A DNA stretch of 64,000 nucleotides from Heliocidaris erythrogramma (lineage: Eukaryota; Echinodermata; Echinoidea; Camarodonta; Echinometridae), in NCBI GenBank assembly GCA_025617745.1, contig CM046857.1, positions 24,955,761 to 25,019,760 on the forward strand, in the 5' to 3' direction. The notes beneath the pieces were generated by a model that saw only the letters and a program-made list of their open reading frames with translations, did no database searches and had not been told where the DNA came from. The first letter of the stretch is position 1; each line of letters begins with the position of its first letter. Below, in pieces: positions 1-64,000 of this stretch. Position numbers and translations under genes: made by a program.

Positions 1-931
1 GATTTTATCCTTGGCCTCCCCTCCCGACCTGATTAACCGAGGAGCGAACATTAAATTAAAATCTTTATATCCACGGGAGGGCACGGTAGGAGAAATTGAA
101 ATGAACTAGCACGTGTAATGCATAACTTAAAGACAGTCTGCACTTCCTTTTGTAACTGGATCGCCTAGTAAGGTCAAAATAGCGAGGGTGAGCGATGGAG
201 AAATGGAAAAGAGAGAAAAAGAGGGATCGGGAGAATACAATAATTTTTACAGTTCTATGATCATTTTCTTGTCTTACCCGTACTGTATCTTCTCGTGTTT
301 ATTCCGTCTGAAGCCTACTCAAACCACATCTAGACGAACATGCCGCTTCCAGACACCCTGCTGCTTTAATCAGGGAAACGTCAACGATGCGTTGCCTAGC
401 AACCGTCTCAGCCTCTCCTCCTTGGAAGCCGCATATGCATCGGTACTGCATGCTTGTTGTTATAGCGGCGTTGAGCAAGGCAGGAGAACGGCAATCAGCA
501 TCTTGGGAGCATCTTTTGAAGAAAGAGCATCTCCATTCAGAGGCTCTGCGTCCACAAGGCCGTGCAACGTAAGACGGCATCCATCTGCTGCCGATCAGTA
601 ACTGTCATACAGGTAGGCATCTATGATAATCATTCTAAGCTTCCACGGTGATGCATAATTTTTCAGAGGGGCTAGATGTTAGTGTTCTCTTGATTTCCTT
701 CTCTTCCTGCCTCATTTCTGAATACTACAGGGACTGCATCTGAGGTGTTATTCGCTGTAGAAAGTTTGTGATTATCATTGCTATTATCATTATCAGTATT
801 TTTATTATCATTCATTATTATTACTATCGTGTATATACGTCAAAGTGAAGGCAAGTGAAGAACCCCTTTGTGAGATTTATTTTAGCTCTAGTTAAACTGC
901 AAATTTGAAATGATTGTTTTGAAAGATAGGG
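1..931. other. Gene-free left edge
   Basis: No convincing coding exon. The stretch holds the X-box at 391-403 and an AT-rich ATT/ATC microsatellite near 775-830. The open frames here lack any recognisable domain and overlap on both strands. Confidence 0.5.
391..403. promoter_or_regulatory. RFX X-box motif, 13-bp form
   Basis: GTTGCCTAGCAAC is a near-palindrome matching the RFX X-box (GTNRCC, spacer, RGYAAC). In animals RFX factors bind such sites in promoters of ciliary genes. No gene is visible next to it, so a promoter role is inference; the target could lie left of the window. Confidence 0.45.
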
Positions 932-1136
932 GTTGTGAGTCCGGACAATTCTTACAAAAATTGACTTGTAAATTTTGCCGTCAGATTTCACCAGAAATAT
1001 GCATAAGGTAACACTGAAAGCGGTGAATATTTTCAATTCATACAACTGTCAAACTATCTTGTAAAACATTTGTCACAATTAATAGTTGTTCGATTTACTG
1101 TTTAAAATTGACCAACCCGTTGTCCGGACACACAAC
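932..1136. mobile_element. MITE with GTTGTGTGTCCGGACAA-type inverted ends
   Basis: The left end GTTGTGAGTCCGGACAA and the right end TTGTCCGGACACACAAC are inverted copies with one mismatch. The 205-bp interior has no transposase. This is the structure of a non-autonomous DNA transposon. The family is not recognised. Confidence 0.65.
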
Positions 1137-1288
1137 TTGTGGGTATACTTAATAAATACAATAATTTAAAGACTGAAAAATGTGATAAAAAACTACATAT
1201 TTTATTAGATGAATTCAACTACATGTACTATTTGCGTTGGTACATACGGATCACGTTGCTTGAAAATTAATGTCTATTAAGCCGTGAT

Positions 1289-1552
1289 GCAGTGGCGCAG
1301 CATGATTCTAGACAGTGAGGGGGCACAGGCATCATGGGGGGGGGGGGGGTCTATTTTATGTATGGAATGCAAAAAAAAAAAACCCAACAAGGCCACTGAT
1401 GGGGGAAGGGTTTTAGATGTCTTCTTTTATAACGTTCATTTTACCTTTCTCTGTCTCCTTTTATGATTTCCTTTCATTCTCTTTTCACCATTTAACGAGG
1501 GGGGGGGGGGGGGGGGTACCCCTGGCAATCCGTAGCTACACCACTGACGTGA
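1289..1552. mobile_element. Degenerate 'CAGTGGCG...CACCACTG' repeat with G-runs
   Basis: CAGTGGCGCAGC near 1290 and GTAGCTACACCACTG ending near 1548 form imperfect inverted ends around two long G-runs (1336-1349, 1500-1516). The same ends recur at 44166, 45774, 24443, 12887 and 59315, which marks a dispersed family of this genome. Confidence 0.5.
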
Positions 1553-1661
1553 TACATGCATCAAACAAGAGAAGAAGCCATACAAAGCGCATTCTTTAAA
1601 ATGTCTACTCGTCCACTGAACGAATATAGTTTGAGACCGGTTTAAGGAAACCTAAACTCGT

Positions 1662-1675
1662 GTTTCCATGGCAAC
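1662..1675. promoter_or_regulatory. RFX X-box motif, 14-bp form
   Basis: GTTTCCATGGCAAC matches the textbook X-box with an AT spacer. It lies 1.27 kb from the other X-box at 391. No gene start is visible beside it. Confidence 0.45.
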
Positions 1676-2731
1676 CATTTGTTCCACTAGAAACGCCTCG
1701 CCAATGCTTAAGTTGCACATGATGGTGAATCATCTGTGCATAATGCTAATGAATTGAAGAAAGAGAAGAAACTGTAGACTTGACATTTCCGATTTTTGTA
1801 ACATTATTTTCACCCCGTGCATTTCTTTTCTTGTACGAATTTTGAATAAAAGAAAAAAAGAGGTGTAACAACGGTAAAGATTTGTCTTTACAATGCATTT
1901 TTTTTTTGTTTGAAAATCTCTGATAGGTACAAAAAAAAGGGGAATAAATAAAATAGTTGTCACATTTACAGGTGTCTTTTTCGACCGAAAAAAGGATGGG
2001 GCCCCATTTTTTGTGCCTTTTTATTCTTTTGTGTAGTTCAGGTATGCCAGATTATGTTTTGCCAGGGGCACATGCTCCTCGACCCCTGGAGCGGCCACAT
2101 ATATTTTAAGAATGTTATTGCATTAATTGATAGTTATGCTGTGTCTCTTGATTTTCATCTAGTGTTGGATTTTTATTTGTACTTCTGAGTCGGTTGTCGT
2201 GATTGTAGAGGCTGTTTATATGACACGTATGATCATCTTGTCCATGTTGTCTTCATTTTATCGTGTTTATTTTCTAGTTTATCATTTTGTGTGCATTTTG
2301 TAATTACAAGATTTTGTTAAAACGACAGGGAAAAGGATTTTCCATAAGAAACCTAAATCATTACTAAAACTTCATTTCATTTCATTTATTTTCCAGTATA
2401 CTACTAAAAAGACATACAAAATATACAAAATACAAATCACAATTTACATTTGATAGTATAAAGGACAGGAAAAAATTACAAAGAGAAACAAACATACAGG
2501 TGTTGATAAAATGGAAAAAGTAATTAATAATCTAGTTACTAGTACGCGGAGGGGGATAACAAAAGCAATGTTAGCACTAAGAAGAGAGTTGAATTTTTAA
2601 TAATAAATGTTTTTTAAAATTCCTTTTAAAACTTTGGAGTGATGCAGAATATTTGATGTCATTGCTTATCCCTTCCAGAGGACATGCCCTCTGTATCTTA
2701 TACTTTTTTGCCCTAGGGCTGTTTTAAAATA

Positions 2732-2992
2732 TTATGAGTTCCTGGTATTATAATTATGGACAGAATCATTTACCATGTACCAATCAGTAAAATTTTGTGG
2801 TAAGGAATTTTGAACATATTTATAAATAAAGTCCCCAAGTTGTAAATCACATAGTTGATAAATTGTGAAAACATTATATCTTAGAAAAATATCTGAAGTA
2901 GGTGCTCTAAAATGTATCTTGGCTATAAAACTCAGGGTACGTTTCTGCAATAAAAAGATTCTGTTAACAAGATAAATTGAACTACTCGCCAA
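2732..2992 (-). pseudogene. LINE ORF2 C-terminal fragment
   Basis: Contains FLLQKRTLSFI, HFRAPTSDIFL, YQLGDFIYKY-like text and ends in VHNYNTRNS, typical of the C-terminal tail of CR1/Jockey-superfamily ORF2 proteins. It lies in the expected order after the RT pieces. Confidence 0.7.
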
Positions 2993-3023
2993 AACATGCT
3001 GCCATATGATAAATGTGGTAAAA

Positions 3024-3389
3024 TCAATGAGTTATAAATAAGTAACAATACTTAAGTTTGCTCATTACACCAATGACTCCAGCAATTTTTGAACATAAAC
3101 TATGAATATGGTTTGACCATGTGAGTTTCTCATCAATAGTAAGACCTACAAATTGTACATGTTTTATCTGAGTAAGGCTGTTAGGAATATTCGCAACTAT
3201 TATATTTAATAAATTACTGTCAAATTTTGTATTTTGAGTAGTAAAATGCATATAATTTGTTTTATCTAGTTCAACTCGTAGGCCATTAACTTTAAACCAA
3301 CCAAAGACCTTGTTAGTTTTTATATTCATTTTATACATCAGTGACGTCAAATCTGAGACACTTAAAAAAAATGTTTGTATCATCTCCAA
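3024..3389 (-). pseudogene. Reverse transcriptase fragment, thumb region
   Basis: Contains WFKVNGLRVELDKTNYMHF and GLTIDEKLTWSNHI, which fit the post-palm RT blocks of CR1/Jockey-like LINEs (NKLSLN..KTNYM.F and LG..ID..L.W..HI). It overlaps the preceding piece in another frame, so at least one frameshift separates them. Confidence 0.7.
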
Positions 3390-3573
3390 AAATAATATAT
3401 GACAGTACCTCAGATACGTCAGGAAGGTCGTTTATATAAATGAGAAAAGATAGGGGACCGAGAATAGATCCCTTCGGAATTCCACATGAAAGTTGCAATT
3501 CATTAGAGTGGATACCATTATAGTTCACAAATTGTCTTCTATCCTTTAAATAATCTTTAATCCAGTCAAACAC
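3331..3573 (-). pseudogene. Reverse transcriptase fragment with FGDDT motif
   Basis: Repeats the WIKDYLKDRRQFVNYNG to LGPLSFLIYINDL block of its neighbour, then runs into IIFGDDTNIFF. This equals the RT catalytic FADDT box with Ala changed to Gly; the two Asp are kept. The frame then breaks. GIPKGS replaces the usual GIPQGS. Confidence 0.75.
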
Positions 3574-3733
3574 TATAGTCCCCTAATTCCATATATAAAT
3601 GAGAAAAAATAGGGGGCCGAGAATAGATCCCTGCGGAATTCCACATGAAAGTTGCAATTCATTAGAGTGGATACCATTATAGTTCACAAATTGTCTTCTA
3701 TCCTTTAAATAATCTTTAATCCAGTCAAACACT
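3433..3733. repeat. 159-bp tandem duplication inside the LINE
   Basis: Bases 3433-3574 and 3592-3733 are almost identical and offset by 159 bp. The duplicated unit covers the RT GxPQG block. It explains why that block occurs twice in a row on the minus strand. Confidence 0.85.
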
Positions 3734-3810
3734 CCCCTAATTCCATAAAAGCTAAATTTGGGTAGTAGTAATTGATAATTAATACAATCAAAAGCTTTTG
3801 AAATATCCAA
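3583..3810 (-). pseudogene. Reverse transcriptase fragment, palm start
   Basis: Encodes DISKAFDCINYQLLLPKF followed by CGIPQGSILGPLFFLIYI. These are the conserved RT blocks around the first catalytic Asp and the GxPQG motif. The frame ends at a duplication border, so the catalytic FADD-type motif lies in the next piece. Confidence 0.75.
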
Positions 3811-4136
3811 ATATAAACCGACAGTATTTTTTTTTTATTGTCAAGAGCATTTACCACCTGATCAATTTTGATTTCTATGATATCATTAAATCATTAATGT
3901 AAATTACCATGTATCTGATTCAAATAATAATTTAATTTCGATATGAAACACAAAAGTACATCTACACTGAATTTATGAATTACTTGTTTAACCATTTTCA
4001 TTGATTCTCTCTTCAAATGCAGCACTATGGCAGAATCATTGTTGTGTAACAATGTATCCAGCTTCATAATGACGTTTATTTATGGTAAGTGTAAGATACC
4101 CAAAGTCATACTAAAATTACAAAACCCTTCGTTATC

Positions 4137-4473
4137 AACCCTTTCAGGACAGGAATTATTTAAGGGCTAAATTGATCACATTATGTTCTTCAAAATAATT
4201 GGCAAAAATAAAGTTGAAAAATTGCCAATTTTGATTTAAAAAAAACAATGATTTTGAACCTCCCAACGTGTTGCAAATTCAAGGATTTTAAAGCTTATTC
4301 TCGTTTTTAAAATTCTTGGCATCAAAGGTAACATGGTCATGCAACAAAAATCAACATAGTGAGAGCCTATTTTTTTTTCTTTTTCTACTCATGCATCTGG
4401 TATTTTTTTTAGAGCTCTAAATCAAAAGTTACTGAGCCAAACCACAAAACATAAATTGTTTCGAAAGGGTTAA
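4137..4473. mobile_element. Non-autonomous DNA element, AACCCTTTC ends (copy 1)
   Basis: Starts AACCCTTTCAGGACAGG and ends GAAAGGGTTAA. A diverged copy in the opposite orientation lies at 56621-57039. It shares the subterminal text GGAATTATTTAA.GGCTAAA and internal blocks. No coding sequence. Confidence 0.6.
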
Positions 4474-4479
4474 AGCAAT

Positions 4480-5180
4480 ACAATATATCATACCCCATTG
4501 GAGGTTACTTATGTGTTGAAAGAAAACCTTTTAGCATTTTCACGCTTAATTGAAGATCCCTTTTTCCTAGTACTGTTCATGATGACTAAGGAATGATCAG
4601 TAATGATAATATTGATCAAAATATTGGTCTAAAAGTGCCCAAATGAAACGGCCAAATGTTAGGCATTTTACTAATTTTATCAATTAAAAATAGCTTGTAC
4701 CATTTTTTTAAAATTTAGGTAAGGACCATGGTGATTATTGTTAAATGGTATTTTAATCACACTCAGAAGTAGATTTCCGTATACCACTGACAAAAATCGA
4801 ACCTAAGATTTAATTCTAGCAATCAAGAGCGCTTAAGTAATCACGCTTATCGTACCGCTAAATGGTACTTTAAACATGCATAGTTAGAGACAAACTTTAA
4901 TACATCATTGACAATATCTTTAGCTAAAATATAATTTTAATAATCAGAGAAGTATGAAGAACTATGGTTATCTTACAAAAATAATAATCTCTGAATATAT
5001 ATTGAGCATAACAAATTTTGCGAAGCGGAAAAAACAGGCCTTCACTCTATGAAGAAAATAATTATCCTTCCTATAAAATTATATGGCTTCATCTTGTTTA
5101 AAGCTGTTTTGTAAACCAATACCATTTTACTGAAGCCCACAAAGACAAATGTAGCCGTCATTATGTACCAATTATTTTTG
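4480..5180. other. AT-rich stretch without features
   Basis: No exon, inverted repeat or microsatellite that I can support. Confidence 0.4.
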
Positions 5181-5202
5181 TTTTCAGAAATGTAGGACCG
5201 GA

Positions 5203-5352
5203 GGGCCCTGTTTCATAAACTTGTTATCACTAACAAGATACAATAATTGTTATAAGCTACTGAAATCCTTACATTTAATTTAGCTACGAGCAGTTTTGTC
5301 ATTGATCTCTGGCAGCTGTTACTGATTACAAGTTTTATGAAACAGGGTCCCG
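5203..5352. mobile_element. MITE with GGGCCCTGTTTCATAAA ends
   Basis: The left end CCCTGTTTCATAAACTTG and the right end CAAGTTTTATGAAACAGGG are inverted copies about 150 bp apart. The interior shares TTATAAGCTACTGAAATCC with the 140-bp foldback family at 5581, 43769 and 53571, so the two families are probably related. Confidence 0.7.
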
Positions 5353-5580
5353 GTTTTTGTATTTGTATCTAATCCAGCCATTCAGAGCTCGTATAGCATT
5401 TTATTTGTGCTGTAGACCAATTTAGCTTGAACAAAATGTCCAGCAGACATCGTTATTGGTGATAAAGAATACTTTACCGTATTACTATCACTTAGAATGT
5501 TAAAAAATACTCTAATATGCATGTGCCGTTTGAGAAAACTTGAAATTCATTTGGGGCTTTTTGTCAAGTAGAGTGTAAAT

Positions 5581-5711
5581 CTGGGGAGAGTTTTATGGAG
5601 TGTTTTGTCAGTGATTTTTACCGACAAATTTGCTCTCAGCGAATCAGAGGCAAGGATTTCAGTACCTTATAACAGTTGCCGGTAAAAATCACTGACAAAA
5701 GACTTGATTTC
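5581..5711. mobile_element. Foldback MITE family, copy 1 (right end lost)
   Basis: Inner repeats TTTTGTCAGTGATTTTTACC and GGTAAAAATCACTGACAAAA are inverted. The outer right arm is replaced at about 5703 by a (TC)n microsatellite, so this copy is truncated. Intact relatives lie at 43769-43910 and 53571-53714. Confidence 0.7.
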
Positions 5712-5870
5712 TCTCTCTCTCTCCTATCTATGTGGGTATTGTCTCTCTCTCTCTCTCTCTCTCTCCTCTCTTTCTATCTCTCCTATCTGTGTGTGTATGC
5801 CTCTCTCTCTCCCTTCTCCCACTCTCACATATCTCTTCCCCACTTTTCTCTCTTTTTCTCCCTCTTTCCT
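5709..5870. repeat. (TC)n microsatellite and pyrimidine tract
   Basis: Runs of CTCTCT with interruptions by TGTGTG and CCTT. All long open frames here are low-complexity Ser/Leu or Arg/Glu products of the repeat. Confidence 0.85.
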
Positions 5871-5999
5871 CAGCACTATCAGCCTGGTCCTTTCTTGTCC
5901 CAGTAAGCTGCGATGGCCAGGGTAAGTATGCATGTATATTACTTTTTACAGTAGTAATAATAATAATGATGATGATAACAAAAATATTAATAACAATAA

Positions 6000-6213
6000 C
6001 ACTACTACTACTACTACTACTAACTACTAACTACTGCAGCTACTACCACCGCTACTACAACTATACTACTACTATTACAACTACTTCTACCACAACTACT
6101 ACTACTTCTACTACTACTACTGCTACTACTACTACTACTACTTCTACTTTTATTACTACTACTACTACTACTACTTCTACTTCTACTTTTATTACTACTA
6201 CTACTACTACTAC
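6000..6213. repeat. (ACT)n trinucleotide microsatellite
   Basis: Near-continuous ACT repeats with TTCT interruptions. They create poly-Thr (+) and poly-Ser (-) open frames that are not genes. Confidence 0.9.
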
Positions 6214-6755
6214 TAATTGTAATGAAAGAAATCAACATTGGACTCTCTATTACTCTATAACTCAACAGTAAGAACTATGTTCGGCAAAGTGGGTTGTAAA
6301 GTTATTTGGCAAAAATTGGTAACACTTCTAAGATTGGTATATGAAAAGTAATAATTGAAATTCTTGACTTGATTTTCACTTTTTACATGTAAAGTTAATT
6401 GGATCAGCTCGTGTGTATGGTCACAGATTTTTTATCAAGTACAATGTAGATTTATATCCTTATCTTTTCAATCAATTACTGATACTCTAATAAAAAAAGG
6501 TTTATTTTACGGATATGAACTTTCTCTAAATAAAATCTTCCTTCTTTTTTTACACTCTAAATTTTCACTTTTACAACATGAAAGTTGATCGACATGACTG
6601 TCAGCTGAGACTGTTGGCTTTCTGTCGATCTAAACGGTGAAAATAAACTGTGTTTATATTTTTTCACATCTTTCAAAAGAACCACAGGTGTCAGGGTATT
6701 CTTACTTTATGTTTGCTGAGATATGTTCTTGATTTTAAAACAGAATCGGCATGAT

Positions 6756-7410
6756 TTAAAGGACAATTAACCCCACGTGATATTCTAGATGCACCTATTG
6801 TCTGCTACGTCTTTCCATGGAGGCTGCCATTTTGTGCATGACACGGATCATTAGGTACCATATGCATTGATAATAGCCTACCTTTACAACAGATACGTCG
6901 CTTTGTTCTGATTGTATTACGATTGTTATTGGCCATGGGCCTAGATAATTGACGACCCATGAGTTCTAATAGCCATCCTGTAAAGCAGATTCCTCGCTTT
7001 GTTTTGGTATTGTTACGATTGTCTCCGTCCTTGACGTCAATTCTCCGTCCTTGACGTATATTTTTTATGAAGTATATTTTTTTATGAACAAATTAAGACC
7101 TTTTAAAAAATATATAAAACTAAACTTACATTTTAGAATATGTGACTTTATCTAATATATATTTGTCCTCTAAAAATCAATTACAAGTTAACGATGAAGG
7201 AAATTTTACTTGGGATGAAAAATATGTTCGTGTACACATAAAGTAATGGCAGCCCCCTTATTATTGCTAGCAGACGATAACTTGGCTGGAAAATAGTGAT
7301 TTATATCTATATCCTGTGTTTTTACATGAAATTGCATGTATCAAATAAGAGGCATATACTACACCATTCAAAATAAGCTAATTCATACGCTGAGGTTAAT
7401 TTCCCTTTAA
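6756..7410. mobile_element. Non-autonomous DNA element, TTAAAGG...CCTTTAA ends
   Basis: The left end TTAAAGGACAATTAACC and the right end GGTTAATTTCCCTTTAA are inverted with two differences, 655 bp apart. No transposase was found inside. Confidence 0.5.
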
Positions 7411-7528
7411 GTAAAACGTTTTCCGTGGATGCTACTTGCAGTTTCGTCAAATAGTCATAGCGTATTGAGAAAGATAGTTGTGCACGCGCAATACAGACGA
7501 CACACGCACCCACATGCACAGAAGGTGG

Positions 7529-7547
7529 TGGGGGGGGGGGGGGGGAG
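7529..7547. repeat. Long G-run upstream of Ly6-like gene
   Basis: An uninterrupted G tract interrupted only at its left edge by GGTGG, about 85 bp before the first visible exon. It could form a quadruplex; it is one of more than twenty such G or C runs in the window. Confidence 0.7.
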
Positions 7548-7631
7548 CACGACACACGCAGCCTTCTCTCGATCAGCCAATTCTTAAGTTGTTGCTAAAA
7601 GTTGTTTCGTTCTTTTTTCCTTGTCATCCAG

Positions 7632-8279
7632 CAAATTATAGTAAAATGACGACGACAGATATGATGCCTACGGGTGATCACCATACAATGATGACATCAC
7701 AGATGACGAGCGACAACGATAACATGAACACGACATCTGTGATGATGAACGACGACCAAGAAAGGATGACGACAGAGATGATGCCCACGGGTGATCACCA
7801 AACAATGATGACATCACAGACGATGACCGACAACGACTCTCACATGACGACGACATCTGTGATGATGAACGACGACCAAGCAATGATAACAACAGAGATG
7901 ATGCCTACGGATGATCAACACATGATGATGACATCGATGATGAAACATGACGACGACATGGTGACTGCAGATATGATGTCTACGGCGAATCAACATAAGA
8001 TGATGACATCACAGGTGATGACAGACGATGACCACATGATGACGACGGACATGATGCAAACTGCTGAAGACCACACGATGATGATAGCTGAGAAGACCAC
8101 AATCGATCACGGCATGATGTCCGGAACGACCACCACGAATGAAGATCACACGATGACGACGGACAATAATACCATGATGCATAGCATGATGACGGATATG
8201 AACACATCAATGTCTCCAATGATGACGATGAATATGACCAAGGGGATGATGTCGGATATGGCCAATGAACATATGAATG
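7632..8279 (+). CDS. Ly6/uPAR-like protein, exon coding Met-rich stalk
   Basis: This exon opens after a good acceptor (pyrimidine tract, CATCCAG at 7625-7631) and closes at donor AATG|GTACAG. The frame is open from the acceptor and includes an ATG at 7646. From there it encodes about 211 residues, of which roughly a quarter are Met and most others Thr, Asp, His, Ser or Asn. The unit MMPTGDHxTMMTSQ...TSVMMNDDQ repeats at about 39-residue spacing, three times, then decays. Several N-glycosylation sequons (NTTS, NTSM, NMTK) suggest an extracellular stalk. No signal peptide is seen; since the acceptor is convincing, an upstream exon probably supplies it. Reading on past the donor gives a stop four codons later. 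Confidence 0.7.
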
Positions 8280-9053
8280 GTACAGTATAAGGCTTTCATT
8301 GAATTTGGTTTACCAGTTTTGTTAAAATATCCCTATTTGTTCGTACTGTTACTATCGAAAGTAAAACGATAACGTTTGTAAAGGAAAAAATCTAATAAAC
8401 GGTATGTAACTGGATTGTCTAATGACCAAAATCATGTCATGTGGCCTTTCGTATAAGAAGTTGCTCTAGCTTGAAATTGAAACGGATTTTGATTTTCAAC
8501 TAAACAGAATATACATTCGCCTTATCTTTTTTCTCAAAATTGCGTTTGAACTCAACTTTTTTTTTTTGCCAGTGTTCACTGTTCATTTTCATTTGAAATG
8601 TTTTATTTCACAACGTTATTATTGTATCATCATTTCTCTAATTAAAAATAATTAAAAATAATTGATAGTGAGATGAAATTAAAGATAGAGTTACATAGGT
8701 CATGTACTTGCATCATGGAGGAAATTAATGTCTCGAATTTAATTGGGAAATGCAGATTATATATATAGTACGTAGGAATGATTGTGTATTATGAGGAATG
8801 GGAATAATCAAGTTGACTCTAGTGAAAAGTACTATACTCCGATACAGGTATATGGGACTACCCACAGATGTGTCTCCAAAATTTGTTCCAATTAATGCTA
8901 GTCATTTTTGGAATATGAGGGAATTTCAAGAGCAATCCTTTTCATATGGTATTGAATTTGGTTTGATTTGACATTGGTACTATTATGATATATTTTTCCA
9001 TTTAGGAATAGGAATATTGAGATAACTCACAAATTATTTTTCACCTAATACAG

Positions 9054-9172
9054 ACAGCATGACGACCATGATGAACACACGTGATATTACCCATCACACG
9101 ACACATCCGCAACCACATATGACGTCATCAGATATGATGCAGACTCCCACAATGCACCAGTCATCCTCGATG
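9054..9172 (+). CDS. Ly6/uPAR-like protein, second stalk exon
   Basis: Acceptor TAATACAG at 9046-9053 and donor GATG|GTAATA at 9172. With the one-base carry-over from the previous exon it reads in frame as 40 residues of the same style (DSMTTMMNTR to HQSSSM), again Met/Thr/His-rich. The matching composition and phase across a 774-base intron support the join. The intron (8280-9053) is AT-rich and otherwise featureless. Confidence 0.7.
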
Positions 9173-9661
9173 GTAATATTTTGTCGTATTTTTCTACTTT
9201 GACAGGCAGTTATAATTCGCCCTTGTCTTTGAAAATTCCAAAAGCGAATAACGTGTAGGAGAGACCGGGGTCTATTGTAACATTTTCCCTCTTTAAATGA
9301 ATATAACTTCTTCTGTCATTTTCTTAGCTTTGAAAAGAAAAGGTAGATTAATGCATTACACACGTACGAACACAATTTTTGTTATTGATTTTTTTAGGGT
9401 AGATTAGCGGGTGCAAAAATATATAATATAAAATATACATCCCTTGATTTCTTCTTCTTCTTCTTATTCATTGTGTTGAGTGTTTTATTTGGTTTTTTTT
9501 TTTGCTTGTCAGATAATTTTCTGAATTGTGCCCCTTCTCCTCTATTACAAAATCCTAGATCCAACTCTGATTTATAATAACGTTTATTTGAATGTTCAAT
9601 AGGCCTTTTGATATGTCGATGTTCGGGTTGTATAAACCTTGTGATATATTCTAACACACAG

Positions 9662-9775
9662 ATGGCGCTATCCTGCTTTTCATGCGAAACCAATTTGACG
9701 ATGTCTGATTGCTACGGCATACAAACGAACGACTCGTCGCTCATTGTGACGTGTGCAGTAAATGAGACATGCGGG
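9662..9775 (+). CDS. Ly6/uPAR-like protein, LU domain first half
   Basis: Acceptor CTAACACACAG ends at 9661 and donor GGG|GTAAGT follows 9775; phase 0 at both ends. It encodes ALSCFSCETNLTMSDCYG and then VTCAVNETCG. The spacing C-x2-C...C...C...C at the start is that of the LU (Ly6/uPAR) three-finger domain, whose paired cysteines form the disulfide core. The domain is normally split by an intron near this position in animal Ly6 genes. Confidence 0.8.
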
Positions 9776-9823
9776 GTAAGTTGTTACTGCAAGTTGTTCA
9801 ATCCTTGCTCGGTTTTACGTCCC

Positions 9824-9999
9824 TTAAAGTGACATTAAACTGGCAGAACTTGAACTTATTTTTGACATGGCATTGTGGACGGTTGTGTGCAAGTGCATTC
9901 TAAGCTTTTACAAACTAGAATGGAGCATGATGGGAAAATGAGAGGCACAGACACTTATCAAATCCTGTATTTATGAGCTTCAGTTTACAGTCACTTTAA
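9824..9999. mobile_element. MITE in intron 3 of the Ly6-like gene
   Basis: Left TTAAAGTGACATTAAACTG and right CAGTTTACAGTCACTTTAA are inverted ends of a 176-bp element without coding potential. Confidence 0.7.
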
Positions 10000-10339
10000 T
10001 AGATAAGGTGTTATATGCTCATTTTGTCACTCTTGGCCCAGGAGTATTAACCATGTTAATGGGTACTTGGAAATCGCTGGGGTGATAATAATTGGAGGGC
10101 TCTCAGACCCTCTCAGAAAGAGAAATATTTACTGATGAAGCTATCCTGGGTAAGAAGGACCATTATTCATAAATGAAGGAAAAGGTTGAGTTGAGGTAAA
10201 GGTGAAAAATAATTTGTGACCTTTGTCGTTTTTTTATGTCAGTCTATAGAAGACTAATAACGGAAGAAATTTCCTCTGAAAAGGATTGCTCTTCAAAATG
10301 CGCTCATATTGGACATATGACCAAAAAGAAAAAGCTGAC

Positions 10340-10562
10340 ATAAAAATTGGACCAAATTTTCATGCCACATGTGTGAGTAGTCAGATTTACATGTATACAT
10401 TTCTGTTTGCAGTCTTGGGACTTTCCTATCACTTTGATGATTCCGAAACCTCATACACCAATCTCTATTAATAATGTATTGCATAATCAACCCTTCCCAA
10501 TTGCTTCCAGTTTTCTCTCACAATGTAATCACGTGACCAGAACTCACATTCAGTATCTTCCA
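10340..10562. repeat. Dispersed repeat, copy 1 (partner at 53010)
   Basis: Shares with 53010-53245 the blocks TTCATGCCACATGTGTG, ATCAACCCTTCCCAA and CGTGACCAGAACTCA in the same order and strand. No terminal repeats seen. It lies in intron 3 of the Ly6-like gene. Confidence 0.5.
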
Positions 10563-10617
10563 GAAAAATAAATGAATGAATGTATTACCCCTTTCCCCGC
10601 TTCCCTCAACCTTACAG

Positions 10618-10887
10618 ACAGTACGATTCGACCAGGGGTTCGGAACTGACCTTATCAATGTCTCAAGGACATGTTTCTCCGAAGTCTGCCCCAACTTGGC
10701 GGCGGACGAGATGGCCTGTGAGATGTCGAACCCGCCTCACCGCCGCTGCGTTCAGTGCTGCTCCGAACATATGTGTAACAGGCACGTCAACAGCAAGGCA
10801 TGCCCAGCTGGCATTGATTCCAAAATGGTGTCGTTCCACTGTGGCCTTGTGTTGTTTATATTCCTATTAATGACTGAACATGTTTAG
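10618..10887 (+). CDS. Ly6/uPAR-like protein, LU domain second half and GPI signal
   Basis: Acceptor CAACCTTACAG ends at 10617; the frame runs phase 0 to TAG at 10885-10887. It encodes the remaining cysteines (TCFSEVC, MACEM, RRCVQCCSEHMCN). CC-x4-CN near the end is the diagnostic closing motif of LU domains. The last twenty residues are mostly hydrophobic (FHCGLVLFIFLLMTEHV), as in a GPI-attachment signal or a membrane anchor. The whole protein is therefore a long Met-rich stalk or mucin-like region, then one LU domain, then an anchor. Ly6 proteins act as ligands or modulators at the cell surface; the specific role here is unknown. Confidence 0.8.
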   Translation, partial: TVRFDQGFGTDLINVSRTCFSEVCPNLAADEMACEMSNPPHRRCVQCCSEHMCNRHVNSKACPAGIDSKMVSFHCGLVLFIFLLMTEHV

Positions 10888-11515
10888 ATTTTACGTACTA
10901 GAGGAATTAGAGCTAAGTCCCAGACTCAGATGATACACTTCAGTCAAAATGATTCATTGATATCTCACTCAAATTAGTTGAAGAGGCCGAAATTTTGAGC
11001 GAAATTAGTCAATTAGATGTCTACAATTCATGTTCTGAGTCTTGTACTTAGATCTATTTCCTCTTAACGTCATGATAGCTCGAACGATCTAATATTGCCT
11101 AGCTGTAAACATCGCCCGGTTTACTCAGTTGAATTAGGTCAAAAGATTGCCTCATTATTATTCAAGCATCATGGACTTCAAGCCTTAAAACAAAAATAAA
11201 TGATTACTGATCACTTAGATCTAAGCTTCTTCCCCCCCTAAATCATTTGAGTAGTTCTATTTCATAAGCCAGTTCGTAATTACAATTGCGCATGTGCAGA
11301 TAAAGGTCAATTGTACCGAAGTACAACTGACCTTCATACGCTGTCATTTTTGTACACATCGACTACGGTACACATCACGATGCGCGCACCATCCTGTTAA
11401 ACAAGTTGCACGTCCACCAAAACGAATGCGCGGGCACGTACATAATTATTAGGGACATTTCAGGATAATACACAAGTATATTTTATTATATACCTCATAC
11501 ATAGATTCTTATTCA
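10888..11515. other. 3' flank of Ly6-like gene
   Basis: AT-rich non-coding sequence; an AATAAA at about 11194 could serve as the polyadenylation signal of the Ly6-like gene. No further exon seen. Confidence 0.35.
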
Positions 11516-11756
11516 CTGATTGGTCAAAACTATATCATATGACCATGTGGTGACATGGCACAAATATGGACTGCTCTGTAATCGGATGGCACCAGGGCAC
11601 CATCAACCTCATGAGCAGTCAATATGTCATGAGAGGGTCTGGTTAGAAAATATGGTCCCCGAGGTGACGCAAATCACGACTATTTTCATGAGGGGCGCAG
11701 CCCGGATGGAAAATGGTCGTCTTCACGTCACCGACGGAACCATAGTTTAACCAGAG
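11516..11756. mobile_element. Foldback element with 92-bp imperfect hairpin
   Basis: TTGGTCAAAACTAT near 11518 and ATAGTTTAACCA ending at 11754 are inverted ends. Inside, 11652-11743 folds on itself: ATGGTCCCCGAGGTGACG pairs with CGTCACCGACGGAACCAT around a GGGCGCAGCCC loop. No coding function is supported. Confidence 0.6.
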
Positions 11757-11759
11757 ACT

Positions 11760-13160
11760 CCAATGTAGCAGTATATATTTGGTTTATATCCGTCATCTTT
11801 GAACTAAAGTCTTCATCTAATCATCTACTTATATAGATCATCTGCACCGTAGGCCCATGGTATAGACCGCACACAAAAAATACACAAACAAGATTTGAAT
11901 AAGGGATGAATTTGCGCGGATAATCAAACGCGCAGATGAATGTCGTCACAATGAATGTGTGTGATGTCATACGTCCACTACTGCATACGTCTTATATCCG
12001 TCAATAGTTTCTATACACGGTTCGTGACGTCAGATCAGGGAAATGTAACTTACATTTCCCTGCTCAGTTGTTCCCCTCCATGGCAATTTGCCCATTTTGC
12101 ATGAGGCTGTAGAAAGTGTATTTTGTCACATGCACCCATTGGACTAATCAATATCGCAGATTCTTTTCATGGCGGATATAATTTGTACTGTGTACTAATT
12201 ACGTACTGGCTTATTACTTAAAACATAGATTATGCGCATCAATTTTGATTTTAAAAAATCTCATTATCATGTAAATATAGAATAATATCTACTTTTAATA
12301 ATTCATTCAATTTAAACTTACGCACGCAACTTCGAATACCATGTATAGTAAGTAATTAAATTTAGGTGTCTATCTAAATGGACGGCGGTCGATGGTACGT
12401 AATGCATTAAATTGCATTTATCAAGATAAATGCAATTTATTGACCTAATGCAATATATAAGGTAAATCTGTGCAGTTTTACAGTTTTGTCAGTACTCTAC
12501 AAGTGTCTTCAATCCCGTTCTAAAAAATGTTCAATAATAGGGCTGATTGCCACCTACCAACTTTCCTTGGTATGTTGAAGTTACTTTAAAATGTAAATTT
12601 GGTAAGAAATAAAAATATGGCGGATTATTTTTGTAATTGAAATATTTTAGAACGCTATTTATATATTTACATGTCTATTTCTCCAATTATTCATTTCGTT
12701 ATCTATTCATCAAAGGTGGGTAGTCCCATCCACGGAAATGAGGGCGTTCTTTAAAAGGGTATAATGAGGAAGTAGCATAATCTTTGCAGATTGATTCTCG
12801 TACTCGCTCTATTTCTCTTTCTCTCTTTATATCTCCTTTTTGACTATCCACTCGATTTGGAGGAGACAGGAAAGTGTGCCCCATGCCCCTGTAGCTACAC
12901 CACTGATACCACTATACAGGATGCCTTATAGGACTTTTTGATACACTTTTCTCTTGATATGTTGCCAACGCAATTACGTGCAATTTACAGCCATAAGGTA
13001 GTACATGTGTTTGATTATATACTAAAATATCAGACGATGAAATAGCAGGTATAGCTTACTTCGTTGTTATCGAGTTATAATATTGGTTTGTGTTGTTATA
13101 GTTTTGCTAGTATTTATAGTGGTTTTAGTAAGTTACTGTTAAGTCTTATTTTTTGTTATA
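11760..13160. other. Gene-free stretch
   Basis: AT-rich; holds a hairpin at about 12410-12442 (AAATTGCATTTATC / GATAAATGCAATTT) and, at 12884-12900, GTAGCTACACCACTGAT, a remnant end of the CAGTGGCG repeat family. No exon is supported. Confidence 0.45.
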
Positions 13161-13162
13161 AT

Positions 13163-13365
13163 TGTCATTATTGTTATCATTATCATTGTTACTGATATTG
13201 TTATAATAATAATAAGAATAATGATAATTATTATTATTATTATTGTTGTTGTTATCATTATTATTACTATAATTATTGTTTTTTTTAAATTTAAATTTAC
13301 TATTATTATTATTGTTGATATTATTATTATTGTCATCGTCATGTTCATCATCAACATTATGGTTT
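13163..13365. repeat. (ATT)n-type microsatellite
   Basis: ATT/GTT/ATC trinucleotide repeats over about 200 bp; the open frames on both strands are Ile-rich artefacts. Confidence 0.85.
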
Positions 13366-13369
13366 TATA

Positions 13370-14370
13370 TTATCCTTTTCATTGTTATTACGATATTACA
13401 GTAGTTTCGTAATTCGTGAAAGTTCTAATTGATTTTATCGTAATTATCGAACTTGTGATTATTATACTGTTATCAGATTGTGATCATTTCCTTTATCATT
13501 TCACCGTCAGTATCGCAATCGTCATTTTAACTGTCATAATTATGTTATATATTATATCTTGAGAATTGTTTACCTTATTTATTACAGATTTTTTCGACAT
13601 TTTCCACCTATTTATACCTAAAAACAATTAATTTCAACATATTCCAGCACTTTAAGTGTATTGTCTGCGATTGTTTCCCTGAAGAAAAGCGATATAAAGT
13701 ACTATTGCAACGGTAAATAGTTGCCGGTAAAATTACATAGTATTATATTTTATCATTAATTGTACAAGAAATCACAACAGCATCACTGACTTTCTTTGAA
13801 TATCTCCATACATGTAATTTATTATGTCATTCTTACGCCTGAACTTGCGAGGGAAACAACATTTTACGGAATCGCGCTAATCTCTTTTCTTATACATCAA
13901 ATTTGGGAGGATTAAGAAGTAAATTTTATATTCTTGTTATATTTAGCATATATTAGTATTTATTTAAGATATATTTATTCATTCTTTCTTCAAACTCCTT
14001 GTGCAATATATAGATAATGTTCATCGGTTGTGGTAGTCATTGATATGTCAAGCTTAAAAGCTTTTGCCAAGGTTAAACTTGAGCAGGCGAGCTTTCATTC
14101 ACTGGATTCTTCATGCAGATTCTTTGCTGTCTGCTTCCTGGAAATCACTGGTATTAGTGACAATATTCATACACCGATTTACCTTGTTTACTGAATATCT
14201 ATGTGTTGTACATGAATTTATTTTTTGTTTTGTTTTGTTGGCATATGTATTATTGAAATAATTGTGTGGTATATTTGTCATCACTTATTAGTTAAATTGG
14301 AATATTTGAAATATTATTTCACGCATCTGCTTTCATTGAGCAAAAGGTATAGTCTAGTCGGGAGAAGTAT
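13370..14370. other. AT-rich gene-free stretch
   Basis: No exon, inverted repeat or RNA gene that I can support. Confidence 0.4.
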
Positions 14371-14373
14371 AGT

Positions 14374-15002
14374 AGGGAAGATGGAGAATGAAAGAGGGAG
14401 ACTGCATATTTGAATAGGGGAAGAAAGAGGGTGATAGGAAGGTAGAGAGAGAGGGGGAGGGGAAGAGACCGGAAATGACTGAAAGAGAAAGAGAAAGAGA
14501 GAGAGAGAGAGATTATGGGAGAGACAAGAGAGAGGAAGAAAATTGATGTAAAATGGAGAATGAAAGAGAGAGAGAGAGAGAAATAAGGGGGAAATATAGA
14601 GCGAGGGGATAGGAAAGAGAGAGAGAGAGAGAAATAAGGGGAAACATGGAGGGGAGGGGAATGAGAGAGAGAGAGAGAGGGGGGGGGGGGGAGAACGAGG
14701 AGGGGAAGAGAGGGAAATGACTGACAGAGAAAAGGGAAGAGAGAGAGGAAGAGAATTGATGTAAAATGGAGAATGAAAGAGAGAGAGAAATAAGGGGAAA
14801 ACATAGAGAGATGTGAGGGGAATGAGAGGGAGAGAGAGAGAGAGGGGGAAATAAGGGGAAAACAGAGAGAGATGTGAGGGGAATGAGAGGGAGATAAGGG
14901 GAAAACAGAGGGGAGGGAATGAGAGAGAGAGAGATAAGGGGAAAACAGAGAGGGGAGGGGAATGAGAGAGAGATAAAGGAGAGAGAGAGAGAGGGGGGGG
15001 GG
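14374..15002. repeat. (GA)n satellite with a higher-order unit
   Basis: Purine-rich GAGAGA tracts broken by recurring phrases (GATGTAAAATGGAGAATGAA twice, AAATAAGGGGAAA six or more times, GGGGAATGAGAG). These give a higher-order repeat. Long Ser/Pro/Leu-rich minus-strand frames here are artefacts. Confidence 0.85.
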
Positions 15003-15537
15003 GGCACATGATATAAACTGTAATGTATTATATTACGGTATATGATACTAGACTTTCTCGTAAAAATGAACAGAATCCTAGTCATAAGCATTTGAACCTG
15101 ATTAAGAAAGTGTGACAAGGCGGTCCTGTAAAAAAAATGACTAGACAAATTTTTTTGGAGTGAAGAAGAAGAAGAAGAAGAAAGATGGGGAAGAAAGGTT
15201 GTAAAGACAGGACACAGCAGCACGAACAAAGTATTGTGACCACCTGTACGATGCAGCATGGCATGAATATTCATCCATATTCGTCCATATTGAAAAACTC
15301 ATTTGTATGTGCACGAAATCCAAAATTATTTACTCTTCTTACAACTCGTTTTTTATACAACAGGCAAGATCAAGGCAGAATAGAGTATAAGTATAACATG
15401 AGAAAGGGTTCCAACTTGTTCATTACACATGAGTTACGTGACAACAGTTTACATAACCAATCAATTTGAACTTTCTAAGTTAGTTTACTGTCTATATAAA
15501 CATCCAAACAGTTGGTAATTAAAAATACAACTTTCGT

Positions 15538-15900
15538 ATCTCAACCTTGTACAACATTAAAAGAATAGTACACATATATACATCATCATTGTACAAGTTT
15601 TTCTTATTCACAAGTCAATTAGGTTTTCCACTTTTGATATCAGCCTTGAAGCCGCATGGTTATTTATTTCAATATCTATAGATATTAAAAAATAAAAAAC
15701 TGATATACAAATATTATCAACTAAGTCAACATGTACATTCATCCTGCTTAGTTTATGCCCACTTTTCTGTTGCTCAGATGAAATCAAGATTAAAAACATA
15801 CATGGTATCCCAACCTTGTACAGCCTGGTATCATTAGCCTTGAAGCCATACGGGTATTTATCCTCAATATCTAAGTAAATTGATATATGAGAATGACGAA
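15538..15900. repeat. Diverged tandem duplication
   Basis: Bases from 15538 (TATCTCAACCTTGTACA) and from 15806 (TATCCCAACCTTGTACAG) share ATCA-GCCTTGAAGCC and TCAATATCTA blocks, offset about 268 bp. Non-coding. Confidence 0.5.
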
Positions 15901-16343
15901 ACTGACTCGATATATGTACATCACTGGTAACTCTTTCTTTTCCTCTGTAAAATGTAAAAACACCCCCAACAACGACAACAACTGATATCCATGTCTTAGA
16001 AAATGACAGGAATATGCTACCATATTCGTCAACTCGTTATAAATCTAATTAGCTTAAAATATTTTCCATCCAAAAGAGTAAGAGTCACAAATCAAAATCA
16101 GTGATTGGAAAGCAGGCGTATACTGTGCATAACACACATAGGGATCGGACTACATAATCAGTAAACTGAAAAACATTGTTTTGATCGTAAATATTCTTTC
16201 GACCGTTATTTCTTCGACCTCTAAAACCAACATAGTAAGTCACATTTTACACGAACTAAGCAGTTACAGTTATCCTTTTTTCAAGTGCAGATGTGAGAGA
16301 CAAACAAAGAAATAGAGAGAAAAAAGAAAGAAAGAGAAAGACA

Positions 16344-16389
16344 GAAGAAGAAGAAGAAGAAGAAGAAGAAGAAGAAGAAGAAGAAGAAG

Positions 16390-16425
<36 letters not shown>

Positions 16426-16433
16426 GAAAAAAA
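16344..16433. repeat. (GAA)n and (GA)n microsatellite
   Basis: Seventeen or so GAA units followed by AAAG and GA units. Produces poly-Glu (+) and poly-Leu (-) frames. Confidence 0.9.
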
Positions 16434-16913
16434 GTTCCATCAAGAACAATTCCATTTCAAAATGTTCTAATTTCAACTCAAGATTGTAAATATATGAATT
16501 TGGCGCCTATGACGAAGCGAAGGATCATTCTAATAGCATTTCAACAACATAGTGGTGGAATGCTCCATTCAATGAAAGCATGCATATCAGAATGGATATC
16601 AAATGGACAATTTTCAGTTCTGAAGATTTTAGCGCTTGAGAGGGGATTTTGAGAATATGTTTCAGGTTTCGACCTACGCCATCAGTTGTATACATCACTT
16701 GATCGTTTATTTTATGTTCGGTGCAGACTGTTTTCTGCAATTTACGAGTAATAGACATGGAAAGCTTGTCAAAATGCAACTAAAGAGACTTGAGAAATAT
16801 ACATGATATAGTCATTGTGTCAAGATTTAATAATGAGATTTATTTTCTTCGTGGTTAATGATGGAGAAAGAGAGAGAGACATTGTACATCGTATGGAAGG
16901 AAATGGGGGAGGG

Positions 16914-16915
16914 AG

Positions 16916-16949
<34 letters not shown>

Positions 16950-17105
16950 ATTTGACTAACGGGTACATTAAGTCGACACCTAACAATGCAGTTTATTCCG
17001 TCATAATAGCGACCCCTACATTAGGTAGACAGTTGGTACATTAGGTCGACAGTTGAACAAAGAAAAAGAACAAAAACTGTCCTCCTAATGTACCCATTAG
17101 TCGTT

Positions 17106-17142
<37 letters not shown>

Positions 17143-17182
17143 ATATATATACATTTATATACACACACACAGCACACACACA
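16914..17182. repeat. (TA)n / (TG)n / (CA)n microsatellites flanking a MITE
   Basis: (TA)n at 16916-16941 and at 17106-17124, the latter running into (GT)n, TATA and (CA)n. The two TA tracts border the foldback element at 16954-17102. Confidence 0.85.
16954..17102. mobile_element. TA-microsatellite-embedded MITE, copy 1
   Basis: GACTAACGGGTACATTA and TAATGTACCCATTAGTC are inverted ends 149 bp apart. It is bordered on both sides by TA repeats. Its interior (ACAGTTGGTACATTAGG ... AAAACTGTCC) is shared with the element at 24640-24740, which also sits in TA repeats. Confidence 0.75.
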
Positions 17183-17565
17183 CACCAACACACACACGTC
17201 TACATGGCTTTACTTCCGAGGACAAGTATTGTTCCTCTATTGTTCCTCGTCCTCGGACAGTCGACGGAATAAGGCATAAATTCATTGTTCGACGTTCGAG
17301 GACTATTGTCCGGCTTCCGAGGACCATTGTTCTCATGTTTTTTTTTTGTTCTCTGTCCGAAAATGTCCTCGGACATAATGCTAAACAAACGCACACACCC
17401 ACACACAAATATCTGAACACACATTGATTTGTGGGGAACTGTATTGTTTTCTCCTATTTTATTTTGTACCCCACAAACATGACGGAATAAAGGCCACCAT
17501 TGTGCTCTTTTGTTCTCTGTACCCCACAACTGCATGTTTGTAAGAGCACCCATACAAACACATAA

Positions 17566-17630
<65 letters not shown>

Positions 17631-17700
17631 GTACATATATATATATACATAGAGAGAGAGAGAGAGGGGGAGGGAGAGAGAGAGAGAGCGGGGGGGGGGG
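17566..17700. repeat. (TA)n, (GA)n and G-run compound microsatellite
   Basis: A long TA tract (about 17569-17625), CACACAGTACA, then (GA)n and a 12-base G run. Tyr/Ile-rich frames are artefacts. Confidence 0.9.
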
Positions 17701-17759
17701 GGGCATATAGTCCAAACATGGCGCCTTGCAAGGATGTGTGGGCGTAGAATTTATCAAGG

Positions 17760-18124
17760 AGGAGGATAATTAGAGTTCGGACACATGGTGGACGCGATTG
17801 AATATGACATCCTTGCCCGCGTGATGCAGAGACCTTGTCCTATTGCGCCTTAGCTAGAAATCACATTTCCTCCCTTTCTTCTCCAATTTCGTCCACTTTC
17901 TACTTCCTTTTGTTATCTTCCCTCTACTCTATAGCCAGTGTCTCTTTCTGTCTATCTCTCCCCTCCCTCCCATTCTCTTCCCTTCTCTCTTTCTGACTCT
18001 TGAATTTGGGGGTCTATCCATCTCTTCCATGTTATCTGTTTTATGCTTCCTTTATCCTCTGATCCATTTTGCGGGTCTTTATACCCCATTTCTCTTTTTT
18101 TATTCTCGCGTTTTTCGTATGCAA

Positions 18125-18167
<43 letters not shown>

Positions 18168-18360
18168 ACTACATCTCCGAGCAGAACTTTCTCCCGTCCT
18201 TGCTTTTTTATTCTTTCTTTCTCACCCACTCTCTTCCTCCCTCTTCCCTGTCTTTCTCACTTCCTCCCTCTTTATCTCCCTATTTTCTGGTTTTCTGTAA
18301 CACTCTTGCTGTCTCCAACATTTACTTTCTTTATTCATCGTAAAGCACAGAACGTTAATA
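17760..18360. other. Pyrimidine-rich stretch with (TA)n
   Basis: CT-rich sequence around a (TA)n tract at 18130-18162. No gene supported. Confidence 0.5.
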
Positions 18361-18799
18361 TCACACCACCACCTAACTGATTGCTTTTGTCATCTTTCCC
18401 TATAGATTCTTCCAGTATAATGTTCTCGATTAATACATGGGTGTCTAGTTGAAAGAAGGTCATCCTCCTCTCTGCATGGTTAGAAGCAAAGTGAAATCAC
18501 GATCACGTCATCTCAGCACTGCTGGAGATGAAACCAAAGTCTCGTATTCCTAATGGTGAACTAAATTAAAGCTGATTTGTTGGAACACGAGGTGCCAATC
18601 TTTATTTTCTAAATATTAATTTTTTTGTTATGTAACAAAATTCAGTCATGAAAAGAAAATAAGGAAACGATAACAATAATAACAACAAATCCATTCTTGT
18701 ATAGGGGTTCATCACCGGTATGCTTTATCAGCGCACCGTGCATTTCAAAGAATAAATCCTGCCTGGTACCCATTAAACATTTTAATGGAGATATCGAGA

Positions 18800-19145
18800 G
18801 ACACTAATTTGTAGATAAAATGCATTATCTAAGGACTATCCTTCTCTTATTTAAACATGTTTTAGCTATTTCACAATATCTGTCGGGGGCTGCCATATTC
18901 TCAAGCAAACTGCTTATAATGGCAGTCCTTCTTCCGCTAATGATTTTATATTTTATGAATTACAATAATTTGACAATTTATCATTTCGTGTTTGTTTTTG
19001 GAAAAAAATGATTGTTACATATACATGTACTTGTTTATTTATGATTCATTGTCAAATAGTACTCTTGAATTTTATTTTATTTTATATATGTTACCGAAAA
19101 ATGTTGTACTAATATGAATGCAGAAGAAAATAAATCAAATCAAAT
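18800..19145 (+). mobile_element. Probable LINE 3' end
   Basis: The run AATGCAGAAGAAAATAAATC followed by AAATCAAATCAAA (19115-19147) is the typical 3' tail of CR1-like LINEs. Upstream AT-rich text without a recognisable domain is probably the 3' untranslated part. Confidence 0.4.
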
Positions 19146-19147
19146 CA

Positions 19148-19215
19148 AAATATGCTTCGAGCAGAGATTCGAACCCTCAAGTGAATGAACCACTATACCA
19201 CAATGCTCCCACATC
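19148..19215 (-). repeat. tRNA-like SINE fragment
   Basis: On the minus strand GTGGTATAGTGGTTCA resembles an A box and GGGTTCGAATC a B box, with the anticodon arm shortened. This is a tRNA-derived SINE head rather than a working tRNA. A similar piece lies at 21408-21490. Confidence 0.5.
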
Positions 19216-19517
19216 ACCACGATTGATTTCATAATGACATGAGTTTTGTTTGTTCATTTATTTAGTACAGAAATTATGGTAAATACTTGCAGGGGTTGAC
19301 ACAAGCTTTAGAACATGCGCAAAGTTTGGAAATGCCATCATTAAATGATTAACGGATAAAATATAACGTGGGTTCTCATCATTAGACAATAAGATGGGAA
19401 TGAAAATATATTTATATATTCTTCTTCTGTATTTGTATGTTTATGATAATCCAAAATTGTGGATTTTAGTTCAATAAATTGATTTGATCTGATTTGATGG
19501 CTATCCTTTTTTTCGGC

Positions 19518-19554
19518 CGGGGGGGGGGGGGGGGGGGGGGGAGGAGGGGGGCGG
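19518..19554. repeat. G-run
   Basis: About 22 consecutive G, then a mixed GA tract and further G. Gives a poly-Pro frame on the minus strand. Confidence 0.85.
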
Positions 19555-20590
19555 TTTTTCATGAACGCATTTTCCATATTCCAGATATTTTATGAGTAGC
19601 ATAAAGTCATACAAGCAGAAAAAGATATACCATTACCATTGGAAATGTATGTTCGATCGAATAGGAAAGTTATCCGCCTCTACATCTCAGTGACATAATT
19701 TGAAACTGTCATATGTAAAGTGAGTGAACATTTCCAAAGTTCATCACTTTTCCTTTTTTTTCTTCATGATACACTTGGTTTTAATTAAAGTAAGCTTTTA
19801 GGCTAACAGGGTCGGAGATATTTCTTTTGTTTGTATGTTCAGTTTGGTATCCAACGACTTTCAGTAACATCAACCTTTCCCCCAGCGGTGGATCAAGAAT
19901 TTTGTGAGGGAAGGCGCACAATATTCTAAAAATTTGTTGACAATTAAACAAAAACAAAACAAACAAAAAAAGCTCATCAGCATTTTAGGTGTCTCACTTT
20001 TTAAAACCAGGGCAGGAGGCCCGGCCCATCCCCCGGATCCACCCCAGCCCCCCCCCCCAAAAAAAAAAGAAAGAAAAAAAAAAAAAACCAGAGAGAGAGA
20101 AAAAAAACATGTCCAAGAGTCTATTAAAATGCAGACGCCCTCAACAACAAAAACTATAAACGCAGATAGTTATTACACCAGATTGATAACCTTACATAAA
20201 TGCTTTCTCTTCTATGATATTTCTCCTTCTAAGGTGACAAAAAGTGATGTTGACACTTGCACTTAAACGTCATAATGCACTTTCTTGCAGTACAGAAGAA
20301 ATTTGGCGATGGGAAAGAGGGATGTTAAGTGCACATCGCAGGCTTTTTCAATAGTGATAAAATCACTAGGGGGAAAATCAAATCGTTTTATGCTACTCAT
20401 GCAAAAGACAGAAAAGACCCAAATGGGTAGTTTTATCGGGAAGGAAAACTGCCATCAGACCGGTACGACTGTTTTAGGAGGATGAGGGATTTGGGAGTCG
20501 TTTTGGAGAAATGGCAAAAAACACGGGATAGACATAATCACCTTTTCTTTTTGCGTCTGAATTGGAGATCGCCTACGTCTACTTATAGTA

Positions 20591-21035
20591 TACACTGCAA
20601 AAACCAGGGTGTTAATTCAACACCATCTCGGTATCAATATTGGGCTACACCAGCTAAGTGTTAAAACAACACGAGTCACTGTTAAAACAACGCCAGTTTG
20701 ATTCGAAACTGGTGTTGTATTTGAAGCACAAAAGTTGTATTTATCACAATATACATTTAAATGGAAACTGAAGATGTTATACCAAATGAGGCAACCTTTA
20801 GGACTGAGATATGCTGAAATTTAAAGTTTTTAATGTTGTTGGGAAACGGTTGTCTGTATGAATTATGTAGCTTTCTGTCCATTGCAAAAACCATGGTGTC
20901 AATTAAACACCATCTCGGTATCAATATGGGGCTGCACCAGAAAAGTGTTAAAACAACACCTGTTTCGAATCAAACTGGTGTTGTTTTAACACTTATCTGA
21001 CGTAGCCCCAATATTAAACTGGTGTTGTTTAAAGT
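20591..21035. mobile_element. Two related palindromic GTGTTAAAACAACACC elements
   Basis: Copies start at about 20594 and 20883 with TGCAAAAACCAxGGTGT and share CACCATCTCGGTATCAATAT. Each contains inverted GTGTTAAAACAACACC / GGTGTTGTTTTAACAC words. This is a foldback repeat duplicated about 289 bp apart. Confidence 0.6.
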
Positions 21036-21059
21036 CCTTTTGAGAAAATTAATAATTAA

Positions 21060-21328
21060 TAAATATGGTCCTATTTACCTAGGATAACCGTAATTAATAC
21101 TGATCTTCCTAAGGGCTCTATAACCATTATTAGCCCCATCATAGCCAGATTTTTACTATTTATTCTATTACAGAACAATGTTTTCCAATGTCTAAAGGAA
21201 CCAGACTCGATTAGCATTCATATCATTGTCTGGTTCCTTTATCCTTAACTCTATTGTACCTAAATGTGTATATCTTTGGTCATGCGTTTGTTTCTGTTAT
21301 TGGATAAATACATTTCAAGTTCAAGTTC
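21060..21328 (+). mobile_element. Possible LINE 3' tail
   Basis: Ends ATAAATACATTTCAAGTTC with a doubled CAAGTT unit, the look of a LINE 3' end. An internal stem pairs GGAACCAGAC with GTCTGGTTCC (21198 and 21229). No domain is readable. Confidence 0.35.
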
Positions 21329-21407
21329 ATTATAGCTGGGTCGAGACAAATAAAAAAAAAAAGGAAATAAAAAATTTATAAAGGTAAAAAAAAGCCCAAG
21401 GATGTAA

Positions 21408-21490
21408 GTAACGAGCTAGAATGGAACCCAGGACCCCTCTTAAGGGTGTCAAGAACTTTCTCCAATATACCACAGCGCTCCCACATTCTA
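21408..21490 (-). repeat. tRNA-like SINE fragment
   Basis: The minus strand shows GGGAGCGCTGTGGTATATTGG (A box region) and GGGTTCCATTC (B box) 40 bases apart, like the unit at 19148-19215. The anticodon arm is not tRNA-like, so a SINE is more likely. Confidence 0.5.
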
Positions 21491-21494
21491 TTGC

Positions 21495-23355
21495 AGCTCT
21501 ACTACATTCCGCTACAAATAGCAGCCAGTTTATGCACTCAAAGTCAGCACAAAGATCTTTCTTGGGAGACGGAGTTAAGGGGAAAGTCCTGTTTGATTAA
21601 TAGCGCCAAACTCAGGCGCTATTGATGGAAAATGTTGTCCAGGTTGTCCAGGTTGTGCTGGGTGCTACCCACACGACCGTGGGTTGAGTTTCCGTTTAAA
21701 TTCCCGCGAAAGCTTTGGGAAATACCTACGCGGTGATTGCTAAGAAACCGCAGGCAAAGCCTTCTAGACCAGCATACCTGAACAGCAAAATGTGACGTCT
21801 ACATATTTGTCCTCAGTTTAAATGAATTTTCTTTTAGATTCTTTTCTATTTTTCATAAACAAGCATCGCAAAGGCCTCCACATGCAAATATTTAATTTGA
21901 ATGAATAACTTTTTTTTTTTTAAATTTTAGAATGAACTGCAAAATACACGAGGCATACACTTTTCTCTAAAGCAAGTATATATCAGTGATTATTCTGAAG
22001 GTCTTTAAGTTCTGCATTTAAGATCTGCGAAATACAGACGAGCGCTTTTGAAATTTGTGTTCTGAAAGTAAGAGGAAAGAGTCATTTTATTCCTCTCTCT
22101 CTCTCTCTCTCTCTAACTCTTTCATATAATGAAATACCTTTGACAATTTCTTATTCTATATCGACCCCCCAAAAGTCATATCAAAGTATTCAATTAATCC
22201 TCCTTCCGCAAGAAGACTATCATCATGATAATCAAAAATACCACTTTGTTTTCAAGAGGAGCTCATCATCATAGAATGCGTGTCCGTACATAATGATTGC
22301 ATTAATTCCGCTATCCGTAACACTCCTCTGAGACCACGTACATTCCTAGAGTTCATGGACTGTGCGGACAACAACGATTTAAAGGTTTTGTCAACCATTT
22401 GCAAACACCAGAAAGGATGACCGATAAACGGGGGGGGGGGGGGGGGGATTTTTTTTTTAATATTATTTTGGAATTATTTCATTTTCGGTACCACGAACCC
22501 TATTTTATTTTAAGATCTAAGCATATAATTCATTTTCGGAATTACGAGCCTTCGGAGTAACGAAACTTTCAAATAAATGAACCTTCGGATCACCGAAACC
22601 GACATGGAACTGATAAAACATTGTAGTACATCTTATAGAACGGCAACTCAATCACGAATAGAAGTTTAATGTCTGCTTATTCTGGAACATGTATGTATCT
22701 GACATTTATCCCCGAGATATTTACCTATTTGTTTAGTTTGACCCCAAAAATAAAAATAAATAAAATGCCTTTATTTTCCTTTTTAAAGTGCCCTTTGAGT
22801 AGGCCTAGATGAATTTATAAAATGTGTCATAATTCCCATAGAAGAGACTTCTTACGCAGTTGTAAAAATATTGGAATTTTGAAGGAAAAAATGAATTCCT
22901 GATATTTATTGGTGAGATGGATGGGACGCAATATGTCAATTAAGACATTCTCTTGGGTTACAACACCTGCATCAAATTACATTATCGACCAATGCTATAT
23001 CCATGCACCATCCATCTCCTTCCCCCTCCCTAATAGCTTCCCACTTCACAGAGAACAACAATCAGAATTTGAGTTGTTTGCAGTGTGAATACGTGTTGTA
23101 CTTGCTTTAAATCTGCCACACTCAAAGACTGCCGTGGAAATAGGTCGTTCAACTCCCGTCCTGAAATCGAGATATTTTTTTTTTACCAACATCGCGATCA
23201 TATGCTGAGCAAGTAGGCCACCTTTCCAGCTTCCACCGTTACGTCACAATGTAAGTAAAGTCAAGATAGTTGGTTTCTCCGAAGCGTAATGTAACTGGAC
23301 CTGATGCTACTTTAAAACTACTGATAGACTCTAAGCCATTTACATAAATTATACG
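21495..23355. other. Gene-free stretch with small repeats
   Basis: Holds a hairpin TAGCGCCAAACTCAGGCGCTA (about 21600-21621), a short (CT)n at 22092-22115, a G-run at 22431-22447 and a degenerate TTCGG...ACGAA repeat at 22480-22600. No exon supported. Confidence 0.45.
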
Positions 23356-23361
23356 TTAAAT

Positions 23362-23430
23362 GCGTTGTGGCCCAGTGGATAAGTCACCGGACTGTAGATG
23401 AGAAAGTATAAGGTGCGAATCCCTGCATAA
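23362..23430 (+). repeat. tRNA-like SINE head
   Basis: GTGGCCCAGTGGATAAG matches an RNA polymerase III A box and GGTGCGAATCC a degenerate B box, spaced like a tRNA. The acceptor stem does not close, so a tRNA-derived SINE or pseudogene is favoured. Confidence 0.5.
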
Positions 23431-23599
23431 TACTATCATCCTTTTCAAGACATCAACATTAGTCACACTCCACCCAGGTGAAGTAAAAGGGTACCGGTAG
23501 GCAGTAATTCCTTGAATGCTTCAACGCCATATCTGCGAGGCAGCTGGGCTTGAGCCGGCGTGATAATACAAAGATCTTGAAAGCGCAAAAATAATGATA

Positions 23600-23835
23600 C
23601 GTGCTATGCAATAACTCGATATATTTATTGTTATCATCATTTTATTGTTATTAATATTATTGTTATTATCACTTTTATAGTTCGTATTATTATTAATTTT
23701 ATTATTATTATAATTATTGTTGTTGCTGTTGTTATTATTATCAGTTATCATTATCATTACCATTATTATTATTGTTGTTGTTATCATTTTTATCATTATT
23801 ATAATTTTTGTTATTATTATGATTATATAATATAT
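23600..23835. repeat. (ATT)n-type microsatellite
   Basis: ATT/GTT/ATC repeats; the Asn/Ile-rich frame on the minus strand is an artefact. Confidence 0.85.
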
Positions 23836-24421
23836 ATGGCCTCCCCACATGTGTTTTCCGGGTCAAATGGAGAATATCGACATTGAGACGTCGCAGCCTT
23901 CATTAAATATCATAATTAGGAAGCTCAGGTGGCTTACAAAATTTTGTTTTTTTCCTTCCCTTGAAAGATGCAATTTTCTCTTTATAAAAAGACTTAGCAC
24001 TAAGTTTGCAAACACAGAATATCAGGTCGGTTTTCTTTTCATAATACCCAATTAGTGACGCGTTCTCTAAGTAAAAAAGGAAAAAGAAAAAAACGCCCAA
24101 TCGACGCTGGAAAAGGACAACCGCTTTCTGTATACACTTTTACAACAGCATCATTGCATTTCCGACCTTTCTTTTTTTTTAAATCATAGTTTAGTACTTT
24201 TCTTCAGTTATTGCCAATATTTTGAGGTCGTTTTATTTTGTGGAGATGGCAAAAATGGGATATATAGTTAAAAGGCACGTGCTTCACCCTCCATCGAATG
24301 GTGAAACATAGAAACAAAAAGGGAGTGTAAAGTCTAAGAAAGAGAAAAGGGGAGACGGGGAATGTAACAATGTAATTCAGATAATACATCCTCCCTCACT
24401 CGATCATGCCATGCTATCCAG

Positions 24422-24458
24422 AGCCCCCCCCCCCCCCCCCCTCACTAGCTACGCCACT
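24422..24458. repeat. C-run joined to a CAGTGGCG-family end
   Basis: About seventeen C, then CTCACTAGCTACGCCACTG, the right end of the dispersed CAGTGGCG repeat family. Confidence 0.55.
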
Positions 24459-24639
24459 GAATGTTGGTTACAGGACATGTGGAGAAATGACACAGGTAAC
24501 ATATGAGGTACAAGGTTCAAAGTTTACGGTTGTCACACTAGGCTTACATGTGGAAATGTAATATACAAGCTTTGATTTTAAACAGTTAAACATGTCCTAT
24601 CGTTATCTTTATAAATAATATATATATACATATATATAT

Positions 24640-24740
24640 AACTCTAAAGGCTACAATTAGCTGGACAGTTGGTGACATTAGCGGGACAGTTGAGCATAGA
24701 TATAAAACAAAACTGTCCAGCTAATGTAGCCTTTAGAGTT
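24640..24740. mobile_element. TA-microsatellite-embedded MITE, copy 2
   Basis: A 31-bp inverted end pair (AACTCTAAAGGCTACAATTA on the left, its complement on the right) encloses about 40 bp. The unit is bounded by TA repeats on both sides. The interior ACAGTTGGT-GACATTAG and AAAACTGTCC match copy 1 at 16954-17102; the outermost arms differ. Confidence 0.8.
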
Positions 24741-25159
24741 ATATAATATAAATATATCCCTAATGTGATTACTTGTTGATCACATATTTTACTTATTGAT
24801 ATTCAAATATTTACACAGATCTATGAAGAAAAAAAACACATCATTGTAATCATTATTGTTATTGTATTATTCAATTAAATTAACGAAATCTTAAATCTGA
24901 ATCTGGATGTGATATTCACACCTCAGAAATATGTTTTTAAAAGTGCAATTAAAAAAAAAGAGAGAAAAAAATGCAATGCAAAAATCCTGTTGTAAACATG
25001 GAGCTAGGGAGATCAAGAGGCAGGCAGGTCTTATTATGAAGATGATCCTCCTCTCAACAAAATATAAAAATATAAGTACATTGTACATGTCAAAATACCT
25101 CCTGTATGCAAACGAACGGGGAACACAACCTCTAAAGAGATTCGGGCAAACTTAAGCTA

Positions 25160-25320
25160 TGTTGGGTACAAAAAGGGAACATGCATGCATTGTTGAGTAG
25201 AATTAGCCCAATCATGGGTGAAATGTACCCTAAAAATGGGCAAACTTACACGATGCTGGGTAAAAAATAATTATAAACATTTTACCAAATAAACATACAT
25301 GCTCCCTTTTTTACCCAACA
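25160..25320. mobile_element. MITE with TGTTGGGTA ends
   Basis: TGTTGGGTACAAAAAGGGAA at the left and CTCCCTTTTTTACCCAACA at the right are inverted, 160 bp apart. No coding sequence. Confidence 0.65.
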
Positions 25321-26083
25321 CTGGTGAATTTGTAGAGAGAGAGAGAGAGAGAGAGGATGGATGGATTGAATTGATGACTTGGCCTGATAGTGTATACCAA
25401 AAGAGATCAAAATCTCTAGTACCATTCGGACTTTGATCCACACCCACACCCACACCAAAAACACCCACACATGGCAAAAGTTCTGAGTGGAATTCCAAAT
25501 TAGTGTCAGTATTACTTTCTGAACACATGTCTTTTTATCCAACTTTTCCTTTTCATGTCGCAAATTAGCCATTGATAAAGCAAACTATCCAATACAATAT
25601 ACCACATATAGCAGACTAATAAGCCTACTCATTGCATCTATTGAATTCGTTTTCCCCTCACTTATTAGTTAAAAATGTTCATTACCATAATTAAAATTTC
25701 GTTTATTCATAAAAATATACGTAATTGCACTAATTCATGTTTGTCATAAACAAAATTACACTGGCTACGAAAATAGGAGTGAGCGTATTTATGCTCGTTT
25801 TGGACCTTTTCAGGTCAGAACGTGATCTATTATTCATGTAATTAGCCGATCACGCTATATTATGGACATTAAAGAGGTATTATGTTCCCTTAATTTCGCT
25901 TGTATGTTTTGTAATCTCTTTGTTATTTTGACTGTAATTACTTTTGAACAGTTCTTATATTTATCATTGTCATCTTTTTATAACAAGGACCAAAGTGTAA
26001 AACAGTCCTATAATTACTGATCTTGTTATTCTGTATGAGACATTTAAATAAAAAATATATAAAAGTAGATAAAAATGTATTAA

Positions 26084-26450
26084 AAAGGGACTTAGAAGCG
26101 AGAAGAGGGGGGGAGGGGGGGGGGGGGGGGAGGCTGGGAAAATACAGTTACATGTACCTCTTAAGCGGAGATTTAAAAGGTTTGAAAACAGTTGATTGAC
26201 AGTTGATCCCATTTTCATCAATTTCCCCTTCCTGATCTACAACTGATCTTGTCATGTATTGATATAAATTGAATAAATAACTATGAAACATTAGCCAATA
26301 TATTTGAAAATTAGGAAAGGGATTTAGAAGCGTAGACAAAGAGAGAATATACACTTACATGTAAATCTAAGGTCCGAAATTTAAAGGATTGGAACTGTTG
26401 AGATAGGGCGGTTGATCTAATTTATATCAATTCCCCCGTCCTGATCAAAT
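26084..26450. repeat. Diverged tandem duplication with G-run
   Basis: GGGACTTAGAAGCG at 26088 and GGGATTTAGAAGCG at 26319 start two similar blocks that share ACTTACATGTA, GGTTGATC-like and TTCCCC(TT/GT)CCTGATC text, offset about 230 bp. The first holds a G-run at 26107-26131. Confidence 0.5.
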
Positions 26451-26833
26451 CTCTCGAAATGTCATACTTGGGGAGTACTTGGGGAATACTTCGACAACCT
26501 CATGTGTCGGGGAAATCTTATTTAAAGCAGTTATCGCTTCATCTTTTCCCTATAAACCTATTTCTTAGCAGTGTTAAATGAAGCAAAATACCTTCGTAAA
26601 TCAGATGTCTCCTTTCCTCCTAAACTCTTTGATAAAGAAGCGATTCAGTGCCCCTTTATCATGTCCGTAGAGCCGGGATCTCCCATTCATCTACTCATTC
26701 CCATTTACCAATACACCTCACTCTGTATCTTTTCCCTGTCAATCCATAAGAGGAACTTCTACACATCTATATCTATCAGCATGTACAGTATAAAATACAC
26801 AAAATAAGTGTTTTATAAGTAACATTTTGATAT

Positions 26834-27333
26834 NNNNNNNNNNNNNNNNNNNNNNNNNNNNNNNNNNNNNNNNNNNNNNNNNNNNNNNNNNNNNNNNNNN
26901 NNNNNNNNNNNNNNNNNNNNNNNNNNNNNNNNNNNNNNNNNNNNNNNNNNNNNNNNNNNNNNNNNNNNNNNNNNNNNNNNNNNNNNNNNNNNNNNNNNNN
27001 NNNNNNNNNNNNNNNNNNNNNNNNNNNNNNNNNNNNNNNNNNNNNNNNNNNNNNNNNNNNNNNNNNNNNNNNNNNNNNNNNNNNNNNNNNNNNNNNNNNN
27101 NNNNNNNNNNNNNNNNNNNNNNNNNNNNNNNNNNNNNNNNNNNNNNNNNNNNNNNNNNNNNNNNNNNNNNNNNNNNNNNNNNNNNNNNNNNNNNNNNNNN
27201 NNNNNNNNNNNNNNNNNNNNNNNNNNNNNNNNNNNNNNNNNNNNNNNNNNNNNNNNNNNNNNNNNNNNNNNNNNNNNNNNNNNNNNNNNNNNNNNNNNNN
27301 NNNNNNNNNNNNNNNNNNNNNNNNNNNNNNNNN
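26834..27333. other. Assembly gap of 500 N
   Basis: Exactly 500 undetermined bases, which suggests a fixed-size scaffold gap whose true length is unknown. Confidence 0.99.
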
Positions 27334-27744
27334 TATTGGCAATGGCACAGGCCCCTAAGGCTTGACTACTTGAGAATGTGGGGTAAACACGAAATGCTCT
27401 ATTCATTTATGAAATTATAAGACAAAATGCATTCTTTCTTTTTCTTTAACTGAACTTGTAAAAGTTTAATACAATATACAACAATATGGTATACAGAAAA
27501 ACATGTTTATGAAGTAAATGATTAACATTTTAACCTCAATCAAATTACTCGACAGCTTTAATTTTGAGAAATAGTGTTACTTTAGTCCTTCTACTGGTTT
27601 GCAAAAAGACGCTTCTTTTTTATCTGACATTATTGCTTTGTTATTAAAATTGATTTCTGATGAATGCCACACACATACTTGTATTGCTATGAAAGAAATC
27701 CTATATGCTTAAATGATATTTTGCTTTCCTTTTCCACTTTGTAG

Positions 27745-27827
27745 TTATATTCAAGTCCATGGGAGAGGGAAGTGGCTGTGCAAGTCCCCGTAGTGCAGAC
27801 AGCACTAGAATTACCAGCTCCAAATAA
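27745..27827 (+). CDS. Possible terminal exon of unknown gene
   Basis: A pyrimidine-rich acceptor (TTTTCCACTTTGTAG ending 27744) leads into a frame reading IFKSMGEGSGCASPRS and closing at TAA (27825-27827), 26 codons after a two-base carry-over. A long AT-rich stretch with AATAAA at about 28382 follows, like a 3' UTR. Upstream exons would lie in or beyond the gap. The peptide is not recognised. Confidence 0.3.
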
Positions 27828-28473
27828 GAGAAAGTGCCAAGATATTTACAACGGATGAAGAATATACATTTTTATCTTAGTTCTTACTCCACCATATTAT
27901 GAAATACATTGAATTCATAGTGGAGAATTTTCAAAGCAAATCATGTTTTCGGACATTGCGATGTAGAAAAGTACTTTGAGTTCATCAAATATAAGAGGGA
28001 GCACATGCTATATATAATATATGTTTTATAATGAAATTACTAGGATACATGGATACATATATATCACTGTCACCAGAGACTTAAATATATAATTACATAT
28101 CTGTATTTTACACAATTTGGGGAGGTCTAGGCAATGTCTTGTATAATTTAGAAAGGTTATGCACTCAGGATATAAATGTTTTTTTTCAACTTTATAAACA
28201 TCATTTTATCTTACAAGTACGAAAGGCACAGATAACCTAAAAGGTATACAACTATGACCATATTAGTAATGTGCCTGAAATCATTTGCTCATGTATTTTT
28301 ATTGCCTTAAAATATTCTATATTTGTATTGTCCTCTGTAAAATCTGTACTTTTTATGTTTTTGGAACTGAATGAAATTGAGAATAAATCAGTCATAAATT
28401 TCAAACTATCAACTGTGTTGTGACACTACATGCATGTCTTTTGTATTTCACAACAAACATAATGATTAATTTA

Positions 28474-28540
28474 TTAATCTTTCCCTGGAGATGGCCAGTG
28501 CACATGAGGTTCTTCCACCACCCGTGTATGCAGGTCAACT
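28474..28540 (-). CDS. Possible terminal exon of unknown gene
   Basis: On the minus strand, acceptor CTCTCCTAG is followed by a one-base carry-over and VDLHTRVVEEPHVHWPSPGKD with TAA at 28474-28476. The short peptide has non-repetitive, protein-like composition. It could end the minus-strand gene that starts at 41735, but no connecting exon was found. Confidence 0.3.
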
Positions 28541-29062
28541 CTAGGAGAGATGAATAAAATATTCATCTGTGTGTACCTGGTGAACTTAGTAGTTAAAACT
28601 TCAAACATTAAGATTCTTCTGAATGCATGATGAGGCAGTCATTATACTCTAATTATTTACTTTGAATAAACTTCCAATGCACAATTTTGTTAAAATACCT
28701 TACCATCTATAGTACTTTTGATTTAATTCCAGAAGTTTAATATTTGTATCAAATTGTACACTTATTTGGCTTTCATGTACAACTGTCATGAACACTTTTG
28801 GAAAGAAATAAAAAGTACAATGATTGTACAGTTACACACAATTTTGAAATTCTTATTTGAGTAGATTATTGAAAAATCATCCACAAGAGAGTACATCAGT
28901 TAAATGCTATTAACGGTTGTTTTGACTCAACCCTATTTAATTTTGAAACATAAATGTCAGACTTTAAATAAAATGTTGCAACTAATATTAAACACAACAG
29001 GATAAACATGGACGGATGTCGTAAAGATTTGGCTGTATTATGGCTTCCCGTATAAACTTTAA

Positions 29063-29063
29063 G

Positions 29064-29099
<36 letters not shown>
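29063..29099. repeat. (TA)n microsatellite
   Basis: An uninterrupted TA tract of about 32 bases, followed by CATGTAGG. Confidence 0.9.
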
Positions 29100-29103
<4 letters not shown>

Positions 29104-29133
29104 GGCACACACCTTTTATGAAATAAATTCTGG

Positions 29134-29750
29134 CTGGCTATGAATAGGCACCACTACATCCATGAATATTGTCCCATTTCATTTGAACAACAAGCAGCAT
29201 TGATCTTTGGCATCAGTGTTCATATTAAAATGCTGCTGAATTCAGCACATCGAGGAGAAAAAAATGTCACACACAATATCATATTGCCGCGATAAGCATC
29301 AGAAAAAGTCACTTCATAATTCTTGGATAATTAAAACCCTGTAAATTCAGCTGGCTATGAATAGGCACCACTACATCCATGAATATTGTCCCGTTTCATT
29401 TGAACAACAAGCAGCATTGATCTTTGGCATCAGTGTTCATAAGAACGCTGCTGAATTCAGCACATCGAGAAGAAAAAAATGTCACACACAATATCATATT
29501 GTCGCGATAAGCATCAGAAAAAGTCACTTCATATAAATTTTGATGATAAAACCCTGTAAATTCAGCTGGCTATGAATAGGCATCACTTCATCCATGAATA
29601 TTGTCACATTTAATTTGAACAAGCAGCATTGGTCTTTGGCATCAGTATTCATAAGAATGCTGCTGAAAATTACGTCGAGGAATACTTGGCCAATTTGAGA
29701 AAAATTGTCACACACACAATCATATTGCTAAGAAAGTCACTTATTGAATC
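29134..29750. repeat. Three-copy tandem repeat, unit about 216 bp
   Basis: CTGGCTATGAATAGGCA begins copies at 29134, 29351 and 29566. Copies 1 and 2 are nearly identical; copy 3 is diverged and shortened at its end. The array lies just downstream of the last exon of the PHD transposase gene and may be transcribed as its 3' region. Confidence 0.85.
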
Positions 29751-29917
29751 TTGGTTAACGGGTGTCCTCTGTTTACTTCAAATTGCTATTTATTTACCAC
29801 AGTGAAGCTGTCCATCAGAATGAACTTCGCATAGTCAGTCCTCAGCATAGAACTCGGTATACCGGCAGAAGGACATTCTGGTTATGGTTCCTAGAATAGT
29901 CATGCTGAGGAATGTGT

Positions 29918-30041
29918 TTACCTACAATTAGGGCAGTACCATGACCCCCTTGGTTTGCGTCTAATGCCAACACATTCGTAATGGAACCACTGTTGAATAC
30001 AAGCAGCGTTGTCACAGCCAATCATTCGCCCATATTCTCCA
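29918..30041 (-). CDS. PHD finger exon of the transposase-like gene
   Basis: The acceptor TTTAATTTTCAG ends at 30042 and the exon joins in phase to the DYCICH end of the previous block. It reads [20 protein letters not shown], then [20 protein letters not shown] and a stop at 29918-29920. With the upstream CIC it makes a full C4HC3 zinc finger: C-x-C, C-x4-C, H-x2-C, C-x2-C. The text YGxMIGCDN, WFHxxCVG and KPRGxWYCPxC is that of ING-family PHD fingers, which bind trimethylated Lys4 of histone H3. The aromatic-cage positions Tyr, Met and Trp are kept. The exon itself is intact. Confidence 0.8.
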
Positions 30042-30991
30042 CTGAAAATTAAAAATAGATAATTAACATTAAATAAAATATGAACACACACAAATCTTAT
30101 AAATGTCACAAAAATCCCTTTTTTTTTTGCATTGTGTATGAATCGGATAAGATTTCTTCTGGGTAGAGCAAATACAAATGAATGAACAAACTGCTAAGTA
30201 ACATTGTCAGGGAAAATTTGTGATTGATCACAATCCTATACATATGGATATTTCTTACTAAACTATGTGTATGGAAGGCATACATCATACCAAATGCAAA
30301 AAAAAAAGATTTCTGTGTCATTTATAACCAGCAAAAATTAACATTTTCTGAGCAGACGTTGGTATTGGGTAGGAGAAACAATATTTTTGGTATACTTACA
30401 ATACAAATATATTAATTATTAACAAGTTTTGATCCAACAATTTCGCATAATTCATATAATTGAAATGTTCTTATTGTACATTTAGAGGTGCTTGCTCTGA
30501 TGGGCCATCGGTTTACCAGAAGTAGTAAACATTTTGATATCACATGAATTGCCACATTTGTCTCATTTAATATCGTCCTTTAATTTCAATCTTTTAATTC
30601 ATTTCGTTCTCATGATATTGACAAAAATCTAGCTGTTTTTCAGCCATCAAAATATCACAGTGAATCGAGCGTTGGACTATGTATTTTATAACGTACATCT
30701 AGCATAAAAAGTGCAAGTTCGTTTCCCACGGTACTCATAAAAATAAAGTGTAAACAGTTATAACAAAACAGACAAAATGGGAACAAGCACCTTTAATTCA
30801 ATTTCACTAACCACCTTAGCAAAAGAAGGAGAATAAAGTATGATTTAATAAAAATTCATCAAAATCCCATTGCGAAAGGTTGTTTTGAAAAGTTATGATT
30901 TTGCATTTTTATGGCTATTTTTATCACAAAACCTAGCAAAGAAACTAGACAGTGCAAACTGAGGATCTGATGTGAATTCAGTGAATCTTAC

Positions 30992-32076
30992 CGATGGCAT
31001 ATACAGTAGTCGTCCTCTTCTGCCTCATCACCACCCTCACTACCGCTATCACCGAAGCCTTCCATTTCTTGATCTTCTGCCTCATTGCTACCAATACTGC
31101 CTTCATCTTGCAAGCCTTGGGTTTGTTGAGCTACTAACTCGGCATCCACATCTGGGGTTTCAGTTTGTTGACCTTGTGCTGCAGCCTGTTTTTTTTCCCT
31201 CCTGGTTCTTTGGGCTTTGAGTACACCACAGAGCCGTCGCTGTTTCACAGATTCTAGGTGCTCAGTCCACATTTTTACATCTTCTACAGATAACAAATTT
31301 TCTCTGGCCAACTCAGTAATGCTCTCCTCTTTGAATTCGCCATTTGGTCGTTCTAATGTTTTGAAAGCATCACCGATAACATCTCGTGGAGGTTGAGACT
31401 TACTACCTGTCAAGTTGTCTGGATATTGCTTATAGTGTCCATTGCAGTGTTCACTGCATTTGCTGCATTCTCCACCCCATGGTTGACTTGGGTCAGGAAC
31501 TGGTGTAGGTACAAATGATAATGGGGGCCCACCATCAAACCAGAAAAGGTCTTCTCTTTCTTTTCTACAAACTGGATGGGGACATGCATCGTCATAACAG
31601 GGTAGGAGCTGAAATACATAATGAGGAAGACCCTTTTGCATGTGTCTCTCACGCAAGTCCCACACCATCTGAAAGTGGGCATACAAATCTGGTTGTTTTT
31701 GTTTCAGCTCTTGCTTGCTCTTTTTCGATCCTTTCAGGAACGTTTGAAGATGAGGCTTCCTTGCGTGGATTTCAGCTGCACAGTCATCCCTCGATCCTTC
31801 TACAAGCTTGATGTTGGACCTACCAGCAGGTGCACCATCGCAGCGATTGATGTAGACCTGTGTTGCCGTCCGCAAGTTTTTCTCTAGAGCAGCTTCATCT
31901 ATCCCTTGTTCGTTAAAATTAGAGCCATGAATTGTGGATGGGATGAACATATTTGCGTGAGCTCTTGTCAGGCAGCCATTCATAAGCTCTACTCGGTTGA
32001 GGTAGCTACCACCTGCATATCGTGCTGTCAACAGCGTGCAATGCTTAGCCATGTTAAGATGCCATTCCGTCCACAA
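30992..32076 (-). pseudogene. PHD transposase, Glu motif, Cys/His knuckle and acidic linker
   Basis: Begins TEWHLNMAKHC in the frame that continues the core, with SYLNRVELMNGCLTRAH carrying the likely third catalytic residue (Glu), about 46 residues after the second Asp. AHANMFIPSTIHGS follows. A Cys/His segment (CYDDACPHPVC and CSKCSEHCNGHY) looks like a zinc knuckle. The end is strongly acidic (GFGDSGSEGGDEAEEDD) and leads into DYCICH, the first two zinc ligands of the PHD finger. Donor CATCG|GTAAG at 30992/30991. Confidence 0.65.
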
Positions 32077-33800
32077 AACTGTACTTCAAGGTGTGTAGGT
32101 CCCTCATCGGATGCCCCATCCACGCGTATGCAGTCGATGGGCTTCTGCATGTCAGTCGCAAATTCGTCCATTTTGCTCATCATGTACATATCAGCCATGT
32201 GTTGCGATGGGTCCTTCGGGTAAAGCTGATGAGCCTTCACAACACCAAGCACCTTTTGAGCTGTATTTTCAGTTTCTACAATGAGATTCATGGAGGTCTG
32301 TAGCACTGACTTATATTTGTTTACATAATCTGTGCGCGTGGTAAGCTCTGGCTGTTCTTTCAATGAAACCGTTTTATATTGCTTGTGTGTGTATGTGGTG
32401 TCAAGGCGGAAACCTGCAGCATCATCTCTGTTAAGCACTAATTTATTACGCCCATCCTGTAATTGTAGTGCGTCCAGGTCCCTGTAGAAGGCGTTACTCC
32501 AATGACTGTCGGGGTTGAGTCTAATATTCCAGCCTTTACGGGCTCTCCTGGATGCTATCTGTGCAACACCTTTATATCGTTTGGCAGATATCCGCTTTCT
32601 ATTGTGGCAGGCACACAACTGAACTATCGTCCCATACGAGAACTTATCCTGGTAGTGATCCTGCAGATACTCCAATATCCTTTTGTATGTGACCCTTTTC
32701 CCTCGCTTCAAATTTCCATCAAACGTGAGAACACCTGTTCTTCTCCACGCTTCTGCTCCAACCATGTTATCGTGAACATAGTTCTCCATAACTTTCCCTA
32801 TGTCAGGATACTTTGTTACTATTCGTGACAAACGCTTTGGTAACTTCCGTTTCAACAGACATTCTTCTGACAACTTCTTAGCAGTAATTCTTTCAGTCCT
32901 TCTCAAGATTGTTTCTGATATCTTCTTCACTTTTTCCTTGGCCTTCTTACTGCTTGTATCCTTTATGGTCAAGTACTCCTCTGGGTCATCACTCTCCGAC
33001 TCAGTTTCTATCATTCTTGTTTGTTCTGATGATTCTGTCATATCCAGGTCACTGTCAGAGCTGTATGTACTTGGGTCTACTTCATCTGTCTCACTGTCAG
33101 TGTTTTGTCCTGATGAGGCCTTCAGTTCGGCTGCAGCTTGTGCAGATGCTAGATCCCACATCGACTCACGGATCTGTTTTTGCTCGACGATGGCATCTTC
33201 AACATTTTGTACAAGCATCTTTGGGTTATGAACTCCTAGCCTTTTCCTGCTTTGTTTTGCACTGAGGTTTTGTGATTTAATGGCTACATATTTTATAAGG
33301 CTTCTATCTTTTTCACTTGAAGCAAGGGAGCAGATCTCTTTCATCTCTTCTTTGGAGAAGTGTAGCTGTATTTTTGGTGGCACAAGGTTAAGGTGTTGAA
33401 TCATATTATTGTAGTCAAAGTTTGTCACATACTCGGCGACAAAAAGGCGTTTTTGTCCTGCACCAGCAGCAAACACAACAGCAGGTAGCTGCATGACTTT
33501 CCTCACAGCCTTATCACTTTTGTAAGAGGTATCAGTGGTCATATGATACAACTCCTTCAAACTCACAATCCCCCTTTGATCAACTGCTGTTGCCATTTTC
33601 ACAACTGCTGAGCAGCGGTGACATGGTTGAATGTGCTTTCTGTTACAAATCATTTTCTTTGTGTCTATGAAATTACTCATTGATATACCAGAAATTGCAG
33701 AATAGTAAATTCCATCCTTCTTGCTGAAATTGGTCGCTAATGCCTCTGTTTCAATCAATTTTCTTTCATTGACTGGAGCAATGTTGGGAGAGTCATGTCA
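32028..33800 (-). pseudogene. PHD transposase, core with first two Asp motifs
   Basis: Open for 576 codons from 33758 and, upstream of an in-frame TGA at 33798-33800, for about 65 more acidic residues. It contains a Cys/His cluster (CNRKHIQPCHRC), a long acidic stretch (SETDEVDPSTYSSDSD), a basic helical region (KRLSRIVTKYPDIGKVME) and the motifs NRDDAAGFRLD (Asp about residue 446) and CIRVDGASDEGP (Asp 547). Spacing of about 100 residues and the following aromatic/Trp segment fit a DDE transposase; the choice of catalytic residues is inference. Its last 16 codons are out of frame because of a one-base loss near 32076. Confidence 0.65.
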
Positions 33801-34066
33801 CTCTGATTCTTGCATTTCACTGTTGCTGTGTTCTGTAGCCTCACCTTCATCACAGCTACTGTCTGCTTCTCTCACTTCAGCCTGTTGGGTAAGGTTGGAA
33901 TAGATGTTCTCAAGCAAGTGTTCTGCCGTCTCTTGATCAGAATCAGCAACCATATCAACGCTGACTTGGTCAATATCTCTGCTCCTCTCTTCCTTACGGA
34001 TCCTCCACCTTCCTCATCATCTGTTGCAATGTCATCCATGCTCCTCTCATCAGAACCTTCAGCTAT

Positions 34067-35150
34067 TACACTAGTGCTAGCCTTTCAATTTCCCCACTCC
34101 TTTCCTCCATATTGACCTCTTCCTCATCTGCCTGGGAATCGCCCATCACTTTGACTTTTTTTGACGAAGGTCCATCACTTTCTCCTCCTTTGTTTTTCCT
34201 TCTTAATACCCTCCTCTTCTTCAAGGCATGCGTCTTATTTCCTATTTCTGCCTTCTCAAGTTTGAGCTTCCTTAGTTTCAGTTTGAGTTCTGAAATTTGT
34301 TGTTCAAAAGATGCCGCTTGCCCGAACTGGTTGGATGTGGCAGCTCTCTCTTTCCCTTTCTCGAGAAATTGTATTTGGGTCTCCATACTCTGGACTGTTT
34401 CGGTGATCTCTTCAAGACGGTCTTCTCTTACAGCTTCTTTTGAGTAATTGGATTCCTTCTTCTGTTTCTTACTTCCGAAGACTTTACTTCTGGTCTTTTT
34501 TCCATGGCCGTATTCATAACCACTGTTGTGCAGCTGTTCTCTTGCCTTCTCTAGGAGGAGTCCCTTGTTGTAAAGCAAAGTTGGGTTTGCTTTAGCGAGA
34601 CGGGAGGCAGCTTCATTTATCTTCTTCTGGTATTTGTTCAGATTCTTGCCCCTCTTGCCAAATATTTTTGCTCTATCTTCCATTTCTTCATCGGTTACAT
34701 CACTCACAGATGGAGTTTGACTGGGCCGTTCATGACTGATTGATAGCTTTCCACCTGTGAACTTAAGGGTTGCTTGACTTCTCCTAGGAAGATTATCTTC
34801 AAAAGATGTACTGGCTCTCGCTGCATCACCTCCTGGCGAGGAGGATGTTCCCTCACTGCTTGTCATAGAAGGCACTTCGCAATGTACTGCAGAAACTGAT
34901 GCTTGTTGAGCCGGTGATACAAACAGCAATCTAATCTTATCATTTTCAACTGGTACATGCTCATCATAATCGACGTAATCCTCAAACCCTTTATCGTAAA
35001 CTAAGGCACGCTGAAGTTGCAGGGCTGCAATTTGGGGCATGTCTTTACAGCTTCCAGGTGGCATTCGTCAATTGTTCGGGCCCGAACAGCCTTTTTGGCC
35101 ATTTCTTTGCCATCAACCTCGATGATAGCTAAGATGCGAGGAGCAGCCAT
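34067..35150 (-). pseudogene. PHD transposase, N-terminal segment
   Basis: A start at 35150 gives MAAPRILAIIEVDGKEMA and about 30 further residues, then the frame breaks between 35064 and 35001. The next frame continues as LVYDKGFEDYVDYDEHVP and runs 332 codons to 34066. It contains a Ser-rich acidic region (SSEGTSSSPGG), KIFGKRGKNLNKYQKKINE, and a coiled coil from about residue 220 (LEEITETVQSMETQIQFLE) followed by a basic KKRRVLRRKNK patch that could be a nuclear signal. A splice acceptor-like CTGTACAG sits directly before the start, so an upstream 5' exon is possible. Confidence 0.6.
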
Positions 35151-35269
35151 AGCTGTACAGTGTCAAAAAGTAAAACAAGAAACAATTTGTACACAAGTTC
35201 AATATTCAAAACACTTAGATTAAAGAAAATATTAATTTTCCATAATTATTTTAAACTTAAAGGCGACCT

Positions 35270-35402
35270 GTCATGCACGTTATTGGCAGCGTTCGCATAT
35301 TTATACTTCAGTGAAATTCAATAAAGTGATCAACCTGTCATGCACGTTATTGGCGGCGTTCGCATATTTATACTTCAGTGAAATTCAATAAAGTGATCAA
35401 CC
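35270..35402. repeat. Tandem duplication of a 66-bp unit
   Basis: The block from CCTGTCATGCACGTTATTGG to GTGATCAACCT occurs twice in a row (start about 35267 and 35333) with one or two differences. It lies just upstream of the PHD transposase start. Confidence 0.85.
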
Positions 35403-35562
35403 TTTCCAGGATTGATTATATCTTCAAATAATTTTGTTTCCATTTGCAAATGTGTCAAAATATAAACAATATTATTATATAAAAAAGACTCATTATTTAA
35501 AAAGATGTTTGCATGGTGAATTAACGGTTGCCCTATGTTGAATAGTTTAAACAGTACCACTA

Positions 35563-35892
35563 TTAGCAAGCTTTCGATTCGCGACGGGGAGAGCTCGGTA
35601 CGGGGGAATTCAACAGACCGTGGTCGAAAATCGATCTGCACATGCGCGAGAGTGCTAAACTCTCCGTCCCGTTGAATCTGGGGACTTTCATCGGGCGAAT
35701 TAGTGTCCGCTCGGATGAGGGTACGGAGAGAGGGGAAATCGGGCGATCGCACAGCTGTGACGTCATGCACAAGCCTTCCGTCGCGTAAACTAGTGCGAAA
35801 TGGCTTTAGAACAGGACGGAGAAAGATTACGGACACGGTCCGTTGAATCTCCCCGTACCGAGCGCTCCCCGTCCTGAATCGAAAGCTCGCTA
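35563..35892. mobile_element. GC-rich MITE with about 58-bp inverted ends
   Basis: TAGCAAGCTTTCGATTC at the left and GAATCGAAAGCTCGCTA at the right open inverted arms that extend through ACGGGGAG.GCTCGGTACGGGG and end near CGGTC..TTGAA. The interior is CpG-rich and repeats GACGGAGAG-type words. It lies about 420 bp upstream of the transposase-like start and may act as its promoter region. The open frame across it has no recognisable domain. Confidence 0.75.
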
Positions 35893-35929
35893 TTCTCTGC
35901 CTAGGACGACAGATTTCCTTTCTTATTTA

Positions 35930-36840
35930 AAGGGAACTCCAGGCTTGAAAATATTATTTAACGGATGAAGTAAAATCAGACAAACAAAACAGGGAAAATT
36001 TCATGAAATTTGGACAAGGAATAAGAAAGCTTTGAATCATTTTGGTTAAACAGTTATATGTATGTCCTCATGAATATGCAATAAGCACGCTGATGATGGC
36101 ATCTCCCCACTTTAATATTCTTTTTGTATTTTATTATATGAAATTCATTATACCGCATGTCTCAGAAAAAGCGGAACGGCGGATTAGGTCAATTTATATT
36201 TTTGATATATTTAATATTATTTTCTTCTTTGATGGATAGAGCACTCTTTTTCCATCATCATGACCTCGAAATCATCCAATTTGATTGGAAACTTATGATT
36301 TTATAAGTTATTTTTTATGGACTGTCATTTTCGGCATTAGCCTTTAATATTTCAAGAGTTTTGAGGCAAGATAAGCAATTAAATTGCACATTACAAAGAA
36401 TTACATTTCCAACCAAATTTGATAATCTTGGTTTCATTATAATGGGTAGAACATTTTCAAATCATTATGGGGACATATATAACCTGTTGACCAGAGCAAA
36501 ATCCTAGAACAATAGGCTGATCTGTTTTGGGGGGTCAACTCACCAATTCAAAAATAAAGACAAAGCCAAAAAAATGACAGTGCACAAGAGATTTATACTC
36601 ATAACATCAAAGGTTCTCAACCAAATTTGATGTTCTTGGTTTTATTTTAAAGAGAAGAGGACTTTCTATCAAATGGCTTTAAAATAATATAGACCTAAAG
36701 TTTAAAGAGAGCAAAGTCCTATCAATTGACTGTTCCACTTTTATTGGAACACCCGGTATTTATTCAAATTTTGCCAACCAAGAATGAACATTTTTGCTAT
36801 CTGATTTAAAGCATGATATTTTAAAGCCTATTTATAATCA
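35930..36840. other. AT-rich interspersed repeat debris
   Basis: Starts TTAAAGGGAACTCCAGGC, which looks like a terminal repeat of a dispersed element without a visible right partner. Contains GGAACACCCGGTATT near 36748. No gene supported. Confidence 0.4.
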
Positions 36841-36849
36841 TGGGTGGCG

Positions 36850-37975
36850 GAAGCGGGTGGGGGGGGGGGGGAGGGGCTGGCCCCCCCAACACTTTTTTTT
36901 TGCCTTTAATATACACATAGTCTATGGAGATATTTGTACGTGGGCCCCCACTTTTTCCACCCTTTTTTGATAATAACATCACCCCTCAAAAATGCACAAG
37001 AGACCCCCTGGGCTGTTACATTTTTTTAAATTAAATGACCATTAAAAAAAATAAAAATGCATGAGTTCCCCCCCCCCCCCCTCTGCTCATCAGCTTTTTT
37101 TAAATTACATCACCCCTCAAAAATGCACAAGAGACCCCCTGGGCTGTTACAATTTGTTTATTAAATGACCTTTAAAAAAATAAAAATGCATGAGTCCCCC
37201 CCCCCCCTGCTCATCAGTTTTTTTTTTTTTTTTTTGAAATAACATCACCCCTCAAAAATGCACAAGAGACCCCCTGGGCTGTAATACAATTACTTTTTTA
37301 AATGACCATTAGAAAAAAAAAATGCATGTCCCCCCCCCCCCCCCCCCCCCCCAACTCCCGCTCATCAGCTTTTTTTTGTAAATAACATCACCCCTTAAAA
37401 TTGCACAAGAGACCCCCTGGGCTGTTACAATTTTTTTTTTTAAATGATTAAAAAAAAAAAAAAAATGCATGAGTCGTCCCCCCCCCCCCCCCCCCCCCTG
37501 CTCATCAGCTTTTTTTTTAAATAACATCACCCCTCAAAAATGCACAAGAGACCCCCTGGGCTGTTACAATTTTTTTATTAAATGACCATTAAAAAAAATA
37601 AAAATGCATGAGTTCCCCCCCCCCCCCCTCTGCTCATCAGCTTTTTTAAATTACGTCACCCCTCAAAAATGCACAAGAGACCCCCTGGGCTGTTACAATT
37701 TTTTTTATTAAATGACCATTAAAAAAAATAAAAATGCATGAGTTTCCCCCCCCCCCCACACTCATGAGCTTTTTTTTTTTTTGGAGTTGCACGAGCCTGG
37801 GCTGGCGGTGGTTTAATAGGGGCTATAAAAAGTGTCAGAGTCCCCCCCCCCCCCCCCCCCCCCGCTCGCTCATCAGCATTTTTTTTTTATGTGACTATGG
37901 CAGCTGGCTGCGATTACCAATTTTTTTTTACAGTGATTGGGCCCCCCCCCCCCCCCCCCCACTTAAAAATGTTCC
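36850..37975. repeat. Minisatellite with C-runs, unit about 130-140 bp
   Basis: A unit with CATCACCCCTCAAAAATGCA, AAGAGACCCCCTGGGCTGTT, an A/T tract, AAAAATGCATGAGT, a C-run of 9 to 24 bases and CTCATCAGC occurs six times between about 36975 and 37740. Two more degenerate copies follow up to 37975. Unit length varies mostly with the C, T and A homopolymers. Confidence 0.9.
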
Positions 37976-38390
37976 GCCGGTCCTGTTTAATATAATTGCT
38001 CAATTTGTTACAAGGGAGACATGCACACATACATTGTTTGAAAATATGAAATAATTTTTATTTCATTTAAAAACATGAGAAAAAAGAAAGTGGGGATATC
38101 ACATCAGCAAATAGAACTGTTTTCACAAAATATTTCTTAATTTGTTTTTGTTTTCAGATTTTGATCAAATTTTCAGCGTTTTGCTCAGTGAACTTTAATC
38201 TATTTTATTAGATATATTTATTTTCGGCCTGGAACACCCATTTAAGCCACTTCCTCTTTTTAAGTACTCCTTCTAAAAAGATTTTATTAAATTTCCCCAG
38301 TTCGATACCCTTCCAAATTTGCTACTCTCCTATAAATTTTGGACACCTCTGCCGGCTGCCGATGGAATAGGGAATGCGTGATATGACATA

Positions 38391-38798
38391 CCGTATACGC
38401 AAATATGTTCGCGAATAACAATTGCCGCGAAAATCGCGAACTGGGTTACAAGGCCGCGAATTCTATTACACGCGAACTATTTTCCCATTACCGACGATCT
38501 CAATATAGATCGTCAGCTTGCACCCAATATACCGTACACCTATTGTTTACGATCAGCGTCAATGACCCTAGCCTAATAAGCGTCCGGTCGTGGGTGCATT
38601 GTTTTAACCAGAGCGTGTTTCATTCATTGCTGAACTAAATTTTGAGTAGTACAGACGTTTGTTGATACAAAGTACGCGTATTTGACAATGTCTATTCTAA
38701 ACTGATATTGGCCAGTCGCGAATATTGTTATTCGCGAAAAGGTCTTTTTGGACCCCAACCGCGAAATATTTTAGCCGCGAAAATATTTGCGTATACGG
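38391..38798. mobile_element. MITE with CCGTATACGCAAATAT ends, CGCGAA-rich
   Basis: CCGTATACGCAAATAT at the left and ATATTTGCGTATACGG at the right are exact inverted ends, 408 bp apart. Subterminal regions carry many CGCGAA or TTCGCG words on both strands. No transposase. Confidence 0.8.
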
Positions 38799-39854
38799 AA
38801 GATCGCGGTGCGCATAGTAGACGCGTCCGAAATTCGGCAATTGCGTCCGATATTTTGGGGAAAACAAGTTCTGGTAGATCTAGTCGTAAATAATTTCCCA
38901 CTAACCAAATTTTTGTTTTTACATTTTCTAAAAGACATTTCCAACATTTGCACAACAATACATATGATTTTTATATGATTCAATGATAGCATTCTCGATT
39001 GGGTCATGATTTGGGCTTTTGGCGAGGCCAACCAACACAAAAGTTCATAACAACCGGTGCGCGGCCACTGCCTTCATATGTATACACGTCTTGCACTTTC
39101 ACCCACGACACTCACACACCAGATATAATTGCATGCCCGATCATTCGTTGACAAAGGCTTTGCCTGGGGATCTTTGCATCACAATAGTCTCAGAATCTCA
39201 ATTTTCATGTATTCAAAACAAACTAGTTTAACGTTCAGGGTTCTTTATACAAATGTACATACCTCAGTCTTTGCATCGGGATGGACAAAAGGCGGATTGT
39301 CAATAGTTAATCTCGAGCTCGGCCTCAATAGCGTGCAGGATGATAACGTGTGTTTGTGTCTTCAGCTAGCGTTCATGCATGCATGTCGATATCAACAATG
39401 CATGCAATACTATACTAGCGCCGCGCCGATGCATAGCGTGCCACGTGCGCGCGGAGCTTTACCATGACGGGGTGCGTCACAATGGTAAGTCAAAGTCTAG
39501 AACTGGTGCGTCATATTTTTTCGTCCAGGCACAGTCATTGTAAGAAAAGGTCCGTCATAGTCGAGACACACAGGTGCGTCATGGTATAGGAAAATCCGAC
39601 TCACATCTGACAAGTGACGCACCATTCCCGGGGGTCGAGGGGTGCGTCTTACAATTGATAAGTGCATTATTGAATGCCAAATTTGTTGTTCACTTGAACT
39701 AATGAGCTTTTATCAAAGCATTATATAGGGATCTCTTGCAACTGACCAGCTTTTAAAAATAGCTTTGTCTTCCTCTCTCTCTCTCTCACACCTCTTCAAT
39801 ACATTACATGAGTTGTGTTTTCCTGAATAAATATGAAAGAACAGATAAACTCAC

Positions 39855-39883
39855 CTCTTCAGCTGGATCCTCTTCACCAGGGG
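39855..39883 (-). CDS. Microexon 3 of an acidic protein
   Basis: A 29-base exon between acceptor CTATAATCCAG (with a C-rich tract) and donor GAAGAG|GTGAGT. With the carried base it reads APGEEDPAEE in the frame set by the exon at 40516-40592, ending in phase 0. The next exon was not found. Confidence 0.4.
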
Positions 39884-40515
39884 CTGGATTATAGGGGGGG
39901 GGGATAAAAAGAAACTAATATTACTTACATAAGGCACATTTAACAATTACAGTTAATTCTACAATGTTCTATTACATTTGTAAAAATATGAAAATATTGA
40001 GATTATAGCTATTTAATTATATATTCCATGAGGTTACTAGGAATATATTGCAAAATAAATGTTTGAATAATATACAGGCTGCCTACACTGTCCATTAGGT
40101 AATGATATCTACGTATAAAAGAAGAAGACTGATCTTCATTCAAAATAATTATTCTATAATCTTTTACATGTATCATGAAATCAAAAGCTGCATGCACATG
40201 ATTCAGTAACGTTTATACTATGACTTGAGAATTAAGTTTGCTACTTTTGATTCATTTCACCCATTTGATACAACTGGTTTTTGGTACAACACACTTTTTC
40301 TACAAACTCCAGCCTGAATTACATGTATCTCAGGCATAGTTTTCAAAAAGTTAACATTGTGACTAAAAGAAAATGGTATAGACTTTCTAGTCAGTGATTT
40401 TTTAGAGTAGTACTATTTTAGATTATTCAAACATTATAATTTGCATTAACTTCACTGTACATGTAACATCAAATCTACATGTACATGTACATGTATGCTG
40501 CCCCCATCAACTCAC

Positions 40516-40592
40516 CTGGTTCCCCTTGTGCTTCATCAACTGGTGGTTCTTCATCCATGTTACCAGCTTCTATCTGCTCTTTACTAGAAGGT
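40516..40592 (-). CDS. Exon 2 of an acidic protein
   Basis: A 77-base exon between acceptor CATTTTGCTAG and donor AACCAG|GTGAGT. It completes an Arg codon from exon 1 and reads PSSKEQIEAGNMDEEPPVDE and then AQGEP. Strong splice sites at both ends and agreement of phase with both neighbours support it. The acidic, Pro/Glu-rich text with tiny exons resembles the variable N-terminus of muscle proteins such as troponin T, but this is only a resemblance. Confidence 0.45.
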
Positions 40593-40830
40593 CTAGCAAA
40601 ATGGAATGATAAATTGGCAACAATCAATAACAAAATATAATGGGCTATATCATAAAACAGGAAACACTCCATTGCGTGCATGTAGACTATTTTTTTTTTG
40701 GGGGGGGGGGGGGGGGGGAGAGAAGACACTAGATGCATTCTATAAAATTATATGCTAGATCTACCGTGCAGAATGATGTGTGTGTGTGTGTAATTGGGTT
40801 TTTACAGACGTTTATCAATCAGATATGATT

Positions 40831-40957
40831 ATTTATTTCTGGGACCGACCTTTAACGTCACCATCCGAAAGACGTGACTCAGTCTTGAACCTGGGTCCGC
40901 TGAATCAGTTTATAACTTCCACTGGTAGCTGGATTACAGGCGCACGCCACAACGCCC
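40831..40957 (-). repeat. SINE-like element with 7SL RNA-like head
   Basis: Read on the minus strand from 40957 it begins GGGCGTTGTGGCGTGCGCC, then TGTAATCCAGCTACC. This follows the 5' domain of 7SL (SRP) RNA and so also resembles Alu, over about 36 bases. GGTTCAAGACTGAGT 30 bases on resembles a B box. Then comes TTTCGGATGGTGACGTTAAA, a block I take to be a SINE body, and a short AGAAATAAAT tail. It is not a full 7SL gene (about 300 nt expected) and lacks a second Alu monomer. Confidence 0.5.
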
Positions 40958-41721
40958 AGTTGAATCATTGAATGTGGTTTCTTATTTCAAGATGTAGTGA
41001 ATTAATGTGCAGAGTACATATACTCTGAGCCTTGTAACAAAAACTCATTAAATTCAACAAACATTCTTTAAAAAGTTTAAATCTTAAAATCAAATCAGGT
41101 TTTGTTGGCTCTGTGTTTGTTCCAATTCAACCTCTCAATTTTTCACTTCTTTCATTCAAGTTCAACTTGTCAGTTTATCACTACTTAATTTTTTCAAGAA
41201 TCACGTTCAATTTCTCAACTTTTCACTTCACTCAGTCTGACTCAGCTCAGCTCAGCCTCAGGTCTCAGTCAGAGAATAGGATAAATTGCATTTGGTTTGT
41301 CAGCCCATGTCATGACCAGTTTACTTTTCTTTATTTTTTAACTGATAGGCTCTACTTAAAATACTGCATAAGCCATTCAGAAGACATTTTAGGATGAGAA
41401 CTAAATTAGCTTCAAAATACAAAGTGCGTAGACCATAGTCATTTTGGCCTCCCCAAAGTCAAAGAACGGAGGCAAGGTACGGTCACTGGCCGGTCCCGGC
41501 AGGCGAGCCGGGGAGTCGCGAAAGCACCAAGCCGCATACACCGACAAATCGTTCATTGTTCTGCAGCAGTGCAGGATCAAAATTCCGACTCATACCACAC
41601 ATTCTGATCATGAATCACGTAAAATGGGCAAATTAAATAGTAAAAATCATGAAATATCATTTATATTCAAAATATCACATTCTCACTTAAAATTAACGCA
41701 AATATAAGGCTTATTCCTCAC

Positions 41722-41735
41722 CTCTCTTCTGCCAT
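41722..41735 (-). CDS. Start exon of an acidic protein
   Basis: ATGGCAGAAGAGAG followed by donor GTGAGG on the minus strand gives MAEE and two bases of an Arg codon. The phase matches the exon at 40592. With the two downstream exons it yields a 40-residue acidic N-terminus. A short first exon like this is weak evidence alone. Confidence 0.4.
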
Positions 41736-41899
41736 TTCGATTGAATTGTGTTGCTATGCGAAAGATAAACTTCGTTATTAGTCTCTCGCACCAGCAGTTT
41801 CTCCCGCACCAGCAGTTGAAAACGGTATCATTGTACCCATGACTGGCGAAAGTTCCGTCGTCGCGAACCCCAAATATTTTCTGATTTATAGGCCCTATT

Positions 41900-42240
41900 T
41901 TCGTTTTGTTTTCTTGTTCTTTTTTTTTGGGGGGGGGGTGGGGGTGTGGGGGTTGTTTGTTTGTTTTGTTTTATTTCTTTTTGTTTTTGTTTGGTTTGGT
42001 TTGGTTTGGGTTTTCCTTATTTCTTATTTTTTTTTTTTTTTTTTTTTTTGAGGGGGGAGCGGGCTTTAACAGAAAAGTTTCTGAATTTCAACCCTCCGCT
42101 TTTTCCAAATATTCGATCCGCCATTAATGGAGGGGTGAGCGTGTGACCCCCCCCCCCCCCCCTTCCCGCCGGCCCGCCCACCGTTCATAATTTATGTCAG
42201 TAATTTCTTTTACATTAATTGAACATTAGCCAGTGGTGGA

Positions 42241-42272
<32 letters not shown>

Positions 42273-42290
42273 TGAGCGAATTTTGAAGGT
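41900..42290. repeat. Low-complexity G/T and C-run region
   Basis: G-run at 41929-41948, (GTTT)n, a T-run at 42027-42049, C-runs at 42147-42163 and 42242-42272. GCCAGTGGTGGATCC before the last run resembles a CAGTGGCG-family end. Open frames here are homopolymer products. Confidence 0.7.
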
Positions 42291-42639
42291 CTGGCGAAAA
42301 AAAAAATTGTTTTATTTAGTGATATACAGTTATACACAATATCCGCGATATCAAAATTTAAGCGGGTGCTTTTGAGGTTGAAGATCAGTGAGCCTGCAGG
42401 GGCGGCGGAGCATTTTTCAAAGGGGGGGGCACCAACAAAAGGGGGCACTTTGGGGGGGAAGGGCACCTACAAAGGGTGAAAACAAGGCGGAAATGCCACT
42501 TTGAGACATTATTATACCGCTACATTCTGATTAATACACCATCGAGGATCATTTTCGACACATTACTGTTTATGTCTTAACATGGTTTTAGATAAAACTA
42601 CTTTGCAGTTGAGTGTGATGGTCTGATTATTCATTTGTG

Positions 42640-42742
42640 AACGAGCGAAGCGAGCGAGCAAATATTGAAAATATTTTGAATAGCAGCGATTTTCCTAATA
42701 TGATATGGTAAATGCGAGCGAGCGTAGCGAGCGAGCTTTGGA
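42640..42742. repeat. GAGCGAAGCGAGCGAGC repeat words
   Basis: GAACGAGCGAAGCGAGCGAGC near 42640 and GCGAGCGAGCGTAGCGAGCGAGC near 42715 flank 55 bp. Similar words (GAGGGAGCAAAGCGACCGAGC) occur at 45582 and 44338, which ties this block to the CAGTGGCG composite repeat. Confidence 0.55.
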
Positions 42743-42785
42743 AAAAGAAATTGAAAAAAATTGTCCTCCTTCCTGTTATGATTTA

Positions 42786-43490
42786 GGGGCACTGCTCATT
42801 CTTGTATAATTTAGGGAATCGTGCCCTTCCTACCCCTGCTCTATCCCTGCCGCTCATTGTGCTGATATCATTAGGGCACAGTTTGTACAATATAATATTA
42901 AATATATAAAGGTATATAGGTATAGGGTACTTATCAGAAGACAAAAGGACACTTATCAAAAGGAAAATTATTACTGTTAGAAAGAAAAAGGGGCACTGAT
43001 CAGAAGTAAGAGGAGCACTTAAAAAGACGCATTTATCAGACGTGAAAAAGGCAATTATCATAAGGAAAAATGCACTATTAGAACGGAAAAAAGGCACCAA
43101 TCAGACAGAACAGGGACCCTTGTCGGATTTCAAAGGGGACACTTATCTGAGCTTAAAAGGGGCACTTATACAGAAGGGAAAAGGGCACTTATTGGAAAGA
43201 AGAAGGGGCAGCCATACGAAGAAAAAGGGTCACTTATCAGAGGTGAAAAAGGGCACTTATAAGAAGGGGAAATTGTACTATTAGAACGGAAATTGGGCAC
43301 TAATTAGACGAAAAGGGGGCAGATATTAGATTTCGTAAGAGGCAGTAATGTCTGAGGTTAAAAGGGGCTCTTATCAGAAGGTAAAAAGGGCACTTATTAG
43401 AAAGAAAATGGGGCACTATACGAAAAAAGGGGCAATTATCAGCTATGAAAAGGGTCACATTCCATAGATAAAAAGGGGCACTTTTGGGGT
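42786..43490. repeat. GGGCACTTATCAGAAG minisatellite with about 202-bp higher-order unit
   Basis: A 22-28 bp unit of the form AAAAGGGGCACTTATCAGAAGG, variously mutated, repeats more than 25 times. GCACTATTAGAACGG at 43071 and GTACTATTAGAACGG at 43273 open two blocks whose following variants match in order, so a higher-order unit of about eight subunits was duplicated. Confidence 0.8.
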
Positions 43491-43768
43491 ACTTGAAAAA
43501 GTTGAAGGGCCAAATATCGATTGAGCCCTCCGCTTAAAGTTTCTCTAGGCAAATTGTTAATAACTGTTGTCGAAAAAAGTGAAAATTGTAGTACCTAGCT
43601 ATTTCACTAATGGTGTACTTTTATTTTTATTTTAATCGGAGGAGTCATTTTTATGCTTCTTTTGTTCTTGTTGGAAAAATATATCTTAATTTTAATTTGT
43701 CCATCCCACCAATACAATACATGTATACGTAACTCCCAAATACGCGATCCTGATTGGTTGAAAATCAG

Positions 43769-43910
43769 CTGGGGAGCGTTTCATCAAGCGTTTTGTCAGT
43801 GATATTTACCGACAACTGTTATAAGCTATTGAAATCCTTGCATCTGATTGGCTGAGAGCAAATTTGTCGGTAAAAATCACTGACAAAACGCTTGATGAAA
43901 CGCTCCCCAG
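43769..43910. mobile_element. Foldback MITE family, copy 2 (intact)
   Basis: CTGGGGAGCGTTTCATCAAG and CTTGATGAAACGCTCCCCAG are exact inverted ends. The inner arms TTTTGTCAGTGAT.TTTACCGACAA also pair, so nearly the whole 142 bp can fold into one hairpin. Confidence 0.85.
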
Positions 43911-44019
43911 GTTGCGTTTAATTTTTGACTTGCGATTAAACGCAACTTTTTATGCAAGAGGGCAAAAATGTTTTCAGTACAGCCACGTCAAGGGGACACT
44001 GCAGGGTCCTCGCTTTATG

Positions 44020-44042
44020 CGGGGGGGGGGGGGGGGGGGGGT
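44020..44042. repeat. G-run
   Basis: About twenty consecutive G flanked by TATGC and TGTATACCC. Confidence 0.9.
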
Positions 44043-44461
44043 GTATACCCTAGCTGGCTCAGACCCTGGCCCCTTGGCTATGTATAATACGTAGCCAAGG
44101 TATGGGGGCCTGGGGTATGCATGAAATGAGGATTAATACTCATTGGGAGTAGAGCATGCAGTGGCGTATCTAGGTATTCTGGCGCCCGGGGCAAACTATA
44201 TCAAATCTGCACCCCTATGCCTAAACTCAGGTTAATGAGGGATTTTAATTTAGAAATGATGGAAATACGTAAAAATGAGTTTTGATGCACATAAACCGGG
44301 GTTGTTAGCCCAGATTTTATGAATTATTGAATAAGCGAGGGAGTAACGCGACTGAGCGGCATATTTTTTTCTTCCTTTTCACCCCTCAAATTGAAATTTC
44401 TTATATATTTTACCCTTAGAAAAAAAAAGTCCAAGGGAATAAATCGACCTATAGCAATAGA

Positions 44462-45279
44462 TACACTAAAGGAAAAAAGAAACTTATAAAAGTTCAAGAG
44501 ATCACCAAATTAAATTCTCTGCATGGAAATGTACCAAATTTGGATATAATGTTGATTCAATGCATGGCTTTAAATGACAGTCAATAACAAAAAGTTTTCT
44601 TCAATGCCACAAAAGAAATGTGCACTGAAACAAAGGACTCTCTAATCCCAAAGTCACAAAGATAAACTGCAGTCTTGTACACCATATGCATGTCAATGAA
44701 TGAAACAAAAGAATTTCAAAAGGGATTTGCAAGTTCATATCCAAACAGATTAATAGCCAGTATGTCCACCTCTAGCTTGCTGGCAAGCTGTACACCGTCT
44801 TCGCATGCTTCCGATCAGATTCGCGATGGTAGCCTGGGGAACATTGTTCCATTCCTCTTGCAGTGCTGCAATGAGCGTCTCCCTATTGATGGGTTGATTG
44901 TCACGCCTTGACACACGTCGACCAAGCTCTTCCAGAGATGTTCAATTGGGGAAAGGTCTGGTGAACGGGCGAACCATGGCAGAACATCAATATCCTCTTG
45001 CTCGAGGGGTGCAAATCCCCTTTGAAATTCTTTTGTTTCATTCATTGACATGCATATGGTGTACAAGACTGCAGTTTATCTTTGTGACTTTGGGATTAGA
45101 GAGTCCTTTGTTTCAGTGCACATTTCTTTTGTGGCATTGAAGAAAACTTTTTGTTATTGACTGTCATTTAAAGCCATGCATTGAATCAACATTATATCCA
45201 AATTTGGTACATTTCCATGCAGAGAATTTAATTTGGTGATCTCTTGAACTTTTATAAGTTTCTTTTTTCCTTTAGTGTA
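44462..45279. mobile_element. Tc1/mariner element with 268-bp inverted repeats
   Basis: The outer ends CACTAAAGGAAAAAAGAAAC and GTTTCTTTTTTCCTTTAGTG are bordered by TA on both sides, the Tc1/mariner target duplication. The inverted arms run about 268 bp each (44464-44731; 45010-45277) with very few differences. The 280-bp centre keeps only the 3' end of a transposase. The high arm identity suggests either recent activity or gene conversion. Confidence 0.85.
44747..45003 (-). pseudogene. Tc1-type transposase, C-terminal remnant
   Basis: Reads DIDVLPWFARSPDLSPIEHL, the Tc1 block that carries the third catalytic acidic residue. One base later in frame it continues LGRRVSRRDNQPINRETLIA, ALQEEWNNVPQATIANLIGS and ends RARGGHTG-like. 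These are the usual last 60 residues of Tc1 transposases. A frameshift lies just after EHLW. The N-terminal DNA-binding region and the first two Asp are absent, so it is non-autonomous. Confidence 0.85.
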
Positions 45280-45837
45280 TTTTTTTGGTTGAAATTTGAA
45301 CATTCCTATTTTAGGGGCGCAAAATGAATTAATACCCTGAAAATATATATTTGAGGAATTTTAACAGCAAGGCACTTGCAAGGCAAATTTATGATTTCTG
45401 TCGAATGTTCTATACATTGAAAGTACTTTCTATGCACTTATTATCCCATCAGGGGCGCAAAATTTAACAAGTTCCTACCTCATGGGGGGGGGGGGGGCAA
45501 AGCAACCGTTAGTCAATTAATGGTTAACACTTTAAAAACGCCATCGGGGCGTCAGATAGCTAGATCCTGAACATGATTATGTGAGGGAGCAAAGCGACCG
45601 AGCTTTAGAAAATTTTCAAACCCTATAGTATAAAACACCATAACCTAAGCTTATCCCTTAAATTTTCTTGTATTTCTCACCCTTTGCTTTCTCTCTTTTG
45701 CGTTTTTTGCGCCCTCTTCAAGTGCCGCCAGGGGCACGTGCTTCTTCTGCCTCCCCCCGTAGATACGCCACTGGAGAATACTGATGTACATTAATTTCGC
45801 ACCCCGTGCACTCCTCCCCCTCCCCCTTCGCCGTGTT

Positions 45838-47380
45838 TGTCACGATCGAGAGGCGCCGCGCGCAGCTAGCGCTCGCCGCTGGGCGATCGACTATATTGTT
45901 TAAAGCATTATAACGACTGGGAATAAGGCTGTTGTGAAATTTCCCAGAAATTGGTAAGAATTTGGCTTTCACTGTAATTTTGTTTGTATTTAGAACTAAA
46001 CTTGTGTTTATCTGACATTAGATTGAAAATTTGAAATGTGCATTACTGTGTTAAATATTCATGTAGTTTTTACGTTGAAGAACTCTCATTATGGCTCGAA
46101 ATAATATCAAATATGTTCAGAGTTTCTCCCTCTTCAGTCCCATCTGTTATGATATTTGTAAGCATTTTGCGTTTTGTAATTGTGTCTGTGCGCGTGCGTG
46201 ACGCCCTGGGTGTGTTGTTATGTTGGACTCGCCCCGCCCCCGGTCAGTGCAGTGCATGTGGCGGCAGTCGTGCCTCTTGCCTTGGAGTTGGAGATAGTAA
46301 ATTTTTACAAAGCTAGACTTTATTGAAAATCAAAATTAACATGTCATAGTGAGACTTCAGTTCTTCAGTCACCAGGAAATGATGCCTTTTCGGCTTTCCC
46401 CCCTGAATTATTTGTTACTTAGTTTATAAATTTATAGACAGATACTTAGACTAGAGTAGAGAGTTAGACCACACCACGAATAGTGGTCATATTGACCACT
46501 ACGAATACAAAATGCAAAAATAGTTCATATTTTCTGTCGCGTGTAGTAAAGGTATGGGGGGAAAATAAGATAAATATTTTAAATACTTGCTTTCAAATTC
46601 AGCCCTTAAAAATCTCACTCCGACCTCAAATGGCCGTTAGAAAGAACTTTTGATATTTTCAGCAAAATCCAAAGTCAAAATCTTGTCCAAAACCAGAGAA
46701 ATCCCGCCGATTTGTTTCGCGATCGCGTGTTGTTTACATACTGCCGATGTCTTAGACTAAAATCGGCCAATAAATTTTTGTCCACGAAGAAACTCGGGAT
46801 CGCAAGCGCACATCGATCTTTACGATCGCGCACACAGCAAATCGGGACTTTCCGTGTAGGCCTATGCCACATAGGGACCGAATTTTTAAGGACAAAACTC
46901 TTTTGGGGAGATGTCAGCGCCCGCGGCGACCAGGAAATGTACACAATGACTCCGATAGCTCGTTTCGCGAGAATCAACAGTAAATTACGGATTTGATTTT
47001 TGGAAATATCTTTTCCAACATCGGTGAGTTGAATTTATTGTATTTCTTGGATATTTAGTGGTTTTTTAGTGATATTTTGTAAATTAAATGCCGATTTTGA
47101 GTGAATGTTTGTGACTTTTGTGCAGTGGTGTTTTAAAAAGTTGAGGTGTACGACTGCCTACATTATACACACGGAGTATAGGAATGTACCCATGAGTGAG
47201 TTAGACCAAAAAGCTTTGTCCTCACTTTTTCAGTCTCTCTGCTCTGTATCGTCGGTTGTTCCGCTGAGACTCCGTCTGGCTCCACTCACTAGACCTCCGT
47301 GTCTATGGGGAAGGTTGAGAAATGTCAGAAATATTAAAAGATTTCCCCATAACAGACGGTTATTTCTGTCTACTGAGTCT
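45838..47380. other. Gene-free stretch
   Basis: Contains a GC-rich near-palindrome CGATCGAGAGGCGCC ... GGGCGATCG at 45843-45890 and otherwise unassigned AT-rich DNA. Open frames show no domain. Confidence 0.4.
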
Positions 47381-47847
47381 AGTGCTGTAACCGAACGGCC
47401 GAACTGAACAAAACTGGCACTTCGAACCGAACCGAACCGAACATAATCGTTTCTTTCCACAGTCCGGTAAAATAATTAGACGTAATATTATAAATAAGGT
47501 GGTTATTTGATGTGAAAAATGAGTGGTCTGTGGAAAAAGTTTTTAACGCAAATTTCATTGGCGATAAATTTCATTTGCATTTCATAAAACGATCCAACAA
47601 AATTATTTTCATCATTAGGAAAAGAATGAAATTGTCAAGTTCAAGTAAATTGTTTTACCTCTGTTGCGTTTACGGTTCATATTTCCTGAAGACGACCTGC
47701 CGAAATTATTTCCAATTTTTAGAAAAAAATTAATTTGTGAAGTAAATCGTTTCACCTCTGTTTCGTTAATTGGGTTTTTGTCTCGCCTACATAGCGGAGC
47801 GAAACTATAGGGGCCACTATTTCAGGCGTCGGCGTCCTCATCGTCAA

Positions 47848-48690
47848 CAATTGTGCTGTAATCACAGTCACTTTCTATGGATTTGAGGTAGACCCCCTGT
47901 TCAGACACAAAACGTTTATAAAATTTTCATTGTATAGCCTACGGACCGTTCAGACACACATCTCGCCTGATTAGAAAAAACATCGTATAGATGCGCAGTT
48001 TTCCACTGCGCATGTTGTTATGGTCACCGCTAGCCCAAATGAGAGGTAAGGTCACCTTTTGCGCGTGCTCACGTTAAGCCCCGCCCAGTTATACCGTTCT
48101 ATGGTCACCATACGTTCAGACACACACGGAAAGGTGATTCGTTATCGAGTTCTAGTTCGAAACGATGCTCTGACCCTACTTGTAGTTTTGTTATATTAGG
48201 TTTCGTTAGTAGCGTTCAGACATATAAATCCATCGTAAAGCTATAACGTTTTAGTATAAATTTTTTGTGTCTGAACACCCTATATGTCAACAAATTCATA
48301 CCACAGGTACATCTCTTATAGACACAGGTGAAGTCAAAAAATGATTCGAATTTGACCAAGGTCAAAGGTCAAACGGTCAATGAACTTTCTGCAAAAAGCA
48401 CTGTAATCATAATAACTTTTAATGGATTTGAGGTAGAAGCATCAAATTCACACCACATATACATCTCTTAAAGGCACAGGTCATGTTCGAAAATGAGTCG
48501 AATCTGACCAAGGTCAAAGGTTAAAAGGTCAATGAACTTTCTGCAAAAAGCACTGTAATAACTAACTTTCTATGAATTTGAGGTAGAATCACCAAATTCT
48601 TACCATCTTAAAGGCGCAGGTCAAGTTTGAAAATGAGTCAAATCTGACCAAGGTCAAAGGTCACAAGGTCAAGGAACTTTCTGCAAAATT
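47848..48690. repeat. GACCAAGGTCAAAGGTC tandem repeat, unit about 130 bp
   Basis: Three units share CACTGTAATCA.A..AACTTT, TATGGATTTGAGGTAGA, CATCTCTTA.AGGCACAGGT and ACCAAGGTCAAAGGTCA. The first unit is interrupted after GAGGTAGACCCCC by the MITE and resumes at 48278. Confidence 0.7.
47899..48277. mobile_element. MITE with TGTTCAGACACAAAA ends
   Basis: TGTTCAGACACAAAACGTTT at the left and TTTTGTGTCTGAACA at the right are inverted. The word GTTCAGACACA recurs internally (47948, 48113). It splits a unit of the surrounding tandem repeat, so it is younger than that repeat. Confidence 0.75.
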
Positions 48691-49241
48691 TTGTTGTCTT
48701 CCATCTTATACTGCCAAAGGCTTTGTTTCATGTTGTTTGTCCATTCTTTCAGTGATCTCGTTTGTTCATATTTTATTTTTAACAGCATTGGTTTTCTCAC
48801 TTGAGTATTAAAGAGTAAAGTTTAAGAAATAAAATATTAACAGCATGCTAGACAGCATTGTCTCATTTTCCAGGGAAGAAATGAATGTACATGTAACATT
48901 ATCTTTATTTATTCAAGCTGCCAGGCCAAAGTTCACATTCTCATTCGCATGGGGAGATGTACATGTAGGTGAGACAGTGTTTGGCTTTCGCCTTGTATTT
49001 AATGAAGATGGCCTGATGTAAATATGATTATCATTTGGTAAAGAAAGAATTTGACTCGCATCTGTTTGGTTTGCATTTTATAATTCTCAAAATTGCTGCA
49101 CGCCTCATATTTTTCTCTTTTCGTCTGTGCATGTACAATCTTAACGAACACTGAACTGAAACGGTGTTTGGCAAAAAATTCCTGAAACTTGCAGAACGGA
49201 ACCGAACGGAACCTTAACATGTCCGTTGAGTTACAGCACTA

Positions 49242-50510
49242 CTTTGTTTCCACCTTAGGAATTGTTACAACAGATAAAGTGACATGTCATGACTGAGATT
49301 TTCTATCAAGTATCAATCTCTTTTTTTGTTTTTGTTAATGTGTTCATGATTGAAACGTGAGTTGTCAGTGTTCAAACTGTTTACAGTCACCTAGTGTGTG
49401 ATAAATCTGCTGTTGCTCCGTTACTTAATTGCTCTTAATATATATTTCACTAGTTTGAAATTTATCCTGTTTCTGTCTAGTCTTGGACTGGATGTCTTCA
49501 ATTCTGCTCTCTCTTTTTATGAAATTTATTCTCATATTAGATGTGATGGCATGAGAATAAATGTCAAAATCGCGAATAGAAACAATACCAAAATCGACTC
49601 TTCCATGTCGTGAGCAAGGAGTTATTGAATGTGGGACTTAATCGAAAATAATACTTTAAATGTATGTGACACATGGGATTCTTCACTTTTACTGTCACAT
49701 ATTAAATGAAGCTTGTTTCCGCCATTTTTCAGCACAATATTAAAGATCACATTACAAGAAAATTCCATCAAAGTAAATATTGGCTTAATAGTTTTTATTG
49801 CATATGCATAAATTAAACAAGGTTATCCAAATTCAACGCTTGGAAACATTTGAAGTAATGATTATTATCAAGCAGCTGAAGAGCTCCTCGAACGCTGCTG
49901 AGATGTGTGACAACACACCAGGGGCCAGTCCTGTCTAAGCAGACGATGTCCCATAACATCTTACACATTTTTCAGTGCCTGTTTTGTCATCTCCTCTTCA
50001 CTTATTTCTCTTACTTGACTAGCGTCAGTCTTAATGTTAGTCTGTTGCCTCACTCTTTAATAACTTCGTGTATGGTATTATTTTGATGAAAAATGCAGCG
50101 TTAAAAAAATAAAGGAATCAGTCACTTGTAAACAAAATAAGACGCCATTGTATTTTCAGCTGCTTGCACCGGGGCATGTTCGGCGTTTCAAGAGGGAACG
50201 AATACCATCGTGCTATTATTCGGAGGGCTTTTCAATTTGAAAATGGGGTTTATTTCATTGATCATTGACCCTTCTCCTGTGTATTTACAATCAAACGGTT
50301 TTAGTTATCAGAATCAGTTTCACTTTCCCTTTTAGAATGGTGTGAAATAAGGTCATGTTTAAATATACCAAACTCTTTATAATTTGATAAATAATTGCAT
50401 TGCAATTACGTTCATTCATTATAGGACGTCGTCTACTTAAGCAGTGTGACGACATCAAAACATCGCTATATTTCTGGCGAATCCTCAGATATTCCAGATG
50501 CTTAGAAGAG
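49242..50510. other. Gene-free stretch
   Basis: No exon with supported splice sites, no inverted repeat of note. Confidence 0.4.
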
Positions 50511-51781
50511 CTTTTATTAGGTGATCTGTCGATATCGACAGATCACCTATTAATTTTGTCCGAATTTTCTTCTTTATTTTTATTTATTTATTTTTATAAC
50601 AAATTGTTGTGGCCACCAAATCTCAAAATCGGCCAGGTCAATATCATCGAATTTCATGTCATGTATGAAGTCAATCATGGACATGGTCCATTAAGCTTTT
50701 GGAGGTCATCATGTCATTTTTTAAATTTTGTAAATTTACAAGATCGATTATATCTTCATAATCGATCATCAAAAATCAACTATATTCACACCACATAAAC
50801 TTCACATGACGGGTCATCAAGTCATGTCCTCACAGGTCATCTAGAGGTCAGGACGTGCGCGTACGCGCGCGTCAAAATTTAAAAATGCTCAAAATCACGT
50901 AGGATCAAGTCTGCACACGTTTCAGGTCATTTTGAGCATTTCAAAAATGTCCGTGCGTAAGCGTCCGCGCGCGCGCTTTACGCGCGCACATGACGTAAAT
51001 AACGTTTAAAACGCTGTTTTTTCTATTGATTTGCAATCCTGACACTTTTCTTCATCATTTCCATCAACTTGGAATCAATTTCAATCAATAATAAGGTCGT
51101 ACGGGCGCGTCAAATTTCAAAATCCGTGCGCGCATCTATGGCGAAAATAACGTAAAAACGTGCAAAAACATGCCTCTACAAAATTAACTCTAGCTCTTTA
51201 AATAGTCCACAAACCCCCCAATTTTTTGTCATCATCAGGTAGGGTATGAATCACAGATTTCATTTCATGTATAATTTGACCCTTATAAACATTATGATGT
51301 CATCAAAATGGCGCCAGAAATCAAAATTTCCATTTTTCATGTTTTGACGTCATCACATTTATGCAAATTTGGCTCTAGATTCGTAATTATTAGTCGTTTT
51401 TCGCCCAGATTTTGATATGTTATAACTGAAACAATTCTCTACAAGATCAGTCACACCGTTTTCCATTTTGATGACGTAATCATATTGAAATTTTCAATTA
51501 AAAACGACATGTCAGAATTTCCCCTTTTTGCGTGTTATGTCTATGGAAGATGATTTTTTTTCGAATCATGAATCTACATGACATCGTTCTCTGAGCAGTA
51601 TCTCAGTTATTTTTGGTCTATTTCCTTCCAGATTTTAATATGTTGTAGCTGAGACTATAAGCTTTTATTAGTAAGCCCTCCAATTTTTGATCAGATGTCG
51701 GGATCATGCCCAATTTTGAACTACCAAATGGGATTTGAGAATCCCGTTTTTCGTTTACATGCTATCTCTATGGGAAATATT

Positions 51782-51846
51782 TTGGTCTATTGGTCAAAGC
51801 ACTTGCCTCCCATGCAGGTGACCCAGGTTCGATCCCCGGCGGGTCC
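51782..51846 (+). repeat. tRNA-Gly(CCC)-like sequence
   Basis: GTCTATTGGTCAAAGCAC is A-box-like, CTTGC-CTCCCAT-GCAGG forms an anticodon arm with CCC, and GGTTCGATCC is a perfect B box. The 3' CGGGTCCA has no 5' partner, so the acceptor stem fails. It is a tRNA pseudogene or SINE head; a T-run follows. Confidence 0.6.
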
Positions 51847-52062
51847 ATAACAATTTTTTTTTTTTTTGCTTTTTTTTGCCTGTCATTTTACCATCCTCTT
51901 CGACTATTGTAACACAAACAATCACAAATCATGTAATAAACTGCCATATTTTCCGTATTATGTCTATTAGAAAGTAGTGTACAGTAGTTTGTGTACAACC
52001 CTACGGAAATTGTGATTTCCTGTCCTGTATTGGAGCTATATGGTTAATCTCCCAAGTATCCT

Positions 52063-52190
52063 GTATCATCATCATTATTATCATCACCATCATGATCATC
52101 ATCGCTATTATTATATCATCATCATCATCATTCTATCATTATAATCATCATAATCACCATTATCATCATCACCATAAACATTTTACAATG
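52063..52190. repeat. (ATC)n microsatellite
   Basis: ATC/ATT trinucleotides over about 130 bp inside the Helitron-like element. Confidence 0.85.
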
Positions 52191-53009
52191 ACCGTTACAC
52201 ATTTTGCTACATTCCTGACCTCACGAAACATCTCCATTCATGGTATTCTTGACATCCTATCTTCAGTTTACCATTTCCCCATTATTATGATCATCCTGAT
52301 TACAATCATGATCGTACAAATTGACAGATCACCTAATTCGTCCTCATGACGAATTAAATTCTAGTTTATGTTGTTTTTATAATCATCAGATACGCAGTTG
52401 ACATACATGTAAAACTTATACAATTGCCATCTGTAAGCCTCCCAGTTTCTAGTGATACATTAATTGCCATATTTGTGATTTTCTTGTAATGTGACCTTTA
52501 ATATTTTTTTTTTGCTGGTTGATTGAGCTCATTTGAAGACAACATTAACAGCCACTCACTTTCTAATCTGCAGTTTCGCTACATTTAGCTTGTCTTTTGT
52601 TGATTTTAAAAGTACAATGTATATTCTGTCGAATGTAAAACTGATGAAAAGGAACATCATAGGGTGAATAGGAACAGAAAATGAAAAATAAGTGTTAATT
52701 TGACATTGGATATTAATTTACTCCCAGGAATAATGGAGACCCCATTCATTTTCTGAATCATAAAGGAAATGAAAATTCCTGTCAAAAGCTCTTCTCCAAG
52801 TTTTGTTCCGATTCACCTAGCCTGACGTTCCTATTCACTTTGATTGTTCATGTGAGTGAAAGAAAGATCAATTTTAAACTTGAAGAGAAGGTTGTGTTAG
52901 ACTGGTAAATTTAAATGAACATGACCTTTCTCATTCTGTTTATGTACCCTGAGAAGTATTGCTGTTTAAAATGCCCTCATGTATATCCAAAATATGACGA
53001 GAAATAGCT

Positions 53010-53245
53010 GAAAAGTTTGAACAAAACATTCATGCCACGTGTGTGTAGTCCCCACATATATGTACATGTACCGTACCTATTTTTGTATGCAGTGCATGTG
53101 ACTGTCAGCAAGATTGAACCAATATCTTTATTAATGTTATTTTGATATTTCAAAACCTCACTACATACACTGTAATCAACCTTTCCCAAGGTTTCTTTCA
53201 CTCTGAAATTGCTTGACCAGAACTCAGCTTTAATTTTCAGACTCC
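53010..53245. repeat. Dispersed repeat, copy 2 (partner at 10340)
   Basis: Shares CATTCATGCCACGTGTGTG, ATCAACCTTTCCCAAG and CTTGACCAGAACTCA with the block in intron 3 of the Ly6-like gene. Confidence 0.5.
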
Positions 53246-53570
53246 ACAAGCTGAAGCAAGATTTATTTTCTTGGTAGTGATAGTTCTAATGAATTTCAAA
53301 TTATGAAAAAAAATGAGCGAGAAAAATTCAAGATTTATCAGACAATGACAGTCATTAATTGGACGACATGTGTAAATGTGATTTATTGTAAATTAACTCA
53401 GCATACATGTAACAGAGATTATTGAAGTTGGGGTGGGTCGGGAGGGGGGGGGGGGGGCTCTCCTGGCAAAAAAAGATGCCCCAAAACACTGATCTATTAC
53501 TCTAAGAGAACCACTCTTACATGTATATAATGTGCACTTTTAATTACAGTGATATGTAATTTAATAATGA

Positions 53571-53714
53571 CCAGGGGAGCATTTCATCAAGTGTTTTGTC
53601 AGTGATTTTTACTGACAAATTTGCTCTCAGCCAATCAGAAGCAAGGATTTCAGTAGCTTATAACAGTTGTCGGTGAAAATCACTGACAAAACGCTTGATG
53701 AAACGCTCCCCTGG
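53571..53714. mobile_element. Foldback MITE family, copy 3 (intact)
   Basis: CCAGGGGAGCATTTCATCAA and its inverted partner TTGATGAAACGCTCCCCTGG bound 144 bp. The interior carries GCCAATCAGAAGCAAGGATT, inverted relative to copy 2. The arms pair over almost their full length. Confidence 0.85.
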
Positions 53715-54201
53715 TGTATCAGTGTCTTGCTGTCATATTGAATTTCCACTCACCAGTTCTCTGCCACTTTCACTAATTATTATTTGCATTATGCAGTCGC
53801 AAATACACCATGTACAGATCCCTGTCTAGATGTACATTGTACACTCATTCACTTTGTTCTTTATTGTAGAATGTTATTTCTGTTAATTGAGCATTGAGCT
53901 GACCGCCACAGATATCTTTTGTCATATAACATGTACATGCAATAATTTTGTGGAGTGCACACTGTACACCTGCCACAAATATTTAATGTGCAGACAACAT
54001 GTGAATATATATCTTTATTGCTTATAATATGGTGACTTCAACATTTAAGTTATGGATGAAAAAGAACAGGTTGAGGGCATCAGTGTCGCAAGAAAAATTT
54101 GTCCTGGTTTGATTATGATTCATACTACATGTACATGTAAATCTGAAGACATCATTTAATTTACATCAGCTTCAGCCAAGCCTGGCAACTATACTGACAG
54201 T

Positions 54202-54337
54202 ATACTATTAATACATGGTTGGGAGTGCATGCGTTGGTGCGATCTGGCAACACAAAGGTTTTTATCGTGGTGTACTATACGCACGAGGTGCAAGCCGAGT
54301 GTGTTTGACACCACGATAAAAACCATGTATTAATAGT
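54202..54337. mobile_element. Foldback element with ACTATTAATACATGGTT ends
   Basis: ACTATTAATACATGGTT at 54203 and AACCATGTATTAATAGT ending 54337 are exact inverted ends. Inside, GGTTTTTATCGTGGTGT pairs with ACACCACGATAAAAACC. Confidence 0.7.
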
Positions 54338-54340
54338 TTT

Positions 54341-54605
54341 ATAAAACGGGTCGGTAATATGATTATGAAGTCTATAAAAATGGTTACGAGCCCTATAGAA
54401 ACGCCAAGAGTCGCACAGTCATGGAGGCTGCCATTTGCTTTCCTGGATGACATCACAGAAGCGCAGCAGTGCGTTACAGTGCGCGCATGTAATCCCTGTG
54501 CTATAATGACAAACTACGCGATTTCATTGCGTTTTAGTTTGCACGCACCAGAGGTACGCGTACGTGCAGATCATCCGGATGTCTACATTCTTGAACCCGT
54601 TTTAT
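54341..54605. mobile_element. MITE with ATAAAACGGGT ends
   Basis: ATAAAACGGGTC at 54342 and AACCCGTTTTAT ending 54605 are inverted. The 260-bp interior is GC-richer than its surroundings. It directly abuts the element at 54202-54337, with which it may form one unit. Confidence 0.55.
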
Positions 54606-54766
54606 AATGACACTTAATGTACATTCATGCAAATGAACTCACAATCATGTACATAATGAATATATATTACAAAATATGTATAAATACATGTAAGTCAGTA
54701 ACATGGAATATCCAGTTTGCATTTGCAAGAAAACTTAAGAAATATGAGTGCTTATTATGAATAAAT

Positions 54767-55419
54767 GTGACCCTCCACCACAAAACGAACAATAATTAGT
54801 CGCAATGGGAGTTCTAGAGTAAACAGCTGAAAAAGGTTTTTTGGGGTGGAAATATATATTTTAAGTTTTTGGTATTTTCTGAAAGTATAGATATTAATCT
54901 ACCATCTGACACAATTTCGGAGTAAAATACCATATTGAAATATGTTTTTACTCTCCTTCAAAATGACCATTTTTTCATGGACATTCAAACTTTGTGAGTC
55001 AGCTTATTGAGATCGTACTTCACATCGCTTTTCTGGTATAACTCAAAAAGTTTGCATTGCCTGATATTCAAAATCTACAGAAGGAAAGAAATATATAGTA
55101 TGGAAAGTTTCAACCCAATCCAATGAGTACTTCACAGCGTAAGCTTTGGAGTTTTGACTCAACCTTTTGTGCGACAAACAATAGGACACAGATTAGGCGC
55201 TCTTAAATGGTCACGCTTCTTTAGAGCTCGTTTTCTCTATTGTTTTGGTCATTACCCTGTCTGACACTCTGACATTCTCATTGTACTCTATAAGGGTTTG
55301 CTTAGTCTATAGAAGACAAGTTGTATATCATTTTAAAGCTTAGAATCTAAGCTTTCAAACTGCTGAAATAAAAAAAACGAAATTTCCGACTTATTGGACG
55401 TTTTGTGGTGGAGGATCAC
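54767..55419. mobile_element. Non-autonomous DNA element, GTGACCCTCCACCACAAAACG ends
   Basis: TGACCCTCCACCACAAAACG and CGTTTTGTGGTGGAGGATCA are inverted ends, 653 bp apart. No transposase is coded inside. Confidence 0.75.
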
Positions 55420-56620
55420 AAATGTACATTGCATTAAAATTTCATGCAAAAATGTAATATTTATTCTTCTTAAAAATGTGCTTTTTGTGAAAGATGATAA
55501 CTGACTTTTTAAAGAAAAATACCTGTTCCAACCATTCATTCTGATTCATGTGTAATCCCCTAATAAAAAAAGATTTGATAATGCCTAGGAAATTTTTAAA
55601 ACAAATTATTACAACAATGATAATAAATTCATGGATCATTAAAATAGATATTAGAAAATGTAAATTGACAAAAAATTAAACAAAAGAAGACATACAATGA
55701 AATATGATATTGAGTACTATTTTGACAAATACATAACCAACTTTAATTAAACCTTAGAAGAATGGAACCTTAGAAGAAAACAATCTGAAAATCTTGAGGA
55801 TGAAATATCTTAATGCACCATACTATTTTTTTTTGTTCTCCCTAGCTGTCAAACTCCTCTGCACTAATTAAAATTTCATCAAAATTGGCGTTCCCTATCT
55901 CACCCTTTATCCCAATTCTTGTGCATCGAGCCCTTGAAAAGACAGGCAACCAGCTGCATTATTAGTGCAGTGCGCATCACACTTTTAGAAGGCGCCTCAC
56001 ACAAAAGCATGCACACTCCCACACAAATGCCTCCCAAAAGACGGAGATTATCAATACTGCATTAGGGGGAAATTCACACCGAAATTGCGCATCAAATTTG
56101 GAGTGTGGGGTGTACACACAAAAAACATAGTCTGTTTCTTCCAGGCCTTGTACATGTACATATTTTTATGCATTTTAACCTTGATCATCACTGGTAACAA
56201 CGCTGTTTTATGTAAAGGTTCTTTTTTGACAATTCCAATGTTTCAGGAAAATGTTTAACACAATTAATGAGGTGAATGTTCATGTGCAGATTATGTTAAA
56301 ATCATTTCATGAATTTGGGATAGTTTAACGATATGTAGTTAGAGTGAATTTTCTATCTGCATCTGCTGACCCCCCCCCCCCCCCCCCCAAGTGTAAAATC
56401 AGTATTTTGTAAATCATCAATCCTGTGTTTGGGGGTTCACAGCTTCAAAATGTACAATATTATCTGTTCCTGAGCCAAACTGAAAGCGCTTTCATCTCTC
56501 GTACATGCACGTCATGTTTCCTGAAGTGGATTGTCTCTGCAGCTGGCCTGACATTTTTTGTTGTTGCTGAGAGGCAACATGTAAACAGACTTTGCTGCAT
56601 CTCCGGAAAGACCACCTGCA
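55420..56620. other. Gene-free stretch
   Basis: AT-rich; a C-run at 56370-56388. No exon or element supported. Confidence 0.4.
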
Positions 56621-57039
56621 TTAACCCTTTCCAGACAATTGACCACATTTTGTGGTTCGGCTCAATAACCTTTGATTCAGTGTTCTAAAAATTATACCAG
56701 GTTAATGAGTACCGGTAGAAAGAGCAAAAATTTCTGCACAAACTATGTCCATTTTTGTTGCATGACCATATTGTGTTTGATGCCAGGAATTTAAAAAACG
56801 AGAATTAGCATTGAAATCATTGAATTGGCAACAACATTGAGAGGTTCAAAATCATTGTTTTTTATCAAAATTGGCAATTTTTCAACTTTTCAACAAAATT
56901 GCTAACCATGTATTTTGTTTTTAAAAAACATTACAACTTTTAATATTAGAACCATGTAGCACTAACAGAAAAATAATTATTGTTGCCAATTTGAAGAACA
57001 AAATGTTATCAATTTAGCCGTTAAATAATTCCTGTCCTG
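56621..57039. mobile_element. Non-autonomous DNA element, AACCCTTTC ends (copy 2)
   Basis: Starts TTAACCCTTTCCAGACA and ends ATTCCTGTCCTG, lacking the final GAAAGGGTTAA. It is an inverted, diverged copy of 4137-4473, sharing GTTGCATGACCATATTG-like and AAAATTGGCAATTTTTCAAC blocks. Confidence 0.6.
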
Positions 57040-57261
57040 TTTACTGTGCACATTTGGATAGGGTCTGTGATGCTAGACTATATCCCCTACCGCCTGGCGC
57101 CGTGCGTATGCATTCATTCAGTATTCATCATTAAAAAGCAAAATGCATTTGAGCTCGCAATCATCAAGTGTCCTCTCACTCTTACAGCTGTAGATATTAT
57201 AAGTAAAAATCAACTATTATGTGAAAGCAGATGAGATTTGTGTGTTGGCAGTGTAGGACAA

Positions 57262-57387
57262 CTAGTGCTTTTGTATCCAGTTTGGAACTGTGTCTCCTTT
57301 CTGGGGTTGCTTCTCACAGAGACGCTTTAACATCTGTTTGAAGCCAGTGTTCAGTGTCTGCTCCATACGGATTCTTGTGATTTTACC
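57262..57387 (-). CDS. Terminal exon of an unidentified minus-strand gene
   Basis: After acceptor TTTTTTCTATCCCAG the minus strand reads, in phase 0, GKITRIRMEQTLNTGFKQML and KRLCEKQPQKGDTVPNWIQK plus His, closing at TAG (57262-57264). The codon choice and mixed composition look like a real conserved exon rather than a chance frame. I do not recognise the protein. Upstream exons would lie at higher coordinates, toward or beyond TBC1D16, and were not found. Confidence 0.5.
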   Translation of the reverse strand, partial: GKITRIRMEQTLNTGFKQMLKRLCEKQPQKGDTVPNWIQKH

Positions 57388-57737
57388 CTGGGATAGAAAA
57401 AATGCAATTTCTAATCTAATTGGATTTGTTCATTAGCAACATTGTGGGCACTAGGATCGTACATACTGTGAATGACTAATTGGGGTCATAGTTGGTCATT
57501 ACACCACTGATCTCTTTTTCTGGAAAGATTTGGATGTTTAAGGGTGTTAACGGTCGTGTTAAGATTAACTGGAATTCCATATTGTTATTTATTGGGTAAG
57601 TGGAGTGCAATATACATGTATGTAGCATTATACTTTAATATAGCTTATTTTTTAGATACAGTACATGTACATCTTCATCTATTATGTAACACATGTGCTA
57701 TAGAATGTGCCGTTTTGAACGTATAACATCAAGGAAG

Positions 57738-57762
57738 AAGAGAGAGAGAGAGAGAGATACAT

Positions 57763-57794
<32 letters not shown>

Positions 57795-57796
57795 GA
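57738..57796. repeat. (GA)n microsatellite and G-run
   Basis: Two GA tracts separated by ATACATA, then about thirteen G. Confidence 0.9.
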
Positions 57797-57944
57797 TAGT
57801 TTATACAGATTTAATACTGAGATTGCCTATTAGAGATAATGTATGCATTGTAACTTTACACAATGAAACTGAAATACAAAGTTCTTACTATCAAAACATT
57901 CTTTATTTCATGTTCAAGATTTAAGATGGAGTATTGAATGTGTT

Positions 57945-58141
57945 GACACTTGCTCCTACGACAATTGCTCCGGTCTAACTTTGCCATCCTAACCCTAACC
58001 CTAACCCTAACCCTAACCCTAACCCTAATCCTGATCCTGATCTTCACATTGTCCTGAACAAAAACACAAATCATGACCTTGACCTTAACCTTTGAACTTT
58101 CGAGATATGGACTGCGGAGCAAATGTCGCAGGAGCAAATGT
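57945..58141. mobile_element. MITE-like unit enclosing a telomeric repeat array
   Basis: GACACTTGCTCCTACGACAA and TGTCGCAGGAGCAAATGTT are inverted arms (each with a doubled TTGCTCC/GGAGCAA word). They enclose about seven CCCTAA units (57987-58028) and CTGATCCTGATC variants. No coding sequence. Confidence 0.65.
57987..58032. repeat. Interstitial telomeric (CCCTAA)n array
   Basis: Seven near-perfect CCCTAA units, the complement of the metazoan telomere repeat TTAGGG, followed by two decayed units. Confidence 0.95.
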
Positions 58142-58149
58142 TGGCGCCC

Positions 58150-58930
58150 CGGAGTATTCCCCAATCCTTTGTGAAAGAAATGGTAGAACATTTTACAGAG
58201 CTGTACACCACTTCTTCTTATTGTTTCATTCAAGATATACATGTACATGTATGTAATTGCACAATACATGTATTTCATGGTAGTTCTCATTAATTCTATC
58301 TCCATGTACATACATGTATTTTGGAGTTTTATGTAGCCTTCATAATAAAGGCAGTGCACATCCAATCATAAGTTTCAGCTCAACGGATCTGTGTCTCTGA
58401 TCAATGTTTTTTTATGGTGTGTGGAATACCTGCTTTCCGAACCGTATAATAAAAGACCAATGGAAAGAAATTTTCAGAATCATGAACTTTTTTCTGTATC
58501 ATGAAATATGACTTTTTTTTAGGTTGATGATCAATAATGCAAATAACAATTTATGTCATTGGCTGTTGGCCTTGTGCTGTTGGAATTTTATTATAGTTGT
58601 AAACATCTAATAACCCTATTTGGTCTGCTGATCAGCTTTGTGTAGAATTAATGACAGTCATAAAAAGAAGCGAGGCTATAAATCACCTAACTTACTGCAC
58701 ATACACATTTAGATGGCACATTTCAGCAAAGTATACATACATGTACATGTAGGTTAATGGAACTTGAGATGATGGTTGAATACATGCATGTACATTTAGA
58801 GTTTCGTTCAATATTTATTATCCATATTTTATAACATCATATTTCACTGACCTACATTTGTACATGTATGTACATGTTATTGGTTTGTGGAACTTGAGAT
58901 AATAATTATTAGAATTGGGTTCAATATATA
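58150..58930. other. Gene-free stretch rich in TACATG words
   Basis: Repeated TACATGTACATG words at 58245, 58740 and 58862. No exon supported. Confidence 0.4.
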
Positions 58931-58937
58931 TTTCCAT

Positions 58938-59790
58938 ATTAAAGGAGAAGAAACCCCAAACTTGTATGCACTTTAACAGAAACAGAAAAATCTTAGAAGC
59001 ATATCACTGAAAGTTTGAGGGAAAACGGATAAAGAATAAAAAAATTATATTGATTTTGAAAACCTAAAATCGCTAAATGAAATTGGCAACATAATGTACA
59101 TGTACTCATTATGCTAATGAGATGTTATGACATTTTTGTGCTCTCTTTATAAATAAATAAGAAAATTATCAGGTTTCAGCTTTTAAACATAGAAAATTGA
59201 ATAATCAACATTGCGCTTGAAATATACATGTATTGTGAGGAATAAATATATGAACACCAGCTACATAATACAGAAAGCATATATTCAAGGAAAGTGGATT
59301 TTTACAACATTATTCAGCGGCGTATCCAGGATTTCCCAATAGGGGGGGCGCCAGGAATTATTGATCGCCGTCATGTGGGAGAAAATTTTGGCTTCTGAAG
59401 AAGGGCTGAGATGCAAAATAGTGCTATATACATGTAGTGCTATATTTTTTTTTTACGATGGCCAATAGGGGGGGCGCGCGCCTGTTGCGCCCCCCCCCCC
59501 TGGATACGCCACTGTTATTTGTATAAGGCTATTGGAAAGTATAGCACATTTAGATCACAGCATCTCATTAGCATAATTAGGACATTGCCGATTTCAGATC
59601 TCCGTTCATTTAGCGATTTTAGGATTTCAAATATTCCTAACTTTCTTCTTAGTTGTCCGTTTTTCGTCAACCTTTCACTGATATGCTTCTTTGATTTTTT
59701 TTTGATTTTTTTGATTTTTTTTTTATTTATTTTATTGATTTTTTTTTTTTTTTTTTTTTTTTTGGGGGGGGGGGGGTTCATTCTGTTTTT
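58938..59790. mobile_element. Large foldback element interrupted by a younger MITE
   Basis: A left arm (58985-59125: ATCTTAGAAGCATATCACTG, AAAATCGCTAAATGAA, CATTATGCTAATGAGATG) is inverted at 59552-59690 (CATCTCATTAGCATAATT, CATTTAGCGATTTTAGG, TCACTGATATGCTTC). The outer left end TTAAAGGAGAAGAAACCCC has only a degraded right partner, beyond long T- and G-runs. The centre holds the element at 59315-59514. Confidence 0.6.
59315..59514. mobile_element. CAGCGGCGTATCCAGG family MITE
   Basis: CAGCGGCGTATCCAGG at the left and CCTGGATACGCCACTG at the right are inverted ends, about 200 bp apart. The internal phrase CCAATAGGGGGGGCG occurs twice (59335, 59462). It interrupts the larger foldback element. 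Confidence 0.75.
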
Positions 59791-60189
59791 CGCCAAGATA
59801 CAGAGTACATATATGTTTCATAAATTGAAATGATCACAAGTACATGTACATGTACACTGTACATATGTAGTTTATGGATTTACTTTATGATAATTAGTAC
59901 TTGAAGTAATTGTAATTACAAATGCTAATGATCATGATGATGGTAAAGACGATGGTAATGATAATAATGGTGATGATGATGATGATGCAAAAAATAATGA
60001 TGATATTAATAGTATTGATGATGGAAGGTTTTTAAAACTAAAGTTTGAGATATATGTATACATGTACATGTACCTTCTTTTTGAATCTCATAAAGCGTGA
60101 CTTTATCAGGAAGCTGAATAGTTTGCTCATCCATGTTTAATCCATGTTTAATTTTCTGTGTGTTTTTGTGTTCTTGTTCATTTCTACAG

Positions 60190-61580
60190 GAAAAACACTT
60201 GCAGTTATCCCTTGTACTATTGGAGTGTGTCTTACGTGTAGACCTTGATGGGATATTCAATTTGAGAGACTGACTGCCACCATGGCCTACCTCCTGAAGA
60301 GGTTCAACGACTTCCTTGGGATATCTGACCCTGAATACGTCAGAGCGCCACCGCTTGACGGAGAGATCATCTTCTGTAAGAACAATGTATGCGTGCATCC
60401 ACCCTCCGTGCTCTCGACCAGCGTGGAGCACCATCCTGGGTACCTGACGATCCGTGCCCAGAGGGTTTCTGAAAGACAGACGTCCCTTGTGCTCACGTGG
60501 ATCCCAAACACATCCTTGAACCAGAGGAAACGCTCCAGCTGTAGCTCCAGCAGTCCAGCCAGAGTGACCTATGTGGATATCCGCAAGCATATTGCGATGA
60601 GGAATGAAGCCCACATGGACAATGTCAGTGGCGATAGCCTGAGTATTTTGTCCAAGGAGGAAGATGCAGGAGGAGAGAATGCCTGTATGGAAAAGCCAAA
60701 GGAGTTGGGTAGGAATGAAAGTCCTCAAGGGTCAATTCAGAGCTTCCAGGACTCTGGTATCGGGGAAGGGGAACGACCCAAAGTGAGCAAAGATGGCGGT
60801 GTTGATGGGGCAACAGGGAGTGAACCATGCAATAGAAATGAGATGGACAACAAGACTGCTGAAGGAAACCACAAGGAGGAAGTGTCTTCGGAAAGTGACG
60901 AGGTGTCAACAGAACAAAGGCTGGCTGCTCTTCTGAACAGTCCAGGGGGTAGCCAGAGCCCAGTGGGTCGACCCATCAACTTGGAACTCCAAACAAAAAT
61001 GAAGGTTCATCCACCCAAGGATGATGAAGACAAGGATAGTGTCAGCAGTTCCGATTCAGATGACTCTGAGATCTTTAACAACATCCTTGAACGCCTCTCA
61101 AAAGATGTCCTTCCGAGGCAAGCATCCCGCCGTTCCAGCTCCACGACTCCGACCACCTCCAACCAGGACCCGTCCTCCTTGCCTTCCACCCCGAGCCCTG
61201 ATGAGAGCTTTGACCCCTTCGTCCCCCTCTACAGCCTCCACAGTAGTTCCACCTGCAGTCCAGAGATTCACCCTTCCCCAATTGCCACCCACAACCTCAC
61301 CTTCCCTGAGAACTATGTATGCTACCGCAGTAAGGTTGTCTGTCCCGGTTCTCCTGCCAGCGCTCCAGCCAGGGACCAAGTCTGTGGTGTCTTCTCTGTC
61401 GACCTTTGCCAGATGAGGTCCCTGAGGATCTTCTTTGCAGATGAAGAGTGTACCGGTGGTCAGATGGTCATTGCTAGTCGAGAGAGTCAGTACAAGGTCT
61501 TGCACTTCCACCATGGTGGTCTGGATAAAATGACAGAAGTCTTTGATCATTGGAAGAACTGCATCAAACTTCACAACCAG
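60190..61580 (+). CDS. TBC1D16: TBC1D16, first coding exon (RabGAP N-terminal half)
   Basis: The exon opens after acceptor TTGTTCATTTCTACAG (60189), has 92 bases of leader, starts at ATG 60282 and ends at donor AACCAG|GTGAGT (61580), phase 0, giving 433 residues. PLDGEIIFCKNNVCVHPP (about residues 24-41) and EHHPGYL match vertebrate TBC1D16. So do VCGVFSVDL, RSLRIFFADEECT and ASRESQYKVLHFHHGGLDK (about 365-425). Between them lies a Ser/Pro/Glu-rich linker (SVSSSDSDDSEIF; SSTTPTTSNQD). The catalytic TBC domain is outside the window. In vertebrates the protein is a GTPase-activating protein for Rab4A and acts in receptor recycling. Reading through the donor would add 32 repeat-derived residues. 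Confidence 0.92.
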
Positions 61581-62033
61581 GTGAGTGACAAAATCTGCAT
61601 GTGGTACAAAGGATTCGGAGGCCATACAGTGATGGCAGGTGTACATGTATACATGTACATACATAGAAATACAACATAAAACATGTGTATTTAATGCACA
61701 CATCTCTCACTGCTTAAAAACTCTGCTGCCATTTTGAATTGTTGTTTTGTTGCTATTGATGACAAAAACAGAAGAAAAAAAAAAGAAAGAAAAAATCTTA
61801 CATGAAACAAAATGATCATCGTCTAATCTGTGATAGATTTTAAAAATTTGTTATGATACATTTGCCAACTGTTGATAATTTCAAGAGAACTCTGAATTTT
61901 TTTTGGGGGGTCAAATTCAAGATACAGCAGTGGTACATTATAAAAACTGCTTGATAACATTTTCTACAATTCAAATTGTATTTACAGACATTGCAGAGTC
62001 CTAGAAATGAAATTTTTGACTAATATTGCAATA

Positions 62034-62259
62034 TACAGCCATGGAAAAAATTATAATTAGACTAAGAATGGTTACTGAAAGTGTTATATTTGTGGTATTA
62101 AGGAGGAAATAAAATCATAAAAGCAAGGTACAATTGCTGGAATTTGTTATTCTTTCAATGAAATACAAAGAGGAAATTTATCATTTTCATTAGTTTGAAT
62201 GCATTATAGTACCTTTATTTATACAGAAGCTTGTTCTAATAATTTTTTCCAGGGCTGTA
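62034..62259. mobile_element. Tc1/mariner-type MITE in TBC1D16 intron
   Basis: TACAGCCATGGAAAAAATTA and TAATTTTTTCCAGGGCTGTA are inverted ends including the TA duplication, 226 bp apart. Ends of the form CAG..CTGGAAAAAATTAT are typical of Tc1-like elements. Confidence 0.75.
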
Positions 62260-62815
62260 CTGTACATGTGTATACATTGCATTATACACATGGCCTTTAA
62301 CAAACAAGTCTCTATTTGTCTCTAAAACCATTTCCACTGTTTGCCAGCTAAATGCCATGGTTGAGGCACCTTCTGTTTATTATTAATTCATTATAACCAA
62401 TCGTGTGAAGGGAGAGAGTGTGTGAAGAGAGTCCCGACCTGCCCTTGCGGCTCATTACTGCATTGGACTTCCAATTTTCCGAGACTATTGCTCTCTCCAG
62501 ACAACGATGTGTGATAACACTCTGTGATGGCTGATTGGAAAGGTGTTGGATTGAATGGAATTAGTAGGCTAACATTGGCCCAATCTGCATGCTAATAACG
62601 TCATTAAACCTTAATCCAAACCTCCCAGTAATTGATCATTATTGAGAATGTGTGTCTAGGCCTGTTACATGTTGGCATTCAGTCTTTCTTGAAGTTACAA
62701 AGAAGAAAACTTTGCCTTTTTAAGAAAATTTTAAAAAGGCATACATTATTGTTTAAGGTTGCAACATGTAAACATCCAAAGGCATGAGCTGTTAGAGAAT
62801 ATTTTTTAAAAATTA

Positions 62816-62845
62816 ATTATTTATTTATTTATTTATTTATTTTAT
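62816..62845. repeat. (ATTT)n microsatellite
   Basis: Seven ATTT units. Confidence 0.9.
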
Positions 62846-64000
62846 TCATGCATGTTCATAATGTCATAATACAGATACAGCAGATACAAATTAGAGTACA
62901 CATAGCCAGAGTATACACATAATAAACACACATTGGTGCTGCAATATATAAGCTTAAATACATGTAAAGCTTGAGTAGTTGTGACACTTACATGTACATG
63001 TACATGTAGGCATAGACCTATATAATGGAGGTTATATTGCATTCTATGGGAATTACATCACAAACTCAGCCTAAACTGAGTTGCTGAAGAACTACGTACA
63101 TGTGCATACAGTACATGTAGGTTTTTCAGTCAGGATAATAATAGAAAATTCATTTTTAATCAAAGACCTTTGTGCAGGCAGTTGACAAAATTTATTGAAT
63201 CATTGACACAGTCATGTTTGGTGTTGATGAAAACAACAAAATCCTGGATAATAATTGTGTTTTTGTCTTCCATGCCATACATGTCATGTAAGTTGACTTG
63301 TATTGCATCCTCTTTTGCCTGATTTCATTGTGTTCATTCTGTAACAATATACTTTTATTGATACAAATGTATGTATCCTATAACCTCAGATCCGGGATTG
63401 ACAGTGGTAAGATCTGTACATGTATGTGTTCATGCATGCATGATTTCAGTGAAGGACATTCTTCTATTTAATTTCAGTATTTCGATCTGTTTATATGGGA
63501 TGGCATGGAATCAATTTTGAAATCCATACTTTGGATGTCTTTTACCAGTTGCTAAAATGTCTCAGATGATATAATTTTTCTTGGTTTTTTTCTGTCTCCT
63601 TGTCTATCCTTTTAAATTCCTTTCTATCCTCCAATTATTTCTTTGTCTTTCTACTTCCATTCTCTCTTTGTAAATGCTCTTTATTTCGACACTTGCTTTC
63701 TCATTTTCCATTCTGTAACTATGTATTTATGTATTTCCACCTTCTTAATGTTATTTTCTACATTCTGTGTTTTATTCTTGTGGAAATTCCACTCTCTCTC
63801 TCTTACTGTATTTGTCCACATCCTTGTCTTTCTCCTGTATTCTTCTATCTTCCATCTCTATGCTTTTTATCTTGTTCATTGTCATCTCTTCTCATTCTCT
63901 GTCTCTGTCTCTGTCTTCTGTCTCGCTTTCTCTTTTCTCTCTCCCTCTCTGTTTTCTTCTTTTTCTCTCTGTATCATCTCTAATACCCTATCTCATTCTC

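Follow-up and report, generated by a model that had tools for sequence, protein, structure and literature searches.

A SINE with a 7SL head in the window

The window, the whole 64-kb stretch of DNA that was analysed, contains one copy of a SINE that we call family 1: a 183-bp minus-strand element, with head and body both read there and four mismatches to the family consensus (Table 1); no second copy was found in the 64 kb. An earlier note on this DNA had put a SINE-like element with a 7SL-like head at 40831..40957. The place was correct, the limits were not: the element extends from 40960 down to about 40778. The minus-strand head and, after a B-box-like word, the CGGATGGTGACGTTAAA body are where that note had described them, but in place of its short A/T tail the body is followed by some 50 conserved nt with (CA)n at their end. 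Family 1 has the 3' end sequence GACGTAAATAATCATATCTGATTGATACACGTCTGTAAAAACCC(CA)n; the outer arms of the tail, GACGT/ACGTC, are intact in the consensus and damaged in the window copy. The B box GGTTCAAGACT agrees with the consensus of the tRNA type.

Table 1. Coordinates of the family-1 SINE copy and its parts in the window
Feature	Position	Strand	Basis
Whole SINE copy (family 1), 183 bp	40778..40960	-	consensus match; copies genome-wide
7SL-identical head, the same at 36/36 nt as positions 1-36 of the genome's own C16 7SL genes	40925..40960	-	
End of the 7SL 5' domain: T replaced by CAG, then TGGAAGT, equal to 7SL nt 38-44	40915..40924	-	alignment
A box GGCGTTGTGG, 7SL type	40947..40956	-	position equivalent to that of the 7SL A box in the accessible part of PMC7245038
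UGU motif; in SRP RNA, the U-turn bound by SRP9/14	40936..40938	-	sequence; role from the accessible part of PMC8137916
Part shared with the older SINE, beginning directly 3' of the 7SL domain	40791..40914	-	consensus comparison, 217 against a shuffle maximum of 41 (2000 shuffles)
B box GGTTCAAGACT (family consensus GGTTCGAGACT), older-SINE origin	40881..40891	-	sequence
Conserved body GTCACGTCTTTCGGATGGTGACGTTAAAGGTCGGTCCC	40841..40878	-	common to family 2 and the older SINE
Tail with AATCA-TATC-TGATT stem-loop	40806..40840	-	in both families; older SINE with one change
(CA)n 3' end	40778..40790	-	sequence

Other features of the window can be listed briefly. At 40690-40718, 60 bp from the 3' end of the SINE, a run of 10 T gives way to one of 19 G. 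A plus-strand ORF (60282-61679) matches a Rab-binding domain (PF12068, E 8e-8) of the kind found in TBC1D15/16-type proteins. On the minus strand, three long consecutive ORFs at 30988-35064, partly within the GC-richest 4 kb of the window, are possibly a transposon or a gene: one has a sub-cut-off Pfam match (NCD2), the others none at E 0.001. Across the entire window, Rfam reported no family at its cut-off.

The head matches the genome's own 7SL RNA

The genome that was searched (G000) comprises 1.064 Gb in 26 contigs and carries at least 18 7SL genes above the cut-off, as judged from the 26 of 11405 candidates that were scored. Twelve of these genes lie on contig C16; nine of the 12 are identical and start with ACTGGGCGTTGTGGCGTGCGCCTGTAATCCAGCTACTTGGAAGT. 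The SINE starts with ACTGGGCGTTGTGGCGTGCGCCTGTAATCCAGCTACCAGTGGAAGT and equals the C16 genes at 36 of 36 positions, after which it has CAG for T and then seven more identical bases; the 7SL genes on C4 and C1 have differences inside the first 36 nt. Alignment to a 7SL gene of the same species, proposed earlier as a check, thus gives identity over 36 nt. The 7SL genes are clustered: C16:41246598-41716167 holds the 12 C16 genes, mostly 2.0-2.2 kb apart, and C4:2993710-3679840 holds five genes that differ from those of C16 and have other upstream sequences.

The likeness extends to structure models. In a 401-base search, the metazoan SRP RNA model (Rfam RF00017) matched 40903-40960 on the minus strand with E = 2.5e-7 and 34 bits, a score below the curated cut-off of 70; the further matches were weak (a microRNA model, E 0.055; a snoRNA, 1.8). 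The match covers the 5' domain of the Alu part, whose closing AGT (in 40915..40924) is paired by cmscan with the three bases that open the head; two hairpins lie between. A mutated family-1 copy (L087) gave no RF00017 match at E up to 5. Positions 1-46 of the family-1 consensus score 79 against the genome's own 7SL, a value reached by 0 of 2000 shuffles (the maxima in two sets of 2000 were 31 and 29); a chance likeness between head and 7SL is therefore excluded. Folding predictions do not find the head more stable than shuffled sequences, and the same holds for the real 7SL head. A better match to a tRNA or 5S head would have told against the 7SL assignment, and scans of all Rfam families (E up to 10 or 5) returned neither for the head.

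Where does the likeness begin and end? The flanks of 17 of the 18 7SL genes were read, with 14 starts at ACTGGG, one at ATTGGG, one at GCTGGG and one broken; the C16 genes have a TATA-like word upstream, and T runs come after 7SL genes. The SINE starts at the same base (ACTGGG) and has none of the 7SL upstream sequence, which suggests that the head was derived from the RNA. At the other end, 7SL beyond about nt 44 is missing, and this internal deletion separates the element from 7SL retrocopies. No 7SL 3' part stands out: cmscan puts only UU or a low-confidence stretch there, and the consensus comparison assigns the apparent 3'-part region of family 1 to the older SINE described below.

Mammalian contamination, which the earlier note had named as a threat to its claim, is excluded, because the copies listed occur on many contigs and the 7SL with which the head is identical is that of this very genome. 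The mitochondrial contig (C24) places the genome outside vertebrates, as that note had supposed, by its code and its gene order. COX1 is stop-free with ATA read as I and AAA as N (table 9), and the order is nad2, 16S, cox1, Arg, nad4L, cox2, atp6, cox3, Ser (minus), nad3, nad4, His, nad5, nad6 (minus), cob, Glu; four tRNAs and COX1 were called by a tool, and the remaining genes, like the position of 16S, were read from frames and gaps. This code and order are those of echinoderms, of the sea urchin or sea cucumber type.

A young family dispersed in thousands of copies

Patterns drawn from three parts of the element each match the genome thousands of times, on both strands and with zero matches in the controls. 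The head pattern (26 nt, at most two mismatches) has 2167 + 2232 = 4399 matches, a count that includes the matching 7SL genes, against 0 for the reversed control; the body pattern (40 nt, at most three mismatches) has 2405 + 2448 = 4853, and the tail pattern (41 nt, at most three mismatches) 2308 + 2336 = 4644. Among the matches listed, copies are on many contigs; viral contigs have zero exact matches to head or body. The junction of head and body is identical across the dispersed family-1 copies that were read, so the SINE-like nature of the element and the existence of genomic copies with its junction are both borne out. Two subfamilies can be told apart, GCTACCAG...GGTCCCAG and GCTAACAG...GGTCCCCAG.

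On contig C1, 21 bodies at 20 places (two of these, L072 and L073, have common flanks) were chosen for the lack of a listed exact head nearby: 18 have a 7SL head that is whole, mutated or partial, and three (L065, the first copy of L067, and L070) begin inside the post-head part. L027 is a head whose 3' part is lost. A candidate bare head, L034, was rejected as such: it is a SINE interrupted, at about 1530-1700, by a palindromic insert with ends GGGAGACACGCCC / GGGCGTGTCTCC, likely a small DNA transposon. Also rejected was GATTCA before the element as a general feature; it is absent from C1 copies in general, and was seen at several of the first loci because the query contained some of those bases.

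Divergence was measured on 29 of the 30 head-selected C1 copies, L034 being omitted for its nested insert. Over positions 37-165, indels aside, the mismatch to the consensus is 1.45% (53/3665 bases), and eight of the 29 copies have no mismatch. The sampled copies are young; the true mean divergence is probably higher, since the sample comes from one chromosome, was chosen by exact heads and includes some tandem or duplicated copies.

Some copies stand in head-to-tail arrays joined by (CA)n (e.g., C1:7720599-7721348 and C1:35967849-35969620), with units mostly of about 174-203 bp. Counted by eye, 17 of the 100 exact heads that were listed have a same-strand neighbour no more than 450 bp away. 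The SINE-derived satellites of reptiles are comparable, going by the accessible part of their description (PMC10702118).

Target-site duplications, suggested in advance as a sign of insertion, are present in a minority of copies. From 74 copies entered, 13 without a clear head or tail or with too little flank, nine tandem copies and seven duplicated insertions (all five in one larger repeat among them) were removed, leaving 45. Exact duplications of at least 10 nt within 3 nt of the 5' end flank five of the 45 (L003, L055, L056, L078, L099); they are 12-15 nt long, and re-paired flanks give an expectation of 0.0. With slack of up to 14 nt the count rises to seven of 45 (expected, 0.04), the added duplications of L052 and L091 consisting of short repeats. 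By the stricter measure the remaining 40, the window copy included, have no target duplication of at least 10 nt. Duplications of 7-17 nt, separated from the 5' end by about 4-11 extra or altered bases, were also seen at L050, L067 and L091.

The rest of the element comes from a probably older SINE

If the first 44 or so bases are 7SL, what is the remainder? A search with a core variant, CTTTCGGATGGGACGTTAAA, found 31 places, against two in the control, and led via three loci (L093-L095) to another SINE: these loci have B box, body and tail in common with family 1, and their head differs. With L093 as the query, 40 matches were listed from 1219 first-look candidates, six clustered on C2 and 34 dispersed, with partial cover of the query. 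The consensus built from 16 of the 34 dispersed matches reads AGGGATCAGGAGTTGGTCTAGCGGTAACGTCTACGGTCAGCTCTCTGTATTCGCC then TACAAACTGACTCTGATCGGACCCAGGTTCGAATCTCAGTCACGTCTTTCGG..., with a body and tail that are nearly those of family 1. Its words TGGTCTAGCGG and GGTTCGAATCT fit the tRNA-type A and B boxes; for the head, a tRNA was called by ARAGORN in 0 of 16 copies and by Rfam in none of five. The copies differ from the consensus by a mean of 4.8%, although they were chosen as best matches, and this higher divergence suggests that the SINE predates family 1. A pattern from its head (28 nt, at most three mismatches) matches the genome 157 + 168 = 325 times, with 0 in the control. At the L093 locus, positions 2126-2214 form a near-perfect 89-bp palindrome, which is probably a MITE rather than a microRNA; several microRNA models match it, on both strands, below their cut-offs.

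Comparison of the consensus sequences locates the boundary between the two sources. Positions 1-46 of family 1, which match 7SL so closely, score 13 against the head of the older SINE, a value reached by 1314 of 2000 shuffles. From position 47 to the end, family 1 scores 217 against the older SINE (0 of 2000 shuffles), and positions 47-100 score 15 against the next stretch of 7SL (781 of 2000). An eye-read variant of the older-SINE tail gave 225 instead of 217 in the same comparison, with the same outcome. The join of the 7SL and older-SINE parts is thus at nt 46/47 of family 1, and the sampled dispersed family is a relative of the SINE parent. The sequence 3' of nt 46 derives from the older SINE, and with it the B box, which is therefore a different one from the B box of 7SL. 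Neither this second parent nor the second family described next had been noticed in the earlier note.

A second 7SL-headed family

Two loci (L086, L090) led to a second family, in which CTGTAAACCAAGCTGACGGGGCAGTTACAAATTGACTTGGGGTGCGGGTTCGAGCCCCG separates the head from the body and the end is (ATTC)n. Of its 41 listed matches (311 candidates, 40 scored), 40 are long, at 97-100%. Its 7SL match is unbroken for nt 1-27, with RF00017 scores of 24 to 26 bits, and a 5' domain of the RF00017 type with UGU is present in both families. One copy (L099) has a 15-nt target duplication. Some family-2 copies ride on other duplications: of the 11 copies read, five (L090, L098, L101, L102, L105) occupy one and the same site in a larger repeat, and common flanks surround L096 and L097.

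Origin, propagation and competing explanations

These data point to a young, dispersed echinoderm SINE that is a chimera: nt 1 to about 44 are those of the genome's own 7SL RNA, and an older SINE contributed B box, body and tail. We give this reading a probability of roughly 0.88. Its birth probably proceeded as follows. The 7SL transcript supplied nt 1 to about 44, with the 5' domain, the A box and the UGU, and this 5' part was joined onto what the older SINE contributed. The joining probably took place by template switching during reverse transcription, as is suggested by a head that starts at 7SL +1 and brings no upstream 7SL promoter with it.

How would such an element be expressed and copied? 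Both promoter elements are present as words, a 7SL-derived A box and a B box of tRNA type that differs from that of 7SL, and RNA polymerase III may transcribe the SINE from this mixed promoter; the consensus lacks TTTT, so transcripts would terminate in the flanking DNA. A partner LINE that recognizes the conserved 3' tail would then copy the SINE. No LINE with this tail was found in the 336,550 bases retrieved (overlaps included), in which 132 of 132 tail matches adjoin a SINE body, and the tail count in the genome is not above the body count. Finally, the 5' domain may bind SRP9/14; as has been proposed for Alu, this would put the RNA on ribosomes engaged in making the LINE protein. Two domains make up Alu RNA, a 5' one that reaches to helix H4 and a 3' one, H5; SRP9/14 binds at the UGU U-turn, and a minimal Alu element retains this binding (accessible part of PMC8137916). 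The SINE retains the 5' domain with UGU and is without the 3' domain. By sequence, what it has retained fits SRP9/14 docking and falls short of proving it.

The main rival accepts the chimera and denies the docking: the 7SL 5' domain would be merely one half of a pol III promoter, with no SRP9/14 role. We rate this a strong contender, at a little under even odds. An A box in the head with a B box from the older SINE looks like the exchange of one A-box half for another, and the absence of the 3' Alu domain points the same way; however, the kept part stops where the 5' domain does, and both families have the UGU, which exceeds what an A box would need.

Might 7SL have been recruited twice, once for each family? 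Linker, B-box region and 3' end are not alike in the two, and the unbroken 7SL match of family 2 is limited to nt 1-27. Two independent events nevertheless seem unlikely to us: the AGTTAYAAAYTGA linker, the body and most of the tail are common to both families, and a single event followed by divergence, or by an exchange of the B-box region, is the simpler account.

Much less probable still is that the copies are 7SL retropseudogenes or segmental duplicates and form no SINE family. Tandem arrays do account for 17 of the 100 listed exact heads, and some family-2 copies are inside a larger repeat, but the dispersed copies that were read have the same chimeric junction, end in (CA)n or (ATTC)n, lie in different flanking DNA and, in some cases, carry target duplications. 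The least credible proposal, a tRNA-derived head that resembles 7SL through a common A box, can appeal to the B box and to the tRNA-type promoter words in the older SINE, and is refuted by 36 consecutive bases, starting at +1 and reaching through the second helix, that are identical to the genome's own 7SL, in a head that matches no tRNA in the scans above and is unrelated to that of the older SINE.

Relation to known 7SL SINEs

7SL RNA is present in animals generally, and gave rise to the human Alu elements. SINEs derived from it are named for primates, rodents and hagfishes only (Kojima, 2024), the hagfish SINE1-1_EBu being the first evident SINE1 outside Euarchontoglires (Kojima, 2020; accessible part of PMC7245038). 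No invertebrate 7SL SINE was among the titles listed in searches of the open literature, though a Repbase entry may exist; the accessible parts of three further papers (PMC6887750, PMC9191728, PMC3899998) contain nothing contrary.

The closest parallel is SINE1-1_EBu itself (Eptatretus burgeri), for which the accessible part of PMC7245038 describes a 7SL head, a chimera with an older tRNA-type SINE and a 3' microsatellite, all as here, together with 2363 full-length copies, a birth independent of Alu and an RTE-type partner. Its head, in the same source, combines 96 nt of the 7SL 5' part with a 3' part, i.e., the whole Alu domain with the 7SL B box; by contrast, the echinoderm SINE has only about 44 nt of 7SL and takes its B box from the older SINE. 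Alu and B1 of Euarchontoglires are likewise short and dispersed, with a 7SL head and an SRP9/14-type 5' domain (accessible parts of PMC7245038 and PMC8137916). Alu/B1 relatives have 7SL 1-63, 76-83 and 267-299 in common and use L1 and a poly-A tail (PMC7245038, same part), whereas the echinoderm SINE lacks the 7SL 3' part as well as a poly-A tail. Tu-type SINEs of tree shrews and GarnAlu of the bushbaby are also fusions of 7SL-derived and tRNA-derived SINEs, although these, with all SINE1 of Euarchontoglires, are held to descend from one common ancestor (again in that part of PMC7245038). Sea urchin SINE2 elements (SURF1/SINE2-4c_SP, SINE2-3_SP, SINE2-8_SP) are listed, in the accessible part of Ohshima (2013; PMC3747384), with no heads but tRNA ones and with partners of the CR1 or L2 kind; the older SINE resembles them by its tRNA-type promoter words.

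To which class does the new element belong? As a SINE with a 7SL-derived head it is, by that definition, a SINE1, one with only the 5' of the two Alu-domain halves that are a common feature of Alu, B1 and the hagfish family (accessible part of PMC7245038). The tRNA-derived head that characterizes SINE2 is absent from family 1.

Biological implications

It is quite possible, at somewhat less than even odds, that this is a third independent birth of a 7SL SINE, outside vertebrates and with the 5' domain alone, and that the swap of heads made the family far more successful. The head of the new family has 4399 matches (26 nt, two mismatches) and the old head 325 (28 nt, three mismatches), a gap that the greater age of the old family may explain in part. 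If the idea is true, SRP9/14 docking, and not just the promoter, would be the reason why 7SL keeps being recruited.

So far an oddity of hagfish and some mammals, the birth of a 7SL SINE can, as this echinoderm case indicates, occur far from vertebrates. It has long been thought that SRP9/14 brings SINE RNA to the ribosome. Promoter and SRP9/14 binding, joined in Alu, are separated here, because nothing but the 5' domain was kept and the immediate SINE parent has a close relative surviving in the same genome; this separation would make the long-standing idea directly testable, in embryos that are easily injected.
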